This document shows, in pieces, positions 1 through 38,509 of a DNA stretch of 38,509 nucleotides. Source of the stretch: a virus; the IMG/VR virus record IMGVR_UViG_3300042731_003739, positions 1 to 38,509 of that record, one strand, 5' to 3'. A model generated the notes under the pieces. That model saw only the letters and a list, made by a program, of their open reading frames with translations. It was not told where the DNA came from and did no database searches. Positions within the stretch are counted from its first letter, which is position 1. Each line of letters begins with the position of its first letter. The translations under genes and the position numbers were made by a program.

Positions 1-2
1 TC

Positions 3-3000
3 CGGGTGTTCGACCTGGACGGAAACGAGATCCCGGTACGCTTCGACACGCGGAACATGCTGCCTGGCGATAGCCTAAACAGCGCGGCGTGGGCGGAAAC
101 CAACGTCTCTTCCGTGGCGGGCGATGACGAGAATCCGCTTGGTGGGCAGTACAGCGTCCCGAACTACGAGCAGTATGCCACTACGCTGACAGCATCGGCT
201 ACCGGCGGAACGACTGTTTGCACAATCACGCGCGACGGCGCCACCGGCTCATACAAGTCTCCCCTCAAAGACCAACAGAAGTACCTCTTCGCATTGTGGG
301 TGAAGAATTACCCGGCCTCGGGTATCCTTGACTCGGAAAAGACGACCATCAAGATCGCTGATGGAGCCGGCGTCGAAAGCACCGAACTTGCGTTTGACTG
401 GACGGCATCCCCTGTTCCGACGACCACGATCAACAAAGTCGGTACCGAAGGGTTCCACGAAGCCGGTGTAATCCCGCGGGGCGATGACTGGTACATCCTG
501 TGGGTTGCTTGCTACTACGATTTCTCGAACGACGATGATCTCGTCATCACAGTGACGCCGCACACGGGCGGAGCTTCCGCACGAAAGATCGTTGTGTGGC
601 ACGCGATGTTGGAGGAGTGGGACGAAGTGCGCCAGGGGCCGAGCCCGGTGTGGGCTCAGGCACGCCCCACGGCTGCGCCGTCGATGCACAACGACACGCC
701 GTACCTCAACTTCTTCGACGGGCGCAACGCTCTCGGAGACGTGAACAAGAGCCAAGGCGACGGCGGATTCAATGTGTCCACTACCGAGGATTGGGTGACG
801 GGGGCCACGGCGGTCGCGCCGGCCACAAGCGGCTATCCCAACCCATTCGCTACGAACACGTCCGCGCCTGGCGGCTACTACGACACGCTCCAGTCGGCGG
901 CTGGTGCCGCAGGCCCCGGGTACTACACCATCGCCCGCGGTTCCATCGCCGAAGGGTACACCATGGTCGGGTGCTACTTCCGCAAGGGGGACAGCACCGC
1001 GTCGGCCGTGAAGCTGTCGCTCAAGGACGCCACCACGAGCCAGGAGTCCATAGCCTCCTTCGCTTGGAACGGGACGGACCTGGAGACCTCCGGCACGCCC
1101 ACTGGCGCCGTACGCGCGTCCGGTGTCGTCCAGTCGCCCGACGACCCGGAAGACTGGCTCGCATGGGTGCTCATCCACACGGACGACCACGCCAGCGTGA
1201 CCGCCGGCAACGACCGCGAGGTGCTCGTCTACGTCAACCAGTGGGGCGTCAGCGCGTACTCCACGTACGCCTGGGGACCCTTCTGCTGGGACGGCGTCTC
1301 GACCGCCCCGGAGTTCTACGACTACTTCCGCAAGGTCCGTGAAGCCTCGTCGATCTCGGTCAACGACTTCACCTTCCTGGTGAACCCCGCCCGCGCGACC
1401 TCGCGCTACTACACGCGCGCCTTCAAGATCAGTTCCTCGGTGCCCGCACCGACGAGGCCGCTGACGACCCCAGACGACCCCACGGGCGACCGCGCGTACG
1501 TCTTCGTGAAGAAGAGTGGGTTCGATATGGAGTACGTGGTGCGTGTGTTCTTCACGGACGCAACGTACGTCGAGGTCTACTCGATCACATGGGATGGTTC
1601 CGCGCGGAGGCAGAAGTGCATCGGCGCATCCGGCCACGACAGCGTGTCCTGTTTGGCCAACGGTGGTGTGTGGACTGCTTCAAACAACGAGGACATGAAG
1701 GATGTCGAGACCACGGCAGTTGCGCAGCAGCTGGCCGTCAAGCTCGACGCAGACGCAAACTTGTCGGCATCATCGACTGGGTCGGTCGTCGAAATCCAAG
1801 CGGTGGGCAAGACCATCGACTACATCGAGACGGATGACTCCCAGGGAGACACCGCCTTGGTGCCGATTCATCGCCGCGTGAAGAAGCTCGAAGACCTCCC
1901 CAAGGTGTGCCGCGACGGGTGGCGCATGAAGATCACCGGGGAAGTAGACGAGAGCCTTCCGGCGTTCGTGGAGTTCCAAGTCTCCGACGCAGGGTTCGGC
2001 GAGCTTGCTGAGGGTGAGTGGGTTGAGTCCACCTATTGGGAGACCGAAGACACCTTCGATCCGCATTCCCTACCGCTACAGCTGGTGCGGTTGGAGGATA
2101 ACGAAAACGGGTTCTTCACCGGGGCGGCGTACGGCGTCTACTTCGACCTCGCTCCGGCGCAAGTAGAGCGGCGTCTCGTCGGAGACGACGACAGCAACCC
2201 TTGGCCGTCCTTCACGTCTACGGAATCCTTCGCTCGCGCAATCAGCGAGGTGTTCTTCTTCGAGGGGCGCCTCGGGTACCTTTCGGATGAGGCCATGGTT
2301 CTCTCCGAGACGAACCGCTACTTCCAGTTCTGGCGCACGACGGTCTTCGACCTGATCGACTCCGACCCCGTGCTCGCTGCCGCATCGCACACCGAGGTCG
2401 CCAAGCTGTGGGACGCCTTCGTCATGGACGAGCGCCTGCTGCTGGTCTCGGACCGCAACCAGTTCATCGCGGAGGGCGATCCGACGCTCACCTCGAAGAC
2501 GGTGTCGCTGATCCCCAAGCTGTCCCATCAGGTCGACAAGGATGTCGCGCTAGTGGCCAGCGGCCGGGGTGCCTTCATGGCGATCCCGAAGCAGGGGCTA
2601 CGGGACGGGCCAGTGGAGTTCGCTGGCATCCGCGAGGTGCGCCCTGTGGAAGCCAGTGGCCTGGAGTTCCAGGCGGAAGAGATCACTGACGCGGTCCCCG
2701 CGTACATCGAGGGGCGCATCGGCGAGCTGGCCTCGTCCACGACGCTGAACCTCCTGGTCGTGCGGACCGAGGATGGCGTCCTGTACCCGTTCAAGTTCTA
2801 CTCCCGCGACGCCAAAGACCTCCAACAGGCATGGTCGAAGTGGGACTTCGGTGCCCGTGTCAAGCACGTTTCCTTCCTGCAATCTGAGATGGTCCTCGTG
2901 CTCGACCGCGGGGACGACACCGGGACCTACATCGAGACCGTCCTCCTGGGTGATGGCCTGCGCGACGACGGGCTCACCTGGCGCGTGCGGCTGGACCGCC

Positions 3001-3581
3001 GTGTGGACGAGTCCGTGCTCACGTCCACTTACGCTTCCGCCGACGACGAGACCACTTTCACCCTTCCTTATACAATCACGCCCGGCGCGACCATGAAGGT
3101 CGTGGACCGCGACACGGGGAAGGACTACGCCGTCCGGTCGGCCAGTGGAACGTCCGTGGTCGCCCAAGGGGACCTCACGTCCACCAACGTCTGGATCGGT
3201 GAAGCGTACGAGATGAGCTTCACGTTCACCGAGCCCGTGCCCCGCGCGAGCGGCGACACTGGCAACCGCCGGCTGGCCTCTGGCTCTGCCCTGGTCCTGA
3301 GCGGGAAGGTCACGTATGCAGACACCGCTGCGTTCTCCGTGTCCGTCGCCCACGAGTACGGTGACACGTTCACAGCGCAGTTCACCCCCATCGTCATCGG
3401 GACGGGCGGGGGTTCCATAGACGACATCGTGCTCGACTCTGGCGAGTTCGACTTCGAGGTGGGTGCCCACCCCGAGGAAATCACGGTCACGCTGACCACC
3501 GATAGCTACCTGCCATGTCGAATCCTGAGCGCACTCTGGGAACTGAACCGGAGACCGCGTTCAGCCCGGCTCCAGGGATAA
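3..3581 (+). CDS. Tail tubular protein B (nozzle, T7 gp12-like), 5' end cut by window
   Basis: The frame is open to the window edge, so the true start lies upstream; the first in-window start-like codon is GTG at 6. About 1191 residues are visible. From about residue 450 onward (SVNDFTFLVNPAR and following) the chain resembles T7 gp12, the tail nozzle that binds the fibres, and this part alone is about 740 residues, close to the 794 of T7 gp12. Before it, residues about 15-445 hold two domain-sized segments rich in aromatic and beta-prone residues (ALWVKN and WYILWV in the first; YTMVGCYFRKGD and WLAWVLIH in the second). They look like two jelly-roll, carbohydrate-binding-module-like domains, which is inference. 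It is followed by the gp13, 14, 15 and 16 homologues in T7 order. The end overlaps the next gene by 67 nt. Confidence 0.88.
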   Translation, partial: RVFDLDGNEIPVRFDTRNMLPGDSLNSAAWAETNVSSVAGDDENPLGGQYSVPNYEQYATTLTASATGGTTVCTITRDGATGSYKSPLKDQQKYLFALWVKNYPASGILDSEKTTIKIADGAGVESTELAFDWTASPVPTTTINKVGTEGFHEAGVIPRGDDWYILWVACYYDFSNDDDLVITVTPHTGGASARKIVVWHAMLEEWDEVRQGPSPVWAQARPTAAPSMHNDTPYLNFFDGRNALGDVNKSQGDGGFNVSTTEDWVTGATAVAPATSGYPNPFATNTSAPGGYYDTLQSAAGAAGPGYYTIARGSIAEGYTMVGCYFRKGDSTASAVKLSLKDATTSQESIASFAWNGTDLETSGTPTGAVRASGVVQSPDDPEDWLAWVLIHTDDHASVTAGNDREVLVYVNQWGVSAYSTYAWGPFCWDGVSTAPEFYDYFRKVREASSISVNDFTFLVNPARATSRYYTRAFKISSSVPAPTRPLTTPDDPTGDRAYVFVKKSGFDMEYVVRVFFTDATYVEVYSITWDGSARRQKCIGASGHDSVSCLANGGVWTASNNEDMKDVETTAVAQQLAVKLDADANLSASSTGSVVEIQAVGKTIDYIETDDSQGDTALVPIHRRVKKLEDLPKVCRDGWRMKITGEVDESLPAFVEFQVSDAGFGELAEGEWVESTYWETEDTFDPHSLPLQLVRLEDNENGFFTGAAYGVYFDLAPAQVERRLVGDDDSNPWPSFTSTESFARAISEVFFFEGRLGYLSDEAMVLSETNRYFQFWRTTVFDLIDSDPVLAAASHTEVAKLWDAFVMDERLLLVSDRNQFIAEGDPTLTSKTVSLIPKLSHQVDKDVALVASGRGAFMAIPKQGLRDGPVEFAGIREVRPVEASGLEFQAEEITDAVPAYIEGRIGELASSTTLNLLVVRTEDGVLYPFKFYSRDAKDLQQAWSKWDFGARVKHVSFLQSEMVLVLDRGDDTGTYIETVLLGDGLRDDGLTWRVRLDRRVDESVLTSTYASADDETTFTLPYTITPGATMKVVDRDTGKDYAVRSASGTSVVAQGDLTSTNVWIGEAYEMSFTFTEPVPRASGDTGNRRLASGSALVLSGKVTYADTAAFSVSVAHEYGDTFTAQFTPIVIGTGGGSIDDIVLDSGEFDFEVGAHPEEITVTLTTDSYLPCRILSALWELNRRPRSARLQG

Positions 3582-4042
3582 CGGTCCGCGACTCACTCCC
3601 CCAGGACGCGCTGGACATGGCACCGCGCGTGCGCGTGGCTGACGCCATCGAGTGCATCCGGGCAGCTGACGCTGGCCCGCTCGAAGCCCTAGAACGCGGC
3701 CTGCGGGACTCCGTGGTCTGCAAGACGGTGGATTGGGGCGGACGGCCCATCGCCATGTTCGGCGTGACGCCCGGCCCGCCCAACCCCGACTTCCGGTTTG
3801 GGTACGTGTGGCTCATCGGCACGCCCGACCTCGTGCGCCCGCCGCTCGTCCGCACATTCCTTCGCGTCTCTGAGCATTGGATCAAGGAGATCAGCGAGGG
3901 ATTCGACATCGTCGGCAACTACGTGGATGCCGACAACGCGGTCCACATCCGCTGGCTCAAGCGGATGGGATTCACCTTCCAAGGGGAGACGCCCTACGGC
4001 CCCTTCAACTCCCCCTTCCTGATGTTCTGGAGAACCGTCTGA
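3515..4042 (+). CDS. T7 gp13-like protein (GNAT-type acetyltransferase fold)
   Basis: 175 residues. The C-terminal half, with FDIVGNYVDADNAVHIRWL then GFTFQGETPYGPF, matches T7 gp13 (YDTLWNYVWVGNTSHIRFL), a protein needed for assembling the internal core and belonging to the GNAT fold family. I keep the start at 3515 although it overlaps the nozzle gene by 67 nt, because ITVRDSLPQDAL just downstream aligns with the N-terminus of T7 gp13. The next ATG at 3617 would remove that strand. Position between the nozzle and gp14 genes is as in T7. Whether it has acetyltransferase activity is not shown by the sequence. Confidence 0.85.
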   Translation: MSNPERTLGTEPETAFSPAPGITVRDSLPQDALDMAPRVRVADAIECIRAADAGPLEALERGLRDSVVCKTVDWGGRPIAMFGVTPGPPNPDFRFGYVWLIGTPDLVRPPLVRTFLRVSEHWIKEISEGFDIVGNYVDADNAVHIRWLKRMGFTFQGETPYGPFNSPFLMFWRTV

Positions 4043-4680
4043 TGTGCCTTCCCCTCGCTGCTGCCGGTGCTGGCGCTGCCGCGTCCTCGGCGGCTTCGGC
4101 CTTCGCTGTGCAGACTGCGCTGGTTGTCGGCTCGACCATGGCGACGTACCTCCAGCAGCGCGCCAACGCGAAGGCGCAGGAAAAGGCCCAGGAGCAGGCG
4201 TACGAGGCCAACAAAGCCATCGCCATCTCCGACGCGATCAACAACTACAACGCCGCGAACATGCGCCTGGAACAAGAGCGCGCCCGCGGCGCCGTCGAGA
4301 TCCAGCGCGTCGTCAGGGCCAGCCGTGAAGCGGCCGGGGCCGCCCGCACCCTCGCGGCCGACCACGGGGTAGCCGGGGAATCCGTCCGGTTGCTGCTCTC
4401 CGACTTCGAGCGCAAGGCGTCCACGTTCACCACGGGTGTCGAGCGGAACTTGAAGTACGTCGAGGAGGACATAGAGGCGCGGAAGCGCGGAACGCGCACG
4501 ACGATGGAAGGCCGCATCCTGTCGGCTCTCCCGGGCGCTGTCGCCAAGCCCTCGTTCTTCGGCGCGGTACTGCGCGCAGGCGCAGGGGCCTTCGACGCCT
4601 ACCAGGACCACACCTTCATCGGCGCAGACGGCGAACGCCATTGGGGCGTCCTGCCGCAAGCCACGGGGACCACTACCTAG
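4042..4680 (+). CDS. Internal virion protein, T7 gp14-like
   Basis: 212 residues starting at the ATG that overlaps the gp13-like stop (TGATG). The N-terminus MCLPLAAAGAGAA resembles T7 gp14, which also starts Met-Cys and continues with a small-residue hydrophobic segment. Then follows a long helical, coiled-coil-prone region (residues about 30-150, rich in Gln, Ala, Glu, Arg) with ADHGVAGESVRLLLSDFER, a pattern common in gp14-type ejection proteins. In T7 this protein (196 residues) leaves the capsid on infection and contributes to the conduit across the outer membrane. An upstream in-frame extension exists but lies entirely inside the gp13-like gene and is rejected. Confidence 0.87.
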   Translation: MCLPLAAAGAGAAASSAASAFAVQTALVVGSTMATYLQQRANAKAQEKAQEQAYEANKAIAISDAINNYNAANMRLEQERARGAVEIQRVVRASREAAGAARTLAADHGVAGESVRLLLSDFERKASTFTTGVERNLKYVEEDIEARKRGTRTTMEGRILSALPGAVAKPSFFGAVLRAGAGAFDAYQDHTFIGADGERHWGVLPQATGTTT

Positions 4681-4683
4681 ACC

Positions 4684-7659
4684 ATGGCACGACCTGTCAT
4701 CCGCGCGCCGGGCGGCCTCGCTCGCGTCGAGCCGCGGGGTGGGGCCATCTCTGGCTTCGCCCGCGTGTCGCCGCAGAGGATCGAGGGGAACGAGATCCTG
4801 GACTTCGGCCCGCTCGCGGCCTCCCTGTCCCGGTACCTCCGGGCCGGCGCCCAGCACGCTGCCAAGGACGAGATCGAGCGCGGGCAGCGGTTTGCCTTCG
4901 ACAACCCCGAGGTGGCCGACCAGATCGACGAGGAAGTCCAGAAGGCGGCCGAAGCAGCCAGCGACGACGACGACGGATTTGACGCAATAAATGAGACGTT
5001 TTTGCGTCTCGTGCAGTCGGGTGCTGTTCCCGAAGCGGCCAACCCGATCTGGCAGCTGGGGTACATCGAGCAGCGCGCCCGCGACATGGCGGGACAAGTG
5101 CGCACGCAGCTACTGGACAAGGCGACGTTCGACCAGTTCACGGCTCTGTCCGACGACGGGGACGCCCCTGTCGTGCCCCCGGACCTCGACGCTGCGATGG
5201 CCAAGGCGTTCCAGGACCGGCTGGCCGGCACGGCCATCGCCGAGTCGCACTTCGGGCTCCAGGCGTACAACGCCGCCCAGGAGGGCGTCCAGAACGAGGT
5301 GCGCGAGCGCGTACGGCAGGTGCGCCTCCAGACGATCACCGAGGACCGCCGGGTCCGCCTCCGCAACAGCCTCGGCCGCACGCTCCTGGCCCTGGAGATG
5401 GAGGACTTCGACCGGGTCGGCACCCACACCGAGGAGCTGGGCCGCATCCTTGAGATGGAAGGGCGCCAGCGGGGCATTCCCGCCTCGGCCGCTCGCGGCG
5501 AGCTGCTGAACACGTTGAAGGACACCGCCATGAACACGGCGCTGGACGACCCAGACCGTGCGCTGGCGCTGGTCCGGCGTGCCGGGGCCGTCGAGCAGAA
5601 CGGCGTCCGCCTCGACCACCCGGGTACCGAGTCCGCCCTCTTCCTGAACGACCTCGTACACCAGCTGTCCATCCAGGCGGACGACAAGGCGATCCGCAAC
5701 ATCCGCCTCCGCAGCACGCGCATCGCTGCCGCCAAGGAGTTCGCTTCCGGGTGGCTCCGCGACGCGACGCTGGAGGCCATCGACTCTGGCGACCAGCCGG
5801 CCGGCGCCGTCGACATCGCCGTCGACCGCCTCCTGGGCGAAGACCCGAACGTGGAGCAGCCGCCCACGCTGACGGGCATGATCCTGGAGCTGGAGGAAGG
5901 CGTCGAGATGCCCAAGGACATCCGAGGGCACATCCTGGCGGAAGGCGCCGCGCTCAAGCGGGTCCTCCAGCAGGACGCCCTCGACCCCAACCGGCAGGAG
6001 CTGTTCCTCAACCAGCTGGAGATCGACCGCATCGAGAACGGGCTGGACGCCATGACGTTCCTCACGCGCGCCTGGGACGAGGGGGTCAAGACCGGGGCCA
6101 TCTCGGTGACCGCCTACAAAGCCCTGCGCGAGGAGACCGACCGCCTGTCCAACCTGCTGGCCTTCAAGTCCGAGCCCGGGTCGACCTACGCGACCCAGGT
6201 GGCTGGCGCCATGTCCGACACCCGGATCCCCGCTGGCCTTCCCGCGGCCGTCCGGCAGCGCCTCCTGGAGACGCGCCTGGTCAGCCTGCGGAAGATCGAC
6301 TCGCTGCTGCAAGGCGCCCTGGGGCAGTCCACGGCCACTGACGAGGCCGGCCTCCGGCACGCCTTCAATGCCGCCATCCACGAGCAGGGCGTCCGGGACG
6401 CGACCGCCGAGTTCACGACGGGCGTGCAAGACGCCATCGCCGCCTACCACGACTCCATCCGGGGCATCCGGCAGAGCATCAACGGATTCCGCTTCGCGGA
6501 GGCCCTGGCCAAGATCGACGAGGCCCAGGGCATCTCTATCTCCGGCGACGACGCGACCACGCTCCGGCAGGACACCGAGAACGCGCGCAAGCGGCAGGAA
6601 GACCTGATCTTCGCTGGGCCGATCTCGCGCAGCGCCGAGCTGTCCATCCGGTCGCAGGCCCTGGCTATCCTCCAGGTGTCGGAGGCGGACCTCCCGCCGG
6701 GCGAGACGGACCGCATCGCCGACCAGCTCGTTGCCACCTTCCAGGTGGAGTACGGCGACCGCGCTCGCAAGCTACTCGCGGACACCGAAGTCCCGACCGA
6801 GCAGCGCGGCCAGCGCCTGCGCGACCTGTCCCACGCCGTCGTCAATCAGGTGATGGAGCCCTGGCGCGACACGCGCCTCGCCGAGCGGGCCTCTGACCTG
6901 GAGGGCGTCGAGCGCGCCAAGCGGGCCACCAACCTGCGCATGTACCAGGCGAAGGAGGTCTACACCGGCATGAGCGGGCGTTCCACCTTCTTCTTCCAGG
7001 CGCGCGACGGGCTGACGATCCCCGTCGAGACGTACGAACTGGTCGAGGACATCGGGTACGACCCGTGGTTCAGTTCCGCCGAGAACCACCGCGCGAAGAT
7101 CCTGAACACTTGGGACCGTGCCATCTTCCACGAGCCCGAATCCGCCCGTGCCCAAGCCTTCGTGGCGACGCACGGCCAGTACCGCATCCCGTGGAAGGCC
7201 GTGATAGCCGGCAAGATCACTGTGAAGTCGACGCAGGAAGCGTCCTCTCTGGCGGAAGACTTCCCGTTGCTCGAAGCGTACCTCCTCGATGCGGACGACT
7301 CCATGTTCGCTGAGGGGACGCAGGACGCCGTGCAGGGTCTCTTCGAGGCGCACGGGCTGGCCGTCGAGTTCGTCAAGGATGAGGCGCTGGTCGTCTCCGA
7401 CCTGCCCACAGCGCCCGCGCAAGGGTACCGGGCCATCGTCCGTGCGGACATCGACCTCACCGACGCGCCGCTGTCCGGCTTCGTGACGCGCTACTTCGAC
7501 GACATCGCCGAGTTCCACGCGCTGCCCGAGGACGAGCAGAAGAAGGGCCTGGCCACGTTCGGCTTCGATGTGTCGACCGCCAAGGCGTTTGAGCAGGCAC
7601 GCGAAGCCTTCGTCACCGACCAAATCTCTACCATCAAGGACTGGAAGACCCGCGAGTAA
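4684..7659 (+). CDS. Internal virion protein, T7 gp15-like
   Basis: 991 residues, starting 3 nt after the gp14-like stop. It is almost entirely helical, with repeated charged and Ala/Leu-rich segments and many RQR and EER clusters, as in the gp15 family of inner-core ejection proteins (T7 gp15 is 747 residues). No enzyme motif is visible. Assignment rests on size, composition and its place between gp14- and gp16-like genes. In T7, gp15 together with gp16 forms the tunnel through which DNA crosses the cell envelope. The extra length of about 240 residues relative to T7 is a lineage feature of unknown role. Confidence 0.85.
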   Translation: MARPVIRAPGGLARVEPRGGAISGFARVSPQRIEGNEILDFGPLAASLSRYLRAGAQHAAKDEIERGQRFAFDNPEVADQIDEEVQKAAEAASDDDDGFDAINETFLRLVQSGAVPEAANPIWQLGYIEQRARDMAGQVRTQLLDKATFDQFTALSDDGDAPVVPPDLDAAMAKAFQDRLAGTAIAESHFGLQAYNAAQEGVQNEVRERVRQVRLQTITEDRRVRLRNSLGRTLLALEMEDFDRVGTHTEELGRILEMEGRQRGIPASAARGELLNTLKDTAMNTALDDPDRALALVRRAGAVEQNGVRLDHPGTESALFLNDLVHQLSIQADDKAIRNIRLRSTRIAAAKEFASGWLRDATLEAIDSGDQPAGAVDIAVDRLLGEDPNVEQPPTLTGMILELEEGVEMPKDIRGHILAEGAALKRVLQQDALDPNRQELFLNQLEIDRIENGLDAMTFLTRAWDEGVKTGAISVTAYKALREETDRLSNLLAFKSEPGSTYATQVAGAMSDTRIPAGLPAAVRQRLLETRLVSLRKIDSLLQGALGQSTATDEAGLRHAFNAAIHEQGVRDATAEFTTGVQDAIAAYHDSIRGIRQSINGFRFAEALAKIDEAQGISISGDDATTLRQDTENARKRQEDLIFAGPISRSAELSIRSQALAILQVSEADLPPGETDRIADQLVATFQVEYGDRARKLLADTEVPTEQRGQRLRDLSHAVVNQVMEPWRDTRLAERASDLEGVERAKRATNLRMYQAKEVYTGMSGRSTFFFQARDGLTIPVETYELVEDIGYDPWFSSAENHRAKILNTWDRAIFHEPESARAQAFVATHGQYRIPWKAVIAGKITVKSTQEASSLAEDFPLLEAYLLDADDSMFAEGTQDAVQGLFEAHGLAVEFVKDEALVVSDLPTAPAQGYRAIVRADIDLTDAPLSGFVTRYFDDIAEFHALPEDEQKKGLATFGFDVSTAKAFEQAREAFVTDQISTIKDWKTRE

Positions 7660-7662
7660 CCC

Positions 7663-10600
7663 ATGGTCCGACAAGACCCCCGCTTGCGCCACCTGGCGAC
7701 CCGCTCCGAACGCGCGCCGGGCCAGCCGGATCCGACCCTGGTTGACCAGGGGGCGGCCACTGGCACCGTGGACGAAGGCGGGAGTGTCGCCCTCGACCTC
7801 CTGGCGTCGCCCCTGCGTGGCGCGGAAGAGTTCGGCCGTGACCTCCTGGAGCTGCCCAACATCCTCCCCGGCGTCGACTACTCGCTGGGCGAGGGGCGCA
7901 TCTTCGGGAAGGCGCAGACGGTCACTGGCGACCTGGCCACGGGGATCTTCGAGTTCGCCGCCGCGTTCGTCCCGGGCCTCGGCCTGGCGAGCAAGATCGG
8001 CAAGGGCAGCCGGGTCTTCAACCTGACGCGCAAGACACAGCGGGCGCTCACGCGCATGGGTAAGCCTGTCCGTGCTGCGGCCATCGACATCGGCCGCGGC
8101 ACCGTCGCTGGAGCCTTCGCCGACTTCGCCGCCTTCGACGGCCACGAGGCACGCCTGGCGAATCTCATCAATGAGCAGTTCCCCGGCTTGCGCAACCCCG
8201 TGCTCGACTTCCTCGCCGCCGACGAGGAGGACGCCGAGGTGGTGGGCCGCATCAAGAACGTGCTCGAAGGCGCCTCCGTGGGCTTCCTCGCGGACGCGCT
8301 GTTCCTGGGCCTCCGGGGCATCCGGTCGGCGCGCAAGGCGCGGGCCGAGCAGGTGGACCTGGCGAAGAAGCTGGACGAAGACGTGCCGGCCGCCGAAGCC
8401 CGCCGCGTGTTCGACGACGCCCAAGACCAGATGCGCGCCGGGACGCCGCCTCCGAAGGTCGACCACACCTTCGAGCTGGACGACGACGTACTGCTGCACG
8501 ACACACCCGAGCGGTTGCTCATGGAGGGGGACCCCTTCGTCCTCTCCCGCACCGTCAAGGGACGCGCCGAGCTGCTGCGTGACCGCCTCAAGTTCACGCC
8601 GGCCATGATCCGGCGAGCCGAGGAGCTGTTCCTCGAACGCCGCAAGAAGGGCGGGGCGCTGACCGCGCGCCAGCACTTCCGCGGGTACGTGGGCGCTGGT
8701 GAGGTGCGTGGCACCGTGGCCGACCCGCGGGTGAACCCAAGGGGACTGACGGCCGAACAGCGGGCGCTCCTGGGCATCGACGCCAAGGGGCTGAACCTGG
8801 CGCACACCCCCGGCGAGGTGGACACCGGCTTCCTCGTCAGAACCTACGAAGCCTTCTTCGGTGAGCTGCCTGGCGGCATCGAGAGCCGCCTGGCGCCCGT
8901 TGGCGACGAGCAATTCATCCGGGAGTCACTGGAGCACCTGTCCGACATCGTGGACGGGGACCCGAACCTCATGGGCGTGCGCTTCGCGCGTGCGGCCAAG
9001 GACGCCGCTGAGGCCGGCAAGAAGGTTGGCCGCGTGGCTCTCGCGCTGCGCCACATGGAGGAGATCCATGGTGGGCAAGTGGTCGACACGTTGCTGAACG
9101 GCGACCTGGACAACCCCACCATCATGACTGAGTTGATGGCCCGGTCGGAGGAGTACGCCGATGCCCTCTCCTACATCAGGATGGGGGATTCCGAGGCAGG
9201 CCGCAGCCTTCGCTCGCGGCAGATCCTGGCGGCGGCCAAGGACCGCGAGGCCATCGTCAAGGCCGTACAGGAGGCAGGCGGCGAGAAGAACATCCGGCGC
9301 GTCGCCGAGATGATGCGCATAGCCGCGCAGGACGGTGGGCTCCAGAGTGCCGCCGCGTTGGCGCGCCTGGCGTCCATGACGAAGAAGCAACGCTTCTGGG
9401 CGGTCACCACCGAGTACTGGCTGAACTCGATCCTCTCCGGCCCTCGGACGCTCACGACCAACCTCATCTCCCCGATGCTCACGAGCCTGTACCGGCCGTT
9501 GGAGCACATGCTGGGAGGCGCTGCGTCCATGAACGGCGGCGCCATCCGCCAAGGCATACGCGAGATTGTGGGCCTGGCTGAGGCGTTCCGCGAGTCATTC
9601 ACGGCTGCGCGGGCGGTGTGGGGCAAGGGCGGCAACCAGATCCTCGACCCGCGGCTCACGAAGCGCGACGACCCGTTCGCAGCCGGCGCTGGTGCGTTCC
9701 GCGGCCTGGCCTTCGGGGTGGACGAGGGAACCGCGCTGGGCGCCTTCACGAATTGGGTCGGCCGGCGCGTACGCACGCCCTCGCGCATTCTGGCGACCAC
9801 CGACGAGTTCGTCAAGCAGCTCAACTACCGCGCCGTCTCGCGCGCCCAGCTGATCGACCAGGGGACGCAGCTTGGCCTCCGCGGGGGCGACCTGGCGCAG
9901 TACGTCACGGACAACATGACGCAGATGACCCTGGACGGCCAGCGGTACTCGCTGGAGACCGTTACGCAGCGTGCTGTGAAGCAGGCCGCGGAAGAGGGCA
10001 TCGTCGACCCGGTGGCCCACGCGCGTCGCGTCCAGGAGATCATCGCCGACCAATTCGACCCCGGCCTCTCCCGTATCGCCGACGACGCGATCAAGCGGGC
10101 GCGCGAGGTGTCGTTCACCGAAGACCTCGCCTCCGGCACACTGTCCTCGAAACTCCAGGCGGCCGTCAACGCGCACCCGATCCTGCGCTTCGTGGTGCCC
10201 TTCATCCGCACCCCCGTCAACATCGTGAAGTTCGCGGGGCGCCGCATCCCGAACCCCATGGGCATCACCGAGGCGGCCCTGAACCGCAAGATGCCTGCCG
10301 ACGCGAAGGCGCTGGAAGCTCTCCGGTCGTCGTTCGCCAAGGAGGTGCTGTCGGGCGACCCCGAGCGCGTCTCAGACGCCGTGGGGCGGCAAGCGGCCGG
10401 CATGGCGACGATCCTCTTCTTCGGCACGCTGGCGGCCCAAGGGCGGATCACTGGCCGAGGCCCCACGGACAAGGAGCAGCGTGAGGCGCTGCGTGCCGCG
10501 GGGTGGCAGCCGTACTCCTTCAACATCGGCGGCAAGTTCGTGTCCTACCTGCGGATGGACCCGTTCGCTACGATGATCGGAACCGTGACCGACCTGTACG

Positions 10601-11502
10601 ACTACGCGCGCATGGCGCCCGTGGACGAGCAGGACAACATTTCCACGAGCGTCATCGGCCTGGCCTTCGCCATCGCCAACAACTTCACGAACAAGACCTA
10701 CCTCCAGGGGATCGGCGACGTGACCGCGGCGCTCGCGGACCCGGAACGCTCGATGCCGCGTGTGCTGAACCAGTACGTGGGGTCGTTCGTCCCGTCCGCG
10801 CTGGCACAGGCGGTCGAGGTGGCCGGCGACCCGCACATCCGCGAGGTCAACGGGGTCCTGGAACGCATCCGGTCCCGTGTGCCCGGCTTCTCGGACACCC
10901 TCCCGCCCGCGCGCAACCTGTTCGGCGAGAAGGTGTCGCGCCCGCGCGGCTTCGCGCTGGGCCTGGAGAACCTGCCTGGCGTGGCGGGCGACATCATGTC
11001 GATGATCTCCCCGATCACCTACCGCGACGTGGACGACAACGAGATCAACGTCGAACTGGTCCGGCTGCAACACGGCTTCTCTCCGCCCGTCCCCAGCCGG
11101 GACGGCGTGGACCTCATGGCCATCCGCGGCCAGGGTGGGCAGCCCGCGTACGACCGCTGGCTCCAGCTGCACGGCCAGGTGCGAATCGGTGGAAAGACCA
11201 TGCGCCAAGAGCTGCGCCGCCTGATCCACTCCAACATCTACCAGCGGCTGTCCCCGATCTCCACGTCGACCGACGAGAGCCCGCGCGTGGCCGCCATCGG
11301 TAATGTCATCCGGCAGTACCGGGCAGCGGCTTTCGAGCAGCTGCTCCGCGAGTTCCCGGAAGTCGGCGCCGCCATCGACCACGCTGCGCGCACGCGCCGC
11401 GCCTTCCTCGCGGGGCAGACCACCGCGACCAGCGACTTCGGGTTCCGGGTGCTCCCGGTGGCCCAGCCCATCCAACCCGTCATCGGGGGCATCGGAGGCT
11501 AA
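7663..11502 (+). CDS. Internal virion protein, T7 gp16-like, no visible transglycosylase domain
   Basis: 1279 residues against 1318 in T7 gp16; starts 3 nt after the gp15-like stop. The N-terminal third contains a small-residue, membrane-prone region (GDLATGIFEFAAAFVPGLG, then GTVAGAFADFAAFDGHEARL) followed by FLAADEEDAEVVGRIKNVL and ASVGFLADALFLGLRGI. This is a pattern I associate with large ejection or polyvalent phage proteins. T7 gp16 begins with a soluble lytic transglycosylase domain, and I see no equivalent catalytic Glu context in the first 250 residues here. The rest is helical. Position directly before the tail fibre gene matches T7. It probably enters the cell with the DNA; any wall-degrading role would need another domain or protein. 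Confidence 0.85.
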   Translation: MVRQDPRLRHLATRSERAPGQPDPTLVDQGAATGTVDEGGSVALDLLASPLRGAEEFGRDLLELPNILPGVDYSLGEGRIFGKAQTVTGDLATGIFEFAAAFVPGLGLASKIGKGSRVFNLTRKTQRALTRMGKPVRAAAIDIGRGTVAGAFADFAAFDGHEARLANLINEQFPGLRNPVLDFLAADEEDAEVVGRIKNVLEGASVGFLADALFLGLRGIRSARKARAEQVDLAKKLDEDVPAAEARRVFDDAQDQMRAGTPPPKVDHTFELDDDVLLHDTPERLLMEGDPFVLSRTVKGRAELLRDRLKFTPAMIRRAEELFLERRKKGGALTARQHFRGYVGAGEVRGTVADPRVNPRGLTAEQRALLGIDAKGLNLAHTPGEVDTGFLVRTYEAFFGELPGGIESRLAPVGDEQFIRESLEHLSDIVDGDPNLMGVRFARAAKDAAEAGKKVGRVALALRHMEEIHGGQVVDTLLNGDLDNPTIMTELMARSEEYADALSYIRMGDSEAGRSLRSRQILAAAKDREAIVKAVQEAGGEKNIRRVAEMMRIAAQDGGLQSAAALARLASMTKKQRFWAVTTEYWLNSILSGPRTLTTNLISPMLTSLYRPLEHMLGGAASMNGGAIRQGIREIVGLAEAFRESFTAARAVWGKGGNQILDPRLTKRDDPFAAGAGAFRGLAFGVDEGTALGAFTNWVGRRVRTPSRILATTDEFVKQLNYRAVSRAQLIDQGTQLGLRGGDLAQYVTDNMTQMTLDGQRYSLETVTQRAVKQAAEEGIVDPVAHARRVQEIIADQFDPGLSRIADDAIKRAREVSFTEDLASGTLSSKLQAAVNAHPILRFVVPFIRTPVNIVKFAGRRIPNPMGITEAALNRKMPADAKALEALRSSFAKEVLSGDPERVSDAVGRQAAGMATILFFGTLAAQGRITGRGPTDKEQREALRAAGWQPYSFNIGGKFVSYLRMDPFATMIGTVTDLYDYARMAPVDEQDNISTSVIGLAFAIANNFTNKTYLQGIGDVTAALADPERSMPRVLNQYVGSFVPSALAQAVEVAGDPHIREVNGVLERIRSRVPGFSDTLPPARNLFGEKVSRPRGFALGLENLPGVAGDIMSMISPITYRDVDDNEINVELVRLQHGFSPPVPSRDGVDLMAIRGQGGQPAYDRWLQLHGQVRIGGKTMRQELRRLIHSNIYQRLSPISTSTDESPRVAAIGNVIRQYRAAAFEQLLREFPEVGAAIDHAARTRRAFLAGQTTATSDFGFRVLPVAQPIQPVIGGIGG

Positions 11503-11505
11503 CCC

Positions 11506-12147
11506 ATGACCGACACCGGCTACTACGCCCGCGACACGTTCAGCGCGACGGCCGCGCAGACCGCGTTCACCTACACGTTCCCGGTCCTGCACAGCGACCA
11601 CATCAAACTGGCGATCAACGGCATCGCGGAGACCGACTTCACCATCAGCGGCACCACGCTGACGCTGGGCGGCACCGTGCCGGCGTTGTCGCTGGGGGAC
11701 CAAGTGCGGATCTACCGCGAGACGCCGCGGACGTTCGCCACGCTGCTGTTCCAGGCCACCGCCGTCGACCACATCGACGACACGGATCTGGACACGCTAG
11801 TCAAGTCGCTGTTGTACGTCGAACAGGAGATCCTGGACCGCCAGCAGATTTGGTGGTCGACGGCCGAGGCGGGCTTCACGGCCGACCCCGACGTAACGGA
11901 TGGGTGGTTGATCGACAGTACCGCCGGTATCATGACCATCGCCCTGCCGCCGGTTGCTGATGTCCTCGGCAAGCAGCTGCACTTCTTCAAGATCAATGCG
12001 GGCAACGCTGTGACACTCGACCCGGACGGGTCCGAGACCATCAACCAGGCGTCCAGCAAGTCGTTCAGCGTGCAGAATGACGCTTGGACGATCTCAGCCA
12101 CCTCCGAAGGGTGGGTCGTCCTGTCCGCGCAACTCATCGCCCCGTAA
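11506..12147 (+). CDS. Short tail fibre with T7 gp17 N-terminal anchor domain
   Basis: 213 residues. Residues 1 to about 110 match the T7 gp17 N-terminal domain that docks fibres on the tail: an FTYTFPVLHSDHIKLAING core, then LGDQVRIYRETPR, then LDTLVKSLLYVEQEILDRQ. The remaining 100 residues are a small beta-rich domain ending SEGWVVLSAQLIAP. T7 gp17 is 553 residues, so this protein has the anchor but no long shaft or large receptor-binding tip. In such phages a short anchor often serves as an adapter for a separate spike; that is an inference here. Candidates in the window are the small proteins just downstream and the beta-helix protein near 36.2 kb. Confidence 0.87.
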   Translation: MTDTGYYARDTFSATAAQTAFTYTFPVLHSDHIKLAINGIAETDFTISGTTLTLGGTVPALSLGDQVRIYRETPRTFATLLFQATAVDHIDDTDLDTLVKSLLYVEQEILDRQQIWWSTAEAGFTADPDVTDGWLIDSTAGIMTIALPPVADVLGKQLHFFKINAGNAVTLDPDGSETINQASSKSFSVQNDAWTISATSEGWVVLSAQLIAP

Positions 12148-12155
12148 GGCACACC

Positions 12156-12356
12156 ATGGAAGACCTCACGACCGTCGGCCTCCTCATCGAGAAGGCCCCG
12201 TACATCGCTGCCAACATCCTCATCGTCTGGTGGTTCTTGCGCAGCAACGCCAAGGAGCGCGACGCCAACGCACGCGAACGTACGGCGTGGATGGAGGTCA
12301 TCCGCGCGAACACCGCAGTCATTTCCGAACTGAAAGGCATCATCAGCCAGAGGTAA
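12156..12356 (+). CDS. Small one-TM membrane protein, probable holin by position (T7 gp17.5 place)
   Basis: 66 residues with a single hydrophobic segment at about residues 15-29 (APYIAANILIVWWFLR), followed by a charged, helical tail. The order tail fibre, this gene, then small terminase matches T7, where gene 17.5 encodes a 67-residue holin. There is no sequence motif that proves holin function, so the call rests on size, membrane segment and synteny. The start ATG at 12156 lies 8 nt after the fibre stop. A longer in-frame start upstream lies inside the fibre gene and is not supported. Confidence 0.6.
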   Translation: MEDLTTVGLLIEKAPYIAANILIVWWFLRSNAKERDANARERTAWMEVIRANTAVISELKGIISQR

Positions 12357-12359
12357 CCT

Positions 12360-12689
12360 ATGGCCCTCGCAACTGTCATCTACAACGGTACCGGAAACGG
12401 GACGAGTTCCGTTCTCAAGACGGAGCGCAAGAAGGACGACACCGGGATGTGGATGATCCAGTTCACTCCCAACAGCGCGCCCGCAACCGTCACCTGCAAG
12501 CTCCAGGTACGCATCCACCCGAACTTCTCCGGCTTCGCCACGATCTCCACCGCAACCGAGTCGGAAATCGGCTCGACGTCCGGCGTGAAGTATTGGGCCG
12601 AGCAGATCCCGCTCGCGCGGGAGATGCGCGTGGTCGTCTCGAACAACGACGACGCGGCCAACGCCCTCATCATCGCCATCCAGGAGTAG
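12360..12689 (+). CDS. Unknown beta-rich small protein between holin-like and terminase genes
   Basis: 109 residues, not recognised. The composition is beta-rich with alternating Thr/Ser/Val (LATVIYNGTGNGTSSVLKT; ATVTCKLQVRIHP) and no membrane segment. It starts at an ATG 3 nt after the previous stop, and the small terminase gene follows after 2 nt, so it is part of the late transcript. Size, composition and place fit a small virion component such as a decoration or tail-associated protein, but this is inference only. Confidence 0.75.
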   Translation: MALATVIYNGTGNGTSSVLKTERKKDDTGMWMIQFTPNSAPATVTCKLQVRIHPNFSGFATISTATESEIGSTSGVKYWAEQIPLAREMRVVVSNNDDAANALIIAIQE

Positions 12690-12691
12690 TC

Positions 12692-12934
12692 ATGGTGCGA
12701 GAGAAGCCCGACCTGGGGCCGCTCGCCCAGGCGCTGGCGGACTACCTGGAGTCGTCACTTCGGGACAAGGAGACGCGAACCGCGGCGCTCGCCGACGTGG
12801 CGCGCAAACTCCTGGCTGACAACGACTACCAGTTCGGCAAGGCCCAACAACCGCAACTCAGCAGCATCGCCGGTTCCCTCCCGACCCGCGACCCGGAACA
12901 GGAGGTCCCCGCGATCCGCCCCCTACACGCCTAG
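12692..12934 (+). CDS. Small terminase subunit (T7 gp18-like)
   Basis: 80 residues. The segment ARKLLADNDYQFGKAQQPQL followed by SSIAGSLP aligns with T7 gp18 (INKLLDRHKFQIGKLQPDVH, then ILGGLAGAL). This is the DNA maturase A that with the large subunit packages and cuts concatemers. The ATG at 12692 was chosen because the large subunit starts immediately after the stop and the N-terminal helix then has the family length (T7: 89 residues). An upstream in-frame extension runs through the preceding unknown gene and is rejected. Confidence 0.82.
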   Translation: MVREKPDLGPLAQALADYLESSLRDKETRTAALADVARKLLADNDYQFGKAQQPQLSSIAGSLPTRDPEQEVPAIRPLHA

Positions 12935-14734
12935 ATGTCCAACTCCGGAGCACTCAGCGACATCCGCCAGGCTATCACGCACCCAGATTTCCCCGAGGAG
13001 TACACCGACTTCCGGGACTTCCTGGCTCTGACGTGGCACCATATCGGACTACCGCAACCCACGTACATCCAGAACGACGCCGCGTTGTTCCTGGAGCGTG
13101 GACCGGACCCGACCAAGTCGCCGTTCGAGGCACCGAACAACCGGATCTTCCTCGCGGCCTTCCGGGGGATGGGCAAGTCCTACCTCGCATCCGCGCTCGT
13201 CGACTACTACCTGGCCAAGGACCCGACGCTCAACATCGTCGTCGTCTCCGGCGCCAAAGACCGCGCCGACGACTTCACCGGGTTCTGCCAACGGGTTCTC
13301 TACGAGGTGCCTCAGCTCGCGTACCTGATCCCCCACAACACCGACCGCTGGTCGCGCGTGTCGTTCTCAGTGGCGGGCGCAGGGGCGAGCCACATGCCCT
13401 CGGTGAAAAGCCGCTCCATCGGCGGGATGTTGGTCGGCAACCGGGCTGACATCGTCATCGCCGACGACGTGGAGACCCCGCAGAACTCGGACACGCAGAA
13501 CGCCAGAGAGAAGCTGGACCGCCTGTGTACCGAGTTCGAGAACATCATCAAGCCCCACGCGCGGGTCATCTACCTGGGGACGTACCAGACTGCGGACTCG
13601 TACTACCACAGGCTCCCGGCCAAGGGCTACGCCTGCCGCATCTACCCGGCGCGCTACCCCGACGACATCGCGCGCTACCAGGGCTTCCTCGCTCCGAAGA
13701 TCGTAGCTGACCTAGAGCGCGGCGAGCGGACGGTCCGTGGGCGAACCATGGCCGTGGCGCCGGGCATCCCGACTGACCCCGAGCGGTTCGACGAGCTGAC
13801 GCTCCAGGAGAAGGAAGTCTCCATGGGGCGGACGCAGTCCGAACTCCAGCTCATGCTCAACCCCGAGCTGAGTGACCGGCTGCGCTACCCGCTCAAGGTG
13901 GGCGACCTCATCGTGATGGACTGCCACACGAAGGTCGCGCCCGAGCAGGTGGTCTACGCCTCGGGGCCACAGCAGGTACTCGACGACATCCCGAACCCTG
14001 GCTTCACCGGGGACCGCTTCTTCCGCCCGATGCAGACGCTGGGCGACTGGAAGCCGTACCAGGGCAAGCTGCTGACCATCGACCCGGCGGGCTCCGGCGG
14101 CGACATGACGGCCGCCATGGTGACCGCGGTGCTCAACGGGATGATCTACGTGCTCTACAAGTGGGGCACCACCGAGCGCCCAGACGAGATGGTGCTGAAC
14201 CACCTCGCGCAGATCGCACTCGACTACCGCTGCAACCACGTACGCCTGGAGGACAACTTCGGGGACGGCATGTTCGGGCAGGTGTTCCGCCCCGTGCTCA
14301 CCCGCGTCTACCAGACGAAGGAGGGGCAGGGGTGCAGCCTCGACGGCGTCAAGCACTTCCAGCAGAAAGAGAAGCGCATCCTCGCCGTCATCGAGCCGCC
14401 GCTCAACGCGCACCGCATCGTCGTCGACCGCAAGATGGTGGTGGACGACCACGAGAACTACTCGGAGTCCCACCGCCTGTTCCACCAGATGACGCGCCTG
14501 CAAGACCTCAAGGGCGCGCTCACACACGACGACTTCCTGGACTGCCTGGCCATGGCGATCCAGTATTGGAACGAGATCCAGGCGCTGTCGCTTGACTTCC
14601 GCGAGACCATGGAAATGGACCGCGAGGAAGAAGAGATCCGCGCCCTGGAAGAGTTCATGCAGGATGGCAACCCCTTCACTGTCAACGAGCGCGAGAACTT
14701 CCTCGCTGGACGCCGCTACCGATTCGTACGATGA
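12935..14734 (+). CDS. Large terminase subunit (T7 gp19-like)
   Basis: 599 residues against 586 in T7 gp19. The ATPase domain shows Walker A AAFRGMGKS at about residues 74-82 and Walker B IVIADDVE at about 173-180. The nuclease domain shows TIDPAGSGGD (Asp383), then LEDNFGDGMFG and HDDFLDCLAMAIQYW, giving the acidic residues of an RNase H-like packaging nuclease. It drives ATP-dependent DNA packaging into the prohead through the portal. The start ATG directly abuts the small subunit stop, and the last four bases (ATGA) overlap the start of the next gene. Confidence 0.95.
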   Translation: MSNSGALSDIRQAITHPDFPEEYTDFRDFLALTWHHIGLPQPTYIQNDAALFLERGPDPTKSPFEAPNNRIFLAAFRGMGKSYLASALVDYYLAKDPTLNIVVVSGAKDRADDFTGFCQRVLYEVPQLAYLIPHNTDRWSRVSFSVAGAGASHMPSVKSRSIGGMLVGNRADIVIADDVETPQNSDTQNAREKLDRLCTEFENIIKPHARVIYLGTYQTADSYYHRLPAKGYACRIYPARYPDDIARYQGFLAPKIVADLERGERTVRGRTMAVAPGIPTDPERFDELTLQEKEVSMGRTQSELQLMLNPELSDRLRYPLKVGDLIVMDCHTKVAPEQVVYASGPQQVLDDIPNPGFTGDRFFRPMQTLGDWKPYQGKLLTIDPAGSGGDMTAAMVTAVLNGMIYVLYKWGTTERPDEMVLNHLAQIALDYRCNHVRLEDNFGDGMFGQVFRPVLTRVYQTKEGQGCSLDGVKHFQQKEKRILAVIEPPLNAHRIVVDRKMVVDDHENYSESHRLFHQMTRLQDLKGALTHDDFLDCLAMAIQYWNEIQALSLDFRETMEMDREEEEIRALEEFMQDGNPFTVNERENFLAGRRYRFVR

Positions 14735-15126
14735 CCTACCAATTCGATCCACGCAACCTCCACATGATGTCGGGAGACCGCGCGACGGCGGACAAGTACC
14801 ACCCGATGCCGGAAGAATCACAGACCTATGGCTCTGGCACCGTGTTTGGTTGCAAGAACACGGAAGCTGACAACGTGTTCGCCAACGGGGGCGAAGCGGC
14901 TATCATCTGGGGGGCTCGCGTAGACGCGCGTGTAGCCGGCGTACTGTCCATTCTGGACGGTGCCACAGAGTCCGGTGCTGGCATCATCGCCGCCGTCCAG
15001 AGCACCACCACCGTCGAAGACCACGGACCATTCCCCATCTACTGCCCCAACGGATTCCACATCGACATCAGCACGGCCGCCGTGTGGCAGCTTTCGTGGT
15101 CCCAAGTTCCGAAGCGAGGTGCCTAA
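14731..15126 (+). CDS. Unknown late protein, paralogue A of a tandem pair
   Basis: 131 residues, start coupled to the terminase stop through ATGA. Not recognised. The second half (AAIIWGARVDARVAGVL, then PFPIYCPNGFHID and WQLSWSQVPKRGA) aligns without large gaps with the next gene, so the two are tandem duplicates. The chain is beta-rich with no signal peptide or membrane segment. The lengths and the repeated PFP-x-CP-x-GF and W-x-x-SWS signatures suggest a compact beta domain, for example a receptor-binding or decoration knob; this is inference from composition and late position. Confidence 0.75.
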   Translation: MTYQFDPRNLHMMSGDRATADKYHPMPEESQTYGSGTVFGCKNTEADNVFANGGEAAIIWGARVDARVAGVLSILDGATESGAGIIAAVQSTTTVEDHGPFPIYCPNGFHIDISTAAVWQLSWSQVPKRGA

Positions 15127-15127
15127 C

Positions 15128-15544
15128 ATGACAATGCCCTCTGGTATGACGCCGCTATTCCCGGCGTACATGATCGACCCCCGCCGGTTGCACACCATCT
15201 GTCTCATCGGTGGTGCCGCAACAACGTGGTACCCGGACCCGGAAGAGTTTGCAGCTACGGCTGGTCGTTCTGGCGCACGCTCTACTGGTACACACATCTT
15301 CCAGACTGACGACGCCGCCGTCATCTGGTCGGCCACTGTACTGCTCGACATCGGCACCAACCCTGTCTTGGAGATCCGCCGCAAGTCAGACGGCGCGCTC
15401 ATGGCCGCGATGTCCGCGTATAGCAACCTGCTCGGTGCGCACATCCCGTTCCCGTTCTTCTGCCCCTCTGGGTTCTACGTGGTGGCCACTGGCATCTGCT
15501 CGTGGAACATCACTTGGTCCCGTATCGCGGAGCGGGGAACGTAG
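15128..15544 (+). CDS. Unknown late protein, paralogue B of a tandem pair
   Basis: 138 residues beginning MTMPSG, one base after the previous stop. The region AAVIWSATVLLDIGTNPVL, then PFPFFCPSGFYVV and WNITWSRIAERGT, is clearly homologous to the preceding gene. The N-terminal 45 residues differ, although both start with a short Met/Pro/Asp-Pro-Arg segment. Such divergence between tandem copies fits proteins under pressure to bind varied targets, which is inference. The stop is directly followed by the ATG of the metallopeptidase-like gene. Confidence 0.75.
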   Translation: MTMPSGMTPLFPAYMIDPRRLHTICLIGGAATTWYPDPEEFAATAGRSGARSTGTHIFQTDDAAVIWSATVLLDIGTNPVLEIRRKSDGALMAAMSAYSNLLGAHIPFPFFCPSGFYVVATGICSWNITWSRIAERGT

Positions 15545-15859
15545 ATGACGAAGCCCAAGCAGCAAACCGTCCTGATCGGGAACCTGCCTCTTCCCATCAC
15601 GGTGAAACCCGGCATGGACGCCTTCGGGGAGTTCGTCAACGACGCGCCTGATTCGCACATCGCGGTGAAGCGGTGCGATCTCAGGTGTGCCGAAGACGCG
15701 CGCACTCTGTTCCACGAGTGCCTGCACGCGATCTCCGCCTTCCATGGGCTCAACCTCAAAGAAGCCCAGATTCGCACCTTGGAGCACGCCGTTCCCGATC
15801 TATTGATCGACAACCCGAAACTGACGAAGGGGCTACTCACTAGCCCGAGGAAGACCTGA
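15545..15859 (+). CDS. Small HExxH-motif protein, putative zinc metallopeptidase
   Basis: 104 residues. LFHECLHAISAFHGL carries an HExxH zinc-binding signature (His57, Glu58, His61), and a third ligand could be Glu73 or a later acidic residue. In this family type the two histidines bind zinc and the glutamate activates water for peptide cleavage. There is no signal peptide. Small late-phage metallopeptidase-like proteins of this size exist, but the substrate is unknown. Position after terminase, in the zone where phages keep lysis genes, makes a cell-wall peptide target conceivable. It abuts the previous stop. Confidence 0.65.
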   Translation: MTKPKQQTVLIGNLPLPITVKPGMDAFGEFVNDAPDSHIAVKRCDLRCAEDARTLFHECLHAISAFHGLNLKEAQIRTLEHAVPDLLIDNPKLTKGLLTSPRKT

Positions 15860-15861
15860 CC

Positions 15862-16155
15862 ATGCCGAACCTCCAGAAGAAGTACGGACTCAAGCTCCCC
15901 GGTCGCGGACGCTATGGCGTCGGCCGGACCATCACCCTCAAGCAGGCCAAGGAGGCCCACGAGGCGACCGCGGACGTGCTCGCGGCTGCGTTGGAGCGCA
16001 TCGACGAGCTGGAACGTGTCATCGACCAGATGACCGATGGTGTCCGCGGGAAGATCCGCAAGTGGATCGCCGGGCGTGCCCCCCTCGGGGGTGGAAGCGA
16101 CAAGGGCGTCGACCAGGACGCGGACGCCTACCCTAAGCGCCACGGGCGCAGCTAG
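15862..16155 (+). CDS. Unknown small helical protein
   Basis: 97 residues, not recognised. A basic, Gly-rich start (LQKKYGLKLPGRGRYGVGR) leads into a helix of about 45 residues with coiled-coil character (LKQAKEAHEATADVLAAALE then RIDELERVIDQM). It ends in a polar, His/Arg-rich tail. No transmembrane segment. It follows the metallopeptidase-like gene by 2 nt with a GAGGA-type ribosome site upstream, so it is part of the late operon. Confidence 0.7.
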   Translation: MPNLQKKYGLKLPGRGRYGVGRTITLKQAKEAHEATADVLAAALERIDELERVIDQMTDGVRGKIRKWIAGRAPLGGGSDKGVDQDADAYPKRHGRS

Positions 16156-16164
16156 GAGGCCGTC

Positions 16165-16371
16165 ATGCCGCTTGGTGGCCGCAACGGGACCGGCCAGGGT
16201 GTCGATGAGAGCACCCTGACGCCGGAGCAGCTGAAACTCGCCCAGGAGATCCTGGACAAGCAGAAGAAGCGCCGCCCCTTCTACTCCCGCGTGAAGCTCC
16301 TCAAGGCGCGCATCGGGCTCCAGCTACCCAAGGTGCCTGGCACCGCCGTACACGGAGGCAAGCGTCAATGA
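16165..16371 (+). CDS. Unknown small basic protein
   Basis: 68 residues, Lys/Arg-rich (QKKRRPFYSRVKLLKARIG), with a GGAGG site 7 nt before the ATG. Not recognised. The stop overlaps the next start (ATGA). Composition would suit a nucleic-acid- or virion-associated protein, but nothing specific is visible. Confidence 0.7.
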   Translation: MPLGGRNGTGQGVDESTLTPEQLKLAQEILDKQKKRRPFYSRVKLLKARIGLQLPKVPGTAVHGGKRQ

Positions 16372-16814
16372 TCCATCCCCTACTCTCCCGAGTCCAGCTC
16401 GCCGCACTCGACGGCGCAGGCGGTGAGGACGCCGCCAAGGAGGCCGGTTTGCCCCTCGACCCTCTCGACCGCAAGGCCGTGCTCGACCAGATGCACGCCC
16501 TCTCCCAGCGGATGATGACGCTCCAGGCTGGCCCTGCCGGGCCGGCAGCGGGCTCCATCCTGAACCCCGCAGGCTTCGGCGGCATCGCCGGCCCCCAGAC
16601 GGCTCCGCAGCTGGAACTGGCTCAGAGCCTCGCCATGGCGCTCCTGGCGGCGCTGGGGCAAGGCCAGGAGGACAGCCCGTTCGGCGCCAAGAAGAAGCTG
16701 CGGTTCGGCCCCGGGTCCTACCTGGGCACGTCCTCGCCTGACGGCCCACAGGGCGGCGGCGGCGGGGGCATCGGAGACATCGGTGATCCTACGGGTCCGC
16801 CCGGCTTCCCCTAG
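16368..16814 (+). CDS. Unknown Gly/Pro-rich protein, last gene of the late plus-strand block
   Basis: 148 residues, translationally coupled (ATGA) to the gene before. The first half is Leu/Ala-rich and helical (MIHPLLSRVQLAALDGAGG; RKAVLDQMHALSQRMMTL). The second half is low-complexity Gly/Pro with a run of glycines (PDGPQGGGGGG). Not recognised. The next gene lies on the opposite strand, with only about 30 nt between the two stops, so plus and minus transcription converge here. Confidence 0.7.
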   Translation: MIHPLLSRVQLAALDGAGGEDAAKEAGLPLDPLDRKAVLDQMHALSQRMMTLQAGPAGPAAGSILNPAGFGGIAGPQTAPQLELAQSLAMALLAALGQGQEDSPFGAKKKLRFGPGSYLGTSSPDGPQGGGGGGIGDIGDPTGPPGFP

Positions 16815-16846
16815 TCTCTCCCTCCACGAGGAAGCCTCTGGGGCGG

Positions 16847-17080
16847 TCAGCGGTGAACCACGACCGCCATGAAGGGAGGCACCTTCCTCTCCTCCTTCGT
16901 CCCCCGGCGGCGCCCATCGGCGTCGTAGGTCACCCGCTGGACGACCAGTGGGGGGCCGGCGGAGACCACCTTCCCAACGCTCAGGCCCTCCCCCATCTGG
17001 GGGAAGGCCACGAGAGCGCCAGGGGTGATCGGCCAGCCGAGGATGTCCCTGACAATGAAGTCCTGTGAGTCAGTCGCCAC
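16847..17080 (-). CDS. Unknown small beta-rich protein
   Basis: 77 residues on the minus strand. The pattern ITPGALVAFPQMGEGLSVGK, then PLVVQRVTYDADGRRRGTKE and PPFMAVVVHR, is that of a short beta-barrel (SH3- or KOW-like), as in many phage accessory proteins; no family is recognised. It overlaps the end of the upstream minus gene by 11 nt, so it is the last gene of that operon. Confidence 0.65.
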   Translation of the reverse strand: MATDSQDFIVRDILGWPITPGALVAFPQMGEGLSVGKVVSAGPPLVVQRVTYDADGRRRGTKEERKVPPFMAVVVHR

Positions 17081-17366
17081 GGTCGTCTACCGGGGCATCT
17101 GACTGTGAGGACTTCTTCGCCTGGGCCTCCTGGGCCGCGACCAGTAGGTGCATGGGGACGCCCTGCTCCAGGAACGCCTCCAGGTCGGCTCGCGCCGCCT
17201 CGCGCATCTCGGGAGGCAGCTGGTCGAACTGCCGCTTCATCGCCCGGTAGCGCGACTTGACGCCCTGCGGGGTCTCCCCCGTGGCGGCCTTGAACTCGTC
17301 CGCCAGCCGTGCCGCGACCAGGCGCAGCAGCGTGGAGGACGAGCGACGCTCCCGGTGGGGTACCAT
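17070..17366 (-). CDS. Unknown small helical protein
   Basis: 98 residues, starting at the ATG whose first four bases (ATGA) overlap the stop of the zinc-ribbon/MazG-like gene. Mostly helical and charged (LLRLVAARLADEFKAATGE, then PPEMREAARADLEAFLEQG), soluble, no motif recognised. The open frame extends much further upstream, but that part is an antisense-style Gly/Arg-rich reading of the neighbouring gene and is rejected. Confidence 0.65.
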   Translation of the reverse strand: MVPHRERRSSSTLLRLVAARLADEFKAATGETPQGVKSRYRAMKRQFDQLPPEMREAARADLEAFLEQGVPMHLLVAAQEAQAKKSSQSDAPVDDRGD

Positions 17367-18721
17367 CAGGGCGTCTCCTGGTCGTCCAGGTAGGCTTCGG
17401 TCTCCTCCGCCAGCGTCGGGCCGTCCGGCTCCTCGTCGAGTTCTGGGAAGAGAATCGGCTGTTGCGCCGCTGTGTGCGGAAGATGCCGCAGCAGTTCGGC
17501 GGCCTCCTCGGGGCCGAGCGCCTGCTCCAGCACCTCTTTGGTGACCACGAACGTCCTGTCCTCCATCGGGACCGCGTTCGCGTCCAGGATCTCGACCGCC
17601 TTCTTGATAGCCTCGGCACCCGAATCCGTGGCCTCTTCGGCTCCAGACCCGAACAGCGTGGGTGCAGCGCGCTCCACGATTGCGTCGATGTCGTCGACAG
17701 GTTCCTCGGACGTGTCGACGGAATCCACTTCCATCACCGCTTCCGAAGCCCGCGACTTCCGCACGTCGTCCAGAGACGGCTCCCCGGCCTCGACCTCGAT
17801 GGTGTCCTCGCCCAGGAACTTGGCCAGGCGGCCTCGCTCCGCGTCCTGGATCAGCGGGTGGTCCGGCCCCATCTTGCGCTCGCCCAGGATCGCCCGGCCG
17901 GCCTTTGAGAGGGACAACAGGCGGATCGCCTGCTCCTCCTCGGCCATCTCCTGGAGAAAGTCCGACCGCGCCGTAGACAGGTCGTCCCAGCGCCCGAACG
18001 TCTCGAACCGCTCCAGCGCCCGGTCCACGTACGCCGCCAGGCGGTCCATGGCCTCCTGCGTCGCACGCTCCTGGTCCTTCGCCAGCTGCTCGATGCCGTC
18101 TATGCGGTGGACGATCTGCGCGGCCACAGCTGCCACCTGCACCAGCTCGTGGCGCAGCTTGGCGTACCGCTGCGGCGGCGGCTCGAACGTGACGAGGTTG
18201 CCGCCCTCGGCGATGATCGCCTCGAACTCGTCCCCAGGGTGGGCCAGGTCGTCGTTGAGGCACGCGGCGCACGCCTCCCCGTACTCCTCACCCAGGATCG
18301 CCAGCCACCAGGGCATCCCGTGGTTCTGGGCACCCCACTGAGCGTCCTGCGTCGCCATCTCCCCGGCCACGTCAGCCAGGGGACCCCAGCTGTCGCGCAG
18401 TAGCTTCTCCATGACGACCATCAGGCCGTCGTAGGACTCCGTCGTCATCATGGGCGCCCCACGGGGCTCCATGGGCTCGCCGTCCTTCGGCATCTCTATC
18501 CACTCCTGGATGGCGGCGTGGGCCTTGTCCTGGATGAACTCGGCGACGCGCGCTTCGCGGATCGCCTCGACCTCGTCCTGGCTCAACCACCTGTCTGCGA
18601 CGTGGCTGCACGCGGGGCAGACCACGACATCAGGCGAACCCTTGACGACCGTAGCCGCCACGTAGGCTTCCGCCTGGCACGCCTCGCACCGTTTCCCGGC
18701 GCGGTCTTGGTGATCCTTCAT
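17366..18721 (-). CDS. Zinc-ribbon plus MazG-like nucleotide pyrophosphohydrolase-type protein
   Basis: 451 residues. Start set at the ATG at 18721, preceded by a GGAG site. Residues 12-38 carry two CxxC pairs (Cys12, 15, 35, 38), a zinc ribbon. Residues about 126-205 carry WWLAILGEEYGEACAACLND and LRHELVQVAAVAAQIVHRID. This is the EExGE plus ELVQVAAVA pattern of phage MazG-like all-alpha NTP pyrophosphohydrolases, which bind magnesium through these acidic residues and hydrolyse (d)NTPs or related nucleotides. An insertion of about 20 residues separates the two halves. The C-terminal half is helical and acidic without recognised domains, so the protein is much longer than stand-alone MazG-like proteins (about 100 residues). 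The substrate is not evident. Confidence 0.7.
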   Translation of the reverse strand: MKDHQDRAGKRCEACQAEAYVAATVVKGSPDVVVCPACSHVADRWLSQDEVEAIREARVAEFIQDKAHAAIQEWIEMPKDGEPMEPRGAPMMTTESYDGLMVVMEKLLRDSWGPLADVAGEMATQDAQWGAQNHGMPWWLAILGEEYGEACAACLNDDLAHPGDEFEAIIAEGGNLVTFEPPPQRYAKLRHELVQVAAVAAQIVHRIDGIEQLAKDQERATQEAMDRLAAYVDRALERFETFGRWDDLSTARSDFLQEMAEEEQAIRLLSLSKAGRAILGERKMGPDHPLIQDAERGRLAKFLGEDTIEVEAGEPSLDDVRKSRASEAVMEVDSVDTSEEPVDDIDAIVERAAPTLFGSGAEEATDSGAEAIKKAVEILDANAVPMEDRTFVVTKEVLEQALGPEEAAELLRHLPHTAAQQPILFPELDEEPDGPTLAEETEAYLDDQETP

Positions 18722-18749
18722 TGGGTCTCCGTAGATGTTCCGGCTGGGC

Positions 18750-18959
18750 TCAGTCCCAACCGATGTTCTTGCTCGCGCGTGTCCAGGCAGCCGGGTCGGC
18801 GGCACGCTTGGCGAACATGACTTCCTTGTAGTAGTCCCCGACCGCCCCCTGGAAGATCGTGTCACCCGGGGGCGCCTTGAGCCAGCGGCGCAGCAGCTCC
18901 TCGGTACTCGCGTTGTCGATCCACTCCAGCTGGGCGCGGGTCTCGTGGTCGTTGTGCAT
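18750..18959 (-). CDS. Unknown small protein, first gene of the minus-strand operon
   Basis: 69 residues. The ATG at 18959 is chosen because AAGGAG sits 4 nt upstream on the minus strand; an ATG 33 nt earlier lacks such a site. The sequence has the look of small phage proteins with an ELLRRWLKAPPGDTIFQGAV core followed by a YYKEVM motif. Function is unknown. It is followed after 28 nt by the zinc-ribbon/MazG-like gene. Confidence 0.65.
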   Translation of the reverse strand: MHNDHETRAQLEWIDNASTEELLRRWLKAPPGDTIFQGAVGDYYKEVMFAKRAADPAAWTRASKNIGWD

Positions 18960-19149
18960 TGTGCTCCTTGGGATGAGGTGAAGCTGGCCCACCGGGCCTC
19001 GGCCACATGACCCCTCGGGGTGCTCTGCGGTCGCCCTGTGGGTGGGCCAGTGGCGGACAATACGGTTCGGAGGTGGCAGTATTTCCAGGACACCGGATTT
19101 TCAGACCTCGTGTCCGAGGGGGTATAACGTGGTGCTCGTCGCGGTCGTT

Positions 19150-19181
19150 CCCCCCTTGGGGGGTCCCTTCCGATAGAAGGG
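19150..19181. other. Two adjacent small hairpins
   Basis: CCCCCC and GGGGGG at 19150-19155 and 19158-19163 can fold around a short loop. They are followed directly by CCCTTC and GAAGGG at 19165-19170 and 19176-19181 around a 5-nt loop. Both are perfect complements. They lie upstream of the minus operon starting at 18959, so they would be in its leader or act as a terminator for readthrough from the gene at 19379-20071. Confidence 0.5.
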
Positions 19182-19308
19182 CGATCCTGGCCGCGCGCTG
19201 CGCGGATGCGGGGGAGGGGAAGCATCTGCCGTCGCAAGCTCGCCCCAGGGCAGGCCCCGGACCGGACATCGCATCCGATCCGGGAGCCTGGGGGGTGGGG
19301 TGGGGAGG

Positions 19309-19349
19309 GGCCACGGGCGCCATGGGACGCGCCCTGGGTGCCCGTGGCC
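19309..19349 (-). terminator. Strong GC hairpin after the coiled-coil gene, possible terminator
   Basis: GGCCACGGGCGCC at 19309-19321 pairs with GGTGCCCGTGGCC at 19337-19349 (13 pairs, one G-T), with a 15-nt loop. It lies 30 nt past the stop of the minus gene at 19379-20071. There is no T-run on either side, so it could be an RNA-stabilising or atypical terminator rather than a classical one. Confidence 0.45.
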
Positions 19350-19378
19350 TCTCGGTTAGGTATCTGTTTGGTTGGCCG

Positions 19379-20071
19379 CTAGCACCGCGTGATGCGAAGG
19401 TCGGACAGATCGATGTAGTCGGCCATATCGATGTCGGCCAGAGCGTCCTCGATGTGGTCGCCCCAGGCCAGGGCCTCGGAGATGCCATCGGCGATGGCCG
19501 TCTCCATGTCCTGCCCCTCCAGCTCGTCCAGCTTAGCGTCCAGAGCGTCCAGGCGCCCCTCCAGCTCATCCATCCGCTCGCCATCCTGGCGAGCCTGGGT
19601 GGCGTCCTGGGGGGCGCCCTGGCTCGACTCCAGCCTGTCCATCCGGCCGGCCATGCCGGCACGGGCGGACTCCAGATCGCGCAGCCGGGTCTCCATCTCG
19701 GCCACCATGTCGGCCAGGGTGGCGTCCATGGCGTGGACCTTGTCCTCCAGACCGGACAGGGCATCGCCCAGCGCCTCATGGGTGCTGGCCTCGATCCAGC
19801 CCGGCCCGGTGTCCATGATGAAGGTCTCCGGGTCGATCCGGGAGAGGGGACCGTGGATCCGGTCCCCGGTTCGGAACAGGAAGGGCACGTCGAGAGGGGC
19901 ATGATCCGCCGTCCCGAGAAGGGTGGGGATCGTCGCCCCTCCATGCAGATCGCGGCGGAGCACCTCCCCGAACCAGCCGGGAGGGTGCGCCATGCCGCAG
20001 GAGCAGTCGACGTAGCCGGGTGTCCCGGCCGGAGCGGTAGCGGTACCGTTTTGCGAGTCTCGCAAGCTCAT
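19379..20071 (-). CDS. Unknown acidic coiled-coil protein
   Basis: 230 residues, start supported by GAGGTGAAGC just before the ATG. The N-terminal part is Cys/Gly-containing (YVDCSCGMAHPPGWFGEVL) and beta-prone, up to about residue 95. Residues about 100-205 form a long acidic heptad-rich coiled coil (LEDKVHAMDATLADMVAEME; MDELEGRLDALDAKLDELEG). It ends in an Asp-rich segment with a terminal Cys. The overall plan, a small globular head plus coiled coil, fits an oligomeric binding or scaffold protein; no family is recognised. It is read away from the divergent control region and probably served by the sigma-54-like site at 20138-20154. Confidence 0.7.
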   Translation of the reverse strand: MSLRDSQNGTATAPAGTPGYVDCSCGMAHPPGWFGEVLRRDLHGGATIPTLLGTADHAPLDVPFLFRTGDRIHGPLSRIDPETFIMDTGPGWIEASTHEALGDALSGLEDKVHAMDATLADMVAEMETRLRDLESARAGMAGRMDRLESSQGAPQDATQARQDGERMDELEGRLDALDAKLDELEGQDMETAIADGISEALAWGDHIEDALADIDMADYIDLSDLRITRC

Positions 20072-20137
20072 GCTTCACCTCGTTGTCAAGGATCCGGGGC
20101 GGGCGGGCCGGAGTGGCCTGCCCTGGCACCGGGGGAG

Positions 20138-20154
20138 TCGCAAGAGGCGTGCCA
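20138..20154 (-). promoter_or_regulatory. Sigma-54-type promoter, minus strand
   Basis: Minus strand TGGCACGCCTCTTGCGA matches the -24/-12 consensus TGGCACG-N4-TTGC of RpoN promoters with the exact 4-nt gap. The predicted start near 20128 would give a leader of about 57 nt before the gene starting at 20071. Confidence 0.6.
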
Positions 20155-20187
20155 GGGGCGGAATCGGGCCTCCAGGGCCGTCCGGGG

Positions 20188-20204
20188 TGGCACGAGGCTT
20201 GCAG
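20188..20204 (+). promoter_or_regulatory. Sigma-54-type promoter P1, plus strand
   Basis: TGGCACGAGGCTTGCAG is an exact match to TGGCACG-N4-TTGCA, the RpoN -24/-12 consensus. It is preceded by GTCCGGGG, also present before the second plus-strand site. The first gene downstream starts at 20549. Confidence 0.65.
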
Positions 20205-20207
20205 GGG

Positions 20208-20257
20208 TGTCCCCTGGAGAGGACGCACCTAGAGGACATGTCCCCAGGAGAGGACGC
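20208..20257. repeat. 19-bp direct repeat in the divergent control region
   Basis: TGTCCCCTGGAGAGGACGC at 20208-20226 and TGTCCCCAGGAGAGGACGC at 20239-20257 differ at one base and are 31 bp apart, almost three helical turns. They lie between the two plus-strand sigma-54-like sites, about 65-115 bp upstream of the second. This is the usual distance for an activator site of sigma-54 promoters, so they could be a tandem activator or repressor operator. Confidence 0.7.
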
Positions 20258-20320
20258 CACCCCCAAAAAGCGTGCCAACGGCGCCCCCTTTCTCGGGCCT
20301 TTCCTGGGGGGTCCGGGGCT

Positions 20321-20337
20321 TGGCACGGTCCTTGCAG
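20321..20337 (+). promoter_or_regulatory. Sigma-54-type promoter P2, plus strand
   Basis: TGGCACGGTCCTTGCAG matches TGGCACG-N4-TTGCA exactly and has the preferred pyrimidine (T) just before it. Predicted start near 20347, giving a 200-nt leader before the DUF932 gene. Confidence 0.68.
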
Positions 20338-20423
20338 CATCCGGGGCGTCCGCCCGGCATCGAGCCGGGCACCCTTGACAACGCGCCTGGACTACCCCGG
20401 GGCCGCTGCCCCGCGCGGACCGT

Positions 20424-20514
20424 CCTACCCTATCGCCGGTTGAACCCGAGAAGGTAGGCGCAGCCCCGCGCGCACCCGCACGGCCGGCTTTCCTCTATAG
20501 GCTATCGCCTGTAG
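20424..20514 (+). promoter_or_regulatory. Leader with imperfect repeat, possible phage polymerase promoter
   Basis: CCTACCCTATCGCCGGTTG (starting about 20424) and CTATAGGCTATCGCCTGTAG (20495-20514) share CTATCGCC followed by a GT-containing segment. The second is an imperfect inverted repeat (CTATAGGC and GCCTGTAG around TATC) and contains CTATAGG, reminiscent of the start region of T7-class promoters. This is weak evidence; it may instead be RNA leader structure. Confidence 0.3.
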
Positions 20515-20548
20515 ACGGGCACCGGGCGCATACTCCATGGAGAATGGC

Positions 20549-21592
20549 ATGAGTCACGAGATACAGCAATCGGACGGTCTCGTCCTGACCGGCCAGCCAG
20601 CATGGCACGGGCTGGGGCTTGTGGTCGCGGAAGCGCCCACCCCCGCGGAAGCCCTCAAACTGGCTGGCATCGACTGGACGGTGAGCAAGCGGCCCCTATT
20701 GGCGGTTATCCCCACGGGGAACCAGCCGCCCATGGCGGCCGAGAGGCACCTGGAGGTGCCGTCGGACTTCGCCGTCGTTCGGAACGACATCCCCGCCGTG
20801 CTGGGCACGGTGGGCGCGGACTACGAGACCTTTCAGAACGCGGACCTCGCCGAGATGGCGGACGCGCTGGAGATGCGGATGGGTGGCTCCGTCAAGGTCG
20901 AGACCGCCGGCAGCCTACGCGGTGGCCGCGTCGTCTTCTTCCTGGTTCGCACCGGGGAGTTCGGCGTGGGCATCCGGGACGGTGACCGGGTCCAGACCTA
21001 CGGGCTGTTCACGACAGCCCATGACGGATCCCAGGCCATCCGCGCTTTCGGCACCTCCATCCGGGTGGTCTGCGCCAACACCTTGGCCATGGCCGACGCC
21101 GGGAAGAAGCGCCGAGAGGGCTTCGTCATCCGCCACACGCGGAACCTGGGGGCCAGAGTCGAGGAAGCGAAGGAAGCCCTAGCCGGGATCGCGCAGGATG
21201 CCGAGACCTTCAACCGCAAGGCGCGCACCCTGGCCAACCGCCCCCTATCTCAGGGGGAGGTGCGGGACTTCTTCGTCGAGGTGTATGAGAGCACCTATGA
21301 CCGGATCCCGTTCAATCCGAAGGATGCAGGCGAGAAGCGGCGCCACACGCGCGCCGTCCAGATCGTCTCGTCCTGGCTGGCCAACATGGACCACCCGAAC
21401 CAGCAGGAAGCCGGGGTCCAAGGTACCGCTTGGGCCGCGCTGAACAGCATCACCCAATGGGCCGACCATGAGCGTACCGTGCGCACCTCGACGGTGAGCC
21501 GGACGCCGGGAGAGGCCCGAACCTGGGGCAACTTGTTCGGCTCCGGCGCCGCGCTGAAACAGACCGCCCTGGAGGCGGCCCTGGCCATCTAG
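20549..21592 (+). CDS. DUF932 family phage/plasmid-like protein
   Basis: 347 residues from the ATG at 20549, which has GGAG 6 nt upstream; an ATG 12 nt earlier lacks a site. It begins MSHEIQQSDGLVLTGQPAWH and contains FAVVRNDIPAVLGTVGADYE, RTGEFGVGIRDGDRVQTYGL and VCANTLAMA. These are the recurring signatures of DUF932 proteins, found on phages, plasmids and integrative elements and usually 300-400 residues long. Their function is unsettled; they are often near recombination or replication genes. It is the first gene after the divergent control region. Confidence 0.8.
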   Translation: MSHEIQQSDGLVLTGQPAWHGLGLVVAEAPTPAEALKLAGIDWTVSKRPLLAVIPTGNQPPMAAERHLEVPSDFAVVRNDIPAVLGTVGADYETFQNADLAEMADALEMRMGGSVKVETAGSLRGGRVVFFLVRTGEFGVGIRDGDRVQTYGLFTTAHDGSQAIRAFGTSIRVVCANTLAMADAGKKRREGFVIRHTRNLGARVEEAKEALAGIAQDAETFNRKARTLANRPLSQGEVRDFFVEVYESTYDRIPFNPKDAGEKRRHTRAVQIVSSWLANMDHPNQQEAGVQGTAWAALNSITQWADHERTVRTSTVSRTPGEARTWGNLFGSGAALKQTALEAALAI

Positions 21593-21593
21593 T

Positions 21594-22259
21594 GTGGCCG
21601 GTGGACTCTCTCCGGGCGGGGGTGGCGGCGCTCCTGGCGCTCCTGGCGCTTCTGGCTCCAGGGTGGGCCAGGCGCCGCCGCCGCCCTCGGTTTCCGAGGG
21701 TCCCACCCCCTCCGTCGTCCGCATCCTAGCCGCCCATCAAATGGCCGTGAGCGCCGGTTTCCCGGCAACATGGTACCGAACCAATGGGGCGGCCATTCAG
21801 GAGCTAGCGCGGCGGTACGGGGTGGATCCCGTGCGCGTCATCGGGGCGGCGGCAGCCCTGGCACCCCGGGCTCAATGGTCCCGGGTGCTGGCCTGTCTTC
21901 CCGGTTTCCTCGGTGACACCGAGGCCCCGGAGTGGCGGGGGCTGGCCAGGAGCGCGGACAACGCGCGGGCCATCCTTCGCACCGGGGACCTCGCCCACCT
22001 TGGGCGCAACGCCCCCAAGTCCCGCGCCTTCGTGCGGAACCTACTGGGGGATGAGGCGCCGGTTACGGTGGACACTTGGGCCGCGCGGATCGCGGGGGTG
22101 CCCTACCCTCGGACCGCCCGGCAGTATGAGGCCATCGCCCGAGCCTACGTGGAGGCGGCGGCCTACCTCGACACCTCGCCCGCCCTTGTCCAGGCCCGAA
22201 CCTGGGAATGGGCGCAGGCGCGGGGAGGTGCAAACCTGGCAAAGCTGGAGGCACCTTGA
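21594..22259 (+). CDS. Helix-rich protein, possible helix-hairpin-helix DNA-glycosylase-like fold
   Basis: 221 residues from a GTG one base after the DUF932 stop. The first 45 residues are low-complexity Gly/Pro/Ser, so the real start might be further inside (for example the ATG at 21741). The body has IGAAAALAPRAQWSRVLACL, then KSRAFVRNLLGDEAPVTVDT and WAARIAG, ending in an AYVEAAAYLDTSP and WEWAQ helix. This layout resembles a phage family in which a K-x-R-A-F/NL/VTVD block follows an N-terminal helical LSPR-like block, and recalls the HhH-GPD base-excision fold. I see no diagnostic catalytic Lys/Asp pair beyond Asp in VTVDTW, so activity is not claimed. Confidence 0.55.
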   Translation: MAGGLSPGGGGGAPGAPGASGSRVGQAPPPPSVSEGPTPSVVRILAAHQMAVSAGFPATWYRTNGAAIQELARRYGVDPVRVIGAAAALAPRAQWSRVLACLPGFLGDTEAPEWRGLARSADNARAILRTGDLAHLGRNAPKSRAFVRNLLGDEAPVTVDTWAARIAGVPYPRTARQYEAIARAYVEAAAYLDTSPALVQARTWEWAQARGGANLAKLEAP

Positions 22260-22585
22260 ACGAATCGAGCGCGGGCGGGGACCTCGGGCCGCTAGGCCCG
22301 GCGGAGTTCCCGCCCCTGCTCCACTTGATCGAGCGCATCCGCCCCACCTTCGAGGCGCTGTACGCCCATCTGCACTCCCCGGACTGCCCGGAGGTGCGGA
22401 ACCAGGCCGAAGGTGCGGCGGTGGTCGCTCGCATCCTGATGGAGCTGGACAGGCTCCGCCCCCTACTCTCCGGGGTGGCCCCCGAGGACTTCTTCGAGGG
22501 CCTGGACCCGGAGGAAGCGGCGGAAGCCTACGCGGACATGCACGACCCCGAGAGCCCGGCCGCGCGAGCGGCGGGCCTCAACTGA
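22256..22585 (+). CDS. Unknown acidic helical protein (TTG start)
   Basis: 109 residues from a TTG that overlaps the previous stop (TTGA), with GGAGG 4 nt upstream. The in-frame ATG at 22208 lies inside the preceding gene and lacks a site. The chain is acidic and helical (PPLLHLIERIRPTFEALYAH; ARILMELDRLRPLLSGV; PEEAAEAYADMHDPESPAAR). No family is recognised. Confidence 0.6.
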   Translation: MNESSAGGDLGPLGPAEFPPLLHLIERIRPTFEALYAHLHSPDCPEVRNQAEGAAVVARILMELDRLRPLLSGVAPEDFFEGLDPEEAAEAYADMHDPESPAARAAGLN

Positions 22586-22595
22586 ACCCGGGCAG

Positions 22596-22631
22596 CCCGC
22601 CGGGGGGTTCGATTCCCCTGGAACCGGCGGG
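22596..22631 (+). other. tRNA T-arm-like hairpin, candidate attP core
   Basis: GGGGGTTCGATTCCCCT (22603-22619) has the T-stem and TTCGATT T-loop of a tRNA. It is enclosed by a perfect 8-bp stem CCCGCCGG (22596-22603) and CCGGCGGG (22624-22631). No 5' tRNA half and no CCA are present, so it is not a tRNA gene. tRNA 3' fragments on integrase-bearing phages are typical attachment cores. Alternatively it is a chance or terminator hairpin. Confidence 0.35.
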
Positions 22632-22680
22632 TGCTCCCGCTCCCTGGAACGTCTAGGCCGCGGCCCAGGGAGCGGGGGCA
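22632..22680 (+). terminator. Strong 16-bp hairpin, terminator-like
   Basis: TGCTCCCGCTCCCTGG at 22632-22647 pairs with CCAGGGAGCGGGGGCA at 22665-22680 (one T-G pair), with a 17-nt loop, just after the gene ending at 22585. No T-run follows. It could terminate or attenuate transcription of the DUF932 group, or stabilise the RNA. Confidence 0.5.
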
Positions 22681-22723
22681 GCCCACCTAACTGCTTGCCC
22701 CAGCTGGACTTGCAGCTGGACCG

Positions 22724-22908
22724 CTATCTTCTGTCACCCACTATGAGGACTCTATGGAGGAAGGGGAGATGGCCCCTACCACTGGACGACCACTGGACTC
22801 CACCTCCGAACCTACTGGTTCTACCACCTCCGAAGACCACCTCCGAAGACTTCTTCCCTGTCCCTCAATGACAACCATCGTTGGCATTGACCTATCTTCT
22901 GTCACCCA
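22724..22908 (+). repeat. 17-bp perfect direct repeat flanking a small ORF
   Basis: CTATCTTCTGTCACCCA occurs at 22724-22740 and 22892-22908, 168 bp apart. Each copy is followed within 0-2 nt by an ATG. The copies are in the same frame. They may be a duplicated start region or a repeated promoter-like or processing element. A related CTATC-NN-C-N-GT pattern occurs twice before the DUF932 gene. Confidence 0.6.
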
Positions 22909-22912
22909 ATGA
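22754..22912 (+). CDS. Possible small ORF upstream of the sulfotransferase-like genes
   Basis: 52 residues from ATG at 22754 with GGAC-rich upstream sequence. It is Thr/Ser/Pro-rich (MAPTTGRPLDSTSEPTGSTT). Its stop overlaps the start of the next gene as ATGA, the same coupling used elsewhere in the genome. It contains three copies of CCACCTCCGAA (22800-22810, 22824-22834, 22837-22847) and two of CCACTGGAC. Not recognised; it could equally be noncoding leader. Confidence 0.35.
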   Translation: MEEGEMAPTTGRPLDSTSEPTGSTTSEDHLRRLLPCPSMTTIVGIDLSSVTQ

Positions 22913-23403
22913 CAACATCCAGTAGCATTCCGTTCATCAGAGTGATGGGTCTGCCGGCTTCCGGCAACCGCGTCATCTGGAACCTCATCTGCCGAGCCAT
23001 GTTGCTTGCGCACCCCGAGCTAGCGCACAAAGGGAGGACCGAGAACGTCATCTGGTGTGACGTGTGGCATGGACAGGGGGATACGCAGGTGCCACCTGCG
23101 GGGAGCCTGCGGTACTACGTCGTGCCGGTGCGGTGCCCCGTGTGTCGGAACAAGTCGTGGCGCAAGAAGGGGTGGCATGTCCTGTCGGAAGACGGGATGG
23201 TACAAGGACGGGAGGCGTACATGATGCGCTACCCGGGGAAGGTGAGGTACATCTCGTACGAGGCGTTCGTCGCTGACCCGGAGGGTGTCGGTAGGTACAT
23301 CGTGGAGGACTTCTTGAAACTCCCGTGGCCAGGGTTGCCACAGGGACAGAGCAAGGACCCGAACGGAGAGGTGTTCGATGGGAACGAGCAGTACAGGAGC
23401 TAG
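22909..23403 (+). CDS. Sulfotransferase-like protein, copy 1
   Basis: 164 residues. The N-terminal GLPASGNRVIWNLICRAM looks like the phosphosulfate-binding loop of the sulfotransferase P-loop fold. YYVVPVRCPVCRNKSW sits where the 3'-phosphate-binding Arg and Ser motif is expected. VRYISYEAFVADPEGVGRYI followed by FLKLPWPG matches the C-terminal signature of PAPS-dependent sulfotransferases. The ending EVFDGNEQYRS recurs in the next gene. Such enzymes move sulfate from PAPS to an acceptor hydroxyl or amine; the acceptor is unknown. At 164 residues it is short for the fold. It uses Arg AGG and GGG codons more than the structural genes do, suggesting a different origin. Confidence 0.55.
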   Translation: MTTSSSIPFIRVMGLPASGNRVIWNLICRAMLLAHPELAHKGRTENVIWCDVWHGQGDTQVPPAGSLRYYVVPVRCPVCRNKSWRKKGWHVLSEDGMVQGREAYMMRYPGKVRYISYEAFVADPEGVGRYIVEDFLKLPWPGLPQGQSKDPNGEVFDGNEQYRS

Positions 23404-23914
23404 GGCTCCGCATGTCCTCGTGTCAGGGGACATGTCGTCAGGGAACAGGGTGATCGCGGATCTCGTCTACCGGGCGCTGCGGTTGGAGTACCCGGAGGAG
23501 GCAGAGGGGCAACGGGGGACTCAACGGGTTCGGATCTGGCACGGGGATGGTGCGCCGCCGCCTGTGCCTGATGACCGGGCGGCGTTCTGCATCGTGCCGG
23601 TGCGGGACCCGGTGGTGTTGCGCGCGTCGTGGGAGGCGCATGGGTACCTGAACGACGGTGTGGACTTCGAGAAGCACCGCAGCATGATGGCCCATGGTCG
23701 CCACAGGTTCTTCGCGCGGATGCCGTTGATGCCCGTGCGGTACGTGTCCTACGAGGCCCTGGTGGCCGACCCGGAGGGTGTAGGGCGGAGCCTGGTGGTG
23801 GACTTCCTGGGGCTCCCGTGGCCGGGGTACCCGGCGAGCCCGGAGAAGCCGGGGGTGGAAGAGACCGGGCCGATTTTCGACGGAAACGAGAAATACCGCG
23901 CCCTTCGCACGTAA
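23378..23914 (+). CDS. Sulfotransferase-like protein, copy 2 (paralogue)
   Basis: 178 residues, overlapping copy 1 by 26 nt. It shows the same blocks: VSGDMSSGNRVIADLVYRAL (P-loop-like), FCIVPVRDPVVLRASWEAHG, then VRYVSYEALVADPEGVGRSL and FLGLPWPGYP, ending IFDGNEKYRALRT. Arg and Asp in PVRDP and the following SW are closer to the classical R-D-P-x-S motif than copy 1, which reads PVRCP, so copy 2 may be the more canonical enzyme. The alternative start at Met19 would delete the loop and is not favoured. Confidence 0.58.
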   Translation: MGTSSTGARAPHVLVSGDMSSGNRVIADLVYRALRLEYPEEAEGQRGTQRVRIWHGDGAPPPVPDDRAAFCIVPVRDPVVLRASWEAHGYLNDGVDFEKHRSMMAHGRHRFFARMPLMPVRYVSYEALVADPEGVGRSLVVDFLGLPWPGYPASPEKPGVEETGPIFDGNEKYRALRT

Positions 23915-23986
23915 GGGTGCGTGCTCATGCTCCTTCTCCTCAAGCTGGCCGCAAGTGAGTCAAGGCACGGGTGGCCAGCACATCTA

Positions 23987-24042
23987 CCGGGAGGGCCGGT
24001 GACCGAGCCATGCCTGCGGGCACGCTGGTCCTGCCCTCCCGG
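23987..24042 (+). other. Inverted repeat in the intergenic leader
   Basis: CCGGGAGGGC (23987-23996) pairs perfectly with GCCCTCCCGG (24033-24042) around a 36-nt loop. The 155-nt gap 23915-24069 between copy 2 and the next gene has no other obvious feature. It may be a transcription or RNA-processing signal at the start of the following small-gene operon. Confidence 0.4.
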
Positions 24043-24069
24043 CCACCTCACTTCAACCCGGAGCAGATG

Positions 24070-24744
24070 ATGACTAGAGTGCTGACGGACGAGGAGATCG
24101 TCTACGCCGAGGAGCGAATCGCTGAGGGCGATGACTCTGAGGCCCTGGAATACCTCGCTGGCGCCATCCGCCGCATCCGCGCCGACGCCGAGGCGATCCG
24201 TGAACTGCGGGGCGAGCTGTACGGCGTTCTGTGCGAGGCGCGGCGCCAGGAGGCGCGCGAGGAGGTGGAACTGACCATCCTCGCATCCACAGCCGACAAG
24301 CTGAACGTCCTGCTACGCGAGCAGGGGTGCAGCGAGATCGGTAGCGATTACGACCGCAGCTTTGCCATCCGCGACGGCATCGTCGAGCTGTACGACGTTC
24401 TGTGCGAGGCGCGGCACAACGAGCGTGTCGCGCTCGAAGCCGAAGCCGCCGCGCTGCGGGAGGAGGCGGAGGAGATGACGCGCAAGCATGCAACAGCACT
24501 CGGAGAGCGCGACCGCGCTGAACACTGGAAGATGAAGGCCGAAGCCCAGCTCGCCGAGGCGCGGGAGCGGTGCGACGAGGAGCGGCAGACTTGGGCAATC
24601 CTCAAGGACCAGAACAACGAGCTACAGGAGCGGTGCGAGAAGCTGGAGGGGCTGCTGCGGGAAACGCGGCCTCACCTTGGCTTTCCTGCCAGGACGCTAC
24701 CAGTCCGCATCGACGCCGCGTTACAGGAGCGGGTGTGCGGTTGA
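24070..24744 (+). CDS. Unknown coiled-coil protein with an internal duplication
   Basis: 224 residues from the ATG at 24070 (GGAG 6 nt upstream; an adjacent ATG at 24067 is possible). It is highly charged and helical throughout, with a long coiled coil at about residues 130-205 (RDRAEHWKMKAEAQLAEARE; DQNNELQERCEKLEGLLRET). The peptide ELY-G/D-VLCEAR occurs twice, encoded by a 33-bp repeat listed separately. No family recognised. The next gene overlaps its end by 10 nt. Confidence 0.65.
   Translation: MTRVLTDEEIVYAEERIAEGDDSEALEYLAGAIRRIRADAEAIRELRGELYGVLCEARRQEAREEVELTILASTADKLNVLLREQGCSEIGSDYDRSFAIRDGIVELYDVLCEARHNERVALEAEAAALREEAEEMTRKHATALGERDRAEHWKMKAEAQLAEARERCDEERQTWAILKDQNNELQERCEKLEGLLRETRPHLGFPARTLPVRIDAALQERVCG
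24214..24417 (+). repeat. 33-bp in-frame direct repeat within a coding gene
   Basis: The 33-bp segments at 24214-24246 and 24385-24417 match at 31 of 33 positions and are 171 bp (57 codons) apart. Both encode ELY-x-VLCEAR followed by Arg or His. Near-identity at silent positions points to a recent duplication or gene conversion. Confidence 0.8.
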
Positions 24745-25079
24745 GTGTCCAACGTCCGCCTGAGTGGCTGATCGGGAAGCCTGTCAGCATCCTCGAAGGG
24801 CCACCGGGTCTGAGGTCGCAGCGGTACGGCATCGTACGCAACATCTATGCGACCAAGAAGGACGGCTTGCGCACCGTCACGGTGCAGCTTCCGGGCGGCG
24901 CCGGCCTGGTGGGTGGGAAGACGTACAGCGCACGCTGCGGCGGCGATACCGTCAAGTGCGTGCGGGAGTCGAAGTTCGTCACCGTAGGCCCGAAGAAGAC
25001 CCGCGCGGTGTGGGATGCCAAGGGCTGCGGAGTCAAGTGGCGCGGCGAGATCGTGCCCATCTTGGAGATCGTAAGCTGA
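24735..25079 (+). CDS. Unknown small beta-rich protein (GTG start)
   Basis: 114 residues from GTG at 24735, with AGGAG 5 nt upstream; a TTG at 24741 is the alternative. The sequence SVQRPPEWLIGKPVSILEGP, then RYGIVRNIYATKKDGLRTVT and VQLPGGAGLVGGKTYSA, reads as a small beta-barrel with a basic surface. No family is recognised. The stop overlaps the next ATG (TGATG). Confidence 0.62.
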   Translation: MRLSVQRPPEWLIGKPVSILEGPPGLRSQRYGIVRNIYATKKDGLRTVTVQLPGGAGLVGGKTYSARCGGDTVKCVRESKFVTVGPKKTRAVWDAKGCGVKWRGEIVPILEIVS

Positions 25080-25360
25080 TGGCTCGGTCGGAGTACATCT
25101 ACATCGTTCGCACGAAGCACGCCGGCCGCGGGAACGTCCTCGCGGCCTTCACGGTGAAGCGTGAGTGCCTCCACTGGTTGAACAACAGCCTCCCTGGGTA
25201 CATCACCTACCACGAGATCCTGGTCGAGCGCCTTTCCGATGGAGCCCGGCGCCCCCTGTCTCGATTCCAGTGGGAGGTCAAGTGTGAACGCCAAGAGTCC
25301 GGTGATTGGGCTCTGGTATTGGACAAACCTCACGAGGAGACCCATGAAGGGAGTGACTAA
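25079..25360 (+). CDS. Unknown small protein
   Basis: 93 residues, start coupled to the previous stop (TGATG). Mixed alpha/beta pattern: EYIYIVRTKHAGRGNVLAAF, then TVKRECLHWLNNSLPGYITY, then HEILVERLSDGARRPL. This resembles small phage accessory proteins that handle an argument-like KREC...HEI layout, but no function is known. It overlaps the next gene by 17 nt. Confidence 0.6.
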   Translation: MARSEYIYIVRTKHAGRGNVLAAFTVKRECLHWLNNSLPGYITYHEILVERLSDGARRPLSRFQWEVKCERQESGDWALVLDKPHEETHEGSD

Positions 25361-25595
25361 TTCTGACTGGCGCGGGCGGGAATACCCGCCGCTGGCCGGC
25401 AAGTACGGTGGGCAGGGTGTGGAGCCTGCCCAGCCCGGTGACAGGACTGTGCGCAAGTGGGCCAGCTGGTGCCGCGGTTGCGCGCCTTCGTACCACCGCG
25501 GTTGGTGGCGCGGGTTCATCATCGGCATCGTCGCGTCCGCAGTCACGGCGGCGTTGACGTTCCTCGCCGTCGAGTACAAGGACATGCTGTTTTGA
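25344..25595 (+). CDS. Small single-pass membrane protein
   Basis: 83 residues from ATG 25344 (GAGGAG upstream). A polar N-terminal half with a WCRGC pair precedes a transmembrane segment at about residues 58-76 (FIIGIVASAVTAALTFLAV) flanked by WWRG and EYKD, so the N-terminus probably faces the cytoplasm. It could be a second holin-like or superinfection-related membrane protein; this is inference only. Its end overlaps the integrase start. Confidence 0.62.
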   Translation: MKGVTNSDWRGREYPPLAGKYGGQGVEPAQPGDRTVRKWASWCRGCAPSYHRGWWRGFIIGIVASAVTAALTFLAVEYKDMLF

Positions 25596-26416
25596 ACCTC
25601 AAGGAAGCCTGCACCGCCACACTGAACAGCGTCTGGGCTGGTACCAAGAACGAGGAGGAGGCGTGGCGCATCGCCATGCTCTGGTGCGACCACTTGGGCG
25701 ACAAGACGCCGCTCAAGGACATCACCCACGCGCGCATCCTCGGAGCTACTGGCGCCATGCGGGCGGTCATGGTCTCCAACGGGACGATGAACAGGCGCGT
25801 CGCCGTGCTGTCCAAGGTGCTACACCTGGCGCAGGACATGGGCGCGCTCGATGCCGTCCCCAAGCTGCCCCGGTGGCGCGAAGCGGCGCCACGCGAGCGG
25901 TACCTGTCACCGGATGAGGAGGACCGCCTGTTGGAATCGGCGCTGCTCAGCGTCCCGACCGTGTACAACGGGATCATCTTCCTCATCCAAACCGGCTGTC
26001 GTGTCGGGGAGATGTTCGCCCTGACCAGCAAGGACATCGACGAACACCGCGCGCCGCTGCTGTGGCACGTCCGCGCGGAGACCACCAAGACGAACAAGGC
26101 GCGCGTCATACCGCTCACGACGGAAGCGCGTCAGGCGTTGCGACGGCAGCAGCAGATCCACTCCCACATGCCGTGGGGGTCCGCGCTGACGCGCAGCCAG
26201 TTCAACCACGCCTGGGAGCAGGTGCGGAAGGCGGCTGGTCTGGAGGACGTACGCCTCCACGACCTCCGCCACACGTTCGCCTCGCGGCTCGTGCAACGAG
26301 GCGTCTCCATCTATACCGTCCAGCACCTGCTGGGCCACACCAACGTCAGCACCACGATGCGGTACGCTCACCTCGACACCGCCACTCTGGAGCAGGCACT
26401 CACACTCGATTCATGA
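25592..26416 (+). CDS. Tyrosine recombinase (phage integrase)
   Basis: 274 residues from a TTG at 25592 that overlaps the previous stop; AAGGA lies 9 nt upstream, and no ATG or GTG fits better. The catalytic set of the family is visible: Arg137 in TGCRVGEMF, a Lys in TTKTNKARVIPL, His223 and Arg226 in LHDLRHTFAS, His249 in LLGHTNVSTT, and the Tyr258 nucleophile in MRYAHL. The N-terminal 100 residues form the helical core-binding domain. It would integrate and excise the genome at att sites through a covalent 3'-phosphotyrosine. No repressor or excisionase was recognised. Confidence 0.93.
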   Translation: MNLKEACTATLNSVWAGTKNEEEAWRIAMLWCDHLGDKTPLKDITHARILGATGAMRAVMVSNGTMNRRVAVLSKVLHLAQDMGALDAVPKLPRWREAAPRERYLSPDEEDRLLESALLSVPTVYNGIIFLIQTGCRVGEMFALTSKDIDEHRAPLLWHVRAETTKTNKARVIPLTTEARQALRRQQQIHSHMPWGSALTRSQFNHAWEQVRKAAGLEDVRLHDLRHTFASRLVQRGVSIYTVQHLLGHTNVSTTMRYAHLDTATLEQALTLDS

Positions 26417-27258
26417 ACGAACCTCAAGGAACGGGGCTGCCGCGTATCTCCACGGAGGAGGTCGCGGCCCTCAAAGCACAGGCTCTCCGTGAGCAGATGC
26501 AGGGTGGAGCAGGCACCGTTGGTGCGGCCCAACCCACCATGGCGGCCGAAGGCGCCGTCCTCAACGCGCGTGACGCGGCTTTCGCTGGTGCGCCGGCTGC
26601 GGCCGGGCTCGAAGGTGCGGGGGCCACGGCTCCCGAGACGAACTTCGAGGAGGCCAACGTGGACTTCACGCAGTCCGGGATGGGGCGCGGCCAGGCTGGC
26701 TCCATGGTGATGCCCCTCGGTGGCGGTCCGCAACCGCCTCCTGGGCTACCTCCCGTCCCGCCGCAGCAAGGCATCCCGGAAGCGGTGCCCGGTATGACGG
26801 TGGACCCGGGGATGCCCGGCAGCGTGTTGACCCCTGCGGTACCTGTTGTTCCGCCGGCCACCACGCCGCAACCGCCTCCCGGCTTGCCGCCGACCACGCC
26901 GGCTCCGATGCCTGCGCCGCTCCAGGTGCCGCAGGCTCCGATGCTTCCCCCGCAGCCGCAGCCGCCGGCCCTCCCGCCGACGGCGCCCCCGCCTCCGATG
27001 CCACCGGCCATGCCGATGGGGCTCCCGCAGCCCGACCCGTACGCCCAGCAAGGGTACCTCGGCTACCAGGAGGCCCCGGCGACGTTCCGGGAGCAGCCGG
27101 TGTCGCGCCTGGATCCGGTGTCCAAGTGCCGCTACGCCTGCGACATCCTCGGGCAGCTGTTCATCATGCTGCGCAACAAGGGGGTCGTGCCTGGTGCCTA
27201 CATGATGGTGCGGGTCAACGACTTCCTTTCCGCCTGCGGCTACCAGCGTCTCAGGTAG
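26413..27258 (+). CDS. Proline-rich protein of unknown function
   Basis: 281 residues, start coupled to the integrase stop (ATGA). Residues about 1-95 are Ala/Gly-rich. Residues about 96-210 are very Pro-rich with repeats such as PQPPPGLPP (twice) and PPPPMPPAMPMGLPQPDPY. The last 45 residues (SKCRYACDILGQLFIMLRNK, then VPGAYMMVRVNDFLSACGY) look folded and conserved-like. The plan, a disordered linker tethering a small C-terminal domain, is suggestive of a virion or partner-binding protein. Position directly before the RNA polymerase gene is noteworthy. Confidence 0.72.
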   Translation: MNEPQGTGLPRISTEEVAALKAQALREQMQGGAGTVGAAQPTMAAEGAVLNARDAAFAGAPAAAGLEGAGATAPETNFEEANVDFTQSGMGRGQAGSMVMPLGGGPQPPPGLPPVPPQQGIPEAVPGMTVDPGMPGSVLTPAVPVVPPATTPQPPPGLPPTTPAPMPAPLQVPQAPMLPPQPQPPALPPTAPPPPMPPAMPMGLPQPDPYAQQGYLGYQEAPATFREQPVSRLDPVSKCRYACDILGQLFIMLRNKGVVPGAYMMVRVNDFLSACGYQRLR

Positions 27259-27279
27259 TCACCCTCCAGCGTGAGAACG

Positions 27280-27302
27280 GGGTCGGGCCAAGTGCCCGGC
27301 CC
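27280..27302 (+). terminator. GC hairpin before the RNA polymerase gene
   Basis: GGGTCGGGC (27280-27288) pairs with GCCCGGCCC (27294-27302), one T-G pair, with a 5-nt loop. It sits in the 71-nt gap before the polymerase gene. No T-run follows, so it may attenuate or mark a processing site. Confidence 0.4.
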
Positions 27303-27329
27303 CTCGCCTAGTCCCGAACAACGGAGCCC

Positions 27330-29774
27330 ATGGAGCGACCGGCACAAGAACTGAGCGACCGAGAGATCGCAGTCGAAGGGCGCATGTCACAGATCGGCGC
27401 GGAAGCGTACCGTGCGGGGATCGCCAAGGCGCAAGAGAAAGAGCGCGAGACGACCACCCCTGCCGGACGCTACCTTCTGCGCGTAGCCGTGGGCAAGGTG
27501 GCCCGCGGGATCGAGGACTGGCTCAAGCTGGCCGCCGAGCGGAGCGGCCCGAACCACCAGGCGTACGACTCCATCCTGGACGCCGGCCCGGACGTGGCGG
27601 CGCTCATCGCCTGCAAGGCCGTGCTCGATGCGGTGTCCCGCCAGCGTGGCCTCGTGGCCACCGCCGTCGCCATCGGGCGCCGGGTGGAGGACGAGCTGGT
27701 CTTCCGCCAGCTGTCCAGCATCGCGCCGCAGCTGTTCGGCTGGGGGCTGCGGAAGACGGCACGCTCCGGGTACGAGCACCGCCGCCGGGTGCTGCGCATC
27801 ATGGCGCGCGAGGCGGACGACGTGCAAGTGGAGCCCTGGGCGAAGCGCAAGGCGCTCCGTGTGGGGATGGTCCTGCTCGACATCTTCATCGAGCAGTCCG
27901 GACTCGTCGAAGAGACCGAGTTCCGCCAGGGCAAGAAGACGATCAAGCGGGTGCAGGCCACCTCCGAAACCCTGGAGTGGCTGGAGAAGGCCCACGACGA
28001 CCACGAGTTCCTGTACCCCTTCTGGATGCCGACGTACGACGCACCGCTGGAGTGGGTCGGGATTCACGGGGGCGGGTACCACACGGACTTCCTCGTTCGG
28101 CGCCCGCTCGTTCGATTCCAACGCCGGGCGCACCTCCGGGACGCCAACCCGAACGACTACCAGCGCGCTGCCGCCGCAGTCAACGTGCTCCAGATGACGC
28201 CGTGGGCGCTGAACGAACACGTCTACGAGGTCATGCGCCACCTGTGGGAAGCTGGCGTGGAAGTGGCTGGGCTCCCATCGCGCGAGGACTTCCCGCTGCC
28301 GACCAAGCCGACTGACATCGACACGAACGAGGACCGCCGCAAGGACTGGCGCCGGGCTGCGGCGCAGGTGTACGAGCGCAACGTCTCCGTGCGAAGCAGC
28401 CGGCTCAACGCTGTGCGCACCCTGATGGTGGCGCAGCACTACCTCGGTTGCCCGGCGTTCTACTTCCCGCACCACCTAGACTGGCGGGGGCGCGCGTACC
28501 CGATCCCCTCGTTCCTCACGCCGCAGGGCACGGACTTCGCGCGGGGGTTGATGCGGTTCGCCCACGGGAAGCCCCTCGATGAAGAGGGTGCGCGCTGGTT
28601 GATGATCCACGGGGCAAACTGCTGGGGCAACGACAAGGTGACCTTCGCCGACCGCTGCGCATGGGTGGCTGAGAACGATGCGGCCATCAAGGCTGTCGCG
28701 CACGAGCCACTGGACAACATGTGGTGGACCGAGGCGGACAAGCCGTGGCAGTTCCTCGCCTTCTGCTTCGAGTGGTGCGCATTCCGCGAGACCGGCTACG
28801 GCTTCTCGTCGCACCTGCCCGTGCAGATGGACGGCTCGAACAACGGGCTCCAGATTTACTCGCTGCTGATGCGGGACCCGGACGGTGCGCGTGCGACCAA
28901 CGTGTCGCCCACGGACGTACCGCAGGACATCTACGACGCCGTCGCTCTCGAAGCCACGGACCACCTCAAGTTCATCCTGGCGAACGGCGGCCCGGTCGTC
29001 TACGGGAAGACCGAGTACAACACGAGCGAGCTGGCCGAGGATATCCTGCGGGCGTGCGATGGGCGCCTCCCGAGGCAGGCTACCAAGCGGTCGGTGATGA
29101 CGCTGCCGTACGGCGCCCGCCTCTACTCCTGCCGCTCCTACGTGCGCGACTGGCTCGACTCCGTGATGTCGGAGGCAGAGTCCACGTTCGCCCACGCCAA
29201 CATGCTCGCGCCTGTCGTGTGGGGCGCCATCGAGAAGGTGGTGACCGGCGCCGACAAGTGCATGAAGTGGCTCCAGGAGTGCGCGAAGATCGCCACCCGC
29301 GCGGGTGTCCCGCTGCGGTGGACCGCACCCAACGGGTTCAAGGTCACCCAGGAGTACACGAACTACCGAACGCGCGAGATCAAGACCACCATCGGGGACC
29401 GGGTCCGCTGGTCCAACCTGCGGGAAGACACGGACCGTCTCCGACTGGAGGACCAGGTGGACGGGGTGTGCCCGAACTTTGTGCATTCCCTCGATGCCGC
29501 CTGTCTAACTGAGATTCTGCTGCGCGGTGCCGAGCAAGGCATCTCGCACTTCTCGATGATCCACGACAGCTACGGCACGCACGCGGCCGACGCCGGGCGA
29601 CTGGCGAACATCATCCGCGGCGTCTACGCTGATGTCTTCGAGGAAGACCTCCTCGCCAAGTGGCGGGACGAGGTTCAAGCAACCCTACCCGAAGGTGTGA
29701 CTCTGCCCGCCCCGCCGGAGCGTGGTCCGTTGGACGTGCAGGAGATACGCCGCTCACCTTACTCATTCGCCTAA
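27330..29774 (+). CDS. Single-subunit DNA-directed RNA polymerase (T7 gp1-like)
   Basis: 814 residues against 883 in T7. It contains DWRGRAYP, motif A with catalytic Asp501 in VQMDGSNNGLQ, motif B with Lys586 and Tyr594 in KRSVMTLPYGA, and motif C with catalytic Asp746 in IHDSYGTH. These are the residues of the T7 RNA polymerase active site. The start ATG has GGAG upstream. It should transcribe phage genes from phage-specific promoters that I cannot identify with certainty. The missing 70 residues relative to T7 are mostly at the N-terminus and in loops. Confidence 0.96.
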   Translation: MERPAQELSDREIAVEGRMSQIGAEAYRAGIAKAQEKERETTTPAGRYLLRVAVGKVARGIEDWLKLAAERSGPNHQAYDSILDAGPDVAALIACKAVLDAVSRQRGLVATAVAIGRRVEDELVFRQLSSIAPQLFGWGLRKTARSGYEHRRRVLRIMAREADDVQVEPWAKRKALRVGMVLLDIFIEQSGLVEETEFRQGKKTIKRVQATSETLEWLEKAHDDHEFLYPFWMPTYDAPLEWVGIHGGGYHTDFLVRRPLVRFQRRAHLRDANPNDYQRAAAAVNVLQMTPWALNEHVYEVMRHLWEAGVEVAGLPSREDFPLPTKPTDIDTNEDRRKDWRRAAAQVYERNVSVRSSRLNAVRTLMVAQHYLGCPAFYFPHHLDWRGRAYPIPSFLTPQGTDFARGLMRFAHGKPLDEEGARWLMIHGANCWGNDKVTFADRCAWVAENDAAIKAVAHEPLDNMWWTEADKPWQFLAFCFEWCAFRETGYGFSSHLPVQMDGSNNGLQIYSLLMRDPDGARATNVSPTDVPQDIYDAVALEATDHLKFILANGGPVVYGKTEYNTSELAEDILRACDGRLPRQATKRSVMTLPYGARLYSCRSYVRDWLDSVMSEAESTFAHANMLAPVVWGAIEKVVTGADKCMKWLQECAKIATRAGVPLRWTAPNGFKVTQEYTNYRTREIKTTIGDRVRWSNLREDTDRLRLEDQVDGVCPNFVHSLDAACLTEILLRGAEQGISHFSMIHDSYGTHAADAGRLANIIRGVYADVFEEDLLAKWRDEVQATLPEGVTLPAPPERGPLDVQEIRRSPYSFA

Positions 29775-30475
29775 TGGCCAAACGACCGAAGATGAAGTTC
29801 AAGAGCCCGGAGGGCGTCGCTCGCTTTCCGCGCCTGAACAACCCCGACCGCAAGTACAAGTCGGAGGGAACCTACAGCGTCCAGCTTCGCATTCCCGATG
29901 AGGTGGCAGTCCCCTTCATCGAGAAGATCGAGACGTTCATGGCCGAGTCCATGGAGGACGTGGTCGAGAAGAAGAACCGGCGCAAGGCCGGCCGCACGAA
30001 GACCGCTGCGGTGGTTCCCAAGAAAGTCGCGGACAAGCCGTGGCACCCCGCGTTCGATGTCGTCAAGCCCGACGACCCCGAAGAGGAGCCGGAGGAAGTT
30101 CCGGTTCCCGGGTTCCACGACATCCGCTTCAAGCTGAACGCCTCTTTCAAGACGAAGGAAGGCGAGGTGTTGCACCAGCGCCCGGACCTCATCGACCGGC
30201 GCGGCAAGACCATCGACCCCACCAAGCAACTGATCCTCGGCGGGTCGGTCTGCGTGGTCGGCGGGTTCGCCATGCCCTTCTGGGCGGACTCGGTTGGTTA
30301 CGGAGTCACCCTTCGCATGGGCGCCGTCCAGGTGCGCGAGTTCGCCACCGGCAATTCGGCCGACGCCTACGGGTTCGACATCGACGAAGGCGACGAGGAC
30401 GACCTGGAGCCCAGCAAGGGCAACGACCTCGAAGCCGGTGACGACGACGACGAGGACTTCGAGGAGTCCGAGTGA
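29774..30475 (+). CDS. Single-stranded DNA-binding protein (T7 gp2.5-like)
   Basis: 233 residues, ATG overlapping the polymerase stop (TAATG). It contains FKSPEGVARFPRLNNPDRKY, then a Lys/Arg-rich middle, DIRFKLNASFKTKEGEV, and a strongly acidic C-terminal tail (DLEAGDDDDEDFEESE). The acidic tail is the hallmark of T7-type ssDNA-binding proteins, which use it to contact the helicase and polymerase. Position right after the RNA polymerase and before nuclease and primase genes agrees. Confidence 0.83.
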   Translation: MAKRPKMKFKSPEGVARFPRLNNPDRKYKSEGTYSVQLRIPDEVAVPFIEKIETFMAESMEDVVEKKNRRKAGRTKTAAVVPKKVADKPWHPAFDVVKPDDPEEEPEEVPVPGFHDIRFKLNASFKTKEGEVLHQRPDLIDRRGKTIDPTKQLILGGSVCVVGGFAMPFWADSVGYGVTLRMGAVQVREFATGNSADAYGFDIDEGDEDDLEPSKGNDLEAGDDDDEDFEESE

Positions 30476-30927
30476 TCGTAGTCGCTTGCGACCCTGGGAA
30501 GTCTGGAGGCTTCGCCGCTGTGGACGAGGAAGGCCAAGTCCGCATGTTGGTGAAGTCCCCGGACAACCTGGGAGACCTACACACTTTGGGCCGGACGATG
30601 CGGACACTGTTCCGCGTGGAACGCCCGGTGGTGCTCATCGAGGAAGTCCACTCGATGCCCCGCGATGGGGTCAAGGCGTGCTTCACGTTCGGTGGCTGGT
30701 TCTTCGCGCAACAGATGGCGTTGTTGGAGATCGGCCAAGAGATCGAGTTCGTCACCCCGCGAGACTGGCAAGGTCTCCTCGGGCTGTACGGGCAGGAGTA
30801 TGAGTCCAAGACGGCGAAGAAGAACGAGCACAAGGCGCTGGCTTCCAAGCTGTACCCCGGAGAGAAGATCACCCATGCAACAGCCGACGCGCTGTTGATC
30901 GCGCACTATGGCCAAACGCGACGCTGA
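30472..30927 (+). CDS. RuvC-like Holliday junction resolvase
   Basis: 151 residues from a GTG that overlaps the previous stop (GTGA). The acidic catalytic residues of the RNase H-like resolvase fold are visible: Asp7 in ACDPGKSGGF, Glu57 or Glu58 in VLIEEVHSMPRDG, and Asp139 in HATADALLIA. It would cut branched DNA during replication, recombination or packaging. In T7 the corresponding place is held by endonuclease I (gp3), which is unrelated, so this is a functional replacement. Its end overlaps the primase gene by 20 nt. Confidence 0.85.
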   Translation: MIVVACDPGKSGGFAAVDEEGQVRMLVKSPDNLGDLHTLGRTMRTLFRVERPVVLIEEVHSMPRDGVKACFTFGGWFFAQQMALLEIGQEIEFVTPRDWQGLLGLYGQEYESKTAKKNEHKALASKLYPGEKITHATADALLIAHYGQTRR

Positions 30928-32635
30928 ATGGCTCCGCTTCGTCAAGCACCTACCTTGCCCCTCCTGCAATTCCAGCGACGCGCTGGCACTCTACGGGGAC
31001 GGGCACACGTACTGTTGGTCATGCGGGGCGTACACTGATAAGGAAGGCGGGGGCAGTACCGATGACCCGCACTCGGCTGAGTCAGAGGACGGGCTGCGGA
31101 AGGTCAAGAACAAGCTGGTGCGTTCGCACCCCAAGGCACTACGCACCCGCGCCATCCGTGAGGAGACTGTGGCCAAGTTCGGCTACGGGTTTGGCAAGGC
31201 GTACAACCCCGAGACGCGCCAGGTGGAGACGTGCCAGGTCGCGCCGTACTTCGACGCGCATGGCAAGCTGATCGCCCAGAAGCTGCGCTTCAAGGGCAAG
31301 GTGTTCACGGTCCGCGGCAACATCCAGGAGGCGCAGCTGTTCGGGCAGCACCTATGGAAGCCCGGCCCGAAGCGTACCGTCGTCATCACTGAGGGGGAGA
31401 TCGACGCCCTCGCGGTGTCACAGGTGCAGGACAACAAGTGGGCGGTGGTCTCGCTACGGCAGGGTGCAAACTCCATCTCGGATCTGCCGCGTGCCGTCGA
31501 CTGGCTCGACCAGTTCGGACGCATCGTGCTCATGTTCGACCAGGACAAGGCAGGGCGCGAGGCAGCCGAAGAGGCGGCCATGCTGTTGCCGCCGGGCAAG
31601 GTGTTCATCGCCAGCCTCCCGCTCAAGGACGCCAGCGACATGCTCAAGGAAGGCCGCGTGGCCGAGCTGTCGCGCGCCATCTGGGAGGCGAAAGAGTACC
31701 GGCCGGATGGGCTCGTGTGGGGCGCCGAGGCGTGGGAGCTGTACACGCGCATCGGCGGGGCGAACGCCATCCCGTACTCGCACCCCGGCCTGGACACGGC
31801 GATGGAAGGGCACCGGGACTCGGAGATCATCACCATCTGCGCCGGCACGATGGTCGGCAAGTCGGCGTGGGTCCGCGAGGAGATCGCGGCCATGAACGCC
31901 GCCGGAATCCGCGTGGGACTCATCGCCCTGGAGGAGCCGATCCGCAGACAGATCCAGGGGTTGTGTTCTATCGCCATGGAGAAGCCGCTGCACCTGCGCG
32001 AGTGCGCTGACATCCCGGATGAGGAGATCCAACGGGTGTTCATGGAGACGTACCCAAACATCGTCTTCGACAACCACCAGGGGTCCATCGCCTCTGACCG
32101 CCTGATCCAGAAGATGCGGTACATGGCACGCGGCCTCGGCTGCCGGCGCATCGTGCTCGACCACTTGACCATCCTCGTGGCCGGCCAGGAGGATGACAAC
32201 GAGCGCAAGGTGATCGACCTTCTGCTCACCAACCTCGTCTCTCTCACCGAGGAGACGGGCGTGGGGATCTTCCTGGTGTGCCACCTCAAGCGGCCCAAGG
32301 ACGGCCGCGGGTTCGAGCAGGGGCGGCGCGTGACGCTTGGCGACCTCCGCGGTTCGTCCATGATCGAGGCGCTGTCTAACGACGTGATCGCCCTGGAGCG
32401 CGACATCGAGGCCGATGACGAGAACGCCAAGACGCTGACAGACATCCACGTCCTCAAGTGCCGCTACACGGCGGACGTGGGGTACAAGGGACACCTCCGC
32501 TGGCACGGCGACCGCTGCCGCTTGCTGCCCGAGGAGGTTCACGAGTTCGACATAGACGCTGACGACGGGATCGACGACGCGGCGGAGCCCGTCCAGGTCG
32601 GCGCTGGGAGTGACTTCGAGGAACAAGATGGCTGA
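30908..32635 (+). CDS. Primase-helicase (T7 gp4-like)
   Basis: 575 residues (T7 gp4A: 566). A zinc-binding domain has Cys17, Cys20, Cys36 and Cys39 (CPSC, CWSC). The TOPRIM primase has VVITEGEIDALAV (Glu162) and MFDQDKAGREA (Asp211, Asp213). The helicase has Walker A GTMVGKS (residues 313-319) and a Walker B/DHLTILVA region, then VCHLKRP and LRGSSMIEALSNDVIALER (DnaB-type motif H3/H4). It unwinds DNA 5'-3' and primes the lagging strand. The zinc domain lies at the N-terminus, so primer-template recognition is retained. Confidence 0.95.
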   Translation: MAKRDAEWLRFVKHLPCPSCNSSDALALYGDGHTYCWSCGAYTDKEGGGSTDDPHSAESEDGLRKVKNKLVRSHPKALRTRAIREETVAKFGYGFGKAYNPETRQVETCQVAPYFDAHGKLIAQKLRFKGKVFTVRGNIQEAQLFGQHLWKPGPKRTVVITEGEIDALAVSQVQDNKWAVVSLRQGANSISDLPRAVDWLDQFGRIVLMFDQDKAGREAAEEAAMLLPPGKVFIASLPLKDASDMLKEGRVAELSRAIWEAKEYRPDGLVWGAEAWELYTRIGGANAIPYSHPGLDTAMEGHRDSEIITICAGTMVGKSAWVREEIAAMNAAGIRVGLIALEEPIRRQIQGLCSIAMEKPLHLRECADIPDEEIQRVFMETYPNIVFDNHQGSIASDRLIQKMRYMARGLGCRRIVLDHLTILVAGQEDDNERKVIDLLLTNLVSLTEETGVGIFLVCHLKRPKDGRGFEQGRRVTLGDLRGSSMIEALSNDVIALERDIEADDENAKTLTDIHVLKCRYTADVGYKGHLRWHGDRCRLLPEEVHEFDIDADDGIDDAAEPVQVGAGSDFEEQDG

Positions 32636-32897
32636 CGCGAAAGTCCCCGGCCAGGGGTTCTCCGGGCGCGATGAGCTGTTGCGCTGCGTCTTCTGCGGGA
32701 AGCGCGTAGGCGTCAAGGCCGCGCGTGCGATGGAAGGCGTGCCGTGCCCTTCCCGCGACGGTGTCCCGTGCGAGCGGTTGTACGACCGCTGGATCGAGGC
32801 AGCGAAGGGGCGGTCGCATGAAGACCTATCAAAGCTGCCTGCTGCGGCCACGCGCCTCACCAAGCAGTTCGTCGCCGAGATCGAAGCCCTCGATTGA
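32628..32897 (+). CDS. Small zinc-finger-type protein
   Basis: 89 residues from ATG 32628, with GAGGA 5 nt upstream, overlapping the helicase stop. LRCVFCGKRVGVKAAR has a CxxC pair, and later cysteines (CPSRDGVPCERLY) complete a possible four-Cys zinc site. It is small and soluble. Function unknown. Its stop overlaps the DNA polymerase start (TGATG). Placement between helicase and polymerase genes suggests a replication accessory role, which is inference. Confidence 0.65.
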   Translation: MADAKVPGQGFSGRDELLRCVFCGKRVGVKAARAMEGVPCPSRDGVPCERLYDRWIEAAKGRSHEDLSKLPAAATRLTKQFVAEIEALD

Positions 32898-34792
32898 TGG
32901 AAGACATCTGGATCGCCGACATCGAGACGAACGCACTCCTCGATGACCTCAACGTCATCCACTGTATTGTCCTGCGGCGCCCCAACGGGAAGGCCAGGGC
33001 GTACCACGACGACCCCGACATCAAGCCCCGGCACGGCTCGATTGACGAGGCGCTGGACATCCTGGAGAAGGCGGACGGCGTGGTGTGGCACAACGGCATC
33101 GGCTTCGACGAGCCGGCCATCCGCAAGCTGCGCCCCGACTGGTCGCCGCCTCCGACGTTGATCGACACCTACGTCGCCTCGCGGCTCATCTGGCCCGACA
33201 TCAAGCGGGGGGACTTCCGCCGGATGAAGCGCGGCTTCCCGCCGCAGCTTGCCGGCAAGCACAACCTGGAGTCGTGGGGCTGGCGGCTGCACGTCCTCAA
33301 GGGGCAGTACCAGGAGGGCGACCCTAACCGCTTCCAGGTGTTCGACCGGGAGATGCTGCTCTACTGCGCGCAGGACACCAAGACCACGGACGCGCTGTTC
33401 AACCTCGTGCTGGACAAGCAGCCGTCGCAGGAAGCGGTGGAGCTGGAACACGCCTTCGCGCGCATCATGGTGCTGCAACCGCACGCCGGGTTCCTGTTCG
33501 ACGCAGGGCTGTCCGGCGAGATCCTGGCGGACCTCAAGGCGGACTACGCCCAGGTAGACCACGACGCGCATCAGGTATACCCCGACATTGTGACGCAGGT
33601 GCCTTACCCGTCGTTCCTCAAGACGGGCAAGCCGTGGCGTGGGAAGACGCACAAGGAAGTCGTCACCGAGTTCAACCCGGGCAGCCGCCCGCAGATCGCC
33701 GAGCGCCTACAAGAGCAAGGATGGGTGCCGGAGTTCTTCACGGACGGCGGCGCCCCGAAGCTGGGGAACGACACGCTGCGCGACCTTGCGCCCCGGTTCC
33801 CTGAGTGCGAGCTGTTCGCCGACCGCTTCGACCTGGGCAAGCGGCTCAGTCAGCTCGACCACGGTGAGCAATCGTGGCTCAACAACGTGCGCCCCGATGG
33901 GCGCATCCCCGCGGAGATCATTCACAACGGCACGGTCACCTCGCGCTGCACGCACCGCATCATCACCAGCGTCCCGAAGAAGAACGTGGCGCATGGTGGC
34001 CGGATGCGGGAGCTGTTCATCGTCCCCGAAGGGCGACGGCTCACCGGCTGGGACGCTTCCTCCCTGGAGGCGCGGTGCCTCGCGCACTACCTGGCCAAGT
34101 ACGACGGCGGCGCCTACGCGCAGCTGGTCCTCGAAGGGGACATCCACGCGCTGACCATCAGCGTGTTGGGCGAGGACAGGCTGCTCAAGAACTGGAGCAA
34201 GTTCTACGATTCGCCGCGTGACTGCGCAAAGCGCGTGTTCTACGGTTGGCTCTACGGGGGTGGGAACTGGAAGCTGGGGTACATCGCCGGCTTCGACCCC
34301 GGGAAGGGACCGAAGGACAAGAAGTCGCAGGCGTTCAAGGCTGGCGCCCGCATCCGCGCGGCGCTCCTCGAAGGCATCCCTGGCCTCGGTGACTTGGTCG
34401 ACTCGATCAAGGCGGCGGGCAACAAGAACGGGTGGCTCAAGGGGCTCGATGGGCGGCATATCCCAGTACGCAGCGACCATGCCGCGTTGAACACGGCGCT
34501 CCAAGGTGCCGGTGCTGTGCTGATGAAGAAGGCCACCGTCCTGTTCCACGGCATCCTGACCGAGGAGGAAGGGCTCCGCCCGTTCGACTGGTTCATGGAT
34601 CCGCTCGACGCGCAGTTCGTCCAGGTCGGCCACTGGCACGATGAGGTGCAGACCGAGCACGATCCTGATGTCGAGGATGCGGTACGCGCTGCTGGCCCGC
34701 GGGCGATCCGTGAGGCGGGCACGCACTTCAAGTTCCGCATCGCGCTGGACGGCGAAGCCAAGTCCGGTACCCGTTGGTCCGAGACCCACTGA
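32897..34792 (+). CDS. DNA polymerase, family A (T7 gp5-like)
   Basis: 631 residues against 704 in T7. The exonuclease domain has IADIETNAL (Asp8, Glu10), VVWHNGIGFDEPA and LLYCAQDTKTTDAL. The polymerase domain has motif A GWDASSLEARCLAHYLA (Asp386), motif B RDCAKRVFYGWLYGGG and motif C HWHDEVQTEHD (Asp582). All four exonuclease and polymerase carboxylates expected from T7 seem present, so proofreading should be active. The ATG at 32897 is preferred over an earlier TTG. Confidence 0.95.
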   Translation: MEDIWIADIETNALLDDLNVIHCIVLRRPNGKARAYHDDPDIKPRHGSIDEALDILEKADGVVWHNGIGFDEPAIRKLRPDWSPPPTLIDTYVASRLIWPDIKRGDFRRMKRGFPPQLAGKHNLESWGWRLHVLKGQYQEGDPNRFQVFDREMLLYCAQDTKTTDALFNLVLDKQPSQEAVELEHAFARIMVLQPHAGFLFDAGLSGEILADLKADYAQVDHDAHQVYPDIVTQVPYPSFLKTGKPWRGKTHKEVVTEFNPGSRPQIAERLQEQGWVPEFFTDGGAPKLGNDTLRDLAPRFPECELFADRFDLGKRLSQLDHGEQSWLNNVRPDGRIPAEIIHNGTVTSRCTHRIITSVPKKNVAHGGRMRELFIVPEGRRLTGWDASSLEARCLAHYLAKYDGGAYAQLVLEGDIHALTISVLGEDRLLKNWSKFYDSPRDCAKRVFYGWLYGGGNWKLGYIAGFDPGKGPKDKKSQAFKAGARIRAALLEGIPGLGDLVDSIKAAGNKNGWLKGLDGRHIPVRSDHAALNTALQGAGAVLMKKATVLFHGILTEEEGLRPFDWFMDPLDAQFVQVGHWHDEVQTEHDPDVEDAVRAAGPRAIREAGTHFKFRIALDGEAKSGTRWSETH

Positions 34793-35217
34793 TGGAAGAA
34801 CCGCACCCCGAGGATCTAGCCTACTTCGCGGCGTTCATGGACGGCGAGGGCTGCTTCCGTGTCCACGGGAAAGGCAGCAAGTCGACCGCGTGCGTCTCCG
34901 CGAAGAACACGTACCCCCGCACGCTACGCGAGATGGCGCGGCTGTTCGGTGGTAAGGTGCGCGCCAAGAAGACGGAAGGGAAGAGGAAGCAGGCATACGA
35001 GTGGGAAGCCTACGGTCCGGTCGCTCTGGAAGTGTGCCGCCTACTGCTCCTACCCCGCGCGTCAGACGGGAAGCCCCGGCTGCGTGAAAAGCAACGCCAG
35101 GCGGAACTACTGCTGGAGTGGGCCAAGTGGCCTCGTAAAAGCCAGCGCGCGGCGGAGATCGCGCTAGAGATATCGAACCTGAAACGCATCGTCTATGCGC
35201 CGCACAATCCTTCTTGA
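34792..35217 (+). CDS. LAGLIDADG-like homing-endonuclease-type protein
   Basis: 141 residues, start overlapping the polymerase stop (TGATG). DLAYFAAFMDGEGCFRV matches the LAGLIDADG motif with a catalytic-type acidic residue (DGEG). Only one motif copy is present, so it would act as a homodimer if a nuclease. It lies directly behind the DNA polymerase gene, a frequent homing target, though it does not interrupt it. It overlaps the exonuclease gene by 23 nt, so it is integrated in the operon; it could also have been adapted to a regulatory role. Confidence 0.7.
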   Translation: MEEPHPEDLAYFAAFMDGEGCFRVHGKGSKSTACVSAKNTYPRTLREMARLFGGKVRAKKTEGKRKQAYEWEAYGPVALEVCRLLLLPRASDGKPRLREKQRQAELLLEWAKWPRKSQRAAEIALEISNLKRIVYAPHNPS

Positions 35218-35968
35218 CGGAGACATCGTCCTGTACGTGTGTTGCTCGTCGGTCTCCCCCGACTTCGACTTCGACTTCGACGAGGAGCCGGAGTCGCGCT
35301 TCTCGAACGTGTCGTCGGCCAAGCAGATGTTCGACGCGCACGTCAAGCGGTTGAAGGAACAGCTGGATGCCACGCATGTCCGCGTGGCGTTCTCCGACAA
35401 GCACGAGAACAACTGGCGGCGCGGAGTGCTGCCGACCTACAAGGACAACCGGGACGGGAAGGACAAGCCGCCGGGGTACTACGAGGTCCAGGCGTACGCT
35501 ATGGACGTGTATCGCGGGACGCTTGAGCCTCGCCTCGAAGCCGACGATGTCCTCGGGATCTGGGCCACCGGCAAGAAGATCCCCGGTGAGAAGATCATCG
35601 TCTCCGACGACAAGGACTTCATGTCCGTCCCATGCCAGCTGTACCAGCCGCGGCATCCCGAGCGGGGCGTGCAGGAGTTCAGCCGCGAGGACGCTGACCG
35701 CTTCCACCTGTTGCAGACGCTGATGGGTGACCCCGTCGACGGGTACACCGGCATCTACGGCGTCGGGCCGGTGAAGGCGGGCAAGATCCTCGACGAAGAG
35801 TGTTCGTGGCCGCGCGTGCTGCGCGCCTACAAGGAAGCAGGACTGCCCCCCAACGCTGCCCTCGTGAACGCCCGGTGTGCGCGCATCCTGCGCGTGGGCG
35901 AGTACACGCGGAGTCGCGGTGTTCACCTCTGGAAACCCACCCCCAAGTACACCATCTATGGAGAGTGA
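35195..35968 (+). CDS. 5'-3' exonuclease (T7 gp6-like)
   Basis: 257 residues. ILLDGDIVLY, LEADDVLGIWA, KIIVSDDKDFMSVPC and YTGIYGVGPVKAGKILDE contain the clustered aspartates and the H3TH-like GVGPVKA of the FEN/5'-3' exonuclease family. T7 gp6 (300 residues) removes RNA primers, degrades host DNA and aids recombination. A short DFDFDFDEE run near residue 25 comes from a GACTTC triplet repeat. The start overlaps the LAGLIDADG-like gene. Confidence 0.9.
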   Translation: MRRTILLDGDIVLYVCCSSVSPDFDFDFDEEPESRFSNVSSAKQMFDAHVKRLKEQLDATHVRVAFSDKHENNWRRGVLPTYKDNRDGKDKPPGYYEVQAYAMDVYRGTLEPRLEADDVLGIWATGKKIPGEKIIVSDDKDFMSVPCQLYQPRHPERGVQEFSREDADRFHLLQTLMGDPVDGYTGIYGVGPVKAGKILDEECSWPRVLRAYKEAGLPPNAALVNARCARILRVGEYTRSRGVHLWKPTPKYTIYGE

Positions 35969-36260
35969 GCACGACACCATCTTGGAGGAGGCCGCGCACA
36001 TTACGGCAACGGATCGCCAGCGCGCCTACGGTCACCCCTCGGACAACCACGGCAACACCGCCGCCTTGTGGAAGGCGTACATCGAGCGCCGCTTCGGCGT
36101 CTCGCTTGGCGACTTCGACGCAAGGGACGTGTGCATGATGATGGTCCTACTCAAAGTGAGTCGGGACGCCAACCTTCGCACGCACGACAACCTCGTTGAC
36201 ATCTGTGGGTATGCGCGCAACGCCGAAATGATACGGGAACGAGAAACGAATGCTGACTAG
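35958..36260 (+). CDS. DUF6378-like small protein
   Basis: 100 residues from ATG 35958, overlapping the exonuclease end by 11 nt. EEAAHITATDRQRAYGHPSD, then HGNTAALWKAYIERRFG, then MMMVLLKVSRDANLRTHDNL and VDICGYARNAE, is the typical DUF6378 pattern (DRxxxYG ... LLKxxR ... DNxVDxxGYA). These proteins are common in phages and resemble all-alpha nucleotide-handling proteins; the biochemical role is not established. The next gene overlaps by 11 nt. Confidence 0.75.
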   Translation: MESEHDTILEEAAHITATDRQRAYGHPSDNHGNTAALWKAYIERRFGVSLGDFDARDVCMMMVLLKVSRDANLRTHDNLVDICGYARNAEMIRERETNAD

Positions 36261-37626
36261 CATCCTTCTGGCGACAATGCTCGCCATCCAACCGCCTGTG
36301 GGCGACTTCGGGGATCTCCCGCCGATCCCCGCTCCTCCGCAACAACCTTCCCTCGCCGAGACTACGTGGCCCCCGGGCAACTACGGTGGCCTCGCCGTCG
36401 CCACGGGCTCGCTGTGGGTTGGCAGCAACCTCAAGGTCGATGCGTGGTGGTGGGCGCTCGGGTTCGACGGTGTCCACGTTCGTGGGACTGACCCGCAGGG
36501 ACGCTCTACCGTGTTCCAAGCCACCGACTACGACTCGACGTTCATCTGCGGGCGAAACACCGGGTACCTCAAGATCAGCAACTGCACGATCAAGAGCCCC
36601 GACTACCTGGGGAACATGAAGGCCATCTTCATGGGTCCCGACTGCGCCAACAAGGCGGACAAGCTGCCACTCACGCTACACCTCGTAAACTGCAAGATCG
36701 AGGGGGTCCTGGGACAAGGCACCAACCGCCCGACGTGGGGACTGTTCCTCAACCAGTGTGACCTAATCGTCGAGGACTGCGACATCTACTGGAAGGAGGG
36801 GACGGAGCACGCCAGCTATGTCCACGCCTTCAATGAGTACGGAGCGTGGATCATCAACAGCCGGATCCACGGCGTCGGTGCCGAGGGGTGGAAGTTCACG
36901 CAGCGCCCAATGTCTTACCCGGTCGACTACTACCCGGACCAAGCGAAGCAAGACCGCGCCGAAGCGAACGGGCACGCGCTCTACGATGGGTACCACCCCA
37001 CGCCTGGCGCTGTCGTCGTGCTCGCGCACTCCTCGGTCACGGACTGGTGCCAGGACTGGTCATGGCGAGGTGGGGCTGGTCTCACGTTCCAAGGCGCAGC
37101 GGCTGACGTGTACATCGTGGACTGCGCGTTCTACGACTACGCCGGGACACCTACATGCCCCGAGTGGAAGCCGCCCATGGGGCTCGACGACAGCGGGATC
37201 GAGCACTTCGGGGACGACGACGCCTACTCTCCGCCGGACCCTGACTCGTGGATGGACGCCGGGGAAGACCCGGCGAACGGGCACGTCTACATCGTGGACT
37301 CCTACTTCGGCGCCGGGCCAGGCCCCACGTCTTTCAAGGGGCTCATCACGGTGAGCCAGCTGGATGCCCTGTACCCTACCGCGGTCGTCTGCCGCTCCAT
37401 CACCATCGAGCGGTGCGGGTTCTACGGGACCAACATGGACGTGCGAATCGACCACATTCCGAGCGTCAACATCTGGGGCTGCAACACGCCGGCCGTGGAC
37501 GCCAAGTGGGACGCCTGGATCGGGCCGGGAGGGGCGTCGGAAGGGCTCCCCACCACCCCCGAGGCCATGTTGTCCGTCAACGGGAGCAACCACATTCCCA
37601 TCTCGCAGGGCTGGACGACCCCCTAG
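36250..37626 (+). CDS. Parallel beta-helix protein, possible spike, depolymerase or polysaccharide lyase
   Basis: 458 residues. From about residue 90 on, short rungs repeat with the pattern x-I-x-N/D-C/S-x-I/F: KISNCTIKS, LVNCKIEG, VEDCDIYW, INSRIHGV, IVDCAFYDY, IVDSYFGAG and IERCGFYG. This is the signature of a right-handed parallel beta-helix. Such folds occur in phage tail spikes, capsular depolymerases and pectate lyases. The first 13 residues are hydrophobic (MLTSILLATMLAI) but lack a basic start, so a signal peptide is uncertain. It is unusually placed after replication genes and before the terminator and portal. Confidence 0.72.
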   Translation: MLTSILLATMLAIQPPVGDFGDLPPIPAPPQQPSLAETTWPPGNYGGLAVATGSLWVGSNLKVDAWWWALGFDGVHVRGTDPQGRSTVFQATDYDSTFICGRNTGYLKISNCTIKSPDYLGNMKAIFMGPDCANKADKLPLTLHLVNCKIEGVLGQGTNRPTWGLFLNQCDLIVEDCDIYWKEGTEHASYVHAFNEYGAWIINSRIHGVGAEGWKFTQRPMSYPVDYYPDQAKQDRAEANGHALYDGYHPTPGAVVVLAHSSVTDWCQDWSWRGGAGLTFQGAAADVYIVDCAFYDYAGTPTCPEWKPPMGLDDSGIEHFGDDDAYSPPDPDSWMDAGEDPANGHVYIVDSYFGAGPGPTSFKGLITVSQLDALYPTAVVCRSITIERCGFYGTNMDVRIDHIPSVNIWGCNTPAVDAKWDAWIGPGGASEGLPTTPEAMLSVNGSNHIPISQGWTTP

Positions 37627-37656
37627 CGGCCCCCGCCTAAAGAACCCCTGATAGTA

Positions 37657-37685
37657 AGACCCCCCGGTGTAGTGCCGGGGGGTCT
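37657..37685 (+). terminator. Strong intrinsic transcription terminator
   Basis: AGACCCCCCGG (37657-37667) and CCGGGGGGTCT (37675-37685) form a perfect 11-bp stem with a 7-nt loop, followed by TTCC. The T-stretch is short. It ends the replication transcript after the beta-helix gene. T7 places its main terminator after gene 10, so this location differs. Confidence 0.85.
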
Positions 37686-37712
37686 TTCCATTTGTCCTCC
37701 GTGGAGGACACC

Positions 37713-37967
37713 ATGACCTGGAAGCCACTGGAGCAGCTACGCGCCGAGAGGCGCGCCGAGGCCGAACGGCGACACGCCGAGATGCGCCTCTTCCCGCCCA
37801 TCGACCCCCGGTTGATCGAGGCCATGCGGGAGTTCTGGCCGGCCAGCCAGCGCCCCCCGCAGCTGTCCGACTCGGACCGGGTCATCTGGGCGAACGTCGG
37901 CGTGGCCGATGTCATCGACACGCTGACCGAGATCCACGAACAGCAGACGCACAACGCCATGAACTAG
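37713..37967 (+). CDS. Unknown small helical protein
   Basis: 84 residues from ATG 37713, with GGAGG upstream. A very Arg/Glu/Ala-rich N-terminus (EQLRAERRAEAERRHAEMRL) is followed by ESRVI-like and VIDTLTEIHEQQTHNAM helices. Not recognised. It is the first gene after the terminator, so it may open the late transcript. Confidence 0.65.
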   Translation: MTWKPLEQLRAERRAEAERRHAEMRLFPPIDPRLIEAMREFWPASQRPPQLSDSDRVIWANVGVADVIDTLTEIHEQQTHNAMN

Positions 37968-37976
37968 GAGGGCCAC

Positions 37977-38159
37977 ATGTGCTCCAGCCCGGATCCCCCG
38001 GAGCCCTCTCCGCCGCCGCTCCCGCCGCCCCCGCCGCCTGAGCCGACGCAGACGGCCGAGAAGGCCCCGAAGGGCCAGCGCCGCTCCCAGCGCAGGGCTG
38101 CCGCCCGAGGCACCTCCCAGCTGCGCATCCCCCTCAAGCGGGTCGGCATCCCGCAGTAG
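37977..38159 (+). CDS. Small Pro-rich protein, T7 gp6.7-like
   Basis: 60 residues, GGAGG 6 nt upstream. It begins MCSSPDPPEPSPPP and ends SQLRIPLKRVGIPQ. T7 gp6.7, a small virion protein needed for efficient infection, also starts Met-Cys-x-Ser-Pro and has a low-complexity middle and a basic C-terminus. Its place just before the portal gene matches. Homology over such low complexity is tentative. Confidence 0.55.
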   Translation: MCSSPDPPEPSPPPLPPPPPPEPTQTAEKAPKGQRRSQRRAAARGTSQLRIPLKRVGIPQ

Positions 38160-38162
38160 ACC

Positions 38163-38509
38163 ATGCCCATCTCTCTGGCTCTCCCGGCTCGCGCCCTCTG
38201 GCAGCAGCTGGCGCCGGAGAGGGACTTCTACCTGGAGCGGGGCCAGGACGTGGCCTCCCTCACGATCCCGTACCTGGCGCCCCCTGGCGAGCAGCACGAG
38301 CACACGGACTTCCGTGGCCGCACGCTTCCGACGCCGTACCAGTCCGTGGGCAGCCGCGGGGTCAACAACATCGCCGCGAAGTTCCTCCTGTCGCTCCTGC
38401 CGCCCGCCACGCCCTTCTTCCGCCTGGGGCTCGACTACTACACCTTCACCAGCCGCTTCGGGACCGAGCAGATCGGTGACGCCGAGGCCGGGCTGGTCGA
38501 GATGGAGAA
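38163..38509 (+). CDS. Portal (head-tail connector, T7 gp8-like), 3' end cut by window
   Basis: The visible 115 residues (LALPARALWQQLAPERDFYL; YLAPPGEQHEHTDFRGRTLP; YQSVGSRGVNNIAAKFLLSL; LPPATPFFRLGL) match the N-terminus of T7 gp8, with its TDYQTPWQAVGARGLNNLAS block. The portal forms the dodecameric ring for packaging and ejection. The gene runs off the right edge. Together with the nozzle gene at the left edge this indicates that the capsid genes lie outside the window. Confidence 0.93.
   Translation, partial: MPISLALPARALWQQLAPERDFYLERGQDVASLTIPYLAPPGEQHEHTDFRGRTLPTPYQSVGSRGVNNIAAKFLLSLLPPATPFFRLGLDYYTFTSRFGTEQIGDAEAGLVEME

What the first reader, a model, noticed from the sequence alone, without database searches (positions are those of the whole stretch)
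20138..20337. Divergent control region with three sigma-54-type promoters in a T7-like phage
Two plus-strand sites (20188-20204, 20321-20337) match TGGCACG-N4-TTGCA exactly, and one minus-strand site (20138-20154) matches TGGCACG-N4-TTGC. Twelve fixed bases matched twice in about 460 bp is very unlikely by chance, and the sites face away from the region in both directions. T7-type early genes normally use sigma-70 promoters, so coupling early/accessory genes to host RpoN and its activators would be unusual.
Basis: partly seen in the sequence, partly recalled or inferred. Interest (0 to 1): 0.8.

Follow-up and report, generated by a model that had tools for sequence, protein, structure and literature searches.

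The report
Phage control region with sigma-54 promoters
A T7-like virus of bacteria carries, where T7 keeps its ordinary start signals, a cluster of start signals for the host's special-purpose sigma-54 transcription machinery, and similar clusters turn up in more than a hundred uncultured phage sequences, so this looks like a widespread and, as far as I could find, undescribed way for phages to tie their genes to host physiology.

Summary
Three exact TGGCACG-N4-TTGC sites lie at 20140-20154(-), 20188-20202(+) and 20321-20335(+), with a fourth near-match at 20263-20277(-). Shuffles expect 0.04 exact sites in the whole window, and these four are also the window's best sigma-54 matrix scores. 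They sit in the only long non-coding divergent gap (20072-20536) of an integrase-bearing, T7-like phage record.

The sites form two back-to-back pairs from a diverged tandem duplication. A twice-repeated 19-bp imperfect dyad lies about 90-130 bp upstream of both outward promoters, the usual place for an enhancer-binding protein. No sigma-70-like promoter (16.7-30 kb) and no phage-encoded activator was found.

Scans of viral contigs found more than 100 contigs with clusters of 2-13 such sites, against 1 for a reversed-pattern control. Cellular genomes show pairs only. The clusters favour divergent gaps, and flanks reproduce sigma-54 consensus positions not in the query. A T7-type phage fragment (L394) has two such sites directly before its first genes. 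The nearest named T7-like relatives lack the sites.

Best reading: host sigma-54 promoters that start early transcription, driven by a host activator. Binding and transcription are inferred, not shown. Main rival: a decoy or roadblock for sigma-54 polymerase.

The parts
20140..20154 (-). sigma-54-type promoter element, exact TGGCACGCCTCTTGC; predicted start near 20128, 57 nt before the ATG at 20071
   Evidence: start position inferred from usual -12 spacing
20188..20202 (+). sigma-54-type promoter element, exact TGGCACGAGGCTTGC(A); predicted start near 20214
20263..20277 (-). degenerate sigma-54-type element TGGCACGCTTTTTGG (GC at -12 replaced by GG); partner of 20321 in pair B
20321..20335 (+). 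strongest sigma-54-type promoter element, exact TGGCACGGTCCTTGC(A); predicted start near 20347
20208..20226 (.). imperfect dyad TGTCCCCTGGAGAGGACGC, copy 1: candidate binding site of an enhancer-binding activator (or a repressor)
   Evidence: 2 copies found with up to 3 mismatches allowed, 0.14 expected
20239..20257 (.). imperfect dyad TGTCCCCAGGAGAGGACGC, copy 2, 31 bp after copy 1
20141..20318 (.). diverged tandem duplication that makes pairs A and B (20141-20160 vs 20264-20283; 20171-20187 vs 20302-20318)
   Evidence: families D2 and D4
20081..20383 (.). inverted repeat bracketing the region: CGTTGTCAAGG at 20081 and CCTTGACAACG at 20373
20072..20536 (.). non-coding divergent control region
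19379..20071 (-). first gene of the leftward arm: 230-aa coiled-coil protein, unknown function
17366..18727 (-). leftward arm: 453-aa protein, part matching phrog_2831 (unknown function)
16847..17080 (-). leftward arm: 77-aa ORF with no family match
20537..21592 (+). first gene of the rightward arm: DUF932 protein (likely true start 20549)
25457..26416 (+). tyrosine integrase, rightward arm
27330..29774 (+). T7-type single-subunit RNA polymerase, rightward arm, about 7 kb downstream of the sites

Best explanation
The region 20072-20536 is the host-RNA-polymerase entry region of a T7-like, integrase-bearing phage, built from sigma-54 (RpoN) promoters where T7 has its sigma-70 promoters A1-A3. 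Host RpoN-polymerase binds the four -24/-12 elements as closed complexes. A host enhancer-binding activator, probably acting from the repeated dyad at 20208-20257, opens the outward promoters at 20321(+) and 20140(-). The rightward transcript expresses the early block (DUF932 gene to integrase to phage RNA polymerase), after which the phage polymerase takes over; the leftward transcript expresses a small three-gene arm. Shown: the sites, their clustering, the anatomy, the wide occurrence of such clusters in phages, and better conservation of the core than of the spacer in one phage family. Inferred: RpoN binding, the identity of the activator, transcription, timing, and the idea that early expression waits on a host physiological signal.
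For: Three exact sites against 0.04 expected, and the window's four best matrix scores in one 200-bp stretch. No sigma-70-like promoter in 16.7-30 kb. Scanning viral contigs: 55 stretches with a divergent pair at 20-50 bp, 55 at 51-81 bp, 114 with a tandem pair at 104-134 bp, at least 120 with a close tandem pair; the reversed tandem control gave 1. Loci hold 2-13 sites. The 128 loci analysed fall into 68 nucleotide groups, and flanks not in the query show Y at -1 (75%) and W after TTGC (70%) with one site per group. The same divergent pattern in cellular genomes gives 59 loci, all with exactly 2 sites per 400 bp, while 33 of 55 viral ones have 3-8. Neighbouring genes of 150 aa or more diverge in 35 of 67 cluster loci, against 78 of 418 neighbour pairs in the same loci. 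In one phage family the fixed positions are 87% identical, the 4-nt spacers inside the same sites 77%, other sequence 80%. L394, a fragment with a T7-type terminase (37% identical over 544 aa), has two sites after the terminase gene, four TGTC-N8-GACA dyads at 21-bp steps upstream of them, and a gene start about 100 bp downstream. L185, an unrelated phage, has an exact site with a short leader and ribosome-binding site before an operon with a DUF932 gene.
Against: Exact sites are absent from the 5 nearest named phages and from 25 of 26 related virus records searched whole; only L048 has one. No sigma-54 activator gene in the window or over cut-off in 35 cluster records, so the phage would depend wholly on a host activator, a risk for early genes. 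The leader to DUF932 is about 200 nt and structured. One of the four sites has lost the GC at -12. The host is unknown, so the presence of RpoN cannot be checked. The dyad is imperfect and matches no activator site I can name. No expression data.
Confidence: 0.62

Rival explanations
1. Decoy or roadblock: the arrays hold host RpoN-polymerase as stalled closed complexes, either soaking up the sigma factor or blocking other polymerases, and do not serve mainly as start sites.
For: In other phages neighbouring sites are often packed at 25-28 bp in tandem and 18-24 bp face to face, spacings at which neighbouring complexes could hardly all fire; up to 13 sites in one locus; no phage-encoded activator; sigma-54 holoenzyme binds without initiating until activated (established knowledge; PMC4591121 abstract).
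Against: Only four sites here, in two divergent pairs at 48 and 58 bp with an outward site on each side; clusters favour divergent promoter gaps; in L394 and L185 sites sit right before gene starts. A handful of sites could hardly titrate RpoN except after genome replication.
Confidence: 0.17
2. Accessory or lysogeny switch: the sigma-54 promoters work mainly in the integrated or slow-growing state, driving the leftward arm or accessory genes under host nutrient or stress control, while lytic early genes start elsewhere.
For: The phage has a tyrosine integrase; the leftward genes are outside the usual all-rightward T7 plan; in LUZ100 the lysogeny-module promoter deviates from the strict sigma-70 promoters (PMC10134795).
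Against: No repressor gene was found, the strongest site points to the early arm, and no other promoter-like sequence was found before it.
Confidence: 0.12
3. Binding sites of some other protein, such as a replication initiator, packaging enzyme or repressor, that happen to look like sigma-54 elements.
For: Clusters of directed repeats near terminase genes resemble origin or packaging sites; no binding has been shown.
Against: The same 11 fixed bases, spacing and flanking preferences recur in many nucleotide groups of phages, which points to a conserved host factor; the sequence is the known sigma-54 consensus.
Confidence: 0.08
4. Chance resemblance in GC-rich DNA.
For: The genome is 66% GC and the motif is GC-rich.
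Against: Shuffles of the same composition give 0.04 exact sites; the reversed control pattern gives almost none in viral contigs.
Confidence: 0.01

Closest known systems
Bacterial sigma-54 (RpoN) promoters with upstream enhancer sites
   Same: -24 GG / -12 GC elements with N4 spacer, flanking consensus in the viral set, and repeated dyads about 90-130 bp upstream of the outward start sites
   Different: in a phage, in divergent pairs, with no activator gene in the record; the dyads match no activator site I know
T7 early promoters A1-A3
   Same: a small group of host-polymerase promoters before the early genes of a phage that makes its own RNA polymerase
   Different: sigma-54 type rather than sigma-70, and bidirectional here (T7 facts from general knowledge)
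Pseudomonas phage LUZ100, T7-like phage with temperate features
   Same: T7-type RNA polymerase (35% identical) with an integrase upstream of it
   Different: its mapped early host promoters are sigma-70-like (PMC10134795) and it has no sigma-54-type site within one mismatch
Xanthomonas phage Xp10 protein P7
   Same: a phage factor that acts on a variant (non-sigma-70) form of host polymerase (PMC5053324, title and abstract start only)
   Different: an inhibitor protein, not promoter DNA

Membership tests
sigma-54 promoter | GG at -24 and GC at -12 in TGGCACG-N4-TTGC | tested here: met
   three exact sites, one further with GG instead of GC
sigma-54 promoter | flanking preferences: pyrimidine before TGG, A or T after TTGC | tested here: inconclusive
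   met as a trend in viral cluster sites; in this window the base before is C, G, T and the base after is G, A, A (sites in coordinate order)
sigma-54 promoter | enhancer-type sites upstream | tested here: inconclusive
   repeated imperfect dyad in the right place, activator unidentified
sigma-54 promoter | rpoN- and activator-dependent start 12 nt after the -12 element | not testable with these tools
   needs start-site mapping and an rpoN mutant
T7-like phage (Autographiviridae type) | single-subunit RNA polymerase, T7-type helicase, DNA polymerase, exonuclease, internal virion protein and terminase | tested here: met
T7-like phage (Autographiviridae type) | all genes on one strand (typical, not strictly defining) | tested here: not met
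   three leftward ORFs at 16847-20071

The most novel reading that the evidence does not exclude
A widespread class of phages places clusters of sigma-54 promoters in the control gap of the genome, so that the start of infection, or exit from a dormant state, waits for a host stress or nutrient activator; the window is a T7-like member in which the switch also controls the phage's own RNA polymerase.
Probability: 0.4. Interest if true: 0.88.

Novelty: new variant of a known kind. Interest (0 to 1): 0.74.

Why it matters
Sigma-54 promoters stay silent until an ATP-driven activator senses nitrogen, membrane stress or another signal. A phage that starts its genes there would read host physiology before committing. 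Full-text searches of an open-access library showed no account of such clusters in phages; subscription journals and most preprints are not held, so this is not proof of novelty. The clusters give a simple sequence test that can be run on any phage collection.

Tried and rejected
Chance (rejected). A general property of T7-like phages (rejected). A phage-encoded activator (none). A common NifA-type TGT-N10-ACA enhancer upstream of viral clusters (not enriched over other spacings; L394 is a special case). A repeated phage-polymerase promoter near 20430-20515 (not repeated elsewhere). A search for T7-type RNA polymerase in 50 cluster records with phrog_414 found none, but its control did not ring either, so it is uninformative. 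Close relatives by DUF932 or RNAP alone (none). tRNA or attachment-site clue to the host (none). Terminase and portal searches for cultured members of the largest cluster family gave only distant hits. The first all-against-all BLAST crashed and was repeated.

Full report
What is there. The window is a 38,509-base linear virus record, 66% GC, with T7-type RNA polymerase, primase/helicase, DNA polymerase, exonuclease, internal virion protein and terminase and a tyrosine integrase. Structural genes run off both ends, so the record appears cut in the structural block and the gap between terminase and early genes lies in its middle; that the genome ends lie near here is an inference from T7-type layout. 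Three ORFs at 16847-20071 point left and the early genes from 20537 point right; 20072-20536 between them is non-coding.

The sites. Exact TGGCACG-N4-TTGC occurs three times, all within 200 bp, against 0.04 expected, with a fourth one-mismatch site. These four rank first to fourth in a matrix scan of both strands (core weights were approximate recalled values and flanks came from the viral sites, so this is a ranking only). They form two divergent pairs that are a diverged tandem duplication. Between the pairs lie two copies of an imperfect dyad TGTCCCCNGGAGAGGACGC (0.14 expected). Taking the C of TTGC as -12, starts fall near 20128 (left) and 20347 (right), which puts the dyad centres at about -89/-120 and -130/-99: one shared enhancer could serve both arms. 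Copy 1 overlaps the predicted start of site 20188, so a repressive role is also possible. No sigma-70-like promoter was found in 16.7-30 kb.

Wider occurrence. Pattern scans of viral contigs found 55 and 55 stretches with divergent pairs, 114 with tandem pairs and at least 120 with close tandem pairs; these lists overlap. The reversed tandem pattern gave one. The loci analysed hold 2-13 sites, fall in 68 nucleotide groups, and show sigma-54 flank preferences. They lie in divergent gaps more often than neighbouring gene pairs do (gene calls there are rough, and wrong in GC-rich loci such as L185). In a terminase-linked family of 27 loci, 83 sites point away from the small terminase gene and 24 towards it. 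In that family fixed positions are better conserved than the spacers inside the same sites (pairs are not independent). In cellular genomes the divergent pattern gave 59 loci, none with a third site within 400 bp. I did not compare rates per base because the size of the viral collection in bases is not stated.

T7-like comparisons. The five nearest named phages lack exact sites, and so do 25 of 26 related virus records searched whole; the exception, L048, has one exact site and several variants (most ending TTGA) about 8 kb upstream of its RNA polymerase, much the same place as here. L394, a 6.2-kb fragment with a T7-type terminase, has two exact tandem sites after the terminase gene, four 21-bp-spaced TGTC-N8-GACA dyads (also TGT-N10-ACA, the NifA-type spacing) upstream, and a same-direction gene start about 100 bp further on. 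L185 has an exact site just before a short gene of an operon with a DUF932 gene. DUF932 hits near clusters are few (L185, L224, weaker L200, L430), so the link with DUF932 is a lead only.

Interpretation. Recurrence of one host-factor consensus across many phage groups, flanks that match beyond the query, conservation of the fixed positions, and gene starts directly downstream in L394 and L185 make sigma-54 recognition the best reading. What the arrays do is less sure. Start of early transcription by a host activator is favoured here because the strongest site points outward to the early genes and nothing else promoter-like was found. Dense packing in other phages keeps the decoy or roadblock reading alive for them. 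Absence of an activator gene means any activation must come from the host. A speculative but testable candidate is an envelope-stress activator such as PspF, which infection itself could trigger.

Literature. LUZ100's mapped host promoters are sigma-70-like (PMC10134795). Searches of the held library found no report of sigma-54 promoter clusters in phages; coverage is limited to open-licence papers.

Noticed in passing
L089-L216: Sites in phage arrays prefer 25-28 bp and about 43-56 bp steps in tandem and 18-24 bp face to face; one locus holds 13 sites.
   Followed up: partly
L394:1900-2900: T7-type phage fragment with four TGTC-N8-GACA dyads at 21-bp steps (also TGT-N10-ACA, NifA-type spacing) upstream of two tandem sigma-54-type sites, before its first genes.
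   Followed up: partly
L048:1976-2165: T7-like relative with an array of variant sites, most ending TTGA instead of TTGC, about 8 kb upstream of its RNA polymerase.
   Followed up: partly
window 22909-23914: Two adjacent weakly sulfotransferase-like genes that are diverged tandem copies (77% over 94 nt).
   Followed up: no
window 20347-20540: Leader before the DUF932 gene folds better than shuffles (z -2.84).
   Followed up: no
L247-L305: Cellular genomes with a divergent pair of sigma-54-type sites include many alphaproteobacteria (Rhodobacteraceae, Reyranella) and some Paenibacillus; always exactly two sites per 400 bp.
   Followed up: partly
L198:2716-3708 and related loci: A 330-aa intein-like or homing-type protein family sits beside terminase genes in several cluster phages (judged by eye, not tested).
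   Followed up: no
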